From contig NZ_JACGWT010000002.1 in assembly GCF_014137855.1 (NCBI RefSeq), forward strand, positions 62,001 through 126,000: a stretch of 64,000 nt of DNA. The letters are read 5' to 3'. Shown here piece by piece: positions 1 to 64,000 of the stretch (positions within the stretch are counted from its first letter, which is position 1; each line of letters starts with the position of its first letter). The DNA is from Microlunatus kandeliicorticis. Its GTDB lineage: Bacteria; Actinomycetota; Actinomycetes; Propionibacteriales; Propionibacteriaceae. The notes under the pieces were generated by a model. It made no database searches. It saw nothing but the letters and a program-made list of their open reading frames with translations, and was not told the origin of the DNA. A program made the translations under genes and the position numbers.

Positions 1-935
1 TCCTGCTCGCCCGGCTCCTGCTCGACCCGGTAGGGTTCCGAGACGTCGGGCTCCGCCGGTCCGGTCGGCCCCGGCACCACGGCCGGCACCGGCGTTTCCG
101 CCGCGGCGTCCTGCTCCTCGGGTGCGTGCTCGTCCGTGGTTGATGCCGGTCCGGGCTGGTCGACCACCTCGGCGTCACGATCGAACGCGTCCGGCTCGGA
201 CCGGGTCGCGTCCGAGTCGGGCGCACTTCCGCCCCGGCCCTGGGCGGTGCCGGACTCTGCCGACTCCCCCGTGGGCACCGCCGGCTCCGGACGGTCGACG
301 TCGTCCTCGGTGAGCAGGACGCCGGTGGTGGTCACGGAGCGTGGTTCGTCCTCGACCGCGGGGTGCACGGCGGTCGGAGCCGGGCTGTCCGGCTCGGGCG
401 CTGCCTCGCGCTCAGGCTCGTCCCCCGGTTCACCCGCCGCCTGGGGCGCGGTCGCCGTGCGGCCGTGCGGCCGCCGCGGAGCGAGCGCGCGCCGGACGAT
501 CACCACCGAGCCGGCCACCAGGTCGTGCCAGCCCTGACGCCGACGCTGCTGGACCAGCTGGAAGACCATGATCAGCAGTCCGACCACGGTGACGGTCAGT
601 CCGAGCAGCACCAGGCTGCGGAGCAGGAACCGGCCGAAGGTCAGGGGGCGTCCGTTGCGCAGCGCCACCACCTGCAGCCCGAGCACCAGCATCCCGGGTC
701 CCGCAGCCCGGCTGGTGAACAACGACGCGCAGACCAGCCACCACGCCACCGACAGCGCGCCGGCCACCAACCAGACCAGCGGCGAACCGACCACCAGCGC
801 CACCACCAGCAGCACGACGGGCAGCGCGAGGTCGATGCCGAAGGCAGCAGCCCGGCGGCCGAGGTCACCGAGCAGCACCCCCGGGGGAAGTCCGACCGCG
901 GCGCCGCCGCGGGCCTGCGCCACCGGGACGCTCAC
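1..935 (-). CDS. RDD family membrane protein with long acidic tail (C-terminus cut by window edge)
   Basis: The frame opens with GTG at 933-935 and stays open to the window edge, so about 311 residues are seen and the end is missing. Residues about 20-150 hold hydrophobic segments and the pattern GRRAAAFGIDLALP expected at the start of an RDD domain, followed by a PGMLVLGLQVV-type second half and RRRQGWHDLVAGSVVI. After about residue 165 the protein turns into a Pro/Glu/Asp-rich, low-complexity tail of at least 130 residues, which is longer than in a plain RDD protein. The start overlaps the stop of the FHA gene by four bases (GTGA), so the two are probably co-translated. RDD proteins are often of unknown function; some act as ion antiporters. 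The tail is presumably cytoplasmic. Confidence 0.8.
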   Translation of the reverse strand, partial: MSVPVAQARGGAAVGLPPGVLLGDLGRRAAAFGIDLALPVVLLVVALVVGSPLVWLVAGALSVAWWLVCASLFTSRAAGPGMLVLGLQVVALRNGRPLTFGRFLLRSLVLLGLTVTVVGLLIMVFQLVQQRRRQGWHDLVAGSVVIVRRALAPRRPHGRTATAPQAAGEPGDEPEREAAPEPDSPAPTAVHPAVEDEPRSVTTTGVLLTEDDVDRPEPAVPTGESAESGTAQGRGGSAPDSDATRSEPDAFDRDAEVVDQPGPASTTDEHAPEEQDAAAETPVPAVVPGPTGPAEPDVSEPYRVEQEPGEQ

Positions 936-2212
936 CGGTCTGCGCCGCCGTCCAGAGCCTCGGTCGGCGCGGGCTCGACCACGATCGTCACGCCGTCGCC
1001 GAGATCGATCACCGCACCCGGGTCGAGCGGCTCCGGCGCACTCGGCTCCAGGGTCAGCCGGCGGCCGTCGGCGGTGGTGACCAGCGTCCCGTTGGTCGAG
1101 TTCATGTCGGTGACCAGCACCTGGCCGTCACCCGGGGCGACCTGGAGGTGGGTGCGGCTGATGTCGTGGCTGGGGCTCGGCACGGTCAGCAGCCGCGGCA
1201 GCTGACCGCCGGACACCCGGTTCGCCGACGGCGCCCGGCCGATCAGCACCGGCCGGTCGACCTCGACCTGGCCGCCGCTCGACGGGCGGAGCACCGCGAC
1301 GACCCGGCGGGGTGCCGGAGTGGGCGGGAGCATCGGGCCACCCGGCAGGTTCGGTGCGAGCAGGGTGTGACCGTGCTCGTCGTCGTCCTCAGCGGTGGGC
1401 GCGGGATAGGCCGCGGTCGGCACCGCCAGCGGACCGGGCGCTGCGGGAGCGCCGGGCAGCGACGGGGCGATGATCGTGTGCCCCTCCTCCGCCAGCCGGT
1501 CCTCGGACGACGGCTCGGCGGACGACGGATCGGCGGACGAGGGCTCCTCGGCGGGCGGCAGGGCAGCAGTCGGCAGCGCGGCGGTCCGTGCGCTCGGGTC
1601 GGTCTCCGGCGCGACGCTCGCACCCACCGCCTGGTCGGCGCTGGTCCGCACCGGCACCGGTTCGGGGTGGGGCTCCGCCGGCGCGGCCTCCGCGACGGCG
1701 CCCTGCCGGGTGCCGACCTGGCGCTGGGGGCCGGTCTCGACGATCACCTCCGAGACGGCCGCGGCTCCGATCAGCAAGGGCAGCTCGAGCGCGGGGTCGG
1801 CCGTGGGGCCGGCCCCGGTGGTGATCCGCACCCGGGTGCTGCTGCGCAGCGACGCCTCGGTCCAGGTCTGCACCCCGGCGCCGTCGAGCAGGACGTCGCC
1901 GGTGTCGGCGTCGACCAACCGGATCGCCCCGCGGGCCAGCGACCGCACTCCGTCCGGACCCCAGAACAGCGCGGCGAAGCTCGGCATCCCCTCCAGCCGG
2001 AAGGCCGCCATCCGCGCGAGCAGGTCCTCGATCCCCTCGGCGGCGAGCACGTCCTCCCAGATCGTGCCGATCAGCTCGGACCACTGCGCCGAAGCCGGCT
2101 GCAGCAGCACGGCGGCCGACGGGCCGGCCAGGGCCAGCCAGTCGCCGCCGGTGTAGGTCAGCCGCCAGCGACTCCGCCAGCCCTCGTTCGCGGACGCGTC
2201 GGTGCTGCTCAC
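932..2212 (-). CDS. FHA domain-containing protein
   Basis: A 426-residue protein with GTG start overlapping the upstream phosphatase stop by four bases. The first about 150 residues are a globular region I cannot assign; residues about 160-300 are Pro/Ala/Ser/Glu-rich linker; the C-terminal about 110 residues are an FHA domain, with the signature IGRAPSANR, SRTHL and NSTNGT in the right order. FHA domains bind phosphothreonine peptides. The neighbours, a PP2C phosphatase and an RDD membrane protein, suggest a Ser/Thr-phosphorylation signalling unit at the membrane, although no Ser/Thr kinase lies within the window (it may be just beyond the left edge). Linker repeats of the SSADPSS/SSAEPSS type are visible around residues 225-240. 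Confidence 0.9.
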   Translation of the reverse strand: MSSTDASANEGWRSRWRLTYTGGDWLALAGPSAAVLLQPASAQWSELIGTIWEDVLAAEGIEDLLARMAAFRLEGMPSFAALFWGPDGVRSLARGAIRLVDADTGDVLLDGAGVQTWTEASLRSSTRVRITTGAGPTADPALELPLLIGAAAVSEVIVETGPQRQVGTRQGAVAEAAPAEPHPEPVPVRTSADQAVGASVAPETDPSARTAALPTAALPPAEEPSSADPSSAEPSSEDRLAEEGHTIIAPSLPGAPAAPGPLAVPTAAYPAPTAEDDDEHGHTLLAPNLPGGPMLPPTPAPRRVVAVLRPSSGGQVEVDRPVLIGRAPSANRVSGGQLPRLLTVPSPSHDISRTHLQVAPGDGQVLVTDMNSTNGTLVTTADGRRLTLEPSAPEPLDPGAVIDLGDGVTIVVEPAPTEALDGGADR

Positions 2213-3207
2213 GCTCCGCCTCCTCTCGCCGTGCTCGTCAGCGGCCGCTCCCGACCGGCCCCGTCCCGGTCGATCCGCACGGTGTGCTCGTCACGCTCGT
2301 CCCGATGATCATCCTCGCCCGCACCCGCGCTGAGGTGATCACCACCCTCATGATCAGCACTCTCATGATCAGCACCGTCGTGATCACCGGTCCGGTGATC
2401 ACCGTCGCGGCGCTCGTGATCGTTCCACCCCGGCCCGTGGCCGTCGTGATCATGCTGCCGGTCACTTCCATCGGTCGCCCGCTGTTCGGCGAGCACGTCC
2501 ACCACCACCACCGAGACGTTGTCGCGGGCCCCGTCCCGCAACGCCGCGGCGAGCAGGAGATCGGCCACCGCCGTCGGCGGACCGGCGGTGGCGCTGATCG
2601 CCTCGAGCTCGTCCGGCGCGGTGTCCCCGAAGAGCCCGTCGGAGCAGATCACCAGCCGGTCACCGGGCACCATCGGCAGCACCCAGAAGTCGGGGACACA
2701 GCCGTCGTCCGATCCGACCGCCCGGGTGACCACGTGGCGTTCGGGATGGGTCAGGGCGCGCTCGGCGGTGATCAGGCCCGCGTCGACCAGCTCCTGCACG
2801 TGCGAGTGATCGACACTGATCTGCCGCAGGGTGCCCTCGCCGGCACCCCGCTGGTAGATCCGGCTGTCGCCGACGTTGAACACCACCCAGTACGAGCTCG
2901 GTCCGTCCTCGATCGCCACCGCGCCCACCGCGGTGGTGCAGGCCCCGAAGGGACGCCCCTGGTGCAGCGAGCGCACCCGCTGGTGCGCGGTCTCGAGGGT
3001 CGCCGCGACGTCGTCCGGATCGATCCGGTCGTGCTGCGCGAGGGCGGTGAACTCCTCGACCACGATGGCGCTCGCGACCTCGCCGGCCTCGTTGCCCCCG
3101 ATGCCGTCCGCGACCACGAACACCGGCGGCAGCGCCAGGATGCTGTCCTCGTTGATCGCGCGCACGCTCCCGCGATCGGTCACGGCGCCGTAGGCGAGGG
3201 CATGCAC
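2209..3207 (-). CDS. PP2C-family Ser/Thr protein phosphatase with His/Asp-rich tail
   Basis: 332 residues, GTG start (GTG CAT GCC). The catalytic domain fills residues about 1-240 and shows the metal-binding motifs of the PPM family: NEDS near residue 20, VADGIGGNEAGE, CSDGLFGD and GARDNVSVVVV. It should dephosphorylate Ser/Thr proteins using two metal ions. No transmembrane segment is seen, unlike PstP, which carries one. Residues about 245-320 form an unusual low-complexity tail built from Asp-His steps (for example DHESADHEGGDH), encoded by repeated GATCAC/GATCAT codons. The gene leads a coupled run with the FHA and RDD genes. The catalytic call is firm; the tail's purpose is unknown, with metal buffering or binding one possibility. 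Confidence 0.93.
   Translation of the reverse strand: MHALAYGAVTDRGSVRAINEDSILALPPVFVVADGIGGNEAGEVASAIVVEEFTALAQHDRIDPDDVAATLETAHQRVRSLHQGRPFGACTTAVGAVAIEDGPSSYWVVFNVGDSRIYQRGAGEGTLRQISVDHSHVQELVDAGLITAERALTHPERHVVTRAVGSDDGCVPDFWVLPMVPGDRLVICSDGLFGDTAPDELEAISATAGPPTAVADLLLAAALRDGARDNVSVVVVDVLAEQRATDGSDRQHDHDGHGPGWNDHERRDGDHRTGDHDGADHESADHEGGDHLSAGAGEDDHRDERDEHTVRIDRDGAGRERPLTSTARGGGA
2335..2402. repeat. TGATCA-rich repeats inside the phosphatase tail
   Basis: Within 68 bases the six-base palindrome TGATCA or its GTGATCAC extension occurs five times. It includes a direct repeat of CTCATGATCAGCAC (about 2348 and 2363) and a perfect inverted repeat, GTGATCACCGG-T-CCGGTGATCAC, at 2380-2402. It encodes the His/Asp-rich tail of the phosphatase. 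Confidence 0.8.
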
Positions 3208-3242
3208 GGGGCGAGGATAGTCGTCTGGGCGCCCGCGTGGGG

Positions 3243-3262
3243 CGGAACGGGAGACCGTTCCG
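3243..3262 (-). terminator. Hairpin after siderophore-interacting protein gene
   Basis: CGGAACGG-GAGA-CCGTTCCG is a perfect 8-bp stem with a 4-base loop, 18 bases past the stop of the flavoprotein gene and before the phosphatase start. It has no U tract, which is usual for actinobacterial intrinsic terminators. Confidence 0.5.
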
Positions 3263-3280
3263 ACTGCCCGCAGCGGTGGC

Positions 3281-4252
3281 TCAGGCCGCGCCGGGTGCCT
3301 CGGTCGCCGTGATCACGTCGGCCTCCATCGCCGCGTTGAAATCGCGCTTGGTGGCCTGCCAACGGTCCTCGGTGTGACCCGGCCGCCAGTAGCCGGAGAC
3401 CGACGCCCGCCCGCGAGGCAGACCGAGGGTGCCGAAGAGGTGACGGCGGAGCACCCTGATCATCTCGGCGTTCCCGTGCACGAAGGCCTGCGGCTGCGCA
3501 CCGAGTCGCGCCACCCGCTCCGGGCTCGCCAGGGCGTCGACCACCGCGAGCAGCCGCTCGCCGTAGGCCGCGCCGTCCCGGTGGATCCAGTGCACCTCGA
3601 CCTCGGGGCCGGTACGGGGCAGCGCGATCCGCTCCCCCTCGCCGCCGACCTCGGCGAGGACCAGCACCGGAGTGGTGGCCGGCAACCGGTCGAGAGTCGC
3701 GGCGATGGCGGGCAGGGCGGCCTCGTCGCCGATCAGCAGCTGCCCGGACGCGGGCTCGGGGACGAAGGCACCGCCCGGGCCCCGGAAGCCGATCCGGTCC
3801 CCCGGCTCGGCCGCCGCCGCCCACGGCCCGGCCAGACCGGCACTGCCGTGCACCACGAAGTCCAGGGCGAGCTCGTTGCGGGTCCGGTCGAACCACCGCA
3901 CGGTGTACGTGCGGGTCACCGGCCACTCCTCCGACGGCCGCGTCGCCCGCACCTCGTCCGGGTCGAAGGGCCACACCAGCCCGCTGCCGGGAGCCGGGAA
4001 GATCAGCTTGACGTAGTGATCGGTGCACGGGAGCTCGGGGAAGTCGGCGAACTGCGGCGAGGTCAGCACCACCCGGACCATCGTGTCGCTCAGCGTCTCC
4101 CGCCGGACCACCGTGGCCGACCAGACCGGACGGACCGGTTTCGCCCTGCCCCCGGGCGCGGGGGCGCCGGTCAGCGCGGCGGCCGCGGGAGAGGCGGCGC
4201 CGGCCTGAGAGCCGGTGGTGCGGGTCGGGTCGACAGCGGGAGAGGTCGTCAT
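3281..4252 (-). CDS. Siderophore-interacting FAD-binding protein (ViuB/SIP family)
   Basis: 323 residues with an ATG start. After an Ala/Pro-rich first 40 residues comes an FAD-binding barrel with WPVTRTYTVRWFD (the R-x-Y-T/S flavin motif) and FVVHGSAGLAGPWAAAAEPGDRIGF cut across the domain, then an SIP C-terminal NAD(P)H-binding half with LLIGDEAALPAIAATLD and FVHGNAEMIRVLRRHL. Family members reduce ferric siderophores in the cytoplasm to release iron. The call is supported by the TTAGG-N4-CCTAA site just upstream, overlapping the expected ribosome-binding region. No siderophore synthesis or uptake genes lie nearby, so it may serve imported siderophores encoded elsewhere. Confidence 0.93.
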   Translation of the reverse strand: MTTSPAVDPTRTTGSQAGAASPAAAALTGAPAPGGRAKPVRPVWSATVVRRETLSDTMVRVVLTSPQFADFPELPCTDHYVKLIFPAPGSGLVWPFDPDEVRATRPSEEWPVTRTYTVRWFDRTRNELALDFVVHGSAGLAGPWAAAAEPGDRIGFRGPGGAFVPEPASGQLLIGDEAALPAIAATLDRLPATTPVLVLAEVGGEGERIALPRTGPEVEVHWIHRDGAAYGERLLAVVDALASPERVARLGAQPQAFVHGNAEMIRVLRRHLFGTLGLPRGRASVSGYWRPGHTEDRWQATKRDFNAAMEADVITATEAPGAA

Positions 4253-4254
4253 GG

Positions 4255-4268
4255 TTAGGTCACCCTAA
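4255..4268. promoter_or_regulatory. Possible iron-responsive (DtxR/IdeR-like) operator half-sites
   Basis: TTAGGTCACCCTAA is an inverted repeat, TTAGG-N4-CCTAA, two bases upstream of the siderophore-interacting protein ATG. The DtxR/IdeR consensus is TTAGGTTAGGCTAACCTAA, with nine bases between the same outer half-sites; here there are only four, so it is atypical. Gene context (iron release) makes iron control plausible. Confidence 0.45.
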
Positions 4269-4314
4269 CTTGCTTGCCGGACCGTGCGGAAGCGCCAGCC
4301 GCGAGAATGGTCCG

Positions 4315-5451
4315 GTGGACGCCACGCTCCCGCCCGACGGCAGAGACCCCGGCACCGGCACTGTCGACGACGGACCCGACGCGCTCCCGGCCGCCGAACG
4401 GCTCCTGCTCGACGTGGCCGCCGAGACCAGCGGTCGGACGGGCGGATGGCTCGCCTGCCTGGACCTCGACCCCGGTGCGCCCGGAGCGGCCGTCGAGCGG
4501 CTCTCGCCCGAGGCGGTCGTCGTCCACCACGACCGACTCAGCGACGAACGGCGGCAACACGAGCGGCTGGTCCGGCAGCCGGGCGGGACGGACCCGAGGA
4601 TCAGGGCGGTCGACGACCCGCGGTCCGCGGTCAACGGTGCCCGGGTCGTCCTGCACCGGATCCCGCCGTCGCTCGACGCACTCGACGAACTCGCGACGAT
4701 GACCGCCGCCCACGGGGAGCAGGACGTCGTGCTGCTCGGCGTCGGCAACAACCGCCACCTGTCCCGGTCGATGAACGACGTCCTCGGCCGGTCGTTCGGC
4801 TCCGTGCGGGCCAGCCGCGGCCGCGGGAAGTTCCGGGTCCTCGTGGCCAGCGAGCCCCGCGACGACGTCGACCCGGACCGGTTCCCGGCTCGCCGGGCGG
4901 TCGAGGAGCTCGATCTCACGGTGGTGGCCCACGGCGGGGTGTTCGCCGGCGCCCGGCTCGACGCCGGCACCCGGCTGCTGCTCGGAACCCGCGACCGGTG
5001 GCCCACGGCGGGTGCCGCCGTCGACTTGGGCTGCGGGACCGGGGTCCTCGCCGCGACAGTGGCCCGGCTCGGGCACCGCCCGGTGCTGGCGATCGACGAG
5101 TCCGCCGCGGCCTGCCGGTCGGCCGAGGCCACGATGGCCGCCAACGGATTGTCCGGTGCCGTGACCGTGGTCCGCCAGGACGGACTCGGCGAGCAGGACG
5201 CCCGATCGGCCGATCTCGTGGTCAGCAACCCCCCGTTCCACCGCGGCACCGCCAAGGACTCGGCGCCGGCGCTGACCATGATCAGCGAGGCCGGGCGCGT
5301 CCTGCGGCCCGGCGGCGAGCTGTGGCTGGTCTACAACAGCCACCTGCCGTATCTCCCCGCGCTCCGGCGGGTCGGGCGGACCGAGCTGGTCGCCCGCGAC
5401 CGGTCCTATCTGGTGACCCGGACGGTGGCCGCGGGGCCCCGCACCGGCTGA
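4315..5451 (+). CDS. Class I SAM-dependent methyltransferase, RsmC-like
   Basis: About 378 residues from GTG 4315; the frame is open further upstream (to 4270), but that would run into the operator region. The N-terminal half is a weakly recognisable RsmC-type domain; the C-terminal half is a Rossmann methyltransferase with VDLGCGTGVLA (SAM-binding motif I), an acidic motif II (AIDES) and the catalytic NPPFH motif typical of enzymes that methylate an exocyclic amine of guanine. RsmC/RlmG enzymes modify G1207 of 16S or G1835 of 23S rRNA; which of these applies cannot be told from the sequence. It is divergent from the siderophore-interacting gene, 62 bases apart. Confidence 0.85.
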   Translation: MDATLPPDGRDPGTGTVDDGPDALPAAERLLLDVAAETSGRTGGWLACLDLDPGAPGAAVERLSPEAVVVHHDRLSDERRQHERLVRQPGGTDPRIRAVDDPRSAVNGARVVLHRIPPSLDALDELATMTAAHGEQDVVLLGVGNNRHLSRSMNDVLGRSFGSVRASRGRGKFRVLVASEPRDDVDPDRFPARRAVEELDLTVVAHGGVFAGARLDAGTRLLLGTRDRWPTAGAAVDLGCGTGVLAATVARLGHRPVLAIDESAAACRSAEATMAANGLSGAVTVVRQDGLGEQDARSADLVVSNPPFHRGTAKDSAPALTMISEAGRVLRPGGELWLVYNSHLPYLPALRRVGRTELVARDRSYLVTRTVAAGPRTG

Positions 5452-5455
5452 CGGC

Positions 5456-5596
5456 TCAGCGCTTCCTGATCTTGTCCAGCGTCCGTCTGATCTTGACCTG
5501 GTTCTCCGGCTTGGACAGCTCGGCCTGGCCGCGCTCGACCAGACGCCGGCCGCGCGGGCTGTCGAGGAACGCCTTGATCCGCTGACTGATCGACAT
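5456..5596 (-). CDS. Small conserved-looking basic protein, 46 residues
   Basis: ATG at 5594-5596 is preceded by a good ribosome-binding site (AGGAG, seven bases away). The product starts MSISQRIKAFLDSPRGRRLV and ends in KIRRTLDKIRKR: strongly basic and helical, with no membrane segment. Stop TGA at 5456 lies four bases past the end of the converging methyltransferase gene. Short SPRGRRLVERGQ-type proteins occur in actinobacteria without known function; I infer a real gene from the ribosome-binding site and composition. Confidence 0.6.
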   Translation of the reverse strand: MSISQRIKAFLDSPRGRRLVERGQAELSKPENQVKIRRTLDKIRKR

Positions 5597-5747
5597 GATC
5601 ACTCCTGTTCCGGGTGCTGCGACGCGGTCGTCGGGATGTGCTTCCAGGGTACGGATCGGACCAACTGCGCATATCCCGTCGATGCGGTTGGCCGCGGTGC
5701 CGGCCGACCCGACGACGCGCGCCGCCGCACGATGATCGACGACGCCC

Positions 5748-6077
5748 TCAGCGGCGTCGGCCGCGGCGGGTCACCGGCTCGACGCCCGGCGTCCAGTTGA
5801 GCACGCTGGCCCGCTCGAGGAACTCGTCGCTGCCGATCTCACCGGTCGCGAACCGTTCGGCCAGCACCCGGCGGGCCTCGAGCTCGGGCGACGGGCGACG
5901 CTCCCCGATCCAGGACGGGGTCGGCAGCACGCCGCGCCGCATCAGGACGAACGCGGTGATCAGCGCGAGGGCGAACAGGATGAACATCAGACCTCCGAAG
6001 GCGGGTAGGAAGAAGTGCGGTCCGTCCGGACCGAAGGGACCTGGTGGGGTGTTGCCCCACGGATGTGCGTGTTCCAT
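5748..6077 (-). CDS. SHOCT domain membrane protein
   Basis: About 109 residues from the ATG at 6077 (the frame extends 18 codons upstream without a better start). A His/Pro-rich N-terminus is followed by one transmembrane segment (FGGLMFILFALALITAFVLM) and a C-terminal SHOCT motif, EARRVLAERFATGEIGSDEF, residues about 65-90. SHOCT proteins are small, usually membrane-tethered, of unknown function, and often sit beside two-component genes. This one is divergent from a NarL-type kinase gene with a palindromic control region between them, so it may belong to that regulon. Confidence 0.85.
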   Translation of the reverse strand: MEHAHPWGNTPPGPFGPDGPHFFLPAFGGLMFILFALALITAFVLMRRGVLPTPSWIGERRPSPELEARRVLAERFATGEIGSDEFLERASVLNWTPGVEPVTRRGRRR

Positions 6078-6108
6078 GCCGACCACTCTGCGGCGGCGGG
6101 CCCCTCGC

Positions 6109-6181
6109 GGACATCGGCCGTCGGGCGACACCTCTGCTACGTCACCCGACGTAGACCGGCTACGCGTCGACGCCGATGTCC
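6109..6181. promoter_or_regulatory. Nested, concentric inverted repeats in a divergent promoter region
   Basis: An outer pair, GGACATCGGC (6109-6118) and GCCGATGTCC (6172-6181), surrounds an inner pair, CTACGTC (6137-6143) and GACGTAG (6148-6154). Both share the same centre (about 6145). A further CTACG half-site follows at 6160. The region separates the SHOCT gene from the kinase operon, so it is a likely binding region for the operon's own response regulator. Confidence 0.55.
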
Positions 6182-6244
6182 CGAGGCGTCCGCACGGTTA
6201 CGCTCCCCGAGGGGCGAGGCGAGCACCGGCACGGAGGAGGACCG

Positions 6245-7618
6245 ATGACCAGCACCGGCCGGCCGCGGCGGCTGCTGCTCGACGTCCCGCTCGGGGTCCT
6301 GGTCGGGCTCCTCACCCTCGTCTCCGCGGCGATGGCCACGGCCGGAGGGCCGACGCCCGACGACCGGCTGCGGCCGTTCCCCACGACCCACCGCGGCGGT
6401 GGGCCACCCTGGTTCGGCGGCCGGGGCCCGGACGCGTTCTGGACGACGCCGTCGTGGCCGCTGCTCGGCTGCGTGATCGTGCTGGCGGCTGCGGTGGCGG
6501 TGCGTCGGGTGCGCCCGCGGGCCGGCTACCTGATCGCCGTCGCCGCCGGAGCCGGGACGTTGCTGCTCGGTGCCCCGCTCGGCCCGGTGATGCTCGGACC
6601 GGCCCTCACCCTGCTCGCGCTGGCGCGCGCGGTCCCGCCGCGGCGTTGGGTGGGCTGGGTCGGCCTGCTGGTGCCGTTCGTCTGGTGCGGTTTCGTCGCC
6701 GAGCCACGACTCGGCCTGACCGACCCCGCCTTCTGGTCCGCTCTGCTGTTCGGCATCGCGCTGATGGTGCTGCCGGCGCTGATCGGGCTGGTGCTGCGCA
6801 ACCGGCGCGAGGCACGGGAGCGGACCCGTGAGCTCGAGCTGCGGCGTTCGGTGTCCGAGGAGCGCCTGCGGATGGCCCGCGAGGTGCACGACGTCGTCGG
6901 GCACAGCCTGTCGGTGATCACCATGCAGGCGGGGGTGGCCCTGCACCTGCTGGACCGACGTCCCGAGCAGGTCGAGACCTCGCTGCAGGCCATCCGCACC
7001 ACCAGCCGCAACGCCCTCGACGAGCTCCGGGCCACGCTGGCCGTCTTCCGCGGTCAGCCGGACGGCCCCGGGCTCACGACCGACGCCGGGTTCGCCACCG
7101 GGGCCGGGCTCGGGCCCGCGCTGCGCCCGACCGCCGGGCTGGCCCGGCTGGACGACCTGGTCACCGGCTACCGCGCCGCCGGCCGTCGGGTCGAGCTCGA
7201 CGGCGTCGACCAGGTCCGCGACCCGGACGCCGGGCTGCCCGCCGCGGTCGACCTCGCGGCCTACCGGATCGTCCAGGAGTCGCTGACCAACGTCGCGCGG
7301 CACACCACCTCGGCCACCGCCCGTGTCGGGTTCAGCCGGCTGAGCACGCCGACGGGGGACGCGCTGGTGGTCGAGATCGCGGACGACGGTCCGCCGGTCC
7401 GCCCGACGGCCGGTTCGGACGGCACCGGTCTGGCCGGCATGGCCGAGCGCGCGCGGGCTCTCGGCGGGCGTCTCGAGGCCGGTCCGCAGCCCGGCGGCGG
7501 GTTCCGGGTCCGCGCCGAGCTGCCGGTGCCGAGCACGACCGGACCGTCGACCGGCCCCGCCGGGGACCGGTCGCCGGGCACCGTCGGCTCCGACGCCGGA
7601 CTGCGGGCCCCTCGGTGA
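6245..7618 (+). CDS. Two-component sensor histidine kinase, NarL/LiaS type (HisKA_3)
   Basis: 457 residues from ATG 6245, chosen because GGAGG precedes it. The N-terminal about 190 residues carry several transmembrane segments with short loops and no large extracellular sensor. Residues about 200-270 are the HisKA_3 dimerisation region with EERLRMAREVHDVVGHSL; the phospho-accepting His is near residue 214. A HATPase_c domain follows, with SLTNVARHT (N box) and GTGLAGMAERARALGG near the end. The stop overlaps the next gene's GTG start (GTGA), so kinase and regulator are co-translated. The short membrane sensor suggests an envelope-stress signal, but the ligand is unknown. Confidence 0.93.
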   Translation: MTSTGRPRRLLLDVPLGVLVGLLTLVSAAMATAGGPTPDDRLRPFPTTHRGGGPPWFGGRGPDAFWTTPSWPLLGCVIVLAAAVAVRRVRPRAGYLIAVAAGAGTLLLGAPLGPVMLGPALTLLALARAVPPRRWVGWVGLLVPFVWCGFVAEPRLGLTDPAFWSALLFGIALMVLPALIGLVLRNRREARERTRELELRRSVSEERLRMAREVHDVVGHSLSVITMQAGVALHLLDRRPEQVETSLQAIRTTSRNALDELRATLAVFRGQPDGPGLTTDAGFATGAGLGPALRPTAGLARLDDLVTGYRAAGRRVELDGVDQVRDPDAGLPAAVDLAAYRIVQESLTNVARHTTSATARVGFSRLSTPTGDALVVEIADDGPPVRPTAGSDGTGLAGMAERARALGGRLEAGPQPGGGFRVRAELPVPSTTGPSTGPAGDRSPGTVGSDAGLRAPR

Positions 7619-8274
7619 CCGCGCCGATCCGGGTGGCGATCGCCGACGACCAGCCGTTGGTCAGGATGGGCTTGCGGGCGCTGATCGACGCCGAGGACGA
7701 CCTGCTGCTGGTCGGCGAGGCCGAGGACGGTGCGGAGATCGTCGCGCTGGCCCGGCGCGACCAGCCCGACGTGGTGCTGATGGACATCCGGATGCCCGGC
7801 ACCGACGGGCTGACCGCACTGCGGACGATCACCGCCGACCCGGACTGCGCCGACACCCGCGTGGTGGTACTGACCACCTTCGAGCTCGACGAGTACGTGT
7901 TCGAGGCACTCTCGGCCGGCGCGGCCGGTTTCCTGATCAAGGACAGCGAACCGGCGGAGTTCCTCCGCGCGATCCGGCTGGCCGCGGCCGGGGACGCGCT
8001 GCTGTCGCCCTCGGTGACCACCCGGGTGATCGGCTCGTTCGCCGGTGGCCCGCGGCGTCGGGCTCCGCACCCCCGGCTGGGTGAGCTGACCGAGCGCGAG
8101 CGCGAGGTGCTGGGGCTGGTCGGCGAGGGCCTTAACAACGACGAGATCGCCGAACGGCTCGTGGTCAGCCCCGCCACCGCGCGCACCCACGTCAGCCGGG
8201 CCATGATCAAACTCGGCGCGCGCGACCGGGCGCAGCTGGTGGTGATCGCCTACCAGGCGGGTCTGGCCGGCTGA
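7615..8274 (+). CDS. NarL/LuxR-family response regulator
   Basis: 219 residues, GTG start overlapping the kinase stop. The receiver domain covers residues 1-120 with DDQPLVRMGLRAL, phospho-acceptor Asp in VVLMDIRMPG (about residue 56) and the conserved Lys in FLIKDS. The C-terminal LuxR-type helix-turn-helix has LTEREREVLGLV, NNDEIAERLVVSPATARTHV and SRAMIKLGARDRAQL. It is the cognate regulator of the upstream kinase and a candidate binder of the nested palindromes at 6109-6181. The next gene converges, with 22 bases between the stops. Confidence 0.95.
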   Translation: MTAPIRVAIADDQPLVRMGLRALIDAEDDLLLVGEAEDGAEIVALARRDQPDVVLMDIRMPGTDGLTALRTITADPDCADTRVVVLTTFELDEYVFEALSAGAAGFLIKDSEPAEFLRAIRLAAAGDALLSPSVTTRVIGSFAGGPRRRAPHPRLGELTEREREVLGLVGEGLNNDEIAERLVVSPATARTHVSRAMIKLGARDRAQLVVIAYQAGLAG

Positions 8275-8296
8275 CCCGTCGACCGCGACCGAGCGT

Positions 8297-8629
8297 TCAG
8301 TCGATCGGTTCGTCCGCCGGCGCGGCGAGGGCGGCCACCAGCTCGGCGTGGGTGCGGGTCAGCGGCTCGACCTCGGAGGTGCCGCGCTGGAGCGCGTGCT
8401 CGATGCTCCGGGCCAGGTCGCTGGCCCGGCGGTAGCCGAAGGTCCCGGCCGACCCGGCCAGCTTGTGGGCGACCTGCCAGGCTTCCGCCCGGCCCTCCTC
8501 GTCGAGCCGTCCGGCGGCCAGCGCCCGCAGGTGGGCGCCGAGCTGCTCGGCCCGCTCGAGGTTGCTGCGGTGCGCCTGCTCGGCGATCATCCGCAGCCGG
8601 TCGCGGAGCTGGTCGCCCGGGTCGCTCAC
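8297..8629 (-). CDS. HPt (histidine phosphotransfer) domain protein
   Basis: 110 residues from the GTG at 8629, whose GTGA overlaps the stop of the response regulator just upstream. The single HPt helix bundle holds AHKLAGSAGTFGY, with the phosphotransfer His near residue 54. Such proteins relay phosphate between receiver domains. It is coupled to a stand-alone CheY-like receiver but no kinase gene is adjacent; the large sensor kinase at 13092-15197 is a candidate partner. Confidence 0.9.
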   Translation of the reverse strand: MSDPGDQLRDRLRMIAEQAHRSNLERAEQLGAHLRALAAGRLDEEGRAEAWQVAHKLAGSAGTFGYRRASDLARSIEHALQRGTSEVEPLTRTHAELVAALAAPADEPID

Positions 8630-9000
8630 GCCGACCAGCCCAGGATCTCCGAGACCTGGTCGGAGAGGGTCAAGGGGTCGAAGGGCTTGGCGATCAGCCC
8701 GGCCAGCCCCAGCTCGCGCCGCTGCTCCATCGGGACGTCCTTGGCGGTCATCATGATCACCGGGACGTCCGGGGTGTCGGGGTCCTCGCGCATCCGCTGC
8801 AGCGTGGTCGGTCCGTCCATGCCCGGCATCATCACGTCCAGCAGCATCGCATCGGGTCGCAGCTCGCGGACCTTCTGCCACGCCTCGGCTCCCGAGCTGG
8901 CCACGCTGACCTGCCAGCCGCCGACCAGCTCGAGGGTCATCCGGGCCACCTCGCGGATCGAGTCGTCGTCGTCCACCACGAGGACGTGCCGCGGGCTCAC
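8626..9000 (-). CDS. Stand-alone CheY-like response regulator
   Basis: 124 residues from GTG 9000, the only start that leaves a clean receiver domain; longer open frames upstream read as random Arg-rich sequence. It shows VLVVDDDDSIREVARM, phospho-acceptor Asp in MLLDVMMPGMDG (about residue 52), the Thr in VIMMTAKD and Lys in IAKPFDP. There is no output domain, so it must act through protein contact or pass phosphate to the coupled HPt protein. This CheY-HPt arrangement is the middle of a phosphorelay lacking its kinase. Confidence 0.92.
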   Translation of the reverse strand: MSPRHVLVVDDDDSIREVARMTLELVGGWQVSVASSGAEAWQKVRELRPDAMLLDVMMPGMDGPTTLQRMREDPDTPDVPVIMMTAKDVPMEQRRELGLAGLIAKPFDPLTLSDQVSEILGWSA

Positions 9001-9294
9001 CGCACCGCCGGCCGGGGTCGCCGCACCGCGGAGCGGCCTGTCTGCACCACTACACACTCTCCTGAGCTGTAGTCCGCGCCACGGAAGGGGACATGGCCTG
9101 AGGTCGGGTCGTCGCACGGACGGTGTCCGGCGTCGCGACCGGGCCTCCGTCCTGGCGTCATCGTAGGGCCACCGAGGGGTCCGAGTCGCCTCTCGACCGC
9201 GGTTGCGCACGAAACGCCTGGTCAAGATCGTTTCCGGGACGACCCCGGGCGCACCTCCCGGACGATCGCGGTCGCCCGCGGGCCGGCGGCTGCC
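9001..9294. other. Intergenic stretch, about 290 bases
   Basis: I see no gene, RNA or clear repeat here. It should carry the promoter of the CheY-HPt pair near 9000-9100 and the end of the ferredoxin transcript near 9290. Confidence 0.4.
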
Positions 9295-9486
9295 TCAGTC
9301 CTCCAGGGTGAGCGCCCCGGACGGGCAGCGTCGGACCGCGACCTCGGCGGCCTCCCGCTCGTCGTCCGGCACCTCGTCGACGAGCAGCTCGACGAGGCCG
9401 TCGTCGTCCTGGTCGAACACCGCGGGCGCGCTCAGCACGCAGTTGCCGGCGCCGATGCAGACGTCGTGGTCGGCACGGATCCTCAC
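9295..9486 (-). CDS. Small 3Fe-4S ferredoxin
   Basis: 63 residues, GTG start overlapping the P450 stop by four bases. Cysteines are spaced C-I-G-A-G-N-C near the N-terminus (residues 10 and 16), with a final RCPSGAL near residue 54; with only three ligand cysteines this is the [3Fe-4S] type that serves actinobacterial P450s. Its place directly behind the P450 gene says it is the electron donor. No ferredoxin reductase gene is present nearby. Confidence 0.93.
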   Translation of the reverse strand: MRIRADHDVCIGAGNCVLSAPAVFDQDDDGLVELLVDEVPDDEREAAEVAVRRCPSGALTLED

Positions 9487-10775
9487 CGAGCCACCTCCGC
9501 CGTCGTGTCCGCCGTCTCGTCCGCTGCATCGATCGGGCCCCAGGCCACCGGCAGCGACCGCACGCCGTAGATGAAGGTCTCCGTCCGGAAGTCCGGGTCG
9601 TCGTCGAGCGCGAGCCGCAGGTCCGGGAACCGGGCGAACAGCCTCGGGAAGGCGATCTGCATCTCGGCACGGGCCAGCGGGGCGCCCAGGCAGTGGTGGA
9701 TGCCGTGACCGAAGGCCATGTGGTTGGTGGGGGCGCGGCCGAGGTCGAGGTCGCGGCCGTGCTCGACCAGCTCGGGGTCGCGGTTGGCCGCCGGCAGCGA
9801 GACCACGACCGCGTCACCACGGGGGATGGTCACGTCGCCGATGGTGACGTCGGTGGTCGCCACCCGCGGCAGTGCCATGTGGACGACGCTGAGGTAGCGC
9901 AGCAGCTCCTCGACCGCCGCGTCGACGTTCTCCGGGTGCTCGACCAGCAGTCGGCGCTGGTCCGGCTGCCGGAGCAGCACCAGCGTGCCGAGCGCGAGCA
10001 TGTTGGAGGTGGTCTCGTGACCGGCGATCAGCAGCAGGTTGCCGAGGCCGGCGAGCTCGTCGTCGTCGAGGTCGTCGGGGTCGTCGCCCGACCCGCGCCG
10101 GGTGATCAGCCGGCCGAGCAGGTCGTCGCCGGGATCGCGCCGGTGCTGCTGGACGAGCTCGCGCATGTAGGTGCGCATCTCGAGCGAGACCTGGCGGCGG
10201 GTCTCCATCGGCAGGGTGAAGTCGATGATGGTCGCGGCCCGGGACTGGAAGTCGTGCCGGTCGGCGTACGGGACGCCGAGCAGCTCGCAGATCACCAGCG
10301 ACGGGATGGCCGGGGCGAAGGCGTCGGTCAGGTCGACCGGCGAGCCGTGCGCCTCCATCCGGTCGAGATGGTCGTCCACGATCTGTTCGATCCGCGGGCG
10401 GAGGTTGCGGATCCGCTTGACGGTGAACTCGGCGGTGACCGCGCGCCGCAGCCGGGTGTGGTCCGGCGGGTCGAGGGTGAGCATGTTCCCGGCGCGGATC
10501 CGACGGCGCTCCTCCGGGCTGTCGACCCCCTGCAGATCGAGCTGCTCGCGGCTGAAGCGCTCGGCGTCGCTGAGCACCGCGCGCCCGTCGGCCCAGGTCG
10601 TGATCGCCCAGACCGGTTCACCGAACGGGCCCTGGATCCGTTCGACCGCCGCGTCACCGAGCTGCGGGGCGAAGTCCTCGCCCCGGCGGAACAGCGGTGG
10701 TGTCGGCCGGCGGCCGGGTGCGGCCCCTCCGGTCTCGCTGCTGCTATCGGTCGTGCTCGCGGTGCTCGTGCTCAT
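9483..10775 (-). CDS. Cytochrome P450 monooxygenase (CYP105-like)
   Basis: 430 residues, ATG start behind a GGAGATGGGGG region. All P450 landmarks are present: I-helix AGHETT (about residue 250), ExxR in EELLRYL, PERF-region equivalents, and the heme-binding loop FGHGIHHCLG with the ligand Cys at residue 362. DPPDHTRLRRAV and the soluble N-terminus are typical of class I bacterial P450s fed by a small ferredoxin. The substrate cannot be told from the sequence; no secondary-metabolite biosynthesis genes surround it, so a catabolic or detoxifying role is as likely as biosynthesis. Confidence 0.95.
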   Translation of the reverse strand: MSTSTASTTDSSSETGGAAPGRRPTPPLFRRGEDFAPQLGDAAVERIQGPFGEPVWAITTWADGRAVLSDAERFSREQLDLQGVDSPEERRRIRAGNMLTLDPPDHTRLRRAVTAEFTVKRIRNLRPRIEQIVDDHLDRMEAHGSPVDLTDAFAPAIPSLVICELLGVPYADRHDFQSRAATIIDFTLPMETRRQVSLEMRTYMRELVQQHRRDPGDDLLGRLITRRGSGDDPDDLDDDELAGLGNLLLIAGHETTSNMLALGTLVLLRQPDQRRLLVEHPENVDAAVEELLRYLSVVHMALPRVATTDVTIGDVTIPRGDAVVVSLPAANRDPELVEHGRDLDLGRAPTNHMAFGHGIHHCLGAPLARAEMQIAFPRLFARFPDLRLALDDDPDFRTETFIYGVRSLPVAWGPIDAADETADTTAEVAR

Positions 10776-10921
10776 GCTGCCCCCATCTCCCGCGGGTTCG
10801 GGCGGTGACCCGGTGCCGCGGGGGCTCGGTCGTCCTGTCGCCGCCTGCTGCAGCGGTGCGGGGTCGCTCCGGTGGGAGCGGCCGCGTCGAGGGCGTCGTC
10901 ACGCCCCGTCGTCAGTCTGCA

Positions 10922-10960
10922 CCGGGGCGGGGAACCGGGAGCACCCGGTGCCCGCCCCGG
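10922..10960 (-). terminator. Strong hairpin after the VldE-like wall protein gene
   Basis: Outer arms CCGGGGCGGG (10922-10931) and CCCGCCCCGG (10951-10960) enclose a second stem, ACCGGG-AGCA-CCCGGT. It begins seven bases past the stop of the gene read on the minus strand. Confidence 0.7.
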
Positions 10961-10966
10961 CCGTGC

Positions 10967-11956
10967 TCACTTCGGCGCGAACCCGGCGAGCAGCGTCCGC
11001 CAGGTGGCCAGGCCGACCGCGCCGGTGCGGTTGAGGCCGTGGCCGGACTGCCAGGTCCTGACCGCGTTCTGGGTGGTGGTGTCGAACCGGCCGGTGGTCG
11101 GCACCTTGAGCGCCCGCTGGACCGCGGTCACCGCGCTGCCGGTGCGGCCACCGACCAGGGTCTGGCCCGAGACCGCGAGCAGCGACTTGTAGGTGGCCGA
11201 GGCACCCTTGGGAGCCCGCGGGGTCGGGTACTGCGGGCACGGGGTGGTGCGGGCCTTCTTGTACGGCGCGGCCCAGACCATGCCGCTGGCGCGGCAGGGG
11301 CCGTAGTCGGTGGCCGCGACCTTGCCGGTCCAGAACGAGGTGCGGCCCATCGCGCCCTCCCAGCTCAGCGAGATGTGCATGTGGTCGCGGTGGCACATCG
11401 TGTCGTAGCTCTTGGCGGTCAGCTTGTCGCAGCCCGCGTAGGTCCTCCAGCCGCGGTCGGCCGAGTAGGCGCCCCAGATCTTGCCGTCCCAGATCACGTA
11501 CATCACGCCGAGCCGGCGGGCGTTGGCGTAGGTGTTGCCGTCGGCGTCCTTGGCGAACAGCCAGCTGATCACCGCCTTGGCCTGAGCGGCCTGGGTCTTG
11601 TTGCGGATCGAGTTCATCCAGTCGACCGCGCGGCCGTCGTAGTGCTCGCTGTCCGGGCTGCTGCCGCAGGTGCGGCCGCGGAGGAAGGTGGTGTTCGGGT
11701 AGGTGGTGGTGAGCAGCTGCCCGAGCTTGACCGCGCCCGGCTTGCCCTTCGGGTCACAGGAGGTGTCCGGGACGTAGCGAGCCATCGGCTCGATCGCCTC
11801 GGGCAGGTTCTGCGGCGCGGAGGGCTTGCGGACGGTGGTGGCCGCGTCGGCGGTGACCCCGCCGCCGGTGCCGAGCACCAGGACGGCGAGACCGACGACG
11901 ACGGCGGCGACGAGAGCGGTGAGACGGAGCAGCAGTGCGCGCGGAGCGAGGGGCAT
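10967..11956 (-). CDS. Secreted VldE-like (ARB_07466-type) protein with peptidoglycan-binding domain
   Basis: 329 residues, ATG start. A signal peptide occupies residues 1-40 (Arg/Leu start, long hydrophobic core, ADAA before the mature part). Residues about 55-205 resemble the C-terminal domain of ARB_07466-like proteins: SEHYDGRAVDWM, RRLGVMYVIWDGKIWG and CHRDHMHISL, a D/H arrangement also seen in zinc M15-type peptidases. Residues about 255-325 are a PG_binding_1 repeat (RTGSAVTAVQRALKV, VRTWQSGHGL). It should act at the cell wall. A second protein with the same domain but an SH3 partner lies at 51790-52833. Hydrolase activity is inferred from the domain, not proven. Confidence 0.85.
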   Translation of the reverse strand: MPLAPRALLLRLTALVAAVVVGLAVLVLGTGGGVTADAATTVRKPSAPQNLPEAIEPMARYVPDTSCDPKGKPGAVKLGQLLTTTYPNTTFLRGRTCGSSPDSEHYDGRAVDWMNSIRNKTQAAQAKAVISWLFAKDADGNTYANARRLGVMYVIWDGKIWGAYSADRGWRTYAGCDKLTAKSYDTMCHRDHMHISLSWEGAMGRTSFWTGKVAATDYGPCRASGMVWAAPYKKARTTPCPQYPTPRAPKGASATYKSLLAVSGQTLVGGRTGSAVTAVQRALKVPTTGRFDTTTQNAVRTWQSGHGLNRTGAVGLATWRTLLAGFAPK

Positions 11957-12274
11957 TGGGGGGTATCCCTACGGTCGATGCCCGGTCCCTGCGCCCCAGC
12001 GCCGGCCCGGGAGTTCTTGTCCCCGTGGACAAGAAGAACCTAAGAGTTGGCTGGGGAGCTGTGAAGAACCACGTGTGCACGACCGGTCGGCATTCCGTGC
12101 ACAGTCCGGGCCGGTCGGCGTGGCGGCTTGCGCGCGGCGAAGGTCCCGGCCGTGTAGGACAGGCTGAGAGCCGCACTGACGCGCGTCGGCGGCCGGGCAC
12201 GATGGTCCGATGACCGCCACCGGCCCGGGACTCGCCCTCCCGCGTTCCCGCGACCGGAGACCGGGGGCGCCGCG
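11957..12274. other. Divergent intergenic region, about 320 bases
   Basis: It separates the wall-protein gene (minus) from the DedA gene (plus) and is less GC-rich than its surroundings at 12010-12090. It contains the hairpin at 12014-12035. A 23-codon open frame (12210-12281) ends by overlapping the DedA start region but lacks a ribosome-binding site. No other gene is seen. Confidence 0.5.
12014..12035 (-). promoter_or_regulatory. Leader hairpin upstream of the wall-protein gene
   Basis: TTCTTGTCC-CCGT-GGACAAGAA is a perfect 9-bp stem with a 4-base loop, 58 bases upstream of the ATG at 11956. It may be an operator or part of a 5' leader. The distinctive segments of the c-di-AMP (ydaO) riboswitch found upstream of many wall hydrolases were not recognised. 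Confidence 0.45.
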
Positions 12275-12949
12275 GTGGTGAACCGCCTGATGGACGTGTT
12301 GCTCACCGTCCCGCCGTGGCTGGCCCTGGTCGCGGTGTTCCTGTTCCCGGCGCTCGAGGCGTCGGTGTTCGTCGGGGTGGTCGTCCCGGGCGAGATCGCC
12401 ATCGTGCTCGGCGGGGTGCTGGCCCACGAACAGCGCCTGCCGCTCGCGGCGGTGCTCGGGGCCGCCGCGGCCGGTGCGGTCCTCGGCGACACCGTCGGGT
12501 ACGCGGTCGGCGCGCGGCACGGCTCGGCGCTTCTGGCCCGGATCCCGGACCGGTTGCTCCCGCCGCGGCACGTCGACCGCGGCACCGGCCTGATCCGCCG
12601 TCTGGGCGGCCGGGCGGTCTTTGCCGGCCGGTGGACGGCCAGCCTCCGGGCGCTCATCCCGGGCCTGAGCGGGCTGTCGTCGGTCCCCTACCGGACCTTC
12701 GCGGTCTGGAACCTGGTCGGCGGGACCACCTGGGCGGTCGCCTTCGTCCTGCTCGGCTATCTCGCCGGCGCGCAGTACCGCCGGTTCGAGGGGTACGCCA
12801 ACACGATCGGCCTGGCGGCCCTGGGGCTGGTGGTGGCGCTCGCGGTCGGACGCTGGCTGGTCGGCCGGCGCCGACGCGCCGCCCGGGCGACGGGCGAGCG
12901 CGGGGCGACGGAGGACGGCGGGGTGACGGAAGCCGTCGAGCGGTCCTGA
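12275..12949 (+). CDS. DedA family membrane protein
   Basis: 224 residues; two adjacent GTG codons (12275 and 12278) could start it. It shows four or five hydrophobic segments and DedA signatures: FLFPALEASVFVGVVVPGE near residue 30, GDTVGYAVGARHG, and GGRAVFAGRWTASLRALIPGLSG, containing the R-x3-R-x3-P-type conserved core. DedA proteins are thought to act as flippases for undecaprenyl phosphate or related lipids. The C-terminal 30 residues are a charged cytoplasmic tail. It stands alone, 140 bases before the sensor kinase. Confidence 0.92.
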   Translation: MVNRLMDVLLTVPPWLALVAVFLFPALEASVFVGVVVPGEIAIVLGGVLAHEQRLPLAAVLGAAAAGAVLGDTVGYAVGARHGSALLARIPDRLLPPRHVDRGTGLIRRLGGRAVFAGRWTASLRALIPGLSGLSSVPYRTFAVWNLVGGTTWAVAFVLLGYLAGAQYRRFEGYANTIGLAALGLVVALAVGRWLVGRRRRAARATGERGATEDGGVTEAVERS

Positions 12950-13091
12950 CCGCCCCCGCCGACGAGGTCGATCGGTCATAATGGGCGAGCCGGCCGGAAC
13001 GCTCTTCATGCGGGATGCGAACGAACGCGTCCGACGCGTCCCCCGGACGGTGCTCTGATCCACGTCCGTCGGGGGGAACGCAAGTTGACTG

Positions 13092-15197
13092 GTGGCTAGG
13101 CCGCGGCGCGACCGTCGGCAGGACGGTACGGCCGGGCACAAGATCAGCCGGCTGCTGATCACCGCGGTGTCGGTGACCATGCTGCTGATGGCGGCGTCGG
13201 TGTCCGCGCTGCTCATCCAGCACGCCCGGATCCACGTCCTGACCGCGCAGATCCAGCCGGCCCTGCAGGCCAACCGCGCCCTGCTCCAGGTGATCACCGA
13301 CGCCCAGACCGACGTCCGCAGCTACGCGGCCCGGGCGGACCCGGTCTACCGGAGCGGCTACGACCGGCAGCTCGCACGGATCGACGGACTGGTCGCCGAG
13401 CTCCAGACCTACGCCACCGGGACCGAGCTCCCGCCCCTCCTCGACCACCAGCGCGACCAGATCGTGGTGTGGCGGGCCTCGAGCACCGCGGTGGTCGACG
13501 GGAGCGGCTCGCTCCGCCGGGCCGAGGGCGACTACGCCGCCCTCATCGACCTCAACGACGCCATCACCGATCAGCTGACCAGCCGCTCGACCGGGTTGTC
13601 GGACAGCTCGGACCTGATCACCCTGTTCGTGGTGATCGGCATCATCGCGCTGTCGCTGGTCGAGGTGATCGTGCTGCTGCTGCGCGGGCTCCGCGCCCGT
13701 CAGGCGATCGGCCCGCCGCTCGAGGGTCTCCAGGCCGTCGTCGCGGCCCGGCGTCGCGGCGACCTCTCGGTCCGCGCCGACCCCCGACGCGGGGTGGTCG
13801 AGATCCGCGCGGTGGCCGCCGAGGTGAACGACCTGATCGAGTCCGAGGAGCGCCGCCGCGAGACCCTGCTCCAGGACCTCCGGCTCTCCAACGCCGTCCG
13901 CGAGATCGGCCTCAAGATCGGCGGCAGCCTGAGCCTGGAGACGGTGCTCGGCGGCAGCGCCGAGGCCATCACCCGGCACTTCCGCGCCGACACCGCCTGG
14001 ATCCGCACCTTCGACCCCGGCGACCGCCTGCTCGGGACCGGGATGCGCGCCGCCTACCCGCCCGAGGCCTACGCGAAGATCGCGGTCAGCGACCGGCTGG
14101 CCGAGTACTCGACGCTGGCCGCCCGGGCCGCCTGGTCGCAGCAGACGGCGATCGTGGTCACCCGCGACGACCTCGACGGGCCGCACGTGCTGTCCGAGGA
14201 CTACCGCAGCGAGATGCTGCGCACCCTCCACCCGCTGGGCACCGAGTCGATGCTGATCGGGGCGATCGGCTCGGGCCAGGAGTGCCTCGGGGTGCTCGCG
14301 CTCGGCCGCGAGGGGGACCGGCCGGCGTGGACACCCTCGGAGGTCTCGGCGCTGGTCCGGGCCGGGCAGGAGATCGGCCAGGCGGTGCTGCACGCCCGGC
14401 TGTTCAAGCGCGAGGAGAACCTGCTCAACCAGGCCAAGGCGCTCGACGAGCTCAAGGGCGACTTCGTGGCCACCGTGTCGCACGAGCTGCGCACCCCGCT
14501 GACCTCGATCGTCGGCAACGTCGAGCTGATCCGCAGCGGCGACGTCGGCCCGGTCAACGCGATGATGAGCAAGTGCGTCTCGTCGATCGAGCGCAACAGC
14601 CAGCGGCTCACCCTGCTGGTCGAGGACCTGCTGCTGCTGTCCCAGGTCGAGCAGCGTCCGGTCGCCTTCGCGCCGCTGGCGATCGGCGAGGTGGTCCGCG
14701 ACGCGGTGGCCGCGCAGCGCGAGGTCGCCGGCAAGCGCGGGATCGAGCTCGGCGTCGACGTGGGCCGGCACGCCGCGGCGGCGCGGGTGGTGGGCAACGA
14801 GCTCGAGCTCGAGCGGGTGCTCAACAACCTGATCAGCAATGCGATCAAGTTCAGCCCGACCGGCTCGGCCGTCACGGTCACCGGACGGCTCGGGGACGAG
14901 ACGGTCGCGGTCGCGGTCACCGACCAGGGCATGGGCATCTCCCCGGAGGACCAGCACAACCTGTTCACCAAGTTCTTCCGGTCGACCAATCCGGCGGCGC
15001 ACAAGATCAGCGGCACCGGCCTCGGGCTGACCATCTGCAAGCACATCGTCGACCAGCACCAGGGAACGATCACCGTCGAGTCCACCCTCGGCCGCGGGAC
15101 CACGATCACCGTCCGGCTGCCGCTGCTGGGCACGGCCGGCCAGCCGCAACCGACGATCATGAGCGGCCTCGACGACGAGGTCGGCTCCCCGGCCTGA
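13092..15197 (+). CDS. Membrane sensor histidine kinase with CHASE3-like, HAMP and GAF domains
   Basis: 701 residues, GTG start. A first transmembrane segment (about residues 18-40) and second (about 178-200) bracket a 135-residue helical extracytoplasmic region of CHASE3 type. A HAMP linker (about 205-255), a GAF domain (about 275-430), HisKA with TVSHELRTPLTSI (His near residue 463) and HATPase_c with NNLISNAIKFSP, DQGMGIS and GTGLGLTICKHI follow. No response regulator gene adjoins it, so it is an orphan; the CheY-HPt pair 4 kb upstream is the nearest candidate relay. A hairpin terminator follows the stop. Confidence 0.94.
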   Translation: MARPRRDRRQDGTAGHKISRLLITAVSVTMLLMAASVSALLIQHARIHVLTAQIQPALQANRALLQVITDAQTDVRSYAARADPVYRSGYDRQLARIDGLVAELQTYATGTELPPLLDHQRDQIVVWRASSTAVVDGSGSLRRAEGDYAALIDLNDAITDQLTSRSTGLSDSSDLITLFVVIGIIALSLVEVIVLLLRGLRARQAIGPPLEGLQAVVAARRRGDLSVRADPRRGVVEIRAVAAEVNDLIESEERRRETLLQDLRLSNAVREIGLKIGGSLSLETVLGGSAEAITRHFRADTAWIRTFDPGDRLLGTGMRAAYPPEAYAKIAVSDRLAEYSTLAARAAWSQQTAIVVTRDDLDGPHVLSEDYRSEMLRTLHPLGTESMLIGAIGSGQECLGVLALGREGDRPAWTPSEVSALVRAGQEIGQAVLHARLFKREENLLNQAKALDELKGDFVATVSHELRTPLTSIVGNVELIRSGDVGPVNAMMSKCVSSIERNSQRLTLLVEDLLLLSQVEQRPVAFAPLAIGEVVRDAVAAQREVAGKRGIELGVDVGRHAAAARVVGNELELERVLNNLISNAIKFSPTGSAVTVTGRLGDETVAVAVTDQGMGISPEDQHNLFTKFFRSTNPAAHKISGTGLGLTICKHIVDQHQGTITVESTLGRGTTITVRLPLLGTAGQPQPTIMSGLDDEVGSPA

Positions 15198-15260
15198 CCG
15201 GTCCGGCCGAGCCGGACACGGTGCGCCACGCGTGGGCGTCGACGCCCGGACACAAGGAAC

Positions 15261-15292
15261 GCGGCGCGGTGGCCGGGGGACCACCGCGCCGC
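15261..15292. terminator. Bidirectional terminator between converging genes
   Basis: GCGGCGCGGTGG-CCGGGGGA-CCACCGCGCCGC is a perfect 12-bp stem with an 8-base loop, between the kinase stop (15197) and the stop of the converging secreted-protein gene (15343). Confidence 0.8.
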
Positions 15293-15342
15293 GTCTCGGG
15301 GGGATGGGGGGATGTGGCTTCGTCAGCCCGTTCCTCCCGGGC

Positions 15343-16596
15343 TCAGCGTGAGGCGACCCCGGCCTTGGCGGCACCGACGCTGATGGTGCTGCCGGCCTTG
15401 CCGCCCGCGGAGTCGGTGAGCAGCTGGACCTGCAGTCCGTAGACCTGGACCTGCGAGCCGCTCTTGACCACCCGGTGCAGCCACACGGTGGCCAGGCCCG
15501 GGACGGTGATCTTCTGGTTCTCCTTGCCGCTCACGGTGACCGGACGACCGTTGATCGTCAGCCCGACCAGCTTGGTGCCGCTGGAGGTCCGGGTCAGCTT
15601 CGACCCGCTGCGGCTGGCGTTGGCCTGGGTGGTCACCGCGTCGAGCTTGATCGCACCGTTGAGCAGCTGGACGTCGGCGATCTTCGACCAGGTGGTCGCC
15701 GTGGTGGCCCGGGCCGAGTCGGTGCTCTTGGCGTAGCTGGCCACCGCACCGACCCGCACCAGCTGGCCGACGTTGACGGCGGCCGTGCTGTTGCTGCGGA
15801 CCTTGCCGCCGGTCGAGCCGGCGCAGGTCAGGTTGACCAGCGCGGTCTGGCCGGAGGTGACCAGGCCGCTGGCGAGGTTGACCTGACTGCCGTAGGCGTT
15901 GCCGTACGGGCGGGCGTGCACCGGGGCGTGCAGCTCGGCGCGCGAGCTGCCCACGACGACCTGGCCGCGACCGAGGCCGAGCAGCTCGCTGGCGTTGAGG
16001 TAGACGTTGATCGCCTGCGTGAAGCTCTGGTAGGTGCCGTACTTGGCCGAGCTGCTCTGCGCGTTGAGGATGACCTTGCCCAGGTTGGCCGGCAGCTGGA
16101 CGGTGGTGTTCTTCGGCACGGAGGCGTCGATCGGCACGCCGGCGATGGTGAGGCCGACCAGCTTCGAGGAGCCGGTGCGGTGGTAGCCGGACTTGTCGTG
16201 GCTCACCGTCGCGGTCGAGACCACCGCATCCGCCTTGATCAGGCCGTTGAGCAGGTTCAGGCCGTTGGTGGTCGAGGTGCTGGTCGAGCTGGTGGTGCTG
16301 CCGGTCCTGGTCTGCAGCCGTGTGGTCACGGCGCCGACCTTGCCGACCTTGCCGAGATCGACGGCGGCCACGTGGTTGGTGGTGGTGCCGGGCTTGGTGC
16401 TGCAGCGGCTGGCCCAGGCCGTGGCGCCCGAGTTCACCGTGGTGCCGATCCGGGCCGTGGTGCCGTACCCGGACCCGCCCATGCCGTAGTAGGTCGGTGA
16501 GGGCTTGGCCGCGGCGCCGCTGGTGGCGGTGACGGTGGCGACGAGGGCCACCACCGGCATCGCGAAGGCGACCCGGCGGAGGGGGGATGGGGTCAT
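15343..16596 (-). CDS. Secreted choice-of-anchor P family protein
   Basis: 417 residues, ATG start behind CCAGGAG. A signal peptide ends around SGAAA (residue about 30). The mature part is Thr/Ser/Gly-rich and consists of two related halves: each has a VGAV...T region, a LLNG-I-K-DAV strand and a KLVGLTI(A/N)G element (residues about 145 and 345). This matches choice-of-anchor P proteins, beta-rich surface or secreted proteins of unknown function. There is no LPXTG or other obvious anchor at the C-terminus, which ends shortly after the second half, so it is probably released or held by another factor. Confidence 0.82.
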   Translation of the reverse strand: MTPSPLRRVAFAMPVVALVATVTATSGAAAKPSPTYYGMGGSGYGTTARIGTTVNSGATAWASRCSTKPGTTTNHVAAVDLGKVGKVGAVTTRLQTRTGSTTSSTSTSTTNGLNLLNGLIKADAVVSTATVSHDKSGYHRTGSSKLVGLTIAGVPIDASVPKNTTVQLPANLGKVILNAQSSSAKYGTYQSFTQAINVYLNASELLGLGRGQVVVGSSRAELHAPVHARPYGNAYGSQVNLASGLVTSGQTALVNLTCAGSTGGKVRSNSTAAVNVGQLVRVGAVASYAKSTDSARATTATTWSKIADVQLLNGAIKLDAVTTQANASRSGSKLTRTSSGTKLVGLTINGRPVTVSGKENQKITVPGLATVWLHRVVKSGSQVQVYGLQVQLLTDSAGGKAGSTISVGAAKAGVASR

Positions 16597-16766
16597 GGGG
16601 TTCTCCTGGAAAGGAAAGGAACAGGGGGATCGGCACCACCCCAGTCGCGGTACCGATGCGCCGGACGCTAACCCCGACCCGGATCACCCCGGGGTCGGGT
16701 GACCCCGATCACATCTCGTTCTCAGGAGATTCTTCCGGTTGGGAACTAACCGCGCGGGGGCCGTCG

Positions 16767-18359
16767 TCACTCGACGGTGAACTGGATCTGGTGCCAGCCG
16801 GTAGCGCCCCGCGGGAACACCTTGGTGCGCGTCTGCGGCTGACGCTCCCCCGTCTTCGAGATGGCGCGGACCTGGGCGGTGTGCCGACCGGCGGGCCCGT
16901 CGAACCGCAGGTACCACTGCCGCCACAGGTCGATCCCGCCGTCGTCGGCCAGGGTGGCCTGCTGCCACGGGCCGTCGTCGATCTGCACCTCGACCGCGGC
17001 GATCCCCCGGTGCTGAGCCCAGGCGACGCCGGCGAGCACCGGCTTGTCCCGGGTGATGGTGCCGAGCGAGGCGGGGACGTCGATCCGGCTCTGCAGGAGG
17101 ATCGGCGCGTCGGTCGCCCACCCGCGCTCGGTCCAGTAGGCGGTGCGGCTGGCGTAGGTGGTGAACTCGAGCCGCTCGAGCCACTTGGTCGCCGAGACGA
17201 AGCCGAACAGCCCCGGCACCAGCATCCGGGCCGGGAAGCCGTTCTTGGCGGGCAGCACCTGACCGTTCATGCCGACGACGATCATCGCGTCGCGACCGTC
17301 GCTGACCGCGCGGTAGGGCGTCGAGCAGGTGTACCCGCTGTCGGAGGAGTAGGAGTAGACCTGGTCGACGCCGGCCTGGACACCGACCCGTCGGATGATC
17401 TCGCCGAACGGCACCCCGAGCCAGCGGGCCGTTCCGACGTAGGGGCCGCCCACCTCGTTGGAGACGCAGGTCAGGGTGATGTCACGTTCGATCATCGGCA
17501 GCGCGAGCAGCTCGTCGTAGCTGAGCTCGAGCGGGCGGTCGACCATGCCGTCGATCCGGAGCTTCCAGCCCTCGACCGGCACCTGCGGTGTGGTCAGCGC
17601 GATGTCCACCCGGTAGAAGTCCGCGATGCTGGTGGTGAACGGCGTGTCCCCGGGCACCTGGACGCCGGCCGGCAGCGGCGGCGCCGGCGAGCTGGGACGC
17701 GGCAGCCCGAGCCGGTCGCGCGCCGCGGCGACCGCGGCGCGGCTGCGGGTCACCAGGACGGTGGTGGCGCCGCCGGCGGCGGCCAGCACCGCCGCAGCCG
17801 AGAGCCCGACCAACAGCGAGCGCCGACCGGTCCGCAGCGTGGCCGACGGTTCACCGTCCGCACCGTCGTCGGCGGCGGGAGAGGTGACGGTGGCCGCTGT
17901 GTCGCGCGCGACGGGGCGGGTGATCAGGGACAGCAGCGCGACGCCGGCGACCAGCGAGATCAACGACGGCACGGCAGCGAGCGCTCCACCCTGCAGGGCC
18001 GCGATCACGGCGCCCACCAGGCCGATCAGCCCGATCCCGACGAGCGCCAGCCGCCGGTGGCGCCAGCCGACCGCTCCGATCACCAGGGCGAGCAGAGCGA
18101 CGACCAGCGCGATCGAGCCGACCAGCACGGGCTTGTCGTCGGTCCCGAGGGCGCGGACGGCGGCGGTCTTGACCGGCGTGGGGGCGAGATCGATCAGGGC
18201 CGATCCGACGGCCAGCAGGGGCGAGGCGGCCGGGGCGACCACCGCCGCCACCGCCGACCCGACGCCGATCGCCGCCGCGGCGGCCAGCAGGCCCGCGAGC
18301 GCGCGGACGGGAAGGGGCGGCTGCCGCAGGTCGGGGGTCTCGCCGGTCTGGCTGATCAT
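16767..18359 (-). CDS. Membrane-anchored molybdopterin-dependent oxidoreductase (sulfite-oxidase family)
   Basis: 530 residues from ATG 18359. Residues about 15-230 hold four or five transmembrane helices, the last followed by an extracytoplasmic part. Residues about 270-430 are an Oxidored_molyb domain with the pterin-binding and molybdenum-ligand region LTCVSNEVGGPYVG (Cys about residue 298) and GYTCSTPYR; residues about 435-525 are a Mo-co dimerisation Ig-like domain (VQIDDGPW, LWRQWYLRF). This form, with an N-terminal membrane anchor, is common in actinobacteria. The true substrate may be sulfite or an oxidised-protein sulfoxide. It lies downstream of a fasciclin lipoprotein gene, separated by a terminator. 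Confidence 0.92.
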   Translation of the reverse strand: MISQTGETPDLRQPPLPVRALAGLLAAAAAIGVGSAVAAVVAPAASPLLAVGSALIDLAPTPVKTAAVRALGTDDKPVLVGSIALVVALLALVIGAVGWRHRRLALVGIGLIGLVGAVIAALQGGALAAVPSLISLVAGVALLSLITRPVARDTAATVTSPAADDGADGEPSATLRTGRRSLLVGLSAAAVLAAAGGATTVLVTRSRAAVAAARDRLGLPRPSSPAPPLPAGVQVPGDTPFTTSIADFYRVDIALTTPQVPVEGWKLRIDGMVDRPLELSYDELLALPMIERDITLTCVSNEVGGPYVGTARWLGVPFGEIIRRVGVQAGVDQVYSYSSDSGYTCSTPYRAVSDGRDAMIVVGMNGQVLPAKNGFPARMLVPGLFGFVSATKWLERLEFTTYASRTAYWTERGWATDAPILLQSRIDVPASLGTITRDKPVLAGVAWAQHRGIAAVEVQIDDGPWQQATLADDGGIDLWRQWYLRFDGPAGRHTAQVRAISKTGERQPQTRTKVFPRGATGWHQIQFTVE

Positions 18360-18416
18360 GGTGTCTTCCTCGGTCGTCTCGTGCTCGCGATGTGCGGTCG
18401 CGTCCGGAAACGCGTC

Positions 18417-18444
18417 GGCCGGGCGTCCCGTGGGACGCCCGGCC
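18417..18444 (-). terminator. Terminator of the fasciclin lipoprotein gene
   Basis: GGCCGGGCGTCCC-GT-GGGACGCCCGGCC forms a perfect 13-bp stem, ten bases past the fasciclin stop and 58 bases upstream of the molybdopterin oxidoreductase start. Confidence 0.75.
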
Positions 18445-18453
18445 GACCGGTGA

Positions 18454-19164
18454 TCACGACTTGGGCAGCAGCACGTGGTCGATGATGTAGACGGTCGCGT
18501 TGGCGGTCTGCACGTTGCCGCAGACGACCATCGCCTCGCCGTTGACCTTGAAGCTCTCACCGGAGCCGGTGACGGTGATCTTCTGGTTCTTGTTCAGCGT
18601 GTCGTGGGTGCCGGCCAGCTGGTCCGGGCTCAGCCGCTCGGGGACGACGTGCGCGGTCAGCACGTCGGTCAGCAGCCCGCTCGGGTCCTTCATGGCGGCG
18701 TTCAGGGTCTTCGACGGCACCTTCTTGAAGGCGTCGTTGGTCGGTGCGAAGACGGTGATGTTCTTGGCGTTGTTGAGGGTGTCGCCCAGCTTGGCCGCGG
18801 TGACCGCCTTGACGAGCGTGGACAGCACCGGGTTGTTGCTGGCCGCGGTGGCCACCGGGTCCTGGCTCATCCCGTCGAAGGAGCCCTTGCCGGACTTCGG
18901 CACGGCGGAGCAGGCGGAGCCGAACGGCTGGCTCGCCATCGACGAGCTCATGCTCGGCGACATGCTCGGCGACTCCGACGGCGACATCGAGGGTGACATG
19001 CTCGGGCTCGACATCGGCGCCGAGGTCATCGGGGCGGAGCTGGCCGGGCTGCCGGCGGTGGTGCTGTCGCTGCCGCACGCGGCCAGGCTGAGCGGCACCA
19101 GGCCGAGGACCGAGACGGCGGCGATCTTGCCGACCCGCGAGCGGGTGATCGAGAACACGGACAT
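18454..19164 (-). CDS. Fasciclin-domain lipoprotein
   Basis: 236 residues from the ATG at 19164, preceded by AGGAGG; the frame stays open far upstream but only by chance. The lipoprotein signal ends in LSLAAC (Cys about residue 30). Residues about 38-75 are a low-complexity [14 protein letters not shown] linker. Residues about 95-235 are a FAS1 domain, with [40 protein letters not shown] and [13 protein letters not shown]. Similar to mycobacterial MPT83/MPT70. The protein should sit on the outer face of the membrane in adhesion or redox-linked roles. The neighbouring molybdopterin enzyme recurs beside such genes in other actinobacteria. Confidence 0.94.
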
Positions 19165-19271
19165 GGAAAGGCCTCCTGAGGCTCGGTGGACTTCCCGTGG
19201 TGGGGAAGACGTACAACCTCCATTCGGAGGAAGATCACCAGCAGATTGGATTGGGCCCGACCGGTCCACGA

Positions 19272-20135
19272 TCACCCGGCTGCGAGTTCGCCGATCCGTT
19301 GCAGCGCGTCGATCGCCCAGGTCTGGTAGCCCTCGGGCGGCAGCCCCGGCAACACCTCGGTGGCGCACTGCACGGCCCAGTGCAACCGCAGGTAGGCCTC
19401 GACCTGAAGACAGTACCGCGGGACGTGATCGGCCGGCTCGATCCCTCCCATGCGCAGCAGCGCGGCTCGGTCGATGCCGCGCGGGCCGCGCACGGGCCGT
19501 TGCCAGTCGATGACCCGACAGCCGCCGTCCTCGGTGAGGAACACCTCGTCCGGAGTGAGGTCGCCGTGGACCAGTCCGGTGTCGTCGGTGATCTCCGCCA
19601 GCGTGGCGCTGTCGTGCGCCCAGGCCACGAAGGCATCGACCAGGTCCAGGGGCACCCTGCGGAAGCGGCCGCCGGAGATCACCGCGCGAAGACCACGACG
19701 CGTCTCGTCCACCGCGAGCGCCCAGGTCTCCGGAGTGGACAGGTCGAGGTGCACCGGCGCCGAGACATCGATCGCGGCGATCGCGTCCTCCACGGCACGG
19801 CAGCACTCGGGATAGTCGGGCTCGCCGATCCGGCCTGCCAGGGTCGGTCGGTCCTGCCAGCTGATCGCCAGTCGGTGTCCGGATCCGGCGACGCCGAGAT
19901 CGATCCGGTCCGGGAGCAGCGCAGAGCGGACCTGGCGGTAGAAGGCCGGCTCGACGCTCGGCGGGAGCTGCGTCTTGACCGCGAACCGTCGTCCGTCGGC
20001 CAGGTCGACCCGCTCGGTGACCGCCAGCGGCCACTCCTGGACGGTGCGGCGTGCGCGCACCGCGGCACCCAGGGCCTCACCGAGCTCGTCGTCGTCGGCC
20101 AGCAGCAGCGCGGGGAAGAACGGGTGGGGCCGCAC
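19272..20135 (-). CDS. Aminoglycoside-phosphotransferase-like protein
   Basis: 287 residues, ATG start. The order RFAVKTQL (possible ATP-binding Lys), [13 protein letters not shown] and [13 protein letters not shown] is that of the APH/choline kinase fold. The catalytic loop is unusual: the usual HGDxxxxN reads HGDLTPDE, with Glu where the metal-binding Asn is expected. The enzyme may use a different ligand arrangement or be inactive. The substrate is unknown; nothing nearby suggests an antibiotic-resistance role. It is followed closely by the flavin monooxygenase gene upstream on the same strand (26 bases). Confidence 0.75.
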
Positions 20136-20161
20136 GGATCCATCCTGGCGCGAGTCGACCG

Positions 20162-21355
20162 TCAGGCGGTGCCGGGCACCGAGAAGTCGCCCAAACCGTA
20201 GTCGGGGAGCGCCGGGCCGCCGACCGCGCGTTCGATCAGCGCCATGAAGGCGGTCATCTCCTCGGGGCTCGGTTCGGCCGGCGGCTCGGAGCTGGTCAGG
20301 CTCAGGACGTGCTGGCGGCCCATCTCCTGGTTGGCCTCGACGTAGTCGCGCATCCGGTCGGTGTACCCGGCGAATCCGGTCTCAGGGTCCCAGCCGGCCG
20401 AGGCGAGCTCGCCGGCCAGCAGGTACGCCCCGACCAGGGCCAGTCCGGTGCCGCCGCCGGACATCGGCGAGGCGCTGTACCCGGCATCGCCGAGCAGCCC
20501 GACGCGGGCCTCCCACCAACGGTCCATCACCACCTGCGCGACCTGATCGAGGTAGAAGTCGGGGGTGTCGTCGAGGTGGGCCAGGATGCGGTCGGTCTCC
20601 CAGCCGAACCCGGCCATCCGCTCCCGGAGCAGCGCCTTCTGTGCGGCCGGCTCGCGGGTGAACACGTCCGAGTCGCCGGCCGGGAACGAGAACATGGCGA
20701 TGGCGGTGCTGGCGTCGCGGATCGGCCGCAGCCCGGCGGAGCGCCCGCCCTCCTGGTGGTCGATCATCCACCGGTCGAGCCCGAACTCGTTGGGGACGCT
20801 GAAGTAGGCCAGCACCAGGCCGAGATGGCGGACGAACCGTTCGCGCGGGCCGAAGACCTGCGCCCGGAGCGCGGAGTGGATGCCGTCGGCGCCGATCACC
20901 AGGTCGAACCGCCGCCGCGACCCGCTGGCGAAGGTGACGTCGACCCCCTCCCCGTCCTGCCCGAGCTCGGCGATCGAGTCGCCGAACAGGTACTCGACCC
21001 GGTCGCGGGTGTCGTCGTAGAGCACCTGGGCCAGGTCGCCACGGAGGATCTCGATCTCGGCGATGTAGCCGTCGCCGCCGTGGTCGTCGGCGCGGTAGGT
21101 CTCGAGGATGTTGCCGTCGGCGTCGACCTGGTGCGCGCCCGCGGTGTCGGTGCAGGCGGCCCGGACCGCCGCGTCGAGCCCCATCCGGCGGATGACCTCC
21201 TTGGACACCCCGCGGGCGTCGACCGCCTGCCCACCCGGACGCAACCCCGGCGTCCGTTCGACCACGGTCACCGCCGCGCCGTGCCGCGTCAGCCAGTGGG
21301 CCGCGGCCGGACCGGCGATGCTCGCTCCCTGCACCAGGATCTTCACGTCGCTCAT
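20162..21355 (-). CDS. FAD-dependent monooxygenase (PHBH/TetX-like)
   Basis: 397 residues, ATG start. It has an N-terminal Rossmann motif (ILVQGASIAGPAAAHWLTRHG), the central DLVIGADGIHSALR motif (the DG motif) and GLLGDAGYSASPMSGGGTGLAL (the GD motif), in the spacing of class A flavin hydroxylases. It would hydroxylate or oxidise an aromatic or polyketide-like substrate using NAD(P)H and oxygen. It lies 26 bases before the phosphotransferase-like gene and is divergent from the DUF4091 gene; whether it joins the catabolic set is unclear. Confidence 0.9.
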   Translation of the reverse strand: MSDVKILVQGASIAGPAAAHWLTRHGAAVTVVERTPGLRPGGQAVDARGVSKEVIRRMGLDAAVRAACTDTAGAHQVDADGNILETYRADDHGGDGYIAEIEILRGDLAQVLYDDTRDRVEYLFGDSIAELGQDGEGVDVTFASGSRRRFDLVIGADGIHSALRAQVFGPRERFVRHLGLVLAYFSVPNEFGLDRWMIDHQEGGRSAGLRPIRDASTAIAMFSFPAGDSDVFTREPAAQKALLRERMAGFGWETDRILAHLDDTPDFYLDQVAQVVMDRWWEARVGLLGDAGYSASPMSGGGTGLALVGAYLLAGELASAGWDPETGFAGYTDRMRDYVEANQEMGRQHVLSLTSSEPPAEPSPEEMTAFMALIERAVGGPALPDYGLGDFSVPGTA

Positions 21356-21493
21356 CGCACACCCCTCGTCGTCGCCGCTGTCGTGCGGGTCATGCCGGTC
21401 AGACCCGCGACCGGTCCCGAACTCATCGCGAGGTCGTCACCCGAGTGGGACCGCGCCGGTCGGACGTCCCGGCCTGGTGAAAGGGTGGCCCCC

Positions 21494-23149
21494 ATGCCGC
21501 GCGACACCTGGACCACCGTGCTCTGCGACTCGCTCGAGAAGGTCTTCGCCGACACCGAGCCGCGGAGCTTCGACCACGGCATCCCGCAGCACGTGCTGGC
21601 CGGCGAGACGGTGTCGGTCCAGCTGGCGTTCCTGCCGCCGACCACCGCCCAGGGCGCGCTGCCCGAGGTCCGGGTCCGGGTCGAGGCGGACGGGCGGCTG
21701 CAGGCACGGCTGTCGACCGTCGAGCTCGTGCCCGCGCAGTTCCTCGCCTACGACGACCACGACGCCGGCTACCTGCGCGACAGCGCGGGGCTCTACCCCG
21801 ACCTGCTCCGTCCGCTCGGCGAGGAGGCGATCACGCCAGCGATCGGCCAGTGGCGTGCGGTCTGGGTCGACCTGACCGCTGCGATGCCCACGACCCCGGG
21901 GCCGACGACGGTCTCGCTGGTGCTGACCGACGACGACGGGGCCGAGCTCGGCCGTCAGCAGGTGGTGATCGAGGTGGTGGACGCCGAGCTCCCCGCCCTC
22001 GACCTGGTCAACACCCACTGGTTCCACTGCGACGGACTCGCCACCCACTACGGGCTCGAGGTCTGGTCGGAGGAGCACTGGGCGGTGATCGACCGGTTCA
22101 TGGCCGCGGCCGCCGATGTCAAGATCAACTCGTTGCTGACGCCGGTCTGGACGCCGCCGCTGGACACCGCGGTCGGTCACTACCGGCGTCCGACCCAGCT
22201 GGTCGGGATCGCCGAGGACGACCAGGGCTACTCCTTCGACTTCGACCGGCTGCGTCGGTGGATCCGGCTGGCCCGGAGCCACGGCCTCCGTTCGCTGGAG
22301 ATCAGCCACCTCTTCTCGCAGTGGGGCGCGCGGACGGCACCGGCGATCTACGTCGAGCGGAACGGCGCCGTCGTCCGGGCCTTCGGTTGGGACGTCGGGG
22401 CGACCGACCCGGCCTACCGACGGCTGCTCGAGGCCCTGCTGCCCGCGCTCCGCGCGGTGCTGGACGAGGAGTGGGGACCGGAGGCGGTGATCTGGCACGT
22501 CTCGGACGAACCGCACGGCGACCAGGCGGCGACCTACCTGGCCGCTCGGCAGGTGATCGACGACCTGCTGGAGGGCTGCACGATCGTCGACGCGCTGAGC
22601 GACTTCGAGCTCTACCGCTCGGGCACGGTGGCGATCCCGGTGGCCGCGACCGACGCCGCCCAGCCGTTCCTCGAGGCCGGCGTCGACCCGCTCTGGCTCT
22701 ACTACTGCGTGGCGCAGAACCGCGACGTGTCGAACCGGTTCTTCGCGATGCCGTCGAGCCGGAACCGGGTGATCGGCACGCAGCTGTTCCTGGCCGGGGC
22801 GCGCGGCTTCCTGCACTGGGGATTCAACTTCTACAACGCCCGCGGCTCGCTGCGTCCGATCGACCCGTTCCTCGAGCCGGACGCCGGCCGCGGCTTTCCC
22901 GCCGGCGACGCCTTCCTGGTCTACCCGGGCACCGACGGCGTGCCGTGGCCGTCGATCCGCTCGCGCGTCTTCACCGAGGCGATGAACGACCTCGCGCTGA
23001 TGCAGCTGGTCCGGGACCGGCAAGGGCTCGACGCCGTCCGCACCGTCGCCGATCCCGACGGTGACCTGAGCCTCACCCACTACCCGCTGGGCCCGGACCA
23101 CTACCGGCGGGTCCGGGCCGAGCTGATCACCACGCTGGGCACCGCGTGA
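21494..23149 (+). CDS. DUF4091 protein, GH123-like glycoside hydrolase
   Basis: 551 residues from ATG 21494, chosen because GAAAGGG lies eight bases upstream. An N-terminal beta domain (about 1-150) leads to a barrel-like middle and C-terminal DUF4091 region. WHVSDEPHGD places an adjacent Asp338-Glu339 pair, as in the GH123 N-acetylgalactosaminidases, where the Glu is acid/base and the Asp orients the acetamido group. The C-terminal region has GFLHWGFNFYN and FLVYPGTDGVPWPSIR, typical of DUF4091. No signal peptide is present, so the substrate would be a short imported oligosaccharide. The SnoaL-like and beta-helix genes that follow on the same strand suggest one catabolic cluster. Confidence 0.85.
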   Translation: MPRDTWTTVLCDSLEKVFADTEPRSFDHGIPQHVLAGETVSVQLAFLPPTTAQGALPEVRVRVEADGRLQARLSTVELVPAQFLAYDDHDAGYLRDSAGLYPDLLRPLGEEAITPAIGQWRAVWVDLTAAMPTTPGPTTVSLVLTDDDGAELGRQQVVIEVVDAELPALDLVNTHWFHCDGLATHYGLEVWSEEHWAVIDRFMAAAADVKINSLLTPVWTPPLDTAVGHYRRPTQLVGIAEDDQGYSFDFDRLRRWIRLARSHGLRSLEISHLFSQWGARTAPAIYVERNGAVVRAFGWDVGATDPAYRRLLEALLPALRAVLDEEWGPEAVIWHVSDEPHGDQAATYLAARQVIDDLLEGCTIVDALSDFELYRSGTVAIPVAATDAAQPFLEAGVDPLWLYYCVAQNRDVSNRFFAMPSSRNRVIGTQLFLAGARGFLHWGFNFYNARGSLRPIDPFLEPDAGRGFPAGDAFLVYPGTDGVPWPSIRSRVFTEAMNDLALMQLVRDRQGLDAVRTVADPDGDLSLTHYPLGPDHYRRVRAELITTLGTA

Positions 23150-23209
23150 CGACTGCTGCTCGCCTGCGAGGATCATGATCGGATTGCTGCTCTGCGAAAG
23201 GACGGCCGG

Positions 23210-23704
23210 ATGGACGACCTCGAGGCCCGGATCCGACGGCTGGAGGACCGGGCGGCGATCAGCGAGACGGTGATCAACTACGGGCTCGCCGTCGACCGCA
23301 AGGACTGGGTCGCCTTCGCCCGGTGCTTCACCGACCCGGTGCTCACCGGCTACCAGGACGGCGAGCCGACCGGGTCGACCCGCCGGTCGGCCCTGGTCGC
23401 GATGGTCGCCGAGGCCCTCGACGGCTTCGGGCTGACCCAGCACCTGAGCACCAACCACGTGATCACCGTCGATCCGGACGACCCGGACCGGGCGACCTGC
23501 ACCTCGGCGATGTACGCGCAGCACGAGCTACCGGGCTCGCCGAACGGCGAGTTCTATCTGCTCCGCGCGATCTACACCGACTTCATGCGCCGCACCGACG
23601 AGGGCTGGCGGATCGAGGGCATCGACACCGAGAACCGCTGGGAGCAGGGCAACCTGACCGCGGTCGACGAGGCGATCGCCCGGACCCGGGCGGCTCGGGG
23701 CTGA
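23210..23704 (+). CDS. SnoaL-like (NTF2-fold) protein
   Basis: 164 residues, ATG start with GAAAGGACGG just upstream. The SnoaL_4 shape is seen: an N-terminal helix with LEDRAAISETVINYGLAVDRKDW, then CFTD, a His in LSTNHVITVD and WRIEGIDTENRWEQGN near the end. Proteins of this fold act as dehydratases, isomerases or cyclases, or merely bind ligands. It sits 60 bases after the DUF4091 gene and 34 bases before the beta-helix gene, so the three are probably one transcript. Its reaction cannot be assigned. Confidence 0.85.
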   Translation: MDDLEARIRRLEDRAAISETVINYGLAVDRKDWVAFARCFTDPVLTGYQDGEPTGSTRRSALVAMVAEALDGFGLTQHLSTNHVITVDPDDPDRATCTSAMYAQHELPGSPNGEFYLLRAIYTDFMRRTDEGWRIEGIDTENRWEQGNLTAVDEAIARTRAARG

Positions 23705-23738
23705 GACCCCGGCCAGAGACCGAGAGGGAACACCGACG

Positions 23739-26069
23739 GTGCCGAGCACGACCCTTCAGGCAGCACCGCCCGGCGGGCGCCTGGAGCGCACCGAGCACCC
23801 GACGCTGGCCGACGCCCTCGCCGCGGCGGTGGCGACGCGGCGCCGGACACCGGACGCCGTCCTGCGCTTCGAGCTGGCCGAGGGGGTGCACCGACTACCC
23901 GAGAGCCTGCTGGTGCGGGCGGAGCTCTCCGGTGTGGCCGGCTCGCCGATCGTGCTCACCTCCGCGGCCGGAGCCCGGGCGGTGATCAGCGGCTCGGTCG
24001 TGCACCCGGCACCGTGGCGTCCGTTCCGCGACGGGCTCTGGGTCAGCGAGCTGGACGGCGACGTCGGGGTCGATCAGCTCTGGCTGGACGACGCGCGTCA
24101 GGTCCGGGCCCGTTACCCCGACCACGAACCGGGCCGCTCGCCGTTCGGCGGGACGGCCGCCGACGCGCTGGCGCCCGAGCGCGTCCGGCGCTGGTCGCAC
24201 CCGGAGGAGGCCGAGGTCCATGCGCTTCACGCGTTCCGCTGGGGCAGCGTCTTCGCGCGGGTGACCGGGGTCGGTGCCGACGGGGCGGCCGAGCTGGGGC
24301 CGTTCACCGCCAACAACCGGGTGACCGCGCCCGACCCGGACGCGCTGCACGCCGAGCTGCGCTACGTCGAGAACGTCTTCGAGGAGCTCGACGCGCCGGG
24401 CGAGTGGTTCCACGACCGGCGCGAGGGGCTGCTCTACCTGTACCCGCCGGATGGGCTCGACCCGAACGAGCACCGGGTCGAGCTGACCGGGCTCGTGGAC
24501 CTGGTCCGGCTGGTCGGGGCGGCCGGCGCGCCGCTCCACGACGTGCTGGTCGAGCGGTTGGCCTTCACCCACAGCGCGCGCACGGTCCTGCGGGCCGAGG
24601 AGCGGTTGCTGCGTTCGGACTGGGCGCTGTCCCGCACCGGGGCGCTGCTGCTCGAGCACACCGTCGAGATCGCCGTCCGGGACTGCGACTTCACCGACCT
24701 CGGCGGCAACGGCGTGATGATCAGCGGCGACAACGCGGCGGCCGAGGTCTCCGGGTGCCTGTTCGCCGATCTGGGCGGCTCGGCGGTCCATCTCGCCGGT
24801 CGCGTCGAGGCGGTCCGCTCCCCCGTCGTCGGCTACCACGCCGCGCTGGAGGTCGACGCGATCGACCGCACCACCGGACCGCGGACGACCGATCACCCGC
24901 GGGACTGCCGGGTGCACGACAACCTGATCACCCGGATCGGCACGGCCGACCTCCAGGCAGCGGGCGTCGGCGTCGACATCGCAGCGCGGGTGACGGTCAG
25001 CCACAACAGCATCTACCAGGTTCCCCGCGCGGGAATCAACGTCGGCACCGGGAACTTCGGCGGGCACCTGATCGAGCACAACGACGTCTTCGACACCGTG
25101 CTCGAGACCAACGACCACGGCTCGTTCAACAGCTGGGGCCGCGACCGCTACTGGCACCCCGACCTGCAGGAGATGCGGCGTCGTGTCGCCGCGGAGCCCG
25201 AGCTGGCGCTGCTCGACGCGGTGGAGTCGGTGGTGATCCGACGGAACCGCTGGCGGACCGACAACGGCTTCGACGTCGACCTGGACGACGGCAGCAGCAA
25301 CTACGTGATCAGCGAGAACCTGCTGCTGCGGGGCGGGTTGAAGCTGCGCGAGGGCTTCCGCCGGATCGTCACCAACAACGTGATCATCAACAACGGGCTG
25401 CATCCGCACGTCTCGTTCCCGGCCAGTGGGGACGTGTTCGCCCGCAACATCGTGATGGGCCCCTACCAGCCGATCCAGGTCGAGCAGTGGACCGACGACT
25501 TCGACCACAACCTGTTCACCAGCGAGCACGCGCTGGCCGACGCGCGGGCCCTCGGCTCCGACGCGCACTCGGTGGCCGGCGACCCGGAGTTCCTCGACGC
25601 GGCCGCGGGTGACTTCCGGCTCGCCCCCACCTCGCCGGCGCGTGCGCTGGGGTTCGTCGACCTGCCGCGCGAGTTCGGGGTGCTCAGCCCGCGGCTGCGA
25701 CGGCTGGCCCGGACACCGGAGATCCCGGCCCTGCTCGCCGGGACCGGAACGGAGTCCGGCGCTCACCACGAGCTGGCGGGCGCGACGATCAAGTCGCTGG
25801 AGACGCTGGCGGAGCAGTCGGCCGTCGGCGCCGACGCGTCCGGGGCCCTGGTGGTCGCGGTGGCACCTGGCTGCCTGGCGGCCGAAGCCGGCCTGCAGCC
25901 CTGGGACGTGATCCGCTCGGTCGACGTCGGCGGCACGGTGTTCGTCGTCCACGATGCGGCGACCCTGCTGACGCTGTACGCCAGCCACCGCTGGCACGGC
26001 CGGCTGTCGCTGGACGTCCTGCGCGATCACCGGACGATCCGGCTGGAGCTGCCCTACGAGACGTCGTGA
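23739..26069 (+). CDS. Right-handed beta-helix protein with C-terminal PDZ domain
   Basis: 776 residues, GTG start behind GAGAGGGAA. An N-terminal part (about 1-160) resembles the beta-domain seen in GH110/polysaccharide-lyase relatives. Residues about 270-610 are a parallel beta-helix rich in DNLITRIG, VSHNSIYQVP, IEHNDVFDTV and NNVIINNG-type turns. Residues about 685-775 read as a PDZ domain (GALVVAVAPGCLAAEAGLQPWDVI). There is no signal peptide. Beta-helix enzymes cleave polysaccharides (lyases, galactosidases), so glycan degradation is likely. A PDZ domain on a beta-helix enzyme without a secretion signal is unusual. The catalytic residues cannot be placed by eye. Confidence 0.82.
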   Translation: MPSTTLQAAPPGGRLERTEHPTLADALAAAVATRRRTPDAVLRFELAEGVHRLPESLLVRAELSGVAGSPIVLTSAAGARAVISGSVVHPAPWRPFRDGLWVSELDGDVGVDQLWLDDARQVRARYPDHEPGRSPFGGTAADALAPERVRRWSHPEEAEVHALHAFRWGSVFARVTGVGADGAAELGPFTANNRVTAPDPDALHAELRYVENVFEELDAPGEWFHDRREGLLYLYPPDGLDPNEHRVELTGLVDLVRLVGAAGAPLHDVLVERLAFTHSARTVLRAEERLLRSDWALSRTGALLLEHTVEIAVRDCDFTDLGGNGVMISGDNAAAEVSGCLFADLGGSAVHLAGRVEAVRSPVVGYHAALEVDAIDRTTGPRTTDHPRDCRVHDNLITRIGTADLQAAGVGVDIAARVTVSHNSIYQVPRAGINVGTGNFGGHLIEHNDVFDTVLETNDHGSFNSWGRDRYWHPDLQEMRRRVAAEPELALLDAVESVVIRRNRWRTDNGFDVDLDDGSSNYVISENLLLRGGLKLREGFRRIVTNNVIINNGLHPHVSFPASGDVFARNIVMGPYQPIQVEQWTDDFDHNLFTSEHALADARALGSDAHSVAGDPEFLDAAAGDFRLAPTSPARALGFVDLPREFGVLSPRLRRLARTPEIPALLAGTGTESGAHHELAGATIKSLETLAEQSAVGADASGALVVAVAPGCLAAEAGLQPWDVIRSVDVGGTVFVVHDAATLLTLYASHRWHGRLSLDVLRDHRTIRLELPYETS

Positions 26070-26076
26070 GGGCGGA

Positions 26077-26742
26077 TCAGACCCGTGCCGCGCCTTCGGC
26101 GACCGGCACCCGTCCCCGGACGTGGGCCTCCCGGTAGGCCCGCACCGAGGCGAGCGCGAGCCAGACCCACGACAGGACCACGGTCGCGGTGAAGCCGAGC
26201 ACGGCCGGCGCGGCGGTCGATCCGCTGGCCACGGCCACGAAGCCCAGCAGGAGGAGCACCCCGGCCGCCACCGAGAACGCAGCCCAGCCCCGTGCGCCGG
26301 TGCGTGCAGCGTGGCGCGCCACCGAGAAGGCAGCGACCGCGAAGGCGACGAACCCCAGCCCGCCCGCGGCGAGGTGGAGCAGACCGTGCGCGGTGAAGCC
26401 GCCGCCGGGGGCGTCCGGAACGGCCGCTCCGGCGATGATCAACAGGACTCCGTAGACGATCAGCGCCGGTCCGACCAGTCCCCGCTGGTGGCGGCGGAAG
26501 CCGAGGCCGGCCGCGCCGACCATGAGGCCGGTGACGACGAAGACGGCGATGTGCACCCACCCGTGCGGGCCCAGCGACAGCAGGCTCCAGCTGTCGTGGG
26601 CGAAGTCGAAGCCTGGACGGAGAGCGCCGTGGACGACCGAACCGAGCAGGTAGACCACGCCCGCCAGCACGCCGTAGCCGAGCAGTGACTTGGTGACCCG
26701 GGCCTGCGGGGTGCAGTCGTCGGTGCGGGTGGGTGCGGTCAT
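26077..26742 (-). CDS. DUF998 integral membrane protein
   Basis: 221 residues, ATG start. Six hydrophobic segments alternate with short loops (GVLAGVVYLLGSVVHG, IAVFVVTGLMVGAAGL, and so on) and fit the DUF998 family, whose function is unknown. HGALRPGFDFAHDSWSLLSLGP is the typical first loop. It is divergent from a TetR gene with a perfect operator between them, 12 bases upstream of this start, so it is the probable target of that repressor. The stop is seven bases from the converging beta-helix gene. Confidence 0.88.
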   Translation of the reverse strand: MTAPTRTDDCTPQARVTKSLLGYGVLAGVVYLLGSVVHGALRPGFDFAHDSWSLLSLGPHGWVHIAVFVVTGLMVGAAGLGFRRHQRGLVGPALIVYGVLLIIAGAAVPDAPGGGFTAHGLLHLAAGGLGFVAFAVAAFSVARHAARTGARGWAAFSVAAGVLLLLGFVAVASGSTAAPAVLGFTATVVLSWVWLALASVRAYREAHVRGRVPVAEGAARV

Positions 26743-26753
26743 GGGCTCAATCT

Positions 26754-26772
26754 AAACTGGTCGGTACAGTTT
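26754..26772. promoter_or_regulatory. Palindromic operator for the divergent TetR repressor
   Basis: AAACTG-N7-CAGTTT is a perfect 6+6 inverted repeat in a 19-base site, 12 bases upstream of the DUF998 start and 66 bases upstream of the TetR start. The size fits a TetR dimer site, and its position would block both promoters. Confidence 0.75.
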
Positions 26773-26837
26773 GAGAAGGTCTGGGCGAGGACTCCATCGG
26801 TCGAGCACCGGTGCTCACGAACGCCGGAGGAGGTGCG

Positions 26838-27440
26838 ATGCGGCAGCGCAAGTCCGAGGCCGTGCTGGAGAGCGCCCGCACCCTGTTCCTCGCCAAGGGC
26901 TTCGACCACACCACGGTCGAAGAGATCGCCGAGGCAGCCCACGTGTCGAAGGCGACCGTCTACAACAACTTCCCCGACAAGTCCGCCGTCCTCGACGCGC
27001 TGCTCGACCGGGTCGCCGTCGAGTCGAGCCAGATCCTGGCCACGGTCGTCGCGCCGCTTTACGGGGACGGTGACCTCGAAGACCGTCTGGCGCGCACCGC
27101 CACGGCGCTCGCCCACGGGGTGCTCCGGCCGGAGGTCCTCCAGTTGCGACGCCTGGCCATCACCGAGTCGGCGCGTGCTCCGCAGGCGGTCGCCCGCTAC
27201 TTCGAGCGCGGTCCCGGCAGTGCCTTGCGGCTTCTGGCCGACGCGCTGCGCGACCTCCACGAGCAGGGGCTCCTCGACGTCCCGGACAACGACCGATCGG
27301 CAGCCCAGTTCGCCTACGCCGCCGTCGGCCCGCTCCAGGACCGCGCCATCCTCGCCGGCGAGACGCCGTCGGCCGCCACGATCGAGCGCTACGCCACCGG
27401 GGCGGCCCGCGACTTCGTCGCCGCCCACCGGCCCGAGTGA
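26838..27440 (+). CDS. TetR-family transcriptional repressor
   Basis: 200 residues from ATG 26838, chosen because GGAGGAGG lies six bases upstream; the frame extends nine codons further. The N-terminal helix-turn-helix is clear: RTLFLAKGFDHTTVEEIAEAAHVSKATVYNNFPDK split over residues 12-50. The C-terminal ligand domain is of the TetR_C type (LRRLAITESARAPQAVARYF). It is divergent from a DUF998 membrane protein and shares the operator at 26754-26772, so it probably represses itself and that gene until a ligand binds. Confidence 0.93.
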   Translation: MRQRKSEAVLESARTLFLAKGFDHTTVEEIAEAAHVSKATVYNNFPDKSAVLDALLDRVAVESSQILATVVAPLYGDGDLEDRLARTATALAHGVLRPEVLQLRRLAITESARAPQAVARYFERGPGSALRLLADALRDLHEQGLLDVPDNDRSAAQFAYAAVGPLQDRAILAGETPSAATIERYATGAARDFVAAHRPE

Positions 27441-27462
27441 AGGCGCCATCTTGCTTTGCTGC

Positions 27463-27934
27463 TCAAAACTGTTGGTTGGGCAGCTGCGGAGGGGCGATGA
27501 GCTCGAGGTGCCCTCCTCGTGGACCGTCGAGGTAGATGATCCGCGTGCCGGCGCGTGGTCCCGATGCCATGAGGTGCGGGGCCCCGACGACCTGCCAGCC
27601 GTGTCGCCCGCAGACGTCGATCACCGCATCGAGATCGCGGACGGTCAGCGCGATGTGGACCACCCCGGCGTGTGAAGGGCTCGTGGGCTCGTGCTTCTGG
27701 GCTGGCGGGTCGTACTGCAGCAGTTCGATGCGGTGCGCGCCGAGCGTCACGGTCGCCGCGCGGATGGTGGCTCCACGAACGCCGGTCGTGGCCCGGGGTG
27801 ACGGCTTCATTGAGAGTAAACAACCGTTCGAGAGTGAAGCCGAGCCCGTCGCACCACATGCGGAGGGCGTCGTCGAGATCGGGGACGGTCAGTCCCGCAT
27901 GGGCGACGTCTACGACCAGAGGAGCGGAACTCAC
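27463..27934 (-). pseudogene. VOC/glyoxalase-family protein, frameshifted
   Basis: From GTG 27934 the first 45 residues read MSSAPLVVDVAHAGLTVPDL... and reach FTLNEAVTP, a normal VOC N-terminal half. The frame then turns into Arg-rich nonsense. Near 27785-27800 the other frame takes over and reads RGATIRAATVTLGAHRIELL, followed by HIALTVRDLD and GTRIIYLDGPRGGHLELI, the second VOC half, ending at 27463. One base lost or two gained would explain it. Base composition here is lower in GC than around it. It may be a decayed gene or a sequencing error. VOC proteins are metal-dependent lyases, isomerases or dioxygenases. Confidence 0.8.
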
Positions 27935-28017
27935 CCACTCAGTGTCGTGCGTGCCCGAAGGTCAGCGGATCCGGCATGTGCGGGCGCGGAGCCGACCTGG
28001 CTCATCGCTCGAGTAGA

Positions 28018-28060
28018 CGAAGGCCCTGGACTGCCGGTGCGGCGGAGACCAGGGCTTTCG
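28018..28060 (-). terminator. Hairpin after tRNA-Gly
   Basis: CGAAGGCCCTGG (28018-28029) pairs with CCAGGGCTTTCG (28049-28060) with one G-T wobble, just beyond the tRNA's 3' end on the minus strand. Confidence 0.6.
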
Positions 28061-28066
28061 GTGTGG

Positions 28067-28137
28067 AGCGGATGACGGGAATCGAACCCGCACTATCAGC
28101 TTGGGAAGCTGATGTTCTGCCATTGAACTACATCCGC
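28067..28137 (-). tRNA. tRNA-Gly, anticodon CCC
   Basis: The minus strand reads GCGGATG...CATCCGC for a perfect 7-bp acceptor stem. The D arm is GTTCAATGGCAGAAC, the anticodon arm TCAGC-TTCCCAA-GCTGA (anticodon CCC), and the T arm GCGGG-TTCGATT-CCCGT. The discriminator base T is followed by an encoded CCA at 28064-28066. It decodes GGG. Confidence 0.95.
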
Positions 28138-28234
28138 GTGACGACGGCCGGAGCCGTGCGACGGGTGGCCACGATACTACGGGCCGGGACGAGGGTCGAC
28201 CTGACGCCGGGTGAGCCACCGACGCCCGCCGCCC

Positions 28235-28270
28235 CTGAGGGGTGACCCTCAGCGTCCCTGCGTCGTCCCT
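28235..28270. promoter_or_regulatory. Repeated CAGGG/CTGAGGG sites upstream of the DUF1707-LiaF-like gene
   Basis: CTGAGGG-GTGA-CCCTCAG (28235-28252) is a perfect 7-bp inverted repeat, followed by two copies of CGTCCCTG. It is about 60-90 bases upstream of the GTG start, so a regulator site is likely; an envelope-stress regulator of NarL type is a guess. Confidence 0.4.
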
Positions 28271-28325
28271 GATTCCGGCACCGAGGTCTCGCCGCGCAAC
28301 CGCCCACGGTCTTAGGTTGAGGCCC

Positions 28326-29102
28326 GTGAGCACGCCGTCGTCGCACCCCTCCTCGCTCGAGCCGAACGCCGAGTCCAGCACCGCCAAGCCCGTGGCCCCG
28401 ACCGGCCCCGAGGCCATGCGCGCCTCCGACGCCGACCGGCAGCAGGTGGCCGACGTCCTGAGCAGCGCCTACGCCGAGGGCCGGCTCACCCGCGAGGAGT
28501 ACGACGAGCGCCTCGACCAGGCGATGACCGCCAGGACCTTCGGCGAGCTCATCCCGGTCACCCGCGACCTCGTCTACGCCCCCGGCACCTCCGCCCCTAC
28601 CCCGCACGCCCCCGCGACCACCGCCGGTCCGTTGGCCGTCGACCCGACCAACGCCAGCGCCGAGCCCGAGCGACTGGTCGGCATCTTCGGCGGCGCCACC
28701 CGGTCCGGACGCTGGCGGGTCCGCCGGCAGACCCAGGCGCTCGCCCTCTTCGGCGGCATCGACCTCGACCTGCGCGACGCCGTCCTCGAATCCCAGACCG
28801 TCGAGATCTCCGGCATCTGGTGCTTCGGCGGCCTCGACATCAAGGTCCCCGAGGGGATGGAGGTGCGCGACCAGACCGTCGGCATCTTCGGCGGCTCCGA
28901 CGTCAGCCACGTCGCCCCGCCCACCCCCGGCGCGCCCACGTTGGTGATCAAGGGCGTCGCGCTCTTCGGCGGCGTCTCGGTCAAGTCGGTCCGCCCGCGC
29001 AACGCCGACGGCTGGTCACGCGGCGACTCGCGCGCCCAGCGCCGGCTCGAGCGGGTCCAGCGCCGGCTCGAACGCCACGCCGACCGGCACGGCTGGCACT
29101 GA
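28326..29102 (+). CDS. DUF1707 protein with LiaF-like C-terminal domain
   Basis: 258 residues from GTG 28326. The DUF1707 helix pair is MRASDADRQQVADVLSSAYA and RLTREEYDERLDQAMTARTFGELI (residues about 32-85). A Pro/Thr linker then leads to a beta-rich LiaF/DUF2154-type domain made of repeats with LVGIFGGATRSG, LALFGGIDLDLRD, IWCFGGLDIKVP and VGIFGGSDV. The last 30 residues are Arg-rich (RRLERVQRRLERH). LiaF-type domains inhibit envelope-stress kinases at the membrane; here there is no transmembrane segment, so the role may differ. It precedes the PH-domain pair, which also concerns the envelope. Confidence 0.88.
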   Translation: MSTPSSHPSSLEPNAESSTAKPVAPTGPEAMRASDADRQQVADVLSSAYAEGRLTREEYDERLDQAMTARTFGELIPVTRDLVYAPGTSAPTPHAPATTAGPLAVDPTNASAEPERLVGIFGGATRSGRWRVRRQTQALALFGGIDLDLRDAVLESQTVEISGIWCFGGLDIKVPEGMEVRDQTVGIFGGSDVSHVAPPTPGAPTLVIKGVALFGGVSVKSVRPRNADGWSRGDSRAQRRLERVQRRLERHADRHGWH

Positions 29103-29197
29103 CACGTTTCCCGCACCCGAGCCCCGGCACCCACCCGTCGGCCCGTGACTTTCGTCGCGGACCGGCGGAGGTGCCGTGTGCTGGAATGGGGACCGCC

Positions 29198-29689
29198 ATG
29201 GACGAACTGTTCGCACCGCCGGCCGACACCTGGCAGCGGCTGTCCCCGAAGTACGCCACCCTCGAGCGCCTGACCACAGTGATCGGGGTGGTCGTCGTCT
29301 TCGGCGCCGCCGCGCTGATCGTCGGCGCGGCCAGCGCCGTCTGGTGGATCTCGGCGGTGATCATTGCGGTCGCTCTGGTGATCATCATCGCCCGCTGGAT
29401 CGTGATCGGCCGGGCCCTCCGCTCATGGGGCTACCTCGAGCGCGACGAAGACCTGTTCATCACCCATGGCGTCCTGTTCCGCACCCTGGTCGCCGTCCCC
29501 TACGGCCGCATGCAGCTGGTCGAGGTCAACTCCGGCCCGCTGCAGCGCGCGTTCGGCCTGGCCACCGTCCAGCTGGTCACCGCCAGCGCCAGCACCGACG
29601 CCACCATCCCCGGTCTGCCCCCCGACGAGGCCGCCCGGCTCCGCGACCGGCTCACCGAGCGCGGCGAGACCCACACCGCGGGGATCTGA
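29198..29689 (+). CDS. PH domain membrane protein (bPH2, YdbS-like)
   Basis: 163 residues from ATG 29198 (an in-frame ATG at 29186 is also possible). Two transmembrane segments (about residues 25-65) are followed by a bacterial PH domain, residues about 75-160: SWGYLERDEDLFITHGVLFRT cut over strands, then VPYGRMQLVEVNSGPLQRAFGLATVQLVTA. This is the short partner of a YdbS/YdbT-type pair; the long partner follows six bases later. In Bacillus, YdbS-YdbT protect against certain bacteriocins. The pair spacing strongly indicates one operon. Confidence 0.9.
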   Translation: MDELFAPPADTWQRLSPKYATLERLTTVIGVVVVFGAAALIVGAASAVWWISAVIIAVALVIIIARWIVIGRALRSWGYLERDEDLFITHGVLFRTLVAVPYGRMQLVEVNSGPLQRAFGLATVQLVTASASTDATIPGLPPDEAARLRDRLTERGETHTAGI

Positions 29690-29694
29690 TCACG

Positions 29695-32055
29695 GTGACC
29701 CCACCCGACGTCGGTGGCGGCCCGCTCGGCGCCGCGCCGGTCCCCGCGCCGTCACCGCCCGCTTCCCCGGCCCCGACCCCCAGCTCCGACGAGCGCACTC
29801 AGCGCCCGCACCCGCTCACCCCGGTCCTCCGCGGTTGGTTCGTGCTGGTGGCCATCGGCCTCGCCGTGGTGCGGCAGACCTTCGAGAACGGCGACGACAA
29901 CCCGTTCGACGCGCTGCTGCGGTTGGGCCTCGCCTGGCTGCTGCTGATCATCGTGGGCATCGTCGCGGTGGCTGCGCTGGCCGGCTTCGTGTCCTGGTAC
30001 TTCACCCGGTTCGTGATCGACGACACCGAGCTGCGGGTCGAGTCGGGCGCGCTGTTCAAGAGCTCGCGCCGGCTCGCGTTCGAACGGGTCCAGTCGGTCG
30101 ACCTGCTGCAGCCCCTGCTGGCCCGGGTCTTCGGCCTCTGCGAGCTGCGGATCGAGGCCGGCGCCGGCGACCGCCCGATCCGCCTGCGGTATCTCCGCCG
30201 CGCGGACGCCGACCGGTTCCGCACCTTCCTGCTCGCCCGGGCCCAGGGCGACCGGTCCTCGTTCGCCAGCACCGAGAACGCCGCCCGCGCCAGCCTGTTC
30301 ACCGACCTCAGCGTCGAGGACCAGCCGGTCGTCACGATCAAGCCCCAGCAGCTGGTCCTCGGCTTCCTGCTCTCCACCGAGTGGCTCATCGCGCTCGGCT
30401 TCGTGATCATCGCGCTGATCGCGACCCAGATCTTCGGCGTCACCTTCTATGCCCTGCCCGGTCTGGTCCCGCTGGCCTTCGGCGCGATCAGCCTGATCGG
30501 TCGGCGGGTGATCGCGCAGTTCAACTACACGCTGGCCGAGTCGGTGCGCGGGCTGCGGATCACCCGCGGGCTGACCAACCTCAGCAGCCAGTCCGTCCCG
30601 CTCGACCGGATCCAGGGCCTGACGATCTGCCAGTCGATCCTCTGGCGCCCGTTCGGCTGGTACCGCGTGGACGTCTCGGTCCTCGGCTACGGCGCGGGCA
30701 ACGACAGCGGCGAGAGCCGGTCCGACGTCAGCCGGATCCTGCTGCCGGTGGCCACCGCCGAACAGCTGCGGGTGGCGCTGGCCCGAGTGCTGCCCGGCGT
30801 CGACCTGGGGGCCGTCGAGCTGCACCGCTCACCCCGCCGGGCCGCGTTCCTCCGACCGTTCGACGCCTGGACGTTCCGCTACGGCTGGGACGACCGCGTG
30901 GTGGTCGCCCGCGCCGGCGTGCTGGTCAACGACACCACCGTCGTCCCGCACGCCCGGGTGCAGTCGGCCCGCGTCGAGCAGGGGCCGCTCCAGCGGCTGC
31001 TCGGGCTCGCCTCGGCGCACCTCGACTCGCCCAAGGGCCCGGTCCGGCTGGTCGGCCGCCACCTGGCCGCCGCCGACGCCCGGGCGCTGGTGGTCACCGA
31101 GCTCGACCGGCAGCGGGCCTCACTCGCCGCGCTGGCCGCCGCCCGGCGCCCACCCGAACCGCCGCCGGTCGACGCCGAGGTGCTCGACCGGTTCCGGCTG
31201 ACCGAGCCGGAGCTGCTCGGCGAGGGCGGCGAGACCCGGGTCTACGCGCTCGGCCCGGCCGAGGTGCTCCGGGTCTACAAGGGCGGAGACCCCGAACAGG
31301 CGGCCCGGCTGGTCAGCCAGCTGCGACCCGCCTACGACCACTGGGCCGGGCAGACCGACGTCCCGCTCGAGCTGCCGCGGATCCTCGACCACGGCCGGGT
31401 CGGCGACCGGATCTGGACCGTCGACCGGCGGATGTCCGGGCCGTCGTTCAGCACCTGGCTGCGGACCGCGCCGGTCGAGGCCCGGCGGCCGGCGCTGCTG
31501 TCCTACCTCGACAGCGCCTTCGAGCTCCGGCGGCTCGAGGTGCCCGCGTCCGTCTGGGCCCGCCCGTTCGGGCCCGACCCGCGTTCGTTCCCCACCTTCG
31601 CCGCGCTGGTCCACGACCAGCTCGCCGGGGCGCTGCGGCGGATCGACCACGTGTTCTTCCCCGAGGCCGAGACCTGGGCCCGCCAGGTGGTGGACGAGGT
31701 CGGCGAGCGGGTCGCCGAGCCCCGGCTGGTGCACGCCGACTACTTCCCGGGCAACACCTACGTGAGCACGGTGGACGGGGTCCCGGTGGTCCGCGGCGTC
31801 GCCGACTTCAGCCCGCACACCCTGATCGCCGATCCGCTGATGGACGTGGCCGGCGCCTCGATCCTGATGGAGCTCGAGCCCTACCCCGGGGTGGTCGAGG
31901 ACGCCCGCTGGCTGTGGGACGTCGCGGCCGAGCGGGTCGGGGCCGACGAGGCGCGCTGGTTCACCACCTACCGGCGCTACTACTCCGTCTACTTCGGCGA
32001 CGACCCGCTGGTCGTCCCGTGGGCGCGCGAGCAGCTGGCCGGTCCCCGCGCCTGA
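29695..32055 (+). CDS. Three-PH-domain membrane protein (YdbT-like) fused to an APH-like kinase domain
   Basis: 786 residues from GTG 29695. Residues about 1-35 are a Pro-rich start; transmembrane segments lie near 43-62, 76-104 and 226-272. bPH2 domains fall in about 105-200, 275-370 and 385-480, each with the V/A-R-V/I-Q-x2-x3-GPLQRLLGL-type turn. From residue about 495 a second fold begins: LLGEGGETRVYALG, EVLRVYKGG, LVHADYFPGNTYV (the HxDxxxxN loop, His near 680) and GVADFSPHTLIADPLMD (the DFG-like loop), all marks of an aminoglycoside phosphotransferase/kinase. Reading frame and composition are continuous across the join. YdbT proteins usually end after the PH repeats, so the kinase domain is an added module. 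Confidence 0.85.
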   Translation: MTPPDVGGGPLGAAPVPAPSPPASPAPTPSSDERTQRPHPLTPVLRGWFVLVAIGLAVVRQTFENGDDNPFDALLRLGLAWLLLIIVGIVAVAALAGFVSWYFTRFVIDDTELRVESGALFKSSRRLAFERVQSVDLLQPLLARVFGLCELRIEAGAGDRPIRLRYLRRADADRFRTFLLARAQGDRSSFASTENAARASLFTDLSVEDQPVVTIKPQQLVLGFLLSTEWLIALGFVIIALIATQIFGVTFYALPGLVPLAFGAISLIGRRVIAQFNYTLAESVRGLRITRGLTNLSSQSVPLDRIQGLTICQSILWRPFGWYRVDVSVLGYGAGNDSGESRSDVSRILLPVATAEQLRVALARVLPGVDLGAVELHRSPRRAAFLRPFDAWTFRYGWDDRVVVARAGVLVNDTTVVPHARVQSARVEQGPLQRLLGLASAHLDSPKGPVRLVGRHLAAADARALVVTELDRQRASLAALAAARRPPEPPPVDAEVLDRFRLTEPELLGEGGETRVYALGPAEVLRVYKGGDPEQAARLVSQLRPAYDHWAGQTDVPLELPRILDHGRVGDRIWTVDRRMSGPSFSTWLRTAPVEARRPALLSYLDSAFELRRLEVPASVWARPFGPDPRSFPTFAALVHDQLAGALRRIDHVFFPEAETWARQVVDEVGERVAEPRLVHADYFPGNTYVSTVDGVPVVRGVADFSPHTLIADPLMDVAGASILMELEPYPGVVEDARWLWDVAAERVGADEARWFTTYRRYYSVYFGDDPLVVPWAREQLAGPRA

Positions 32056-32082
32056 GCCCGGGGCCGGGTCCCGGCACCGACC

Positions 32083-32520
32083 TCAGCGGGTGCGCGCCCA
32101 GGCCTCGAGCCGGTCGAGGGTGCCGGTGATCGCGGCGGCGTTGCGCCGGTCGAAACCGAGCACCCGGTAGACCCACGGACGCCGCACCCGGGTCGGGTCG
32201 AACTGCTCGGTGACCCGGGTCCGGCCACCGTCGACGGGTTCGAGCAGATAGCGCCAGCGGTGTCCGGCGAAGTGCCGCCAGGCGATCCGGCGGCCCTCCT
32301 CGAACTCGACCACCCGGTTGGTGATCCGGTAGGGCAGGCCGAGCCGCATCGCCATCCCGAACTCGTCGCCCGGTCCCAGCCGTTCGGGGGTGCCGGGCAG
32401 CACGTCACGCACCGAGCCCGACCCGTCGAACTCACGGTGCCGCCGCGGGCTGGCCAGCAGGTCGAACACCGCCTCGGGCGGCGCGTCGAGGACCCGGGTC
32501 TCCGAGATCAGTCCGCTCAC
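32083..32520 (-). CDS. SRPBCC (START-like) family protein
   Basis: 145 residues from GTG 32520; the frame is open much further upstream but only by chance. A polyketide-cyclase/Bet v1-like ligand-binding fold is indicated by ISETRVLDAPPEAVFDLLAS at the start, RITNRVVEFEEGRRIAWR and YLLEPVDGGRTRVTEQFDP in the middle. These proteins bind hydrophobic ligands or act as cyclases; the substrate is unknown. It is divergent from the lipoprotein gene and converges on the PH-APH gene. Confidence 0.85.
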   Translation of the reverse strand: MSGLISETRVLDAPPEAVFDLLASPRRHREFDGSGSVRDVLPGTPERLGPGDEFGMAMRLGLPYRITNRVVEFEEGRRIAWRHFAGHRWRYLLEPVDGGRTRVTEQFDPTRVRRPWVYRVLGFDRRNAAAITGTLDRLEAWARTR

Positions 32521-32623
32521 CGGGCCATCCTGTCGCGCCGGGCCAAGTCCGCGCCGACCCCGGCCCTCGACCGGTACCGCCGATCCGGCTGAGCGACCGG
32601 GCTGGTCGTGCCATGATCGTCCG

Positions 32624-33193
32624 GTGCAGCATCGTCCCGCGCAGCCACCGTCGGCACGCGTCCTGGCCGCGGTGGCACTGACCGTGACCGCGGTCGCGTT
32701 CACCGCCGGCTGCGGGGAGAGCGGTTCCGCCGGGGCGGCCGAACCGGCCGGCGCCGCCCCCAGCACGACCTCCGGCACGGCTCCCGCGACGACGGCGCCG
32801 AGCCGGGTGGCCACGCCGAGCGCGACGCCGTCGGCGTACGCCGTCCCCGCCGTCCAGCCGGGCGAGCTGGGGCGGGTCGTCCTGACCGGCGCCCGCGCGA
32901 AGCCTGCGGTCACGGTCAGCGACACCGCCCTGGCCGTCGGCAAGGTCTACCGGCTCACCGGTGCCTGCCAGAGCGCGCCGTCGGGCCGGGTCAGCGTGGT
33001 GTTGGTCGACGGTGCGGACGGCACCCGGACGGTCAACACCTTCGACGTCCGCTGCGACGGCGGCCAGCACCCGATCGACTTCCAGGTCGCCGGCGCGGTG
33101 CACGCCGGGCTCCGGCTGACCGGCGCCGGACCGCGGACCCGCGCCTGGGCGACCGTGGTCGACGCCGGGCACAACGGCGTCTGCGGCTGCTGA
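32624..33193 (+). CDS. Secreted lipoprotein of unknown function
   Basis: 189 residues from GTG 32624. The signal peptide ends at the lipobox FTAGC (Cys about residue 29). A Thr/Ala/Pro linker (residues 35-70) follows, then about 110 residues of beta-type sequence with two cysteine pairs possible: TGACQSAP, FDVRCDGGQH and, at the very end, GVCGC. No family recognised. The C-terminal CGC is unusual. It lies 73 bases before ppgK. Confidence 0.75.
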   Translation: MQHRPAQPPSARVLAAVALTVTAVAFTAGCGESGSAGAAEPAGAAPSTTSGTAPATTAPSRVATPSATPSAYAVPAVQPGELGRVVLTGARAKPAVTVSDTALAVGKVYRLTGACQSAPSGRVSVVLVDGADGTRTVNTFDVRCDGGQHPIDFQVAGAVHAGLRLTGAGPRTRAWATVVDAGHNGVCGC

Positions 33194-33266
33194 GCCGGTC
33201 CCGCCGGTCGAGCGAAAAGCCCGACCTCGTTGAGCCCCGGATCGGCCACGGCCTAGGCTCCCGGCC

Positions 33267-34121
33267 ATGAGCGCCCCAGCACACGGTGGTGACGTGGCCA
33301 GCGATCGTCCCGTGCTCGGCATCGACATCGGCGGCAGCGGGATCAAGGGAGCGCCGGTCGACCTCGGCACCGGTGAGTTCGCGGCCGACCGGTTGCGGAT
33401 CGAGACGCCGTCGAAGTCGACACCCAAGAACGTGGCCAAGGTGGTGGCCGAGATCGTCGACCACTTCGCCGACCAGATCGGCGACGGCCCGATCGGGATC
33501 GACATCCCCGCGGTAGTGACCCACGGCCGGACCCGGTCGGCGGCCAACATCGACAAGAGCTGGCTCGACTACGACGCCGCGAAGGAGTTCGAGGACGTCC
33601 TCGGCCGGAGCATCTACCTGGTCAACGACGCCGACGCAGCCGGGGTGGCCGAGGTGCACTACGGCGCCGCCAAGGACCACCCCGGACTCGTGCTGCTCGC
33701 GACCCTGGGCACCGGGATCGGCAGTGCGCTGATCTATCGCGGCGTGCTGGTCCCCAACAGCGAGCTCGGCCACATCGAGATCGACGGGCACGACGCGGAG
33801 AAGCGGGCCGCCTCGAGCGCCAAGGAGAACGGCGACCTGTCCTGGAAGGACTACATCCCGCGGCTGCAGCGCTATTTCGAGGTGGTCGAGGCGCTGTTCT
33901 GGCCCGACCTGATCGTGGTCGGCGGCGGGATCAGCAAGAAGGCGGACAAGTTCATCCCGCACCTGAAGCTCAACGCCGAGATGGTGCCCGCCAAGCTGCT
34001 CAACACCGCCGGGATCGTCGGCTCGGCCTGGCTGGCCGCCGACCGGCACGCGCACGGCGAGGCGCCCACCCAGCTCAAGACCACCGCGCGCTCGGAGATC
34101 AACTACGTCGCTCCGGGCTGA
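33267..34121 (+). CDS. ppgK: Polyphosphate glucokinase
   Basis: 284 residues, ATG start. It is an actin-fold ROK-family kinase with [17 protein letters not shown] (phosphate 1 motif), [23 protein letters not shown] and [14 protein letters not shown] (phosphate 2 motif), plus ELGHIEIDG in place of the zinc-ROK loop. PpgK phosphorylates glucose with polyphosphate or ATP and is nearly restricted to actinobacteria. The product, glucose-6-phosphate, feeds pgi (46624-48297), which is not in the same transcript. Confidence 0.96.
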
Positions 34122-34160
34122 GGGCTTCGTGCCCTGAGCCCGTCGGCGGGCGGAGGCTGG

Positions 34161-34266
34161 CGCTTCGACAGGCTCAGCGCGCGGGAGGGCTCAGCGCGCG
34201 GGAGGGTCGCGCTTCGACAGGCTCAGCGCGCGTGAGGGCTCAGCGCACGCTTCGACAGGCTCAGCG
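34161..34266. repeat. Cluster of three 19-bp interspersed repeats
   Basis: CGCTTCGACAGGCTCAGCG occurs at 34161-34179, 34210-34228 and 34248-34266, all in the plus orientation, with additional truncated copies ending in GGCTCAGCG. It fills the gap between converging genes (ppgK and the STAND gene). Confidence 0.9.
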
Positions 34267-34276
34267 GGCGGAGGGA

Positions 34277-36946
34277 TCAGTGCGCGAGGGCGAGCGCGAG
34301 GTCGGCGGCCTGTTCGGCGTCGAGAGTGGTCCCCTCGGCCCACGCGGCGCGGAAGGCCTCGGGACCGAGCCGTTCGCGGGCCCGGGCCTGGTCGTCGTCG
34401 TAGCTGAGCACGCCGCTGCTCGGCGGCCGCGGGTTGCCGCTGCTCTCACGGAGCCGGTCGGCCGCCGCCCAGAGCCGGGCCGCGCGGGCGTCGTCCCCTT
34501 CGCCGACGGCCAGTGACGCGAAGCCCTCGAGCGCGTACGCGACGCTGTCGAGGTCGCCGAGCTCGCGGGCCTGGGTCAGGCTGGTCACGAAGGTCTCGCG
34601 GCTGGCCGTCCGGTCCCCGCGGGCCAGCTGCACCTCGGCGAGGTTGATCTGCGCGGTGGTCGAGCGCCAGAAGTCGCCGTCCCGGCGGAAGATCCCGGTC
34701 GCCTCGACCAGATAGCGCTCGGCCGTCTCGAGCTCGCGGCGGCGCATCAGCAGCACCGCCAGGTTGACCAGCGCGGGGGCCACCACGGTGTCGTCGCCGA
34801 GGCGACGGGCGCCCTCGAGCGCCTCGCCGAGCAGGTCGGCCGCCTCGTCGTAGTCGGCATGCTCGATGGCCACGATCCCGAGGTTGCCGAGCACCGACAC
34901 GATCTGGGCCTGGTCGTCCTGCCGCCGGAAGATCGGCAGCGCCTTGGCGTAGGCCCGCTGGGCCGCGGCGTAGTCGCCCTGGACCCAGGCGAGCACCCCC
35001 TGGTTCTTCGAGGCCAGCGCCCGGACGTGGTCCTGCTCATCGGTGCCGTCGTCCGGCAGCGCGGCCACCGCCTGCTCGAGCCAGCGGCGTCCCTCGCTGT
35101 AGTAGCCGCGGATCCACCAGAAGTACGTGAGCTCGACGGTCAGCTCGGCCCCCTTGACCGGGTCGGCACCCGGCCGGCCGGGGCGGCCGAGGTACCAGGA
35201 GAGCGCGGCCCGCAGGTTGTCGTGCTCGGCCTCGACCCGGTCGAGCCACACCTGCTGCTCGGAGTTGAGCTGCTGACGCGCGTACTGCGCCATCCCGAGG
35301 TAGTAGTCGGCGTGCCGTTGGCGCAGGGCGTCCGCGTCGCCCTCGGCCTCGAGCTTCTCCACCGCGTACGCACGGACCGAGCGCAGCAGCCCGAACCGGA
35401 TCTCGTCGTCGAAGTCGCGGGCCACCACCAGGCTGGCGTCCACCAGAGTGGCCAGCCGGTCGAGGAAGTCGGTCGCCGGGTCCGGGTCGCAGATCGCCTC
35501 GGCGGCGTCCATCGTCCAGCCGCCGACGAAGACGCCGAGCCGGGTGAGCGCCTGCTGGTGGGCGGCGTCGAGCAGCCCGAAGCTCCAGTCGATCGTGCCG
35601 CGGAGCGTGCGCTGCCGGTCGGGCAGGTCTCGGTTGCCGCCTTCGAGCAGGTCGAACCGTCGGTCGAGGCGGCCGAGCAGCTGGGCCGGGGTGAGCAGCT
35701 TGGCCCGGGCGGCGGCCAGCTCGATGGCCAGCGGCAGCCCGTCGAGCCGCTGCACCAGCTCGGCGGTGGCGGTGGCGTTCTCGCCGGTCAATCGGAAGTT
35801 CGGCCGGACCGCCTGAGCCCGGGCCACGAACAGCGCCACCCCGGGGGACGCCTCGGCCGCGGCGAGCGAAACCGTGCCGCGGCCGTGGTCGGACGGTTCC
35901 GGCGCCCCCAGCGGCGGCACCGGGTGGACGACCTCGGCGGCGATCCGCAGCGGCGTCCGGCTGGTGACGACCAGCTCGAGACCCGGACAGGCCTCGATCA
36001 GCCGGGCCAGCGCAGGTGCCGCGTCGTTCACCTGCTCGAAGTTGTCGAGGACGATCAGCGTCTGCTGGCCGGCCAGCGTGCGCTCGAGCGCGGCCTCGAC
36101 CTCCTCGCCCTCGCGCGGCCCGACGCCGAGGGCGTCGGCGATGGTCCGCAGCACCAGGTCGGCGTCGTCGACGGCCTGCAACCCGACGAAGACGGTGGGC
36201 AGCTCGGTGGTGTCGCCGTGGCTGCGGGTGTCGCGGAGCCGCTCGGCCAACGCGATGGCCAGCCGGGTCTTGCCGATCCCGCCGGGCCCGAGCAGCGTGA
36301 TCAGCTGGACGGCCGGGTCGGCCATCCGGTCGGCCAGCTCGTCGAGCTCGGCCTCGCGACCGATCAGCGCGGTGGTCGCCCGGGGCCACCGCCGGGCCGC
36401 CGCCGACCCGACCGGGGCCGCCGGAGCGGCGGTCCCGGCCTCCTCCGGCTCGGACGTCCGAGCCGGCGGGGGGAGCTCCCACAGGCTGGCCTCGAACCGC
36501 TCGGTGAGCAGCAGGGCGAGGTCGTCGGCGAGCAGCCGCTGCAGCTCGGCCGCCGTCTCGAACGGCTTGTAGGAAGCGGTGTCGTCGCTCTGCAGCGACC
36601 GCAGCATCTGGGTCAGGCGCGGCTCGCGGCCCTCCTGCGGACGCTTGACGTAGATCAACTTGGGCCGCGGCCCGCACAACCGGTACTCGTCCTCGAGACC
36701 CGAGATCTCCTCGCCGGGGGCCACCCAGCCGTACCGCTGCCAGTAGATGCCGACGAAGATGTGGCTCTGCTCGAGGTAGGCCCGGTAGAGATCACGCGGC
36801 GGATAGGGCCGGGCGCCGAGCTCGAACATCACCGGCGACAGGTGCAGCCGACGGATCGCCGCCCGGGCCGCCTGCCGTTCGGGTAGCAGCTCCTGCAGGG
36901 TCGAGGAGACGAACACGCGCAACCGATGGTCCGGTGTCCGGATCAT
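34277..36946 (-). CDS. STAND ATPase: DUF4062 - NB-ARC - TPR
   Basis: 889 residues from ATG 36946, preceded by GGGGGAGG. Residues about 8-95 form a DUF4062 domain, with RLRVFVSSTLQELLPERQAA and SHIFVGIYWQRYGWVAP. Residues about 185-510 are a P-loop NTPase with LLGPGGIGKTRLA (Walker A, about 220), LIVLDNFEQV (Walker B, about 300), LVVTSRTPLRIA and GLPLAIELAAARAK. Residues about 590-880 are TPR repeats such as NLAVLLMRRRELETAERYLV. The form is that of a signal-transducing ATPase in which TPRs sense and the N-terminal domain acts; DUF4062-STAND proteins are candidates for antiviral or regulatory roles, not tested here. It lies 65 bases downstream of argS. Confidence 0.9.
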   Translation of the reverse strand: MIRTPDHRLRVFVSSTLQELLPERQAARAAIRRLHLSPVMFELGARPYPPRDLYRAYLEQSHIFVGIYWQRYGWVAPGEEISGLEDEYRLCGPRPKLIYVKRPQEGREPRLTQMLRSLQSDDTASYKPFETAAELQRLLADDLALLLTERFEASLWELPPPARTSEPEEAGTAAPAAPVGSAAARRWPRATTALIGREAELDELADRMADPAVQLITLLGPGGIGKTRLAIALAERLRDTRSHGDTTELPTVFVGLQAVDDADLVLRTIADALGVGPREGEEVEAALERTLAGQQTLIVLDNFEQVNDAAPALARLIEACPGLELVVTSRTPLRIAAEVVHPVPPLGAPEPSDHGRGTVSLAAAEASPGVALFVARAQAVRPNFRLTGENATATAELVQRLDGLPLAIELAAARAKLLTPAQLLGRLDRRFDLLEGGNRDLPDRQRTLRGTIDWSFGLLDAAHQQALTRLGVFVGGWTMDAAEAICDPDPATDFLDRLATLVDASLVVARDFDDEIRFGLLRSVRAYAVEKLEAEGDADALRQRHADYYLGMAQYARQQLNSEQQVWLDRVEAEHDNLRAALSWYLGRPGRPGADPVKGAELTVELTYFWWIRGYYSEGRRWLEQAVAALPDDGTDEQDHVRALASKNQGVLAWVQGDYAAAQRAYAKALPIFRRQDDQAQIVSVLGNLGIVAIEHADYDEAADLLGEALEGARRLGDDTVVAPALVNLAVLLMRRRELETAERYLVEATGIFRRDGDFWRSTTAQINLAEVQLARGDRTASRETFVTSLTQARELGDLDSVAYALEGFASLAVGEGDDARAARLWAAADRLRESSGNPRPPSSGVLSYDDDQARARERLGPEAFRAAWAEGTTLDAEQAADLALALAH

Positions 36947-37011
36947 CCGGGCCTCCCCCGCCGCCACGGCGCCAAGATATCTCTCAGCCAGCCGCCGTGG
37001 GGCGGGTCGGC

Positions 37012-38649
37012 TCACATCCGATCGGGGGCGGGGATCCCGAGCAGGTCGAGCCCGGTGGCCAGCACCTTGCGGGCGGTCAGGCAGAGCGCCAGCCGGGACT
37101 CCCGGACGGTGCCCTCCGAGCGCAGCACCGGGCACTGCTCGTAGAACGCGGCCAGCGCCACCGCGGTGTCGTAGAGGTAGGCGCAGAGCCGGTGCGGCTG
37201 GAGGTTCTCGGCCACGTCGGCCACCGCGTCACCGAAGCCGCTGAGCTGCAGGGCCAGGGTCTGCTCGGCCGGCTCGAGCAGCTCGGTGATCTTGTCCCCG
37301 ACCGGGATGCCGTCGGCCTCGGCCTTGCGGAGCACCTGGCACATCCGGGCGTGCGCGTACTGCAGGTAGGGACCGGTGTTGCCGGTGGTGGCGACCATCC
37401 GGTCGACGTCGAAGACGTAGTCCTTGTTGATCCCGCTGGACAGGTCGGCGTACTTGATCGCGGCCAGCGCGACCGGCGGCGCGGCCTTCTCCTCGGCGGC
37501 GTCGAGCAGCGAGACCAGCGAGGCGGCGGTGCCCTCCCGGGTCTTGAACGGGCGGCCGTCGGTGCCCAGCACCAGGCCGTAGCCGACGTGCTCGGCCGAG
37601 ACCGAGTCGGGCAGGTAGCCGGCGGTGCGGGCGGCGGCGAACACCTCGTGGAAGTGGTCGGCCTGCCGGGCGTCGGTGACGTAGATCAGCCGCTCGCCGT
37701 GCAGCTCGCTGACCCGGCGCCGGATCGCCGCGAGGTCGGTCGTGTCGTAGTTGAACCCGCCGTCGCGCTTGCGGATGATCAACGGCGCGTTGAAGCCCTC
37801 GACGAACACGCAGAGCGCACCGGCGTCGATCACCGCGATGCCGCGCTGCTCGAGGTCGGCGGCCACCACCGGCAGGTCGTCGTTGTAGGTGGACTCGCCG
37901 GCCAGGTCGTCGTCGGTGAGCAGGATGTTCATCCGCGCGTAGGTGGAGTTGAACGCGGCGGCGGAGATCTTCATCAGGTCCGACCAGACGGCGCGGGTGT
38001 GCGCGTCACCGGACTGCAGCGCGACCACCCGCGCGCGGGCCCGGTCGGCGAACTCGGGGTCGGCCTCGAACTTCCGGGCCGACCGGACGTAGAGGTCGTC
38101 GGCCTGCTCGAGGGTCAGCTGCGAGGCGTCGAGGCCCTCCTCGTCGATCAGCTCGACGAGCTTGCCGAACTGGGTGCCCCAGTCGCCGATGTGGTTCTGG
38201 GCGATCACGGTGTGGCCGAGGGCGGCGAGCACCCGGTAGAAGCAGTCGCCGATGATCGTGGTCCGCAGGTGCCCGACGTGCATCTGCTTGGCCACGTTAG
38301 GGCTCGAGTAGTCGATCACCACCCGCTTCGGGTCGGAGGTCGGCACCAGGCCGGTCCGCGGGTCGGCGAGCAGCGCGGTCACCTCGTCGGCCAGCGTCGA
38401 CGGCTTGAGCCGGAAGTTGATGAACCCCGGGCCGGCGAGCTCGGGTGGCTCGCACAGGTCGGACACGTCGAGCGAGTCGATGATCCCGGCCGCCACCTCG
38501 CGCGGCGGGCGCCCCTCGGCCTTGGCCAGTCGCAGCGCGACGTTGGACTGGAAGTGACCGAACTGGGGCTTGGTGGCCGGGCGGAGCTCGGGGTCCACAC
38601 CGGTGGCGGCCCGGACCCGATCGCTCAGCGTGGCTTGCAGGGATGACAC
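37012..38649 (-). CDS. argS: Arginyl-tRNA synthetase
   Basis: About 545 residues; GTG 38649 is preferred, with an in-frame GTG at 38667 also open. It charges tRNA-Arg. The first about 90 residues are the ArgRS N-terminal tRNA-binding domain (GHFQSNVALRLAKA); the class I core has HVGHLRTTIIGD as its HIGH motif and PFKTREG in place of KMSKS, as in many ArgRS enzymes; the anticodon-binding DALR domain holds YAHARM. Length is normal. The STAND gene follows 65 bases downstream on the same strand. Confidence 0.96.
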   Translation of the reverse strand: MSSLQATLSDRVRAATGVDPELRPATKPQFGHFQSNVALRLAKAEGRPPREVAAGIIDSLDVSDLCEPPELAGPGFINFRLKPSTLADEVTALLADPRTGLVPTSDPKRVVIDYSSPNVAKQMHVGHLRTTIIGDCFYRVLAALGHTVIAQNHIGDWGTQFGKLVELIDEEGLDASQLTLEQADDLYVRSARKFEADPEFADRARARVVALQSGDAHTRAVWSDLMKISAAAFNSTYARMNILLTDDDLAGESTYNDDLPVVAADLEQRGIAVIDAGALCVFVEGFNAPLIIRKRDGGFNYDTTDLAAIRRRVSELHGERLIYVTDARQADHFHEVFAAARTAGYLPDSVSAEHVGYGLVLGTDGRPFKTREGTAASLVSLLDAAEEKAAPPVALAAIKYADLSSGINKDYVFDVDRMVATTGNTGPYLQYAHARMCQVLRKAEADGIPVGDKITELLEPAEQTLALQLSGFGDAVADVAENLQPHRLCAYLYDTAVALAAFYEQCPVLRSEGTVRESRLALCLTARKVLATGLDLLGIPAPDRM

Positions 38650-38723
38650 AGTCGTCCAGTATCTCACCGTTCACGATGCGGACGCCGGGGAATAGACGGC
38701 GGGTGGAACGGGCTGTCCTTCGC

Positions 38724-39545
38724 ATGACCGTTCCCACCATCACCCTGAACGACGGCCTCCAGATCCCGCAGTTCGGCCTGGGCGTGTGGCAGGTGTCCAC
38801 CGACGACATCGAGCCCGCGGTCGGCAAGGCGCTCGAGGTCGGTTACCGGCACATCGACACCGCGGCCATGTACGGCAACGAGGAGGGTGTCGGTCGGGCC
38901 ATCGCCCAGTCCGGGATCGCCCGTGACGAGCTGTGGGTGACCACCAAGCTCAACAACAACGCGCACGGCTTCGAGGAGTCGCAGCAGGCGCTCAAGGACA
39001 GCCTGGGCAAGCTCGGCCTCGACCACGTCGACCTGTACCTGATCCACTGGCCGCTTCCCGCGCGCAACGACTACGTCGACACCTGGAAGGGTCTGGTCGA
39101 GCTGCAGAAGCAGGGTCTGACCCGCTCGATCGGTGTCTCGAACTTCCAGCCCGACCACCTGGACGCGATCATCGCGGCCACCGGGGTCACCCCGTCGGTC
39201 AACCAGGTGGAGATCCACCCGACCTTCACCCAGACCGCGCTGGTCGCCAAGCACCAGGAGCTGGGTGTGCACACCGAGGCGTGGAGCCCGCTGGGTCAGG
39301 CCGAGGACCTGCGCAACGAGACCGTCACCCAGCTGGCCGACAAGCTCGGCAAGACCCCGGCCCAGGTCATCCTGCGCTGGCACCTGCAGAAGGGCTACAT
39401 CGTGTTCCCGAAGTCGGTGACGCCGTCGCGGATCGAGGAGAACTTCCAGATCTTCGACTTCGAGCTGACCGGTGACGACGTCGCCGCGATCGACGCGCTG
39501 GACGAGGGCAACCGGATCGGCCCTGACCCCGACCAGTTCAACTGA
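38724..39545 (+). CDS. Aldo/keto reductase
   Basis: 273 residues from ATG 38724. The AKR5-type barrel shows the catalytic tetrad in DTAAMYGNE (Asp and Tyr), VTTKL (Lys) and LIHWP (His). GVSNFQPDHLDAI, NQVEIHPTF and FPKSVTPSRIEENFQIFDF are the other family signatures, the last binding NADPH. Similar enzymes reduce 2,5-diketogluconate, methylglyoxal or small aldehydes. It stands alone between argS (divergent) and a repeat cluster. Confidence 0.95.
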   Translation: MTVPTITLNDGLQIPQFGLGVWQVSTDDIEPAVGKALEVGYRHIDTAAMYGNEEGVGRAIAQSGIARDELWVTTKLNNNAHGFEESQQALKDSLGKLGLDHVDLYLIHWPLPARNDYVDTWKGLVELQKQGLTRSIGVSNFQPDHLDAIIAATGVTPSVNQVEIHPTFTQTALVAKHQELGVHTEAWSPLGQAEDLRNETVTQLADKLGKTPAQVILRWHLQKGYIVFPKSVTPSRIEENFQIFDFELTGDDVAAIDALDEGNRIGPDPDQFN

Positions 39546-39579
39546 TCGCCGGGGGCCTGAGCGCCCCCTTGCGGCACCC

Positions 39580-39693
39580 CGCTGAGCCTGTCGAACGCGC
39601 TTCGACAGGCTCAGCGCACGTTCGGGCGCTTCGACAGGCTCAGCGCACGCGTCTCCGGCTCAGCGCACGATGCGCGCTTCGACAGGCTCAGCG
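39580..39693. repeat. Cluster of four 19-bp interspersed repeats, one inverted
   Basis: A minus-orientation copy (CGCTGAGCCTGTCGAA, 39580-39599) sits head to head with a plus copy at 39598-39616, so the two can form a stem. Further plus copies are at 39627-39645 and 39675-39693. The cluster lies between the converging aldo/keto reductase and DUF1707 genes. Confidence 0.9.
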
Positions 39694-39729
39694 AGCGGGC
39701 TGCAGGCTCGGCGCACGTCCGGAGCCGGA

Positions 39730-40227
39730 TCAGCGCGCGTCGAGCGGGGCGCGGTGGCAGTGCCCGCCGCGCCCGGTGAGCGCGGGGACGCCGTGGGAGA
39801 CGACCCCGATGCCCCAGCCGAGGATCGGCCAGACCGGCCAGAAGTACCAGGCGCCGACGGTGATCCCGACGACCAGCCAGATCGCCAGCATCACCGCGCT
39901 CCCGGCGACGTAGCTGCCCAGGTGGGCGTAGAAACCGGCCCGCGCGCCGCGGTCGGTCGGCCGGGCCGGAGCGCCGGCAGCCGGCAAGGCAGACGCGAGA
40001 CCGGGGGCCGGTGCGAGGCGGTCGACCGGCAGGTCGCTCAGCAGCGTGCGGAGGTCACCGAGCGTCCGGGCGGTGAGCACCGCGGTGCTCCGCTGGTCGA
40101 ACTCGGCCGGCGTCAGGTAGCCGCGGGCCGACGCCTCCGCCAGCACGGTGTGGGTGCGGTCGCGGTCGGTGTCGCCGGCCCGCAGCTCGTCGCGCCCCGG
40201 TTCCCGGACCTGCTGCATCTCGCTCAT
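39730..40227 (-). CDS. DUF1707 protein with two-transmembrane 2TM domain
   Basis: 165 residues, ATG 40227. After a short start, DUF1707 is seen as LRAGDTDRDRTHTVLAEASA and YLTPAEFDQRSTAVLTARTLGDLRTLL split over residues 15-67. A C-terminal 2TM module (FYAHLGSYVAGSAVMLAIW, ITVGAWYFWPVWPILGWGIG) lies at about residues 98-150. The function is unknown. There is almost no leader between the likely promoter and ATG, so the message may be leaderless. Confidence 0.88.
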   Translation of the reverse strand: MSEMQQVREPGRDELRAGDTDRDRTHTVLAEASARGYLTPAEFDQRSTAVLTARTLGDLRTLLSDLPVDRLAPAPGLASALPAAGAPARPTDRGARAGFYAHLGSYVAGSAVMLAIWLVVGITVGAWYFWPVWPILGWGIGVVSHGVPALTGRGGHCHRAPLDAR

Positions 40228-40233
40228 GTGTCC

Positions 40234-40262
40234 ATGATGACCTGTTGATCTTTACACGTCAA
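40234..40262 (-). promoter_or_regulatory. Promoter of the DUF1707 gene, probably leaderless
   Basis: On the minus strand, TTGACG (40257-40262) and CATCAT (40234-40239) are 17 bases apart, matching -35 and -10 elements. Transcription would begin near 40227, which is the ATG itself. The -35 overlaps the last codons of the upstream nei-like gene. No ribosome-binding site is present, in keeping with a leaderless message. Confidence 0.45.
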
Positions 40263-41053
40263 GGGCTTGTCGCCGGCTGACAGTGCGGACACCAGTAGCT
40301 GCGCCGCTCCTGTCCGAGCGGCCCGAACTCCTCGGTCCGGATCGGCGTCCGGCAGCGCCGGCAGGGCTGTCCCGGCCGCTCGAACACCCAGTGCTGGCGG
40401 CCCGGGCGGAGGTCGCCGGTGGTCGACTGCTCCCACCGCGTCCGGTTCGCACTGAGCAGCTGCCGGGCGCGCACGCAGATTCGCTCCAGGTCGGGCACCG
40501 CCTCCACCGGCGTGCGCGGGTGAATGCCCTGGAGGAACAACACCTCCGCGCGGTACAGCGTCCCGATGCCGGCCAGGTTGCGCTGGTCGAGCAGCGCCTC
40601 ACCGACACTCCGCTCGGGGTGCACGCGGATCCGCCGGACCGCCTCGGCCAGGTCCCAGTCCGGTCCGAGCAGGTCCGGACCGAGATGGCCGACCACCTCG
40701 TCCTCGGCGGCGGTCGGCAGCCGCTCGACCACCGGCAACCGCCAGCCGACGGCGTCGAGCGTGCTGGTGCCGAGCACCGCCCGGATCTGGTGGCCGGGGC
40801 CGCCGGACCAGCGCCGGCCGTGCGGATAGATCCGCCAGCTGCCCTCCATCCGGAAGTGGGTGTGCAGGGTGGTGCCGTCGGCGAACCGGATCAGCTGGTG
40901 CTTGCCGCGGCTGACCACCTCGCGCACCGCGGTCCCGGTGAGGTCGACCTCAGCCAGCTGCGGGACCCGGAGCTCGCAGCGGGTCAGCACCTGGCCGGCC
41001 AGCGCGGCGTGCAGCCGCCGGCAGGACAGCCAGACGGTGTCGCCCTCGGGCAT
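40259..41053 (-). CDS. nei: Fpg/Nei-family DNA glycosylase (endonuclease VIII-like)
   Basis: 264 residues, ATG start. It begins MPEGDTV, placing the catalytic Pro2 and Glu3 of the family; HTHFRMEGSWRI, LLDQRNLAGIGTLYRAEVLF (helix-two-turn-helix) and the C-terminal zinc finger C-RRC...YWCPHC (four cysteines, residues about 230-258) follow. It would excise oxidised pyrimidines and nick the abasic site. Some actinobacteria carry several Nei paralogues and which one this is cannot be told. Confidence 0.94.
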   Translation of the reverse strand: MPEGDTVWLSCRRLHAALAGQVLTRCELRVPQLAEVDLTGTAVREVVSRGKHQLIRFADGTTLHTHFRMEGSWRIYPHGRRWSGGPGHQIRAVLGTSTLDAVGWRLPVVERLPTAAEDEVVGHLGPDLLGPDWDLAEAVRRIRVHPERSVGEALLDQRNLAGIGTLYRAEVLFLQGIHPRTPVEAVPDLERICVRARQLLSANRTRWEQSTTGDLRPGRQHWVFERPGQPCRRCRTPIRTEEFGPLGQERRSYWCPHCQPATSP

Positions 41054-41161
41054 CCGGCCTCCGTTCGCGCCGCCGCGGGCGCGTCGAGCGTGTGACGGGC
41101 GCGTTCTCGGCCGTCATGATGGGTCCGCGCCGCAGCGCGAAGCACGAACCAGGAGGCAACC

Positions 41162-41701
41162 ATGGAGTACCGACGGCCCTACACGATCACCGGCCCGCGG
41201 GTGGCGACCGCCGCCGCGCTGGTGGTGCTGTGCGTCGTCGGGGCCGCACTGCCCTACTTCACCCTGGCCTACCTCGACTTCTCCTCCGCACCGACCCGGT
41301 CGACCACCAACGTCTTCGGCACCATCAGCCTGCTCAACAAGCTCAGCCTGGAGTACGTCCCGGCGGCCCGCCAGGTCGGGCTCGACCCGCTCGACCACGC
41401 GTTCACGGTGATGCTGCTCGGCTCGGCCATGCAGGCGGTCGGGCTGGTGGTGGCGATCGCCACCGTGGCCGGGCAGTTCATGAACGAGATCAACAAGTTC
41501 CTCTGGTGGCCGTTCCTGATCGGCGGCGCGTTGCTGGTGCTCGGGCCGGTGCCGGTCTTCATCAGCCACCAGATGCTCACCGGCGACAAGGTCGACACCT
41601 CGGTGCTGTGGGGCTGGCTCCCGCTGTTCGCCGCCGGGATCCTGGTCGTGGTCACCGCGCTCCGCTCGCGTCGTCGGCTGGACAGCTACCGCGGGCTCTG
41701 A
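41162..41701 (+). CDS. Four-helix integral membrane protein of unknown function
   Basis: 179 residues, ATG 41162 with AGGAGG seven bases upstream. Four hydrophobic helices are seen (about residues 14-38, 81-105, 117-141 and 148-166), between short loops and with an Arg-rich end. I recognise no family. Its last 16 bases overlap the end of the converging GNAT gene, so the two stops are interleaved. Confidence 0.82.
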   Translation: MEYRRPYTITGPRVATAAALVVLCVVGAALPYFTLAYLDFSSAPTRSTTNVFGTISLLNKLSLEYVPAARQVGLDPLDHAFTVMLLGSAMQAVGLVVAIATVAGQFMNEINKFLWWPFLIGGALLVLGPVPVFISHQMLTGDKVDTSVLWGWLPLFAAGILVVVTALRSRRRLDSYRGL

Positions 41702-42324
41702 GCCGCGGACGCGGCGGGCACCACCGTCCGCATCACGCAGTTGCCCTTGCCCTTGGGCCGGAGGTAGTCGAACCCGAGCCGGGCGTACATCGTCCGGGTC
41801 GCGTTGTAGAGGAACGACGACGACGGACGCTTGCCGGGCTCGAGGTCGTGCGGGTAGGCCTCGACCGTGCCGCCACCGGCTCGCGCGATCAGGGCGAGCG
41901 CCCCGCGGACGGCGACGGCCGCCATCCCCCGCCGGCGGAACCTCCGGTCGACGAACAGGCAGGTGATCCGGAAGTCGGGCACCAGGTCGGTCTCCGCCTC
42001 CCACTGCTTGCGGTGGTGGATGTTGGCCAGCTCGGCGACCGGGCCGTACTCGGCCCAGGCGATCGCCTCGGCGTCCGGTCCGGGCCCGTCGAGCACCAGG
42101 GCGGCGTGCGCGCGGCCCTCGAGCACCCGCCGGTGCTTGAACTCACGGTTGCCCAGCTCCGAGCGTTCCGGCGGATCCGGGTGCAGGTGGAACCAGGTGC
42201 ACCAGCAGCCGCCCCAGACCCCGTTGTGCCGTTCGGCCAGCCCGGCGAACGCCTCCCAGGTGTCCGGACCCAGCGGCACCACCCGGTGGCCGTCGACCGT
42301 CAGCTCCTCCACCTCCGCGCGCAC
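41686..42324 (-). CDS. GNAT-family N-acetyltransferase
   Basis: 212 residues, start at 42324. The acetyl-CoA-binding motif A is seen as ITCLFVDRRFRRRGMAAVAVRGAL, and the C-terminal strand as RTMYARLGFDYLRP. The N-terminal NGVWGGCWCTWFHLHP is a Cys/Trp-rich patch found in a subgroup of GNATs. The acceptor substrate is unknown. It is divergent from the MFS transporter gene. Confidence 0.9.
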   Translation of the reverse strand: MRAEVEELTVDGHRVVPLGPDTWEAFAGLAERHNGVWGGCWCTWFHLHPDPPERSELGNREFKHRRVLEGRAHAALVLDGPGPDAEAIAWAEYGPVAELANIHHRKQWEAETDLVPDFRITCLFVDRRFRRRGMAAVAVRGALALIARAGGGTVEAYPHDLEPGKRPSSSFLYNATRTMYARLGFDYLRPKGKGNCVMRTVVPAASAAQSPR

Positions 42325-42350
42325 GACAGCACGCTAGCGAGGAGTCCGGA

Positions 42351-42380
42351 CACCCGGGGCCGGTCCGGCCGACCCGGGTG
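42351..42380. promoter_or_regulatory. Inverted repeat between GNAT and MFS genes
   Basis: CACCCGGG (42351-42358) and CCCGGGTG (42373-42380) enclose a further GGCCGG/CCGGCC stem. It lies between two divergent starts, so an operator is more likely than a terminator. Confidence 0.4.
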
Positions 42381-42441
42381 AACAGATAGCCGAACGATGA
42401 GTAATGTGACGGCGGTCTCGCCAGCGTCGAAGGAGTCGATC

Positions 42442-43746
42442 ATGAGTGCCTCCGCCACCGCTCCCGCCGGTCGTCGTCGAGTGGCGCTCACCGGCGACCA
42501 GCGCAACTCGTTCCTGGCCGCGCAGCTGGGCTGGACGATGGACGCCTTCGACTACTTCATCGTGGTCTTCGTCTACGCCGACATCGCCAAGTCCTTCGGC
42601 ATGGAGAAGTCCGAGGTAGCCCTGATCACCACCGCGACGCTGGTGATGCGCCCGGTCGGCGCGCTGCTGTTCGGGCTGCTCGCCGACCGCTTCGGGCGGC
42701 GGGCGCCGCTGATGATCGACGTCTGCTTCTACTCGGTGATCGGCTTCCTCTGCGCGTTCGCCCCGAACTTCTGGGTGCTGATCGTGCTCCGGATGCTGTA
42801 CGGCATCGGGATGGGCGGCGAGTGGGGCCTCGGTGCCGCGCTGGCCATGGAGAAGATCCCGGCCGAGCGCCGCGGCTTCTTCTCCGGGCTGCTCCAGGTC
42901 GGCTACTCCTGCGGCTACCTGCTGGCCGCCGTGGCCTTCCTGGTGGTCCACGGCGCGCTGGGTCTGTCCTGGCGCTGGCTGTTCGGTCTGTCGATCATCC
43001 CAGCGCTGATCAGCCTGCTGATCCGGTCCCGGGTGAAGGAGTCCGAGGTCTGGGAGAACGCGCAGGAGACCCTCAAGGTCACCCGCACCCGGTTCCGCGA
43101 CCTGCTGCTCGACAAGAAGGTCATCCGTCGGTTCGTCTACCTGATCCTGCTGATGACCGCCTTCAACCTGTCCAGCCACGGCACCCAGGACGTCTACCCG
43201 ACCTTCCTGCAGGCCAAGCCGGAGACCGGCGGGGCCGGGCTGAGCGCGAACACCGCGACGGTGATCGCCATCGTCTACAACGTCGGCGCGATCATCGGCG
43301 GCCTGGTGTTCGGCACCCTCTCCAGCCGGTTCGGCCGCCGCTACACGATCGCCTTCTGCGCGGTGCTCGCGCTGCCGATCGTCCCGCTGTTCGCCTACTC
43401 GAAGACGGCCGCGTTCCTCTGCCTGGGCTCGTTCCTCATGCAGGTGATGGTGCAGGGCGCCTGGGGGGTCATCCCGGCGCACCTGACCGAGATGAGCCCG
43501 GACGCGATCCGCGGCTTCTACCCGGGGGTCACCTATCAGCTGGGCAACCTGCTCGCCTCGCTCAACCTGCCGATCCAGGAGGCGCTGGCCGCCCGGCACG
43601 GCTACCCGTTCGCGCTGACCGCGACCGTGGTGCCGACGCTGGTCGCGGTGGTGGTGCTGGTGCTGATCGGGACCGAGGCCCGCGGCATCCAGTTCGGCCG
43701 GCGCGAGACGGCCACCCAGCCGGCCGGGGCCCGGGCCACCGGCTGA
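42442..43746 (+). CDS. MFS transporter, sialate/lactate (NanT/SHS) type
   Basis: 434 residues from ATG 42442, chosen because AAGGAG lies eight bases upstream; an upstream ATG at 42397 lacks one. Twelve hydrophobic segments are present. The signature [14 protein letters not shown] between helices 2 and 3, [13 protein letters not shown] in helix 1 and [14 protein letters not shown] in the second half identify the major facilitator superfamily, metabolite:H+ symporters for carboxylates such as sialic acid, lactate or related acids. The exact substrate is not evident. It precedes a DUF218 gene by 12 bases. Confidence 0.9.
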
Positions 43747-43758
43747 CACACTGCCCGG

Positions 43759-44436
43759 GTGAGCCCCGGACGTCGTGCCCTGCTGCTGTTCGGCGCCGCC
43801 GCGGGCTCGGTCGTGGGGGCCGCCGCCGCGGGCCTGGCCGGCTCGGTGATCATGGTCCGGCTGCTGGCGCGCGGCCGGGTGCTGTCCGAGGCCGAGGTGC
43901 CCGCCCGTGGGGTCGGGCTGGTCCTCGGCGCGCAGGTCTACCCGAGCGGACGTCCGTCGCGGTTCCTGGCCGCCCGGCTCGAGCTCGCCCGCCGGCTGTT
44001 CGCGCAGGGTCGGCTGGCGGTGATCATCGTCTCCGGCGACCGCCGGGCACCCGAGTACGACGAGCCCGCGGCCATGCGGCACTACCTGATCAACGTCGGG
44101 GTCCCGGCCGAGCGGATCGTGATCGACGGCGGCGGTCTCGACACCTTCGACTCCTGCCACCGCGCCCGGCACGTCTTCGGCGTCCGGCGGCTGACCGTCG
44201 TCAGCCAGACCTACCACCTGCCCCGGGCCGTGGCCACCGCTCGCGCGCTCGGGCTCGACGCCGTCGGGGTCGGCGACCGCACCGTCCGGGGTGGTGAGGC
44301 CTGGCGGCGCGGCGCGGTCCGCGACCAGATCGCCTGCGTCAAGACCGTGCTCGACCTGCTCGGCCACCTCGCCGGTCTCCGCGACCCGAGCGGCACCGAG
44401 CGCAGCGACGCCGTCCGCGAGGCCCTCGGCCGCTGA
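43759..44436 (+). CDS. DUF218 (YdcF/SanA-like) membrane-anchored protein
   Basis: 225 residues, GTG 43759. An N-terminal signal-anchor (about residues 5-35) is followed by a DUF218 fold with VGLVLGAQVYPSGRPS, VIIVSGD, EYDEPAAMRHYLINVGVP, RIVIDGGGLDTFDSCHRA and RRLTVVSQTYHLPRAV. SanA affects vancomycin sensitivity and envelope permeability in Escherichia coli; the reaction is unknown. It follows the MFS gene at 12 bases, so both are probably one transcript. Confidence 0.92.
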   Translation: MSPGRRALLLFGAAAGSVVGAAAAGLAGSVIMVRLLARGRVLSEAEVPARGVGLVLGAQVYPSGRPSRFLAARLELARRLFAQGRLAVIIVSGDRRAPEYDEPAAMRHYLINVGVPAERIVIDGGGLDTFDSCHRARHVFGVRRLTVVSQTYHLPRAVATARALGLDAVGVGDRTVRGGEAWRRGAVRDQIACVKTVLDLLGHLAGLRDPSGTERSDAVREALGR

Positions 44437-44446
44437 GTGCCCCGGG

Positions 44447-44580
44447 CGCATCGACAGGCTCAGCGCGCGGTCGGCTACCGCGCCCTGCGCGGTCGACCAC
44501 CGTGCCCTGCGCACGTTCTGCCCCACCGTGCCTGCGCACGTTCCGCACCACCCGCCCCGGGCGCTTCGACAGGCTCAGCG
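44447..44580. repeat. Two 19-bp interspersed repeats
   Basis: One copy with a single mismatch (CGCATCGACAGGCTCAGCG, 44447-44465) and one perfect copy (44562-44580), both in the plus orientation. They lie between the DUF218 gene and the Gly-rich protein gene, the only one of the four clusters not between converging genes. Between them the sequence GCGGTCGACCACCGTGCCCTGCG-type repeats of about 30 bases are also visible. Confidence 0.85.
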
Positions 44581-44611
44581 CGCGTGGTCGAGGCGGTCCT
44601 CGGTTGCTTGC

Positions 44612-44635
44612 GTAATGGTGTAATCATGTAAGTGA
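44612..44635 (+). promoter_or_regulatory. Three 8-bp direct repeats, probable ribbon-helix-helix operator
   Basis: GTAATGGT, GTAATCAT and GTAAGTGA begin at 44612, 44620 and 44628, exactly eight bases apart, in an AT-rich patch within GC-rich DNA. Gene start is 44675. Spaced direct repeats of this kind are used by ribbon-helix-helix (CopG/Arc-type) dimers, matching the fold of the gene's C-terminal part. Confidence 0.6.
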
Positions 44636-44674
44636 GCGCTCCGGCGGGGAGCGGTCACGAGCGAAGGAGCACCG

Positions 44675-45316
44675 ATGAAGGGACATCCGTTCTTCGGAGG
44701 AGGGCCCGGTCCGTTCCGGGGTCCGGGCGGTCACGGCTTCGGGCCGGGCGGCCCGGGCGAGGGTGGGCCGGGACGCGGCCGCGGGCGCGGGTTCGGTCGG
44801 CCGGGTGGCTGGCAGAACGTCGACCTGCCGTCGGCCGACGACGCGGCGGCGTGGTTCAGCGGGCGGCTGCCCGACGGCTGGTTCGGCGACGTCGACGTGA
44901 GCGTCGACCGCGAGGAGATCATCGTCGTCGGCACGCTGGCCGGCTTGGGTGCGGACGTCGCCCCGGCCGAGGCCGAGGGCCGGGTCAGCCGGTTCCGGGC
45001 CGACACCCGTGGCGAGCGGATGGCCATCGCCGAGGAGGCGCAGGCGCGGTACAAGCGCAAGGTGTCCTGGGGCGTCCGGGTGGGCGAGGCGACCACGCTG
45101 TTCACCCACATCTCGGTCCCGGTGATGACCCGGCTCCAGCAGCCCGAGCGCCAGGTGCTCGACACCCTGGTCGACGCCGGGGTCGCGCGGTCGCGGTCCG
45201 AGGCGCTGTCCTGGGCGGTCAAGCTGGTCGGCGAGCACGCCGAGGGCTGGCTGTCGGAGCTGCGGGAGGCCATGTCCGAGGTCGACAAGCTCCGCTCATC
45301 CGGTCCGGATCTCTGA
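44675..45316 (+). CDS. Gly-rich protein with ribbon-helix-helix-like C-terminal part
   Basis: 213 residues, ATG behind GAAGGAG. The first 45 residues are Gly/Pro/Arg-rich (GPGPFRGPGG, GRGRGRGFGR). The middle, WFSGRLPDGWFGDVDVSVDR and so on, is of unknown fold. The C-terminal about 75 residues read like a ribbon-helix-helix: SVPVMTRLQQPERQVLDTLV (strand-helix) and RSRSEALSWAVKLVGEHAEG (helix). The protein may be a regulator binding the 8-bp direct repeats in its own promoter. Similar proteins seem conserved in actinobacteria but I know no function. Confidence 0.7.
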   Translation: MKGHPFFGGGPGPFRGPGGHGFGPGGPGEGGPGRGRGRGFGRPGGWQNVDLPSADDAAAWFSGRLPDGWFGDVDVSVDREEIIVVGTLAGLGADVAPAEAEGRVSRFRADTRGERMAIAEEAQARYKRKVSWGVRVGEATTLFTHISVPVMTRLQQPERQVLDTLVDAGVARSRSEALSWAVKLVGEHAEGWLSELREAMSEVDKLRSSGPDL

Positions 45317-45367
45317 TCCCGCCACCGACGACAGCCGACCAGGCGGGGCCGACGCAGGTCGCGGGCG

Positions 45368-45409
45368 ACCGGACGCAGGGATGAGCGGAAGCTGAGCCCT
45401 GCGTCCGGT
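45368..45409 (+). terminator. Terminator of the Gly-rich protein gene
   Basis: ACCGGACGCAGGG (45368-45380) and CCCTGCGTCCGGT (45397-45409) are perfect 13-bp arms with a 16-base loop, 52 bases after the stop. Confidence 0.7.
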
Positions 45410-45458
45410 TCACCGGCCGCGGTGGAATAGCCGGGGCGTTGGTGTCGTTCCGCCCCGT

Positions 45459-45479
45459 GTGCCCGGTGATCCCGGGCAC
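45459..45479 (+). promoter_or_regulatory. Small hairpin in the leader of the alcohol dehydrogenase gene
   Basis: GTGCCCGG-TGATC-CCGGGCAC is a perfect 8-bp stem, 33 bases upstream of the ATG. Its role is unknown; it may mark an operator. Confidence 0.35.
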
Positions 45480-45511
45480 GTCTGTTTCCCGCACGTCGAG
45501 AGGATGACCGC

Positions 45512-46552
45512 ATGACCACCGTCACCGCCCTGTCCGCCCCGAAGGCCTCCGCTCCGTTCGAGCGCGCCGAGCTCGAGCGTCGGGAGGTGAAGGGCGACGA
45601 CGTCAGGATCGACATCCGGTACGCCGGCATCTGCCACTCCGACATCCACACCGTGCGTGAGGAGTGGGGTCCGGCCAACTTCCCGCTCACCCCGGGCCAC
45701 GAGATCATCGGCACCGTCACCGAGGTCGGCCCGGACGTCACCAAGTACGCCGTGGGCGACACGGTCGGGGTCGGCTGCTTCGTCAACTCCTGCGGTGAGT
45801 GCGAGGCCTGCAAGGACGGCGAGGAGCAGTACTGCTCGAAGGGCGTCGTCCAGACCTACAACAGCAAGGACTACGACGGCACCGCGACCCAGGGCGGCTA
45901 CAGCCAGGGCATCGTCGTGCGCGAGCCGTTCGTGGTGCGGGTCCCCGACGGGGTCGACCTGGCCGCCACCACCCCGCTGCTGTGCGCCGGCATCACCACC
46001 TACGCGCCGCTCAAGCGCTACGGCGCCGGTCCCGGCCAGAAGGTCGGGGTGATCGGTCTCGGCGGCCTCGGGCACGTCGCGGTCAAGATCGCCGCGGCCC
46101 TCGGAGCCGAGGTCAGCGTGCTGAGCCGTACCGACGCCAAGGCCGACGACGGCAAGGCGTTCGGCGCCTCGGCCTACTACGCCACCGAGGACGACCAGGT
46201 CTTTGAGGACCTGGCCAACCACTTCGACCTGATCATCAACACCGTGGGTGCCTCGGTCGACCTCGACCGGTTCTTCGGGCTGCTCGGTCGCGGCGGCGTG
46301 ATGGTCAACGTCGGCGCCCCGAGCGAGAAGCAGAGCTTCAACATCTTCAGCCTGATCGGGATGCGACGCTCCTACGCCGGCTCGCTGGTCGGCGGTCTCG
46401 CTGAGACCCAGGAGATGCTCGACTTCTGCGCCGAGCACGGGATCACCGCGACCGTCGAGGTGATCAAGGCCGACCAGGTCGACGACTACTACGACAAGGT
46501 CGTCTCCGGCGACGTCCGCTACCGCGCGGTGATCGACACCGCGACGATCTGA
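45512..46552 (+). CDS. Zinc-dependent NAD(P) alcohol dehydrogenase (cinnamyl/YahK type)
   Basis: 346 residues, ATG 45512 with GAGAGGATGACCGC upstream. The catalytic zinc site is GICHSDIHTVREEWG (Cys, His) and GHEIIG; the structural zinc cysteines are in NSCGECEACKDGEEQYC. NAD(P) binding is by VGVIGLGGLGHVAVKIAAALG. It fits the CAD/YahK group (broad reduction of aldehydes with NADPH). FFGLLGRGGVMVNVGAPSE is typical. It stands alone with its own leader and terminator. Confidence 0.95.
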   Translation: MTTVTALSAPKASAPFERAELERREVKGDDVRIDIRYAGICHSDIHTVREEWGPANFPLTPGHEIIGTVTEVGPDVTKYAVGDTVGVGCFVNSCGECEACKDGEEQYCSKGVVQTYNSKDYDGTATQGGYSQGIVVREPFVVRVPDGVDLAATTPLLCAGITTYAPLKRYGAGPGQKVGVIGLGGLGHVAVKIAAALGAEVSVLSRTDAKADDGKAFGASAYYATEDDQVFEDLANHFDLIINTVGASVDLDRFFGLLGRGGVMVNVGAPSEKQSFNIFSLIGMRRSYAGSLVGGLAETQEMLDFCAEHGITATVEVIKADQVDDYYDKVVSGDVRYRAVIDTATI

Positions 46553-46577
46553 TCACCAGGACCTGATCACGACGGAC

Positions 46578-46617
46578 GACGGCCCCGGCCCACCCGCGCG
46601 GGTGGACCGGGGCCGTC
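46578..46617. terminator. Bidirectional terminator between converging dehydrogenase and pgi genes
   Basis: GACGGCCCCGG-c-CCACCC pairs with GGGTGG-a-CCGGGGCCGTC across a 4-base GCGC loop; 17 base pairs with one mismatch. It lies between the two stops. Confidence 0.8.
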
Positions 46618-46623
46618 GCGCGT

Positions 46624-48297
46624 TCAGCGTCGCTGGTCGCGGTAGTAGCTGATCAACGCCCGGGTCGAGGCGTCCTGCTTCTGCAGCGCCTCGGTGTCGC
46701 CGCCGACCGCCGGGGTGAGCTCCTTGGCCAGCACCTTGCCCAGCTCGACGCCCCACTGGTCGAAGCTGTCGATGCCCCACACGGTGCCTTCGGTGAAGGT
46801 GATGTGCTCGTACAGTGCGATCAGCTGGCCGACCACCGACGGGCTCAGCTCGGGCGCCATGATCGAGGTCGTCGGCCGGTTGCCGCTGAACACCCGGGCC
46901 GGGACGATCGCCTCGGCGGTGCCCTCGGCGCGCACCTCGTCGGCCGTCTTGCCGAAGGCCAGCGCCGCGGTCTGGGCGAAGAAGTTCGCCAGGAACAGCT
47001 CGTGCACGTCCGAGTCGCCCTCGCGCAGCGGGTGCGCCGGGTTGGCCACCGCGATGAAGTCGGCCGGGATCAACCGGGTGCCCTGGTGGATCAGCTGGTA
47101 GAAGGCGTGCTGGCCGTTGGTCCCGGGCTCACCCCAGAACACCTCGCCCGTGTTGGTGGTGACCGGGCTGCCGTCCCAGCGGACACCCTTGCCGTTGGAC
47201 TCCATGGTCAGCTGCTGCAGATAGGCCGGGAAGCGGTGCAGGTACTGCGCGTAGGGCAGCACCGCGTGGGTCTCGGCGCCGAAGAAGTTGCTGTACCAGA
47301 CGTTGATCAAGCCCATCAGCACCGGGACGTTCTGGGCGGTCGGGGTGCTGCGGAAGTGCTCGTCGATCGCGTGGAAGCCCGCCAGGAAGGCCTGGAAGTT
47401 CTCCGGCCCGATGGCCACCGCGACCGAGGTGCCGATCGCCGAGTCGACCGAGTAGCGGCCGCCGACCCAGTCCCAGAAGCCGAAGGCGTTGTCGGGGTCG
47501 ATGCCGAAGTCGGCGACCTTGTCGAGCGCGGTCGAGACCGCGACGAAGTGCTTGGCCACCGCCTCCTTCGCGGAGGCGTCCTGGTCGTCGATCGCCCCGC
47601 TGCGGCGCAGCCCGTCGAGCAGCCAGCTGCGGGCCAGCTTGGCGTTGGTCAGCGTCTCCAGGGTGGTGAAGGTCTTGGAGGCGACGATGAACAGCGTGGT
47701 CTCGGGGTCGAGCCCGGCGGTCTTCTCCGCGACGTCGGTGGGGTCGATGTTGGAGACGAAGCGGCAGCTGAGACCGTCCTGCTTGTAGGGGATCAGCGCC
47801 TCGTAGACCATCACCGGCCCGAGGTCGGAGCCCCCGATGCCGATGTTGATCACGGTCTCGATCCGCTTGCCGGTGACCCCGGTCCACTCGCCGCTGCGGA
47901 CCCGGGTGGCGAAGGCGTAGACCTTGTCCAGCGTGGCGTGGACGTCGGCGACGACGTGCTGGCCGTCGACGTCGAGCTCGACGTCGGCCGGGTCGCGCAG
48001 CGCGGTGTGCAGCACCGCGCGGTCCTCGGTCGGGTTGACGTGCTCGCCGCGGAACATGGCCTCGCGCCGGTCGGCCAGGCCGACCTCGTCGGCCAGCTGC
48101 ACCAGCGCCGCCAGCACCTCGTCGGTGACCAGGTTCTTGCTCAGGTCGACGAACAGGTCGCCGGCGGTGTGGCTGAAGCGCTCGGCCCGACCCGGGTCGG
48201 TGGCGAACCAACCGCGCAGATCGGGCTGGAGCTCGCCGTGGAGCCGGGTCAGCGTGGCCCAGGCCTGGGTGCTGGTGGGGTCAACCGGTGCCGCCAT
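46624..48297 (-). CDS. pgi: Glucose-6-phosphate isomerase
   Basis: 557 residues from ATG 48297 (CGGAGA upstream; the frame extends nine codons further). It interconverts glucose-6-phosphate and fructose-6-phosphate. Both sugar-isomerase domains show the PGI signatures: [40 protein letters not shown] and [15 protein letters not shown], plus [14 protein letters not shown] near the C-terminus. Length and order are normal. It supplies glycolysis or gluconeogenesis with the product of ppgK. Confidence 0.97.
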
Positions 48298-48412
48298 GAG
48301 TCTCCGTCCGAGTCCGCGGCGCACGTCGGCGCGCCGTCGTGCCGACGATACTGAGCCGGTTTCGCGGCCTCGGCACCAACCCGGCGGCCGCCGACGGCGT
48401 TAGCCTCGGGCC

Positions 48413-49945
48413 GTGTCCGACCCACGGCTGACCCGGGCCCGCGCCGAGCCCGTCCGCGGCGAGGCGATGCCCGGCTTCGAGTCGGACTTCCGCACCGACC
48501 TCGAGCGGATCCGGTTCGCGCCGTCGTTCGCCCGGCTGGCCGAGGTGACCCAGGTGGTGACCTCGGCGGCGACCGGCGGCGTGGTGCACAACCGGCTGTC
48601 GCACTCGATCAAGGTCACCGCGATCGCCCGCGCCGTCGCGGTCCGGCTGCTCCAGCAGACCGACCCGGCCCTGCTGTCCCGTCTCGGCGGGCTCGACCAC
48701 GTCGTCGTCCAGGCCGCGGCGGCCGCGCACGACCTGGGACACCCGCCCTTCGGCCACCTCGGCGAGCGCACCCTCGACCGGCTCGGACGCGAGCGGTTCG
48801 GTCTGCGCGACGGGTTCGAGGGAAACGCGCAGACGTTCCGCATCCTCACCGAGCTCGAGGTGCACGGACCCGGCGACGAGGGACTCAACCTGACCACCGC
48901 CGTCCGGGCCGCGGTCTGCAAGTACCCGTGGGGCCGGTTCGTCGACCCGGACCCGCACCCCACCGCGTGGCCCGAACCGCCGCGGGGTGCCGGGCACGGC
49001 CGGGACGCGCCCGGCGCGGCCAAGTTCAGCGCCTACGACCTCGACCTCACCGAGATGCGCACCGTGCTCGACGCCTTCGCCGACCTGCCGCCGGGACGCC
49101 AGACCCTCGAGTGCTCGGTGATGGATCTGGCCGACGACATCGCGTACTCGGTGCACGACGTCGAGGACTTCCACCGGTCGACCGTGCTGCAGTACTCGGT
49201 GGTCGCGCCCGAGTTCCGCGAGTGGATGGCCGCCCAGCGCCCGTTCTCGCGGCTCGACGACGACGAGCTGCACGACCTGCGCCGCACCCCGGGCGCCGGG
49301 CTCGAACGGCTCCGCCGCCGGCTGGCCACCAAGGACGGCTGGATCTACGACGAGGACACCTTCGCCGAGGCCGTGGTGCGGGTCGGCGCCGAGTTCGTCG
49401 ACGGGGTGCTGGCCCAGCCCTACGACGGCTCGATGGCCGCCGACCGCGCGGTCACCGGATTCACCTCGCGGTGGATCGACGAGCTGATCGGGGCGGTGCA
49501 GATCCTCCCCGACCCCCCGGTCCGCGGCGCGTACGTGGTGCTCCCGGCCGCCGCGTGGCACCAGGTGTCGGTGCTCAAGTTCGTCCACTCCTACTTCATC
49601 CTCGAGCGGCCCGACCTGGCCATGTTCCAGCGCGGCCAGGCCGAGACCCTGACCCGGCTGGTCGGCGCGCTCGACGACTGGCTCTCCGACCGCACCGACG
49701 CCGGACGGGCACCACGCCGGCTGATCGACCTGATCACTGCGGCCCGGATGGGCTACGAACGGGTGGCCGAGGAGGCGCCGCACCTGCTGGCCCCGCGGAT
49801 CTCGCTGCCCGAGCTGGCCCGGATGGCGCGCGGCCGCGGGATCATCGACTACGTCAGCGGGCTGACCGACGAGCAGGCGCTCGCCTTCGCCGGCCGGCTG
49901 GGCGGCCGGTCGCACAGTGTCCTCTGGTCGGCCGGCGACATCTGA
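48413..49945 (+). CDS. dgt: dGTP triphosphohydrolase-like HD-domain protein
   Basis: 510 residues, GTG start. The HD core has NRLSHSIKVTAIARAVA, AAAHDLGHPPFGHLGERTLD (the HD metal site) and DLADDIAYSVHDVEDF. This is the order of dGTPase-like proteins, which cleave dNTP to nucleoside and triphosphate and can lower dNTP pools or limit phage replication. It is longer than the minimal family member by insertions around residues 140-190. The M50-like gene follows at 84 bases. Confidence 0.92.
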   Translation: MSDPRLTRARAEPVRGEAMPGFESDFRTDLERIRFAPSFARLAEVTQVVTSAATGGVVHNRLSHSIKVTAIARAVAVRLLQQTDPALLSRLGGLDHVVVQAAAAAHDLGHPPFGHLGERTLDRLGRERFGLRDGFEGNAQTFRILTELEVHGPGDEGLNLTTAVRAAVCKYPWGRFVDPDPHPTAWPEPPRGAGHGRDAPGAAKFSAYDLDLTEMRTVLDAFADLPPGRQTLECSVMDLADDIAYSVHDVEDFHRSTVLQYSVVAPEFREWMAAQRPFSRLDDDELHDLRRTPGAGLERLRRRLATKDGWIYDEDTFAEAVVRVGAEFVDGVLAQPYDGSMAADRAVTGFTSRWIDELIGAVQILPDPPVRGAYVVLPAAAWHQVSVLKFVHSYFILERPDLAMFQRGQAETLTRLVGALDDWLSDRTDAGRAPRRLIDLITAARMGYERVAEEAPHLLAPRISLPELARMARGRGIIDYVSGLTDEQALAFAGRLGGRSHSVLWSAGDI

Positions 49946-50029
49946 CCCAGCCGGTCGGACGCGAAGTCGGGGTCGGCTGGGCGGTGTGGGCGAGCCGCCG
50001 GCGGTTGGGCCGGGCCGCAGACTGGTCGG

Positions 50030-50755
50030 GTGGAGCTGCTCGGGGAGATCTGGCGTCGGGCCACCGCCGTCCAGCAGCCGCCACCGGTCGAGGTGGTGCT
50101 CGGCGCCGCGCTGGCCGCGTTCGTCCTGGTCGTCGTGCCGGGCACCTGGCCGGCCGCCCGGATGCTGGTGACGATCGTCCACGAGGGGGCGCACGGCTTC
50201 GTCGCGCTGCTGGCCGGACGCCGGCTCCAGGGGATCCGGCTGCACTCGGACACCTCGGGACTGACCGTGTCCAAGGGACCGGCCCGCGGGCCCGGGATGG
50301 TGGCCACGCTGGCCGCCGGCTATCTCGGTCCGGCAGTGGTCGGGCTGGTCGCAGCGCTGCTGCTCGCCGCCGGCCACGCGCTGGCGCTGCTCTGGCTGGT
50401 CGTGCTGGTGCTCGGTCTGATGCTGCTGCAGATCCGCAACCTGTTCGGTCTGGTGGTGCTGCTCGGCGCCGGAGCGGTGATGGTCGGAGTCAGCTGGTAC
50501 CTGAGCGCCCCGGTGCAGTCGGGCATCGCCTACCTGATCACCTGGCTGTTGCTGATCGCCGCGCCCAAGCCGGTGGTCGAGCTGATCGGACGTCGGACGC
50601 GCGACCGGAGCGGCACCTCCGACGTCGATCAGCTGGCCCGGCTGACCTGGGTGCCCGGGGTGGTCTGGGCCGGGCTGTTCCTGCTGGCCAACCTGGCCGG
50701 GTTGGCGGTCGGGGTGACCGTGCTGGTGCCGTCGCTGCTCACCGGGCGGGGCTGA
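50030..50755 (+). CDS. M50-family-like membrane protein (HEGAH)
   Basis: 241 residues, GTG start. It carries VTIVHEGAHGFVALLAGRRLQGIRL, in which HEGAH is the zinc-binding HExxH of the M50/site-2-protease-like superfamily; five or six hydrophobic segments follow. A second zinc-ligand motif (NxxPxPxxDG or similar) was not recognised, which is usual for the M50B-like DUF4405-type relatives. The protein therefore resembles a small intramembrane metalloprotease; the substrate is unknown. No PDZ domain is present. A terminator follows. Confidence 0.82.
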   Translation: MELLGEIWRRATAVQQPPPVEVVLGAALAAFVLVVVPGTWPAARMLVTIVHEGAHGFVALLAGRRLQGIRLHSDTSGLTVSKGPARGPGMVATLAAGYLGPAVVGLVAALLLAAGHALALLWLVVLVLGLMLLQIRNLFGLVVLLGAGAVMVGVSWYLSAPVQSGIAYLITWLLLIAAPKPVVELIGRRTRDRSGTSDVDQLARLTWVPGVVWAGLFLLANLAGLAVGVTVLVPSLLTGRG

Positions 50756-50794
50756 TCGTCGGGGAGCTGATCGTCGGGCGGGCTGATCGTCGGG
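50751..50794 (+). repeat. Three direct copies of GCTGATCGTCGGG
   Basis: The 13-base unit begins at 50751, 50766 and 50782. The first covers the stop codon of the M50-like gene. The copies are perfect, separated by two or three variable bases. Confidence 0.7.
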
Positions 50795-50811
50795 CGCACC
50801 GCCGGGAACGA

Positions 50812-50844
50812 CAGCACGCCCCGGCCGAGGGCCGGGGCGTGCTG
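50812..50844. terminator. Bidirectional terminator
   Basis: CAGCACGCCCCGGCC-GAG-GGCCGGGGCGTGCTG is a perfect 15-bp stem with a 3-base loop. It sits between the M50-like gene and the converging small gene. Confidence 0.85.
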
Positions 50845-50885
50845 GGGTTCTGGTGTGCGGGCCTGCTCCGTTGCCGGCCGACGGC

Positions 50886-51032
50886 TCAGCGGTCGAACGC
50901 GCTCCGCTGGGCGGCGAGGACCAGCTCATCGCGCATCGCCGGGGTCGCGGCGGTGGCGATCGCCCGGTTGAGCTCACGACGCTGGCGGGCGTCGACCTGA
51001 CGGGTACGGATGGCCTGGAACAGGCGGGACAT
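50886..51032 (-). CDS. Small basic protein, 48 residues
   Basis: ATG at 51030-51032 is preceded by GAAAGAAGG. The product starts MSRLFQAIRTRQVDARQRRE and ends in ELVLAAQRSAFDR: helical and Arg/Gln/Ala-rich, with no membrane segment. Small proteins with this pattern occur in other actinobacteria with no known function. A clear palindromic site lies 45-67 bases upstream of the start, so it is probably a regulated real gene. Confidence 0.65.
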   Translation of the reverse strand: MSRLFQAIRTRQVDARQRRELNRAIATAATPAMRDELVLAAQRSAFDR

Positions 51033-51076
51033 GCTGACGGACCTTCTTTCGGGCGGTGCTCTGCGGTGAATCCGAC

Positions 51077-51099
51077 ATCGAAGACTTCGATATCGAAGT
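51077..51099. promoter_or_regulatory. Palindromic operator, three alternating ATCGAAG units
   Basis: ATCGAAG-A-CTTCGAT-ATCGAAG-T: an odd palindrome (51077-51091) overlaps an even one, ACTTCGATATCGAAGT (51084-51099). The region is AT-rich by local standards and 45 bases upstream of the small gene's ATG. Motifs of this type bind PadR-like or similar winged-helix dimers; the regulator is not in view. Confidence 0.6.
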
Positions 51100-51194
51100 A
51101 CTAGGGTAACGCGACACCGGGTCGCCGTTATTCCAGCGACCTCCGCAGAGGAGACGACCGCCCGAGCGGTCGGTGATCCGCAGCCCGGACGGAG

Positions 51195-51683
51195 TCAGGC
51201 AGCCTGACCGAAGCGCCGGTCCTCGAGCACCAGCCCGACGTTCTCGAGCTCGCCCTCGACCCGGATCCGCTCGACCTCGCGGTCGATGCCGTCGGGCGCC
51301 TCGGCGAGCCGCTGCTCGACCCCGAGCATCCCGCAGGCCTGGATCAGCACCTGGTCGTAGGCCATCCGGGCGCCGAACTGCTGGACGGCCGAGCGCTCGA
51401 CCTCCTGGCCGAGCAGCCGACGCAGCCGACGCAGGTCGGCAGCCAGCCGCTCGATCGGGACGCCGCGCTGGCGGCGCAGCGCCCGGACCTCGTGGCGGTG
51501 GACGAGCAGGTCACGCACCCGGTAGCCGGGGCCGTTCACCGCGACCTCGAGCCGCCAGCGGCGGAAGCGCTCCTCGTAGCGTCCGCAGAACGCCTCGAAG
51601 CCCAGGTGGCACAGCAGGGGGACGCCGATCATGATGGCGATGGCGATGGCCGCCAACAGCACCTGATACGGGTCCACTCCCAT
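51195..51683 (-). CDS. Single-pass membrane protein of unknown function
   Basis: 162 residues from ATG 51683; the frame extends further upstream as Arg-rich nonsense. One transmembrane helix (about residues 6-29) is followed by a charged, mostly helical cytoplasmic part rich in Arg and Leu (LRRQRGVPIERLAADLRRLRR), including a possible coiled coil. I recognise no family. It is 100 bases downstream of the SH3/VldE-like gene, read in the same direction. Confidence 0.75.
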   Translation of the reverse strand: MGVDPYQVLLAAIAIAIMIGVPLLCHLGFEAFCGRYEERFRRWRLEVAVNGPGYRVRDLLVHRHEVRALRRQRGVPIERLAADLRRLRRLLGQEVERSAVQQFGARMAYDQVLIQACGMLGVEQRLAEAPDGIDREVERIRVEGELENVGLVLEDRRFGQAA

Positions 51684-51789
51684 AGCACGGACCCTATGCC
51701 CGGGTCGGCTCCGACACCACGGGCGGGGACGGATCTCGCGACGGATCGTGACCTTCCGGTGCCGATTCCGTACGGCCACCCGCCCGGGC

Positions 51790-52833
51790 TCAGCCGGTCG
51801 CGGCGCTCCCGTAGACCGTCACGTGGACGTGGTCGTAGTGGTTGGCGGTGGCCGACCCGCGGTCCGACATCGACCGCCAGCCCTCGGCGCTGCGCTGGAC
51901 GGTCCAGATCTTCTGGCTGTAGATGACCTGGCTGACGCCGAGCTCGCGGGCGTGCGCGCGGACCCAGGTGGCGATCCGCCAGCCGACGGTGGAGTCAGAG
52001 ATCATCGCGTCGATCGCCCGGCCCGAGGGGTGCTCGGGCAGCGAGTCGGCCCGGACGCCGCCGAAGCTGCTGACCTGCGGGAAGGCCGCACAGATCGCCC
52101 GGTGCACCTTGACTGCGTCGGGAGTGAGGCCCCGCTCGACGACGTTCCCGGAGCGGCAGGACGCACCGCTCACGGCGCTGCTGGAGGAGCCGGTGGACGT
52201 CCGGGCCGAGGGGGTGGCCGTGCGCTTCGGCGCGGGCGGGTTCGGGTTCGTCGCGGTGAGCTGCCGGGTCGGGACCCAGCGCGCCTTGCCCGACCAGGAG
52301 ATCTGGGTCCAGCCGGAGGCGCGACGGTCGGTGACGCCGACCCGGTCCCCGTCGTCGAGGGAGCCGGAGATGGCGTAGGACTTCCCGGGTCCGAGCCGGA
52401 GCGTCACGTCGTCACGCAGGTAGCGCCGGCCCACCACGTCACCCAGCGTCGCGGTGGCGCCGAGCACCCCCGGCTTCGCCGTCGGCTTCGCGGTCCGGGC
52501 GGCGGCCGACGCGGAGGGCTTCCGGGCGGCCGAGCTGCTCGCGGACGAGGCCGCGGTGGCTGCGGCCGCCGGGAGCGGCGGTCGGCCGCTGTCCCGGTTG
52601 GGCCGGGTGGCCCGGGCCGACGCGTCGGGACCGGCGGCCTCCGCGAGGCGACCGGCGGCGACGTCGGTGACCCCGGGCGCCGAGGCGGCGTCGGCGGGGG
52701 CGGCTCGGTCGACCCAGACGGCCGTCCCGGTCCCGCCGCCGAGCACCGCGGTGACCGCCAGCGGCAGCACGGAAGCCCGGACGAGACGTCGACGAGTCGA
52801 CGGCGCGGCGTGTCGCGCGCGGTGGCGTGGCAC
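51790..52833 (-). CDS. Secreted SH3 plus VldE-like (ARB_07466-type) protein
   Basis: 347 residues from GTG 52833, preceded by GGGAGG. A long signal-like N-terminus (RLVRASVLPLAVTAVLGGGTG) is followed by an Ala/Ser/Pro-rich linker (about 40-120). Residues about 125-185 form an SH3b-like domain (YLRDDVTLRLGPGKSYAISG, GWTQISWSGKARWV). Residues about 225-345 are the same domain as in the protein at 10967-11956: HPSGRAIDAMISDS, GVSQVIYSQKIW and ANHYDHVHVTVYG. Acts at the cell wall, by inference. The pair shows the same enzyme-like domain joined to two different binding modules. Confidence 0.85.
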   Translation of the reverse strand: MPRHRARHAAPSTRRRLVRASVLPLAVTAVLGGGTGTAVWVDRAAPADAASAPGVTDVAAGRLAEAAGPDASARATRPNRDSGRPPLPAAAATAASSASSSAARKPSASAAARTAKPTAKPGVLGATATLGDVVGRRYLRDDVTLRLGPGKSYAISGSLDDGDRVGVTDRRASGWTQISWSGKARWVPTRQLTATNPNPPAPKRTATPSARTSTGSSSSAVSGASCRSGNVVERGLTPDAVKVHRAICAAFPQVSSFGGVRADSLPEHPSGRAIDAMISDSTVGWRIATWVRAHARELGVSQVIYSQKIWTVQRSAEGWRSMSDRGSATANHYDHVHVTVYGSAATG

Positions 52834-53094
52834 TGCTGTCCTCCCAGTGACGGATCGGGATCTGTGGTCCGCGACTCTCACATCGACGAAGGCACCGGCA
52901 GGGCGCTCGAGCGAGACCAGATCGTTATCAAACGCCGACGAGTGTAGGTGGGATCGCCGCCGAGCGCACATCGACGGATAGCGTGAGCGGGCCGGACGGC
53001 GCCTGCGGGGAGCGTCCGGTGTTGGTTGAACGAGCAATCACCTGGCGTCCGGCGGACGCCGACCCGCACCCGACGAGCGACCGAGGAGAGCCGG

Positions 53095-54459
53095 ATGAGC
53101 AGCAACAACGCGGAGGAGTTCGACGCGGTCGTGGTCGGCGCCGGACAGGCCGGGCCCGGCGTGGCCGGGGCGCTGGCGAGCCGCGGTGAACGGGTCGCGG
53201 TGGTCGAGATGGCCCAGGTCGGCGGCACCTGCCTCAACCACGGCTGTCGTCCGACCAAGGCGCTGCGGGCCAGTGCGCTCGCCGCACACCGTGCGCACCG
53301 GGCGACCGAGTACGGCGTGCTCACCGGCAAGATCACCGTCGATTTCCCGGCGGTGATGCAGCGGATGCACACCATGATCGACGGGATGCGCGAGCCGTTG
53401 CTCGACTGGCTGACCTCGGACGAGCACCTCGAGCTGATCCACGGGCAGGCGACGATCGCAGCCGGCGAGGACGGCGAGCACACCGTCCGGGTCGGCGACC
53501 GCGAGCTGCGGACCCGCAAGCTCTATCTCGACATCGGCGCCCGCGCGGTGGTGCCCGACCTGCCCGGGCTCGACCAGGTCGACCACCTGACCGAGATCGA
53601 GCTGCTCCAGCTCACCCAGCTGCCCGAGCGGCTGGTGATCATCGGCGGCAGCTACATCGGTTGCGAGTTCGGCCAGATGTTCCGCCGGTTCGGCTCCGAG
53701 GTGACCATCGTGGCCGGCGGCCGCCCGGCGGCCCGCGAGGACCACGACGTCTCCGACCTGCTCCGCGAGCTGCTCGAGGGCGAGGGGATCACCGTCACCA
53801 CCGGTCGGGCCACCGGGGTCAGCTCCTCCGACGGCGAGATCACCGTCAGCCTCAGCGACGGGTCGGAGGTCACCGGCACCCAGCTGCTGCTGGCGGTCGG
53901 CCGCCGACCCAACGTCGACCTGCTCGGCGACCACGGGCTCGAGCTCGACGACCGCGGCTACCTCAAGATCAACTCGCGGTTCGAGACCTCGGCGCCGGGC
54001 GTCTGGGCGCTCGGCGACGTCAACGGCCACGGCGCGTTCACCCACACCGCCTACCAGGACAGCCAGATCCTGCTCGACCCCGACCGGACCGTCGACGGGC
54101 GGATCACCGCCTACGCGATGTTCACCGACCCGCCGCTCGGCCGGGTCGGGATGACCGAGGCCGAGGCGCGGACGTCCGGGCGCTCGGTGCTCAAGGCCGA
54201 CCTGCCGATGTCCAAGGTCAGCCGGGCGATCATCGACGGCGAGACCGAGGGGATGATGCGGATCCTGGTCGACGCGGACAGCGAGGAGATCCTCGGCGCC
54301 TGCTTCTTCGGGATGCACGGCGACGACCTCGCCCAGCAGATCGGTCTGGCCATGCAGGCCGGCATCGGCTACAAGGCGGTCCGGGACGCGCTGCCGATCC
54401 ACCCGTCGGTGGCCGAGTTCATCCCCACCCTGCTGGGCTCGCTGCAGCCCCTGGAGTGA
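53095..54459 (+). CDS. Pyridine-nucleotide disulfide oxidoreductase (mercuric-reductase/Lpd-like)
   Basis: 454 residues from ATG 53095, with GAGGAGAG upstream. The FAD site is VVVGAGQAGPGVAGALASRG; the redox-active disulfide is GGTCLNHGCRPTKAL (CxxxxC); NAD(P) binding is VIIGGSYIGCEFGQMF. The C-terminal DALPIHPSVAEF holds the His of the active-site base. There is no N-terminal heavy-metal domain and no C-terminal Cys pair, so mercury reduction is not implied; a dihydrolipoamide- or mycothione-type role is possible. It stands alone. Confidence 0.93.
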   Translation: MSSNNAEEFDAVVVGAGQAGPGVAGALASRGERVAVVEMAQVGGTCLNHGCRPTKALRASALAAHRAHRATEYGVLTGKITVDFPAVMQRMHTMIDGMREPLLDWLTSDEHLELIHGQATIAAGEDGEHTVRVGDRELRTRKLYLDIGARAVVPDLPGLDQVDHLTEIELLQLTQLPERLVIIGGSYIGCEFGQMFRRFGSEVTIVAGGRPAAREDHDVSDLLRELLEGEGITVTTGRATGVSSSDGEITVSLSDGSEVTGTQLLLAVGRRPNVDLLGDHGLELDDRGYLKINSRFETSAPGVWALGDVNGHGAFTHTAYQDSQILLDPDRTVDGRITAYAMFTDPPLGRVGMTEAEARTSGRSVLKADLPMSKVSRAIIDGETEGMMRILVDADSEEILGACFFGMHGDDLAQQIGLAMQAGIGYKAVRDALPIHPSVAEFIPTLLGSLQPLE

Positions 54460-54462
54460 GTG

Positions 54463-54590
54463 CCCTTCGACAGGCTCAGGGCACGGGAGGGGTGGCGCAC
54501 CGGGCACGTGAGCACGCGCGCTGAGCCTGTCGAAGCGCGGGTCAGCTACGCACCGGGGACGTGACCACGCGCGCTGAGCCCGTCGAAGCG
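54463..54590. repeat. Three 19-bp interspersed repeats in both orientations
   Basis: A plus-orientation variant, CCCTTCGACAGGCTCAGGG (54463-54481), faces two minus-orientation copies, CGCTGAGCCTGTCGAAGCG (54519-54537) and CGCTGAGCCCGTCGAAGCG (54572-54590). The inverted arrangement allows a long hairpin between converging genes. Confidence 0.9.
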
Positions 54591-54594
54591 CGGG

Positions 54595-55224
54595 TCAGCG
54601 GCGCTGACCGGGCCGGAAGGCGCTGACGTACCGGTCGCCCGGGATCCAGAACCGCCAGGGAAGGTCGACCGAGCGGCTGATCCCGACCCGGGGGCCGGTG
54701 GCCACCTCGGGCGCGTGGGTCCGCGGTTCGAGCCGGAGCGGGACGCCGTCGATCTCCGTCCCGGCGAGCAGGTCGGCGCCGTAGTGCCGGCGGTCGATCC
54801 CCAGCGCCTGGGTCAGCCGGCCGGGACCGCGGGCCAGGTCGCGGTCGGTGACGCGGGGCCCGCGCCGGTCGCGGGCGAACTCGACCCCGTCGATGACCTC
54901 GCCGGCGCGGAGCAGCACCGCCGCACCGTGCCCGACCTCGGAACAGCTGACGTTGGCGGCCCAGTGCATGCCGTAGCTGAAGTAGACGTAGAGCCGCCCG
55001 GCCGGGCCGAACATCACCCGGGTGCGGTCGGTCTCGCCGCGGAAGCTGTGCGACGCCTCGTCGACGCGGCCGTCGTAGGCCTCGGTCTCGACCACCCGGA
55101 GGGCCACCGGACCGTGCCGGAGCACCGCACCGAGCAGCTCGCGCGCCGCGCCGACCGGGTCCCCTTCGAGCGCCGTGCGCAACCGGGTCCTGGCCTCGGC
55201 GGCGGCCGGCTCCCCGTCCGTCAC
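54595..55224 (-). CDS. DNA-3-methyladenine glycosylase (AAG/MPG type)
   Basis: 209 residues, GTG start. Family signatures are ARELLGAVLRHG, RVVETEAYDG (catalytic Glu), DEASHSFRGETDRTRVMFGP, GRLYVYFSYGMHWAANVSC and GPGRLTQALGI. It excises alkylated purines, such as 3-methyladenine and hypoxanthine. Its GTGA start overlaps the stop of the PEP-synthase-like gene, so the two are translated together although functionally unrelated on paper. Confidence 0.95.
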   Translation of the reverse strand: MTDGEPAAAEARTRLRTALEGDPVGAARELLGAVLRHGPVALRVVETEAYDGRVDEASHSFRGETDRTRVMFGPAGRLYVYFSYGMHWAANVSCSEVGHGAAVLLRAGEVIDGVEFARDRRGPRVTDRDLARGPGRLTQALGIDRRHYGADLLAGTEIDGVPLRLEPRTHAPEVATGPRVGISRSVDLPWRFWIPGDRYVSAFRPGQRR

Positions 55225-57842
55225 CCGACGCGGTCGAGCAGCTCGACGGTGCCGTGCGTGCCGTCCACCCGGACTCGGTCACCGGTCCGCAGCACCCGGG
55301 TCGCGTCCCCGCACCCCACCACCGCAGGGATCCCGAGCTCCCGGGCCACGATCGCCGCGTGCGAGAGCGGCGCACCCACGTCGGTGATCACCGCGCGGAC
55401 CCGCGGGAACAGCGGCGTCCAGCCGACGTTGGTGACGTTGGTGACCAGCACCTCCCCGCTCTCCAGCTCGGCACTCTGATCGGTCGACTCCAGCACCCGG
55501 ACCACGCCCTCGACCACGCCGCCCGAGCCGGCGAACCCGGTCACCGTGGCCGAGCCTCCGGCACCGTGATCGGCACCGGCCGACCGACCATGATCACGAT
55601 CATGGTCGGCGCCCTCCACGAACACCGCCAACGGCCGGTCCGGGTCGGCGGCCCAGGCGAACGGGTCGAACCGGCCCATGATCACGCTGGGGTAGGCCGG
55701 CAGCGCGCTGTAGGCCCGGAAGGCCCGCTGGCGGTCCCGCAGCTCGCGCTCCTGCAACGGACGCCCGCCCAGCAGCGCGACCACCTCGTTCCAGTCGTGG
55801 GCGAAGACGTCGTCGCCGATCCCGCTGAGCTCGCCGGCCCGCACCCAGAACGCGCGCAGCACCCAGAAGAACCGCACCACCTCCGAGCGCGCCTCCTCGC
55901 GTCGGCGGGAGATCTGCGTCCACTTCTCGATCTTGTTCCGCACCGACGCCACCCGGTGCGGGTGCTCGCGGGAGAACCGGGCCCAGGCGTCGGCACGGGC
56001 CCGCTCCTGGCGTCGGAGCAGCTCGCTCACCGAGTAGTCGGCCGCCCGCTGCTCGGCGACGGTCCGCTCGATCCAGGCCGGGTCCTCGGCCGGCCGGGGC
56101 ACCGAGATCTCGAACTCGTGCGGGCCGCGGTGCCCGTAACGGTCGCGGAAGCCCTCGACGTCGAGATCGCCGTCGGCCAACCGCTCCAGCCCCACCAGCG
56201 GACCGAGGCTGGCCAGCTCCCCGTCGGTGCCGCCGAGCCCTGCGAGCAGCCGTTCGGTGTCCTCCAACCCGACCGCGCGCTGGAGCGACCGACGGAGGGT
56301 GACCAGCACCGGGCCGTCGCTCCGGGTGGCCGCGGTCAGCATCCCGGTGGCGGCGTGGAACTCAGGGTGGATCACCTCGGTCCACAGCCGGGCCAGTTCG
56401 GTCGGGTCGTCGACGGCGGCGATCCGCTCGCGCAGCCGGCGGCAGTGCGCGGGGTGGTCGGCCAGGTAGTCGGGCAGCCGCCGGATGTCGCGGCGGGCGT
56501 GCACGGTCATCGACAGCGCGACCGGGACGACGAGCCGGATCACCCGGGTCGGCGGCAGCGGGAGGTAGGGGATGGGCAGGTCGTCGGGCAGCCGACCGAA
56601 GACCTCGTGGGTCAGCCGACGGAACAGCCGCTCCCCCACCCCGGCGCAGCGGGCGATCGAGGCGGCCATGCTGAGGTTGAGGTAGAGGCGCCCGCCGACG
56701 ATCCCGAAGGCGACGTACGGCGGCACCGAGCTGGTCGGCATGGCGTCGGCGAGGAACTCGCGGACCAGGCACCAGGTGGCCGGGGTCATCACGTCGGGGA
56801 TGGCCTCGCCGACGTTGCCGCGGGTCCACAGGCAGGACACCGCGCGGCTGTCGTTCCAGGGGTCGGGGCGGGCGCCGGCGGTGATCGGCCGGGCCTGCAG
56901 CACCGCGAGCTCGTCACCGACCCGGGCCCACTCGATGTCGACCGGGTGGCCGTCGAGCTCCGCGACCCGGGCGCCGAGCGCGGCCAGCCGCCGCGCCTGC
57001 GCCGGCTCGAGCGACGGCCGGGTCCGGCGGGCGGCGGGCACCGGGCGCTCGGTGGTGCCGCCGCGGGTCCGGACCGTCATCACCGTCTTCTCGGCCACCG
57101 TGGACTCGAGCACGCGGTGGTCGTCGGCCGCGATGCGGAACCGGTCGGGCGTGACGATCCCGCTGACCACCGCCTCGCCGAGACCCCAGGCGCTCTCGAC
57201 GGTGATCATCGAACCGTCGCCGGTCACCGGGTCGGCGGTGAACAGCACGCCGGCCGCCTCGGCGTCGACCATCCGCTGCACCACCACGGCGAGCGCGAGG
57301 TCGTCGTCGGCCACCTGGTGCTCGGCCCGGTAGCCGACGGCGCGGGCGCTCCACAGTGAGGCCCAGCACCGTCGGACGGCGTCGAGCAGCGCGCTCGCGC
57401 CGGTCACGTTGAGCAGGGTGTCCTGCTGGCCGGCGAACGAGAGCCCGGGCAGGTCCTCGGCGGTGGCCGACGACCGGACCGCCACCCGCGGGCGCCCGAG
57501 CTCGCGGTAGGCGGTGGTGACCGCGGTCTCCACCGCGGCCGGCAGCCGCGCCTCGAGGAAGAGCTCGCGGATCCGGGCGGCGGCCCGGTCGGGCGGCCGG
57601 TGGGCGAGGATCGCGGCGACGTTGCGGTCGAGGCCGTCGGCGGCGAGCACGGCCCGGAAGGCGTCGGTGGTGATCACGAACCCGTCCGGCACCGGGACGC
57701 CGGCGGCCACCAGCCGGACGAGCGAGGCGCCCTTGCCGCCGAGCAGGGCGAGTGCGTCATCGCCTGTGGAGCGGGCGTTCGCGCCGGCGCTGTCGCCCGC
57801 GGCGAGCGGCAGCACCAGGCGCGCGGCCGCCTCCGGGGTCAT
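55221..57842 (-). CDS. PEP-synthase/rifampin-phosphotransferase-like protein
   Basis: 873 residues, ATG start. An N-terminal ATP-grasp-type domain (about 20-335) with GGKGASLVRLVAAGVPVPDGFV, AVRSSATAEDLPGLSFAGQQDT, FTADPVTG and IEWARVGDELAVLQARPIT leads to a helical middle (about 350-750), as in rifampin phosphotransferase. The C-terminal swivelling His domain has PLSHAAIVARELGIPAVVG; the phosphoryl-transfer His is near residue 826. It could inactivate rifamycins or act on PEP or another acceptor; rifampin as substrate is not demonstrated. A His/Asp-rich insert (ADHDRDHGRSAGADHG, about residues 745-760) lies between the middle and His domains. Confidence 0.88.
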   Translation of the reverse strand: MTPEAAARLVLPLAAGDSAGANARSTGDDALALLGGKGASLVRLVAAGVPVPDGFVITTDAFRAVLAADGLDRNVAAILAHRPPDRAAARIRELFLEARLPAAVETAVTTAYRELGRPRVAVRSSATAEDLPGLSFAGQQDTLLNVTGASALLDAVRRCWASLWSARAVGYRAEHQVADDDLALAVVVQRMVDAEAAGVLFTADPVTGDGSMITVESAWGLGEAVVSGIVTPDRFRIAADDHRVLESTVAEKTVMTVRTRGGTTERPVPAARRTRPSLEPAQARRLAALGARVAELDGHPVDIEWARVGDELAVLQARPITAGARPDPWNDSRAVSCLWTRGNVGEAIPDVMTPATWCLVREFLADAMPTSSVPPYVAFGIVGGRLYLNLSMAASIARCAGVGERLFRRLTHEVFGRLPDDLPIPYLPLPPTRVIRLVVPVALSMTVHARRDIRRLPDYLADHPAHCRRLRERIAAVDDPTELARLWTEVIHPEFHAATGMLTAATRSDGPVLVTLRRSLQRAVGLEDTERLLAGLGGTDGELASLGPLVGLERLADGDLDVEGFRDRYGHRGPHEFEISVPRPAEDPAWIERTVAEQRAADYSVSELLRRQERARADAWARFSREHPHRVASVRNKIEKWTQISRRREEARSEVVRFFWVLRAFWVRAGELSGIGDDVFAHDWNEVVALLGGRPLQERELRDRQRAFRAYSALPAYPSVIMGRFDPFAWAADPDRPLAVFVEGADHDRDHGRSAGADHGAGGSATVTGFAGSGGVVEGVVRVLESTDQSAELESGEVLVTNVTNVGWTPLFPRVRAVITDVGAPLSHAAIVARELGIPAVVGCGDATRVLRTGDRVRVDGTHGTVELLDRVG
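55584..55609. repeat. In-frame inverted repeat inside the PEP-synthase-like gene
   Basis: CCGACCATGATC-AC-GATCATGGTCGG is a perfect 12-bp inverted repeat with a 2-base centre. It encodes the HDRDHGR stretch between the middle and His domains, and resembles the TGATCA-rich tail of the phosphatase at 2335-2402. Confidence 0.75.
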
Positions 57843-57886
57843 GCAGGCAAGCTAACAGCGCCGCCGCCCGAGCCTTCCCGCGGCAG

Positions 57887-57931
57887 CGGGGGTGATCCGC
57901 ACCGATGACGGTGCGGATCACCCCCGTTGTC
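57887..57931. repeat. 45-bp palindromic element, left copy
   Basis: A perfect 17-bp stem, GGGGGTGATCCGCACCG (57888-57904) and CGGTGCGGATCACCCCC (57909-57925), with loop ATGA, is followed by GTTGTC. All 45 bases recur at 58999-59043 as the exact reverse complement. It lies 13 bases beyond the DUF559 stop and about 45 bases upstream of the PEP-synthase-like start, so it can also serve as a terminator. Confidence 0.9.
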
Positions 57932-57944
57932 GGGCGGGACGTCC

Positions 57945-58934
57945 TCAGGCCACCCGGCGGCACCGCGCGCACCGCGCCGGGAGCCCGGTCCAACCACGAC
58001 GGACCAGGTTCTCGGCGACCTGCGCGGCCACCTCGCACGGCCGGTCACGGACGTCGGACCAGCCGTACCGCAGGGTGGCCAGTCCGTCGGTGGTCGCGCG
58101 GTTGTCCCGGCGCATGTCGCGGAACCGGCCGGCGCCCTCGTGACCACGACGCCCGTCGAGCTCGACCAGCAGCCCGAAGTCGCGGTAGAGGACGTCGGCC
58201 CGGGTGTCGCGGCGACGGACCTGGCGTTCGGCGACCGGCAGCCCGTGGGCGCGCTCGACCGCGCGCAGGTAGACGAGCTCGAGCGCACTCTCGGCACCCA
58301 CCGCGAGGTCGTCCAGCGTCACCAGCAACCGGCGACGGTGCCGCAACCGTGCCCGGCGGTCCGCCGCCGCGCGGAGCCCGTGGACGGACACCCGCCCGGT
58401 CTGGACGGCCGCCGTCGTCCAGCGCACGGCGTCCCCGTCGGCGGCGACGAGGTCGAGGACCGTGTCGGTCAACCCCGTCCGGGGTGGAGAGCCCGGGCTC
58501 CGCGGGTCCCGGACGGCGGCCCGTTCGCGGACGAATGACCAGCGGCCCGCCCACCCTGCCGCACCCTGCCCCTGGTGGCGCGGAACCGTGCCGCCGTGCG
58601 GGACCAGGACGGTGATCAGCTCCGGAGGTTCGGGGTCGAGGCCCCAGAGGTGTCCGGCGGCCGCGCCCCCGAGCCGCGCCCGGTCACCACCGAGCAGGCA
58701 GCCGGCCCAGGCTCGGGTCACCCACGGTGGCCGGGCTCCCGGGGTTCCCGGCGGCCTGGCGGGGAACAGCCAGTAGACGCCGGGCGCCAGCCGGAGCCAG
58801 CGCCCGTCGGCCACGAGCCGGTCGATCGCCCGGGCGCCGAGACCGCAGCCCACCGCCTGCTCGCGGGTGACCACGCCGGCCTGGAGCAGCGCCAACCGGA
58901 ACAGCGACGGCGGGACGGGCTGGCGGGCGTGCAC
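57945..58934 (-). CDS. DUF559 endonuclease-like protein with AbiEi-type winged-helix N-terminus
   Basis: 329 residues from GTG 58934 (GTG CAC GCC); the frame remains open to a TTG at 59003 that lies inside the flanking palindrome. The N-terminal about 45 residues are an AbiEi-like winged helix (LALLQAGVVTREQAVGCGLG, GRWLRLAPGVYWL). The C-terminal about 100 residues are the DUF559, Vsr-like PD-(D/E)xK fold: ESALELVYLRAVERAHGLPVA, TRADVLYRDFGLLVELDGRRGH and FRDMRRDNRATTDGLATLRY. The Asp-ExD spacing supports a nuclease. Such genes are often multicopy in actinobacteria with unknown function. This one is bracketed by two identical 45-bp palindromes. Arg-rich composition resembles its neighbours. 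Confidence 0.85.
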   Translation of the reverse strand: MHARQPVPPSLFRLALLQAGVVTREQAVGCGLGARAIDRLVADGRWLRLAPGVYWLFPARPPGTPGARPPWVTRAWAGCLLGGDRARLGGAAAGHLWGLDPEPPELITVLVPHGGTVPRHQGQGAAGWAGRWSFVRERAAVRDPRSPGSPPRTGLTDTVLDLVAADGDAVRWTTAAVQTGRVSVHGLRAAADRRARLRHRRRLLVTLDDLAVGAESALELVYLRAVERAHGLPVAERQVRRRDTRADVLYRDFGLLVELDGRRGHEGAGRFRDMRRDNRATTDGLATLRYGWSDVRDRPCEVAAQVAENLVRRGWTGLPARCARCRRVA

Positions 58935-58998
58935 CCGAGGAGCATCGGCCGTCCGGCGGCGCCGATCCAGTACCCCTGTGGACAACTCCCTCGCGGAC

Positions 58999-59043
58999 GA
59001 CAACGGGGGTGATCCGCACCGTCATCGGTGCGGATCACCCCCG
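58999..59043. repeat. 45-bp palindromic element, right copy, inverted
   Basis: GACAAC then GGGGGTGATCCGCACCG (59005-59021), loop TCAT, CGGTGCGGATCACCCCC (59026-59042) and G. This is the reverse complement of 57887-57931. It lies about 65 bases upstream of the preferred DUF559 start and 28 bases beyond the stop of the Gfo/Idh gene, so it probably ends that transcript. Confidence 0.9.
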
Positions 59044-59071
59044 TTGTGCAGGAGTGGGACGGGGAGGAGGG

Positions 59072-60208
59072 TCAGACGGTCTGCCAGCTGTGGCTGTCGG
59101 CCGACCGGAGCATCGCGTCGCAGATCTCGGCGGCGCGCAGGCCGTCGGCGAAGGTGGGCAGGCCCTCGGGCGGCGTCCCGCCGTCGCGCTGGGCGTCGAT
59201 CGCGGCGTAGCTGTCGGCCACGTAGGCCTCGAAGCACTGGGCGTAGCCCTGCGCGTGGCCGGCGGGCAGGGTGGCCAGCCGGCGCTGCTCGGATGACCCG
59301 TGGTTGGGGTCGCGGACCAGCAGGCTGGTCCGGTCGTCCTCGCCGATCCAGAGCTGCTCAGGCTGCTCCTGGTCGAAGACGCCGCTCTGCTTGGCCCCGT
59401 CCACCTCGATCCAGAGCCGGTTCTTGCGGCCGGCGCACAGCTGGCTGATCACCGTCGAGCCGGGGACGCCGTTGCGGGTGCGGAACAGCACCATCGCGGT
59501 GTCCTCGGTGGTGACGTCGACCAGGGTCGACTCGTCGAGCTCGCCGGTGGCCGCGCTGAAGCTGTTGGCGGTGTCCCCCGGCCGGCGCGGGATGGAGATC
59601 CTCGTGGTCGAGACCAGCTCGGCGATCCGCTCGCCGGTCACCCACTCCATCAGGTCGCACCAGTGCGAGCCGATGTCGCCGAACGCCCGCGACGGCCCGC
59701 CCTGGCTGGGGTCGACCCGCCAGCTGGTCGAGCGGGGGTCCAGCAGCCAGTCCTGGATGTAGGTGCCGTGGGTCAGGAAGACCGGCCCGAACTCCTCGGC
59801 CTGCACCCGGGCCCGGAGCTCGCGGACCATCGGGTGGAACCGGTAGGCGAACGGCATCGTGTTGATCACGCCGGTGCGCTCGGCGACCTCGGCGGCCTGC
59901 CGGGCGTCCTCGAGGCTGACTCCGAGCGGCTTCTCGCACAGCACGTGCTTGCCGGCCTCCATCAGCGCGACCGCGTAGGGGACGTGCGAGGCGTTCGGGG
60001 TGCAGATGTGCACCGCGTCGACGTCGCTGGCCGCGACCTCCTCGATGCTGGTGAACGCGTGCTCGGCGCCCCACGCGTCGGCGACCTGCCGCGACCGCTC
60101 CGGGCTGGAGGCCATCGCCCCGACCACCTGCGCCCCGGCCAGCACCGCGGCCCGCCGGTGCACCTCGCCGATCATGCCCGCCCCGAGAATCGCCACCTTG
60201 CGCGTCAT
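59072..60208 (-). CDS. Gfo/Idh/MocA-family oxidoreductase
   Basis: 378 residues from ATG 60208; the frame extends far upstream only by chance. NAD(P) binding is VAILGAGMIGEVHRRAA, the catalytic-region motif is HVLCEKPLGVSLEDARQA (EKP), and GDIGSHWCDLMEWVTG holds the DxxxH of the family. It would oxidise or reduce a hydroxyl of a sugar or inositol. It stands alone; the catabolic cluster at 21-26 kb is not adjacent. Confidence 0.93.
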   Translation of the reverse strand: MTRKVAILGAGMIGEVHRRAAVLAGAQVVGAMASSPERSRQVADAWGAEHAFTSIEEVAASDVDAVHICTPNASHVPYAVALMEAGKHVLCEKPLGVSLEDARQAAEVAERTGVINTMPFAYRFHPMVRELRARVQAEEFGPVFLTHGTYIQDWLLDPRSTSWRVDPSQGGPSRAFGDIGSHWCDLMEWVTGERIAELVSTTRISIPRRPGDTANSFSAATGELDESTLVDVTTEDTAMVLFRTRNGVPGSTVISQLCAGRKNRLWIEVDGAKQSGVFDQEQPEQLWIGEDDRTSLLVRDPNHGSSEQRRLATLPAGHAQGYAQCFEAYVADSYAAIDAQRDGGTPPEGLPTFADGLRAAEICDAMLRSADSHSWQTV

Positions 60209-60283
60209 GCGCGACAGGCTAGCGTCGGCGCCGGGCGCGCTCCCACACAGCCCGTGACCAGCCGACGGCGTCACAATGGGCCG

Positions 60284-60955
60284 ATGGCCGGCTCGCGGAT
60301 CCTGGTGATCGAGGACAGCGACGCCATCCGCGTCCCCGTGCTGACCGCACTGCACGCGCAGGGTTTCCAGGTGGAGGGCGACGCCGACGGCAGCCGGCTG
60401 GAGGAGCGGTTGAACGCGTTCGGGCCCGAGCTGGTGGTGCTCGACGTGATGCTCCCGGGACGCGACGGGTTCACCCTGCTCGACGTCGTCCGGGCCCAGA
60501 GCGACGCCGGGGTGCTGATGCTGACCGCGCGCGACGCCACCGCCGACCGGGTTCGCGGGCTCAGCAGCGGCGCCGACGACTACCTGGTCAAGCCGTTCCA
60601 GATGGCCGAGCTGGTGGCGCGCGTCCGCGCGGTGCTGCGCCGGACCGGGGCGGCCGGGGTGAGCACCGCGGTCGGCGACCTGGTGATCGGCGACGACGCC
60701 GCGGTGGTCCGCCGCGGCGACGCCGAGATCGACCTGACCGCGACCGAACGCCGGATCCTCGCCTATCTCGCCACCCGGCCCGGCCGGGTGGTCAGCAAGA
60801 CCCAGATCCTCACCCACGTGTGGGGCTACGACGGCTTCGACCCCAACGTGGTCGAGGTGCACGTCTCGTCGCTGCGCCGCAAGCTCGAGCAGCACGGCCC
60901 GCGGCTGGTGCACACCGTCCGGAGCCGGGGGTACCGGCTGTCCGAGCCGTCGTGA
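60284..60955 (+). CDS. OmpR-family response regulator
   Basis: 223 residues from ATG 60284. Receiver domain with ILVIEDSDAIRVPVLTAL, Asp in LVVLDVMLPGRDG (about residue 51), the Thr of LMLTARDAT and Lys of LVKPFQMAEL. The winged-helix DNA-binding part has DLTATERRILAYLATRPG, VVSKTQILTHVWGYDG and NVVEVHVSSLRRKLEQ. It is co-translated with the kinase that follows (GTGA). It is divergent from the Gfo/Idh gene, 75 bases away. Confidence 0.96.
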   Translation: MAGSRILVIEDSDAIRVPVLTALHAQGFQVEGDADGSRLEERLNAFGPELVVLDVMLPGRDGFTLLDVVRAQSDAGVLMLTARDATADRVRGLSSGADDYLVKPFQMAELVARVRAVLRRTGAAGVSTAVGDLVIGDDAAVVRRGDAEIDLTATERRILAYLATRPGRVVSKTQILTHVWGYDGFDPNVVEVHVSSLRRKLEQHGPRLVHTVRSRGYRLSEPS

Positions 60956-62427
60956 CCGCCCCGGCGCCCGACCCGGCCGCCCCGACGGGACGGCTGCGGA
61001 CGGTCTCGCTGCGCTTCCGGGCCACCCTCACCGTGCTGCTGGTGCTGCTGGTGGTGGTGGCCGGTCTGGCCGTGGTGGTCGACCGGACGTTCGCCGCCGA
61101 GGCCAACCGGAACGCCAACGCGCTGCTCACCGGCCGGGCCCAGCTGGCCCGACAGCTGGCCCGACAGGGTGTCGGTCCGCAGCAGCTGGTCAACCGGGTG
61201 GACGCCCACGGCATCCGGGCCAGCCTCGTGCTGCCCGACGGACGGGTCTTCGGCACCCCGCCGTCGAACGGCCGGCGCGACCTCGTCGACCGGGTCCAGC
61301 TCAGCAGCCCCGGCCGGGTGGACGGCGCCGTCCTCACCCTGGTCGTCGACCGGGCCTTCCTCGACAACGCCCAGCAGACGCTGCGCCGGACCCTGCTGCT
61401 GGCCGGGCTCGGGGCGCTGCTGCTCGGCGGGCTGTCCATCACCCTCGGGCTCCGCTACGCGCTGCGGCCGCTGAACGCGTTCGGCGCGCTGGCTCGCGAC
61501 GTCATCTCGGGCCGGCGCGGCGGACGGCTGGCCCCGGACCGCACCGACACCGAGCTCGGGCAGGCCGCGGCGGCGGTCGACGGGATGCTCGACGCGCTCG
61601 AGGGCGCCGAGCAGCACGCCCGGGACGCCGAGGCCGACGCCCGCCGGGCCGCCCGCCGGAGCCAGGAGTTCCTCTCCGACGCCGCGCACGAGCTGCGGAC
61701 GCCGATCGCCGGCGTCCAGGCGGCGGCCGAGACGCTGCTCCACCAGGGGTCGGACGAGGGCGGTCTGAGCACCACCGAGCGCGAGCAGCTGCTGGTGCTG
61801 CTGGTCCGCGAGGCCCAGCGGGCGGGCCGGCTGAGCGAGGACCTGCTGACCACCGCGCGGCTCGACACCGGGGTGGACGTCCAGCACGAGCGGATCGACC
61901 TGGCCGAGCTCGTCCGCGGCGAGGCCGACCGGACGGCGCTGCTGCACCCCGGGGTCGAGCTGGCCGTGCACGGCCTGAGCCGGCTGGCGGACCCGTGGCT
62001 GACCAGCGACCCGGCCAAGATCCGGTCGGTGCTCGGCAACCTGCTCGGCAACGCGGCCCGCGCCACCGCGGCCACCGGGCCGGCCGGGAGCATCGCGGTG
62101 ACCGTGTCCGAGGAGCCTGGTCGAGTCAGGGTGCTGGTGACCGACAGCGGCCCGGGCGTGCCGGCCGCGGATCGCGAACGGATCTTCGAGCGGCTGGTCC
62201 GGCTCGACGCCAGCCGCACCCGCGGGTCCGACGGGCCGGGCACCTCGGGCGGGGCCGGGCTGGGGCTGGCCATCGCCCGCGGCTACGCCCGCGCCCTCGG
62301 TGGCGACCTGGTCTGTGTCGAGCCGCCCCCGGACGTCCGCGGCGCGGCCTTCCTGCTCACCCTGCCGCGGACGGCCCGCACCGTCGTCGGGTCGGGAGCG
62401 TCACCAGCGCCGAGCGACCGTCCCTAG
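60952..62427 (+). CDS. Sensor histidine kinase, OmpR-partner type
   Basis: 491 residues from GTG 60952, overlapping the regulator stop. A transmembrane helix (about 22-45), an extracytoplasmic region of about 95 residues, a second helix (about 140-165) and HAMP precede HisKA with SDAAHELRTPIAGVQAA (His near residue 246). HATPase_c follows: NLLGNAARAT, DSGPGVPAADRERIFERLV and GGAGLGLAIARGYARALGG. The sensor loop is small; the signal is unknown. Confidence 0.95.
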   Translation: MTAPAPDPAAPTGRLRTVSLRFRATLTVLLVLLVVVAGLAVVVDRTFAAEANRNANALLTGRAQLARQLARQGVGPQQLVNRVDAHGIRASLVLPDGRVFGTPPSNGRRDLVDRVQLSSPGRVDGAVLTLVVDRAFLDNAQQTLRRTLLLAGLGALLLGGLSITLGLRYALRPLNAFGALARDVISGRRGGRLAPDRTDTELGQAAAAVDGMLDALEGAEQHARDAEADARRAARRSQEFLSDAAHELRTPIAGVQAAAETLLHQGSDEGGLSTTEREQLLVLLVREAQRAGRLSEDLLTTARLDTGVDVQHERIDLAELVRGEADRTALLHPGVELAVHGLSRLADPWLTSDPAKIRSVLGNLLGNAARATAATGPAGSIAVTVSEEPGRVRVLVTDSGPGVPAADRERIFERLVRLDASRTRGSDGPGTSGGAGLGLAIARGYARALGGDLVCVEPPPDVRGAAFLLTLPRTARTVVGSGASPAPSDRP

Positions 62428-62464
62428 GCCGCTCAGCCCGCCCCGAGACCGGACCGGTCGAGCC

Positions 62465-62950
62465 TCAGATCCGCTCGGCCAGCAGCACCGGGATCAGCCG
62501 GTCGGTCTTCTCCTGGTACTCGGCGTACGGCGGGTAGGCGGCGACCGCGCGGTCCCACCACTCCTGCCGCTCCTCGCCCTCGATCTCGCGGGCCCGGGCG
62601 GCGAACCGCTCCGGGCCGTCCTGCACCTCGAGGGCCTCGGGGTCGGCGACCAGGTTGTGGTACCACTGCGGGTGGTCCGGCGCGCCGCCCTTCGAGGCCA
62701 CCATGGCGTACACGCCGTCGTGCTCGACCCGCATCAGCGGGGTCTTGCGGATCTTGCCGCTCTTCGCACCGCGGTGGGTGAAGATCACCACCGGCATCCC
62801 GGTGTCGGCCAGGGTGTTGGCCTCGGCCCCGTCGGTGCGCTCGTAGGTCTCCACCTGGTCCCGCACCCACTGCTCCGGGCTCGGCTCGTACTCGCCGTTC
62901 AGCTTCGGGTTGACGCTCTGGTTCTGTGCCACGTCCCCATGGAACCGCAC
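62465..62950 (-). CDS. Deazaflavin (F420)-dependent nitroreductase-family protein
   Basis: 161 residues, GTG 62950 (an in-frame GTG six codons on is possible). A small DDN-like split barrel: [45 protein letters not shown] and [21 protein letters not shown], the last containing the Trp-Tyr-His-Asn element common in F420-dependent quinone and nitro reductases of actinobacteria. It suggests the organism makes F420. The physiological substrate may be quinones or fatty acids. It is divergent from the coiled-coil gene. Confidence 0.92.
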
Positions 62951-62995
62951 CGCTCAACCGGGACGCGGGCCGGGTCGGACCGGCAGGATGGGCCC

Positions 62996-63952
62996 GTGGC
63001 GACGCGGGCGGCCGGGGCCGAGGACGATCCGCCGGACGGTCTCGACGAGGTGGCCGAGGCCCTCTACGCCGGTGATCCCGACGACTTCGTGCGAGTCCGC
63101 GGCGAACGGGTCAAGCAGGCGCGAGCCGCCGGCGACCGCCGGCTGGCCACGGCCGTCGGCGCCCTCCGCCGGCCCACCCGGTCGGCCTGGACGGTCAACC
63201 TGCTGGCCCGCGAGGCGGCCGACGAGCTCGGCGCCCTGCTCGACCTCGGCGAGGCGCTCCGCGAGGCCCAGCAGAACCTGTCCGGTCCCGAGCTGCGCCG
63301 GCTCTCGGCCGAACGGCACCGGGCGGTCGAGGAGCTGGTCCGGCGCGCGGCCGCGCTGGCCGCCGACCACGGCGCCGCGCCGAGCGAGGCGGTCCGGCGC
63401 GAGGTCGGCCAGGCCCTCCAGGCAGCGTTGGCCGACCCGGCGACCGGCGCACGGGTGCGAGCCAGCCGGCTCGACAAGGTGCCCGAGTACGGCGGGTTCG
63501 GGCCGTTCGCCGCCTCGCCGGTCCCCGAGGCAGCAGCCCCCAGCCCTACCGCGACCCGCAACACCGCCTCACGCAGCGCCCGCGACGACGAGGACGACGA
63601 CGAGGACACCGCCGAGGACACCGCCGAGGACACCGCCGAGGACACCGCCGAGCGCGAGCGTCGGGCCGCCGCGGCGGCGGAACAGACCCGAGCGCTCCGG
63701 CAGGCCCTGGACGAGGCGACCCGAGCCCGCGAGGAGGCCGAGTCCGATCTCGACGACGCCCGCACCGAGTCGCAGGGCGCCGCGGACGACCTGGCCGGGC
63801 TCCGCGAGCTGCTCGCCCGGGCCGAGCAGCGGGCGGCGCAGGCCGAGGCGGCGGTCGAGCACGCGCGCGAGCGGGTCGAGACCCGGCGCCGGGCAGAGTC
63901 CGAGGCCCGCGAGGCGCTCGCCGCGATCGGCCCCGACCCCGCCGACGGCTGA
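62996..63952 (+). CDS. Coiled-coil protein of unknown function
   Basis: 318 residues from GTG 62996; the frame is open far upstream only by chance. The N-terminal about 160 residues are helical, with ALYAGDPDDFVRVRGERVKQ and RRPTRSAWTVNLLARE. An acidic tandem segment DTAE x4 (about residues 203-218) leads into a long Ala/Arg/Glu coiled coil (about 220-310). I recognise no named family, although similar helical proteins with a KVPEYGGFGPF-type turn occur in related genomes. The window ends 48 bases beyond its stop. Confidence 0.75.
   Translation: MATRAAGAEDDPPDGLDEVAEALYAGDPDDFVRVRGERVKQARAAGDRRLATAVGALRRPTRSAWTVNLLAREAADELGALLDLGEALREAQQNLSGPELRRLSAERHRAVEELVRRAAALAADHGAAPSEAVRREVGQALQAALADPATGARVRASRLDKVPEYGGFGPFAASPVPEAAAPSPTATRNTASRSARDDEDDDEDTAEDTAEDTAEDTAERERRAAAAAEQTRALRQALDEATRAREEAESDLDDARTESQGAADDLAGLRELLARAEQRAAQAEAAVEHARERVETRRRAESEAREALAAIGPDPADG
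63602..63649 (+). repeat. Tandem repeat, GAGGACACCGCC x4
   Basis: Four perfect 12-base units in frame, encoding (EDTA)4 inside the coiled-coil protein. The perfect copy identity suggests recent slippage. Confidence 0.9.
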
Positions 63953-64000
63953 CCGCAGCCCGACCCGGACCAGCCCGTCAGACCAGCCCATCAGACCAGT

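Follow-up and report, generated by a model that had tools for sequence, protein, structure and literature searches.

We analyzed a nuclease-like gene located between two matching palindromes in a 64,000-nt stretch of the Microlunatus kandeliicorticis genome (contig NZ_JACGWT010000002.1, positions 62,001 to 126,000; hereafter the window, from genome G000), and found that matched bracketing by palindromes is a trait of the gene family to which it belongs. In this family many members lie between their own palindromes, which are dispersed in the genome where we searched for them, and the nuclease is unrelated to RAYTs. The explanation that we hold to be moderately probable is a unit resembling REP/RAYT systems, in which an unrelated PD-(D/E)xK-type nuclease would recognize, cut and move its own palindrome. 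The first-pass annotation of the locus had drawn this analogy. Its observable part now stands, in that palindrome pairs recur, control genes lack them and palindromes are dispersed; the analogy as a whole, which includes a putative recognition and movement of the palindromes, is supported in part.

The nuclease gene (57945..58934, minus strand) encodes a protein of 329 aa. It is followed by a palindrome at 57887..57926, with perfect 18-bp arms, the loop ATGA on the plus strand and imperfect pairing extending over 57881-57932, and preceded by another at 59000..59047, with perfect 22-bp arms and the loop TCAT on the plus strand. The presence of two bracketing hairpins with these loops agrees with the first-pass annotation, as does the perfect pairing of their stems, while the arms prove longer than the 17 bp it had given. 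The two palindrome regions are 93% complementary to each other over 56 nt and form a pair in inverted orientation; folding of the single strands gave -30.6 and -32.0 kcal/mol, with z scores of -10.2 and -12.0 (200 shuffles each). The neighbors are, according to Pfam, a PPDK_N/PEP-utilizers gene (55221-57842) and a Gfo/Idh/MocA gene with its stop at 59072, in line with their earlier naming as PEP-synthase-like and Gfo/Idh genes. The full stem occurs nowhere else in the window, as had been noted, although its 13-base half-stem GGTGATCCGCACC recurs at window position 1820. In the whole of G000 this half-stem is found 24 times, including 12 occurrences outside palindromes, for which codon usage may be the source, and the reversed string is found 0 times. 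A search of Rfam returned no match near threshold for the palindromes of the window, and we thus rejected a known RNA family as their identity. Comparison within the family indicates GTG at 58934 as the likely start codon; we prefer it because the alternative TTG at 59003, which would give a 352-aa reading and which we think unlikely, falls within the right palindrome. Between the upstream palindrome and this start lies the motif TTGTCCACA (58977..58985, minus strand), which occurs in part of the family.

The protein couples a Vsr-like nuclease part to an AbiEi-like DNA-binding part, an assignment based on the Pfam profile and on matches of the predicted fold. Pfam identified an AbiEi_4 winged-helix stretch (58773..58904, minus strand; residues 34-77 of the 352-aa reading) with an E value of 1.1e-10, and PADLOC matched AbiEi models only, in agreement with the winged helix previously proposed. 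The nuclease part (58008..58280, minus strand) carries the near-invariant residues E242, D270, E281, D283, H288, D296, R299 and D300 and a DUF559 match to residues 270-332 of the same reading, which at 14.5 bits is below the curated Pfam cut-off of 20.6. The Vsr-like domain suggested earlier is nevertheless upheld by conserved residues of catalytic type. In 116 family proteins, conservation is 99-100% at E242, H253, D270, E281, D283, H288, D296, R299, D300, C323, W338, C345 and C348 (all residues numbered after the 352-aa reading). These are what remained of 120 proteins after removal of L080, L089 and L155, which have internal stops, and of one protein of unfitting length. We take the acidic/histidine pattern to be a Vsr-like EDxHD site. 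Models of NCBIfam matched 0/4 family proteins tested. An AlphaFold2 model built from a 10-sequence alignment reached a pLDDT of 83.6, with residues 262-272 below 50, and its fold matched the AbiEi antitoxin 6y8q (E 2.1e-6), and, more weakly, two nuclease structures: the catalytic domain of the homing endonuclease I-Bth0305I (3r3p), with an E value of 0.016 and a target-based TM score of 0.65, and 3hrl, a putative endonuclease, with an E value of 0.025 and a target-based TM score of 0.81. The window protein thus resembles the AbiEi antitoxin in its N-terminal part, by profile and predicted fold, and differs from it by the added nuclease part. It also differs in context from AbiE type IV toxin-antitoxin systems, since its direct neighbors are other genes, and Pfam detected no AbiEii nucleotidyltransferase toxin gene among the two neighbors on each side. 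I-Bth0305I and the DUF559 nucleases share with it the weak fold match and the conserved acidic/histidine pattern, whereas the window gene is bracketed by palindromes, encodes an additional AbiEi-like part and is intergenic rather than in an intron or phage gene. Some copies in the family look decayed, with internal stops in L084 (G000:C1:33856-34848) and at other loci, and the Auraticoccus copy L008 shows an apparent frame change at its end.

Of 20 genomes from the window's genus, 17 contain homologues, and at E 1e-30 so do at least 143 of 391 in the order. We added 60 family places, fetched among the matches listed for the order, to other family loci and scanned 126 loci for flanking hairpins, of which 119 were non-redundant and had both flanks tested; left out were the duplicates L061, L092, L115, L132 and L181, the distant homologue L082, and L015, whose flank is incomplete. 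A strong hairpin was found on at least one side of the gene in 70 of the 119 loci and was absent from 49. In 59 of these 70 loci, the opposite flank of the same gene was the best match among all 119 opposite flanks, the first rank being narrow for L059 and L150. In six others it came second, because a single further locus, likely a homologous one whose palindrome is similar, scored as high or higher; in the remaining five (L072, L091, L119, L134, L149) no matching partner hairpin was found. With a cut at 70% identity, paired palindromes flank 62/119 family genes, compared with 0/41 neighboring genes (6 with any hairpin) and 0/17 Gfo/Idh genes (3 with any hairpin) in the same test. Matched pairs were found at genes of this family and at none of the control genes, a comparison similar to the check that the first-pass annotation had proposed. 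The trait reaches beyond the taxonomic family of the window: in Kineosporia (L013) a hairpin stands on both sides of the gene, and at the Haloechinothrix locus (L014) the flank downstream of the gene contains a match to the upstream hairpin.

The 62 pairs are direct in 49 cases and inverted in 13. When the two bracketing copies were compared, 218 stem pairs had changed, 177 on one side, 29 on both sides with pairing kept and 12 on both sides with pairing lost. Covariation of the stems was modest (29/218 compensated), and the mostly one-sided changes suggest that perfect pairing is under moderate selection at most, or else that many copies are decaying.

The palindromes are also found away from the gene, as we show for three palindrome families searched, of many. 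The window palindrome has six copies in its own genome, four of them away from the gene; each of these four adjoins an unrelated gene, no more than about 35 bp from its stop codon. The pattern has 0 occurrences in 146 other family genomes (147 searched in all). A second core, GTTGTGCA-N10-TGCACAAC, from the palindrome common to L139 and L172, has 19, 15 and 9 copies in G119, G084 and G335, respectively, and none in the remaining 36 of the 39 congeneric genomes searched, the reversed control also giving 0. Away from the gene lie 35 of these 43 copies, forming 27 clusters, which by simple GC3 gene calling are intergenic or overlap doubtful ORF ends only; names of the genes beside them (purB, rpsB etc.) were judged by eye, without family search. 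Matches of at least 60 bp between second-core loci consist of singles of about 60-70 bp and of doublets of about 110-130 bp at a spacing of 73-74 bp, and the remaining flanks are mostly unrelated, some homologous genes excepted. The third core, CGTGCCGCG-N4-CGCGGCACG, is present in six, two and one copies in G018, G059 and G098, respectively, and in none of the 17 other genomes of the window's genus (20 searched; reversed control 0); G059 has an additional, more diverged copy that does not flank the gene. The single copy in G098 has no cognate gene assigned to it, and the palindromes that flank the G335 gene are unlike those dispersed in that genome.

The gene context of these sites bears on whether the hairpins simply end the transcription of their neighbors, their likeness arising by chance or gene conversion, which was the plain alternative stated at the outset. 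The two window hairpins are close to stop codons, at distances of 18 bp (stop at 57945) and 24 bp (stop at 59072), and the four dispersed copies in the same genome, near stop codons as terminators would be, occupy three convergent gaps and one codirectional gap. However, a T-tract following a GC-rich hairpin was found at 0 sites in window 57700-59200, matched pairs are a feature of the gene family that the control genes lack, and the 27 clusters of G119, G084 and G335 fall between codirectional genes in 15 cases, divergent genes in 9 and convergent genes in 2 (1 unknown). We consequently regard the view that the palindromes are terminators alone as very improbable. Because the T-tract is missing and 9/27 clusters are between divergent genes, termination is not the common role of the palindromes, though it may occur secondarily where some of them lie. 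The six sites in G018, G059 and G098 comprise three codirectional and three convergent ones.

The same distribution is relevant to a regulatory explanation, according to which the protein would be an autoregulator by virtue of its AbiEi-like part, with the palindromes as its operators, at its own gene and in a small dispersed regulon. AbiEi binds inverted repeats at its own promoter, as excerpts of PMC3985639 report, the predicted fold of the window protein matches AbiEi, and part of the dispersed copies are between divergent genes. On the other hand, dispersed sites include codirectional and convergent gaps too, a matching palindrome also follows the stop codon of the gene, the nuclease residues are near invariant, and near-perfect arms over 40-50 bp would exceed the needs of an operator. 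Taken together, we consider this explanation unlikely.

Each gene appears to be matched to a palindrome of its own. Same-genome paralogs with detectable hairpins had unrelated palindromes in 16/16 pairs tested. Across loci, similar palindromes were frequent only where the proteins share 60% identity or more: there, 7 of 15 locus pairs reached a palindrome score of 18, compared with at most 2% of locus pairs in each of the lower, non-syntenic identity classes; L074 and L081, a pair with no usable protein identity value, also reached this score. Orthologous loci may carry quite different palindromes (e.g., L076 vs. L088). In the genus of the second core, the cognate proteins of G084, G119, G335 and G354 share 63-71% identity among themselves, whereas 18 other proteins of the genus that were compared are at most 48% identical to them; the palindrome of G354 is a variant outside the reach of the search pattern. 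Shared ancestry could be the cause of the co-occurrence of gene and palindrome across species. At the center of the palindromes, a motif like GACTAC or GAACTC was found in 29/65 centers vs. 5/65 arms, and exact GACTAC in 11 centers vs. 1 arm (n = 65 each), a signal that is suggestive only because the pattern was picked after inspecting the loops. The 200 nt that precede residue 24 contain TT[AG]TCCACA in the forward direction at 43/119 loci and in reverse at 5, against a frequency near zero elsewhere in the loci; this motif, which takes the form TTGTCCACA in the window, resembles a DnaA box.

The arrangement is most readily compared with REP/RAYT systems (TnpA_REP, REPtrons, REPINs), in which the gene also lies between its own palindromes and the palindromes are also scattered between genes as singles or doublets. 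The 73-74-bp doublet period is close to the 71-bp spacing that excerpts of PMC3116915 give as common in one REPIN group. RAYTs are described in PMC3116915, PMC3733652 and PMC8266576 as occurring in single copy, being distinct from one another and accompanying the palindromes that they presumably spread, and this distinctness is paralleled here by the 16 of 16 paralog pairs that differ in palindrome. In contrast to RAYT, an HUH Y1 transposase, the enzyme is PD-(D/E)xK/Vsr-like with an AbiEi-like part; copy numbers, at most 19 per genome, are far lower than those of REPs; and the bracketing pair is mostly direct (49/62), unlike that of REP/RAYT. REP/RAYT palindromes bear a GTAG or CGTC tag at one foot; the recurrent GACTAC/GTAGTC-like motif seen here is in the center. 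IS200/IS605 elements have palindromic ends, according to excerpts of PMC8266576, and resemble the window unit in having one small nuclease-type gene between them, but here no Y1 transposase and no identical multicopy element were seen. A search for Y1_Tnp (PF01797) was positive in 0/13 genomes, including G000, G084, G119 and G335, with a control positive in 5/14, and we rejected a RAYT in the same genomes for this reason. Since this defining transposase was not found, we do not file the window system as a RAYT, although by analogy it may work like one.

We thus favor, as moderately probable, the REP/RAYT-like reading given above, because of the matched, locus-specific bracketing over about 40-50 bp and of the same-genome dispersal in three families. 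In this mechanism, the winged-helix (AbiEi-like) part would recognize its own palindrome, and the nuclease would nick or cut it at or near its center, perhaps when it is extruded as a hairpin or cruciform. Repair of the break would then copy the palindrome or doublet into new intergenic sites and also homogenize the two bracketing copies, such that the gene would stay single-copy while palindromes spread. Several observations count against this reading: the 49/119 loci without a strong hairpin and the 5/70 without a partner, the low copy numbers beside REPs, the mostly one-sided stem changes, the mismatch between gene-flanking and dispersed palindromes in G335, the G098 copy without an assigned cognate gene, and the four other copies in the window genome located near stop codons. 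It also weighs against it that no target-site duplication or exact junction was obtained from the empty sites of four relatives described below or from the comparison of a dispersed G059 palindrome with 20 genomes of the genus; in G088, the two neighbor genes match at separate places, which therefore gives no junction.

Empty sites between the two neighbors, which the first-pass annotation had proposed to look for, do exist. In 4/19 other Gfo/Idh loci (L095, L096, L097 and L107) a PEP-synthase-like gene directly follows, and neither a family gene nor a strong hairpin lies between the two neighbors; the other 15 have no PEP-synthase-like neighbor within the stretch examined. The PEP-synthase-like proteins at the empty sites are 50-52% identical, which is too low for an exact junction to be obtained. 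These sites are also consistent with a homing-type process, in which solo palindromes would be cut by the nuclease and the cassette copied in, its bracketing palindromes serving as homology arms; the solo palindromes would be targets, or scars of recombination between the two bracketing copies. The weak fold match to I-Bth0305I points in the same direction, as do the occurrence of cassettes from a single lineage at separate places (L139, L172, L162) and the gene orientation, which is reversed between species at some loci (e.g., L067 vs. L078). However, no two cassettes share a palindrome in a genome among the 16 paralog pairs tested, and no gene remnant was noticed beside dispersed copies, a possible promoter remnant at L223 excepted; we thus think it improbable that homing explains the system. 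Carriage as phage or plasmid cargo was rejected, as no protein match at E 1e-10 was found in the plasmid collection (72,556 records), a single partial match covering 34% of the query was found in an unannotated record of the phage collection, and one peptide pattern gave no match in viral contigs.

The chances seem to us about even that the REP/RAYT-like unit represents a second, independently evolved palindrome-spreading machinery in bacteria, in which a DNA-binding PD-(D/E)xK-type nuclease, each matched to its own palindrome, copies it via cutting and repair and not by HUH transposition. In the titles and opening lines of abstracts among the literature matches listed, which cover few subscription journals, DUF559 or Vsr-like genes joined with dispersed palindromes were not found. 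It becomes testable what spreads such repeats in genomes where no Y1 transposase was found, and genes without an NCBIfam name receive a hypothesis of function; the family would moreover be a source of many variant enzymes, each with its matched site.

Some further features were observed around the palindromes. Two or three palindromes stand in tandem with a 73-74-bp period in the upstream flank of L172 and at L220 and L221. In G018, two dispersed palindromes (L236:1488-1792 and L239) edge segments of about 305 bp that are 98% identical to each other and include a cobalamin riboswitch, the shared segment starting at the palindrome. At L223 (G335), in front of a gene identified by eye as rpsB, a dispersed palindrome precedes a stretch that contains TCCACAGG and GTGGTGATTC, like the region ahead of the L139 gene, and this stretch is possibly a cassette remnant. 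Finally, a hairpin on the string TTCGACAGGCTCAG is found at window 39580-39616, with a close variant in L100 near 2646-2702, beside the Gfo/Idh gene of G147; these hairpins perhaps form a separate, wider palindrome family.
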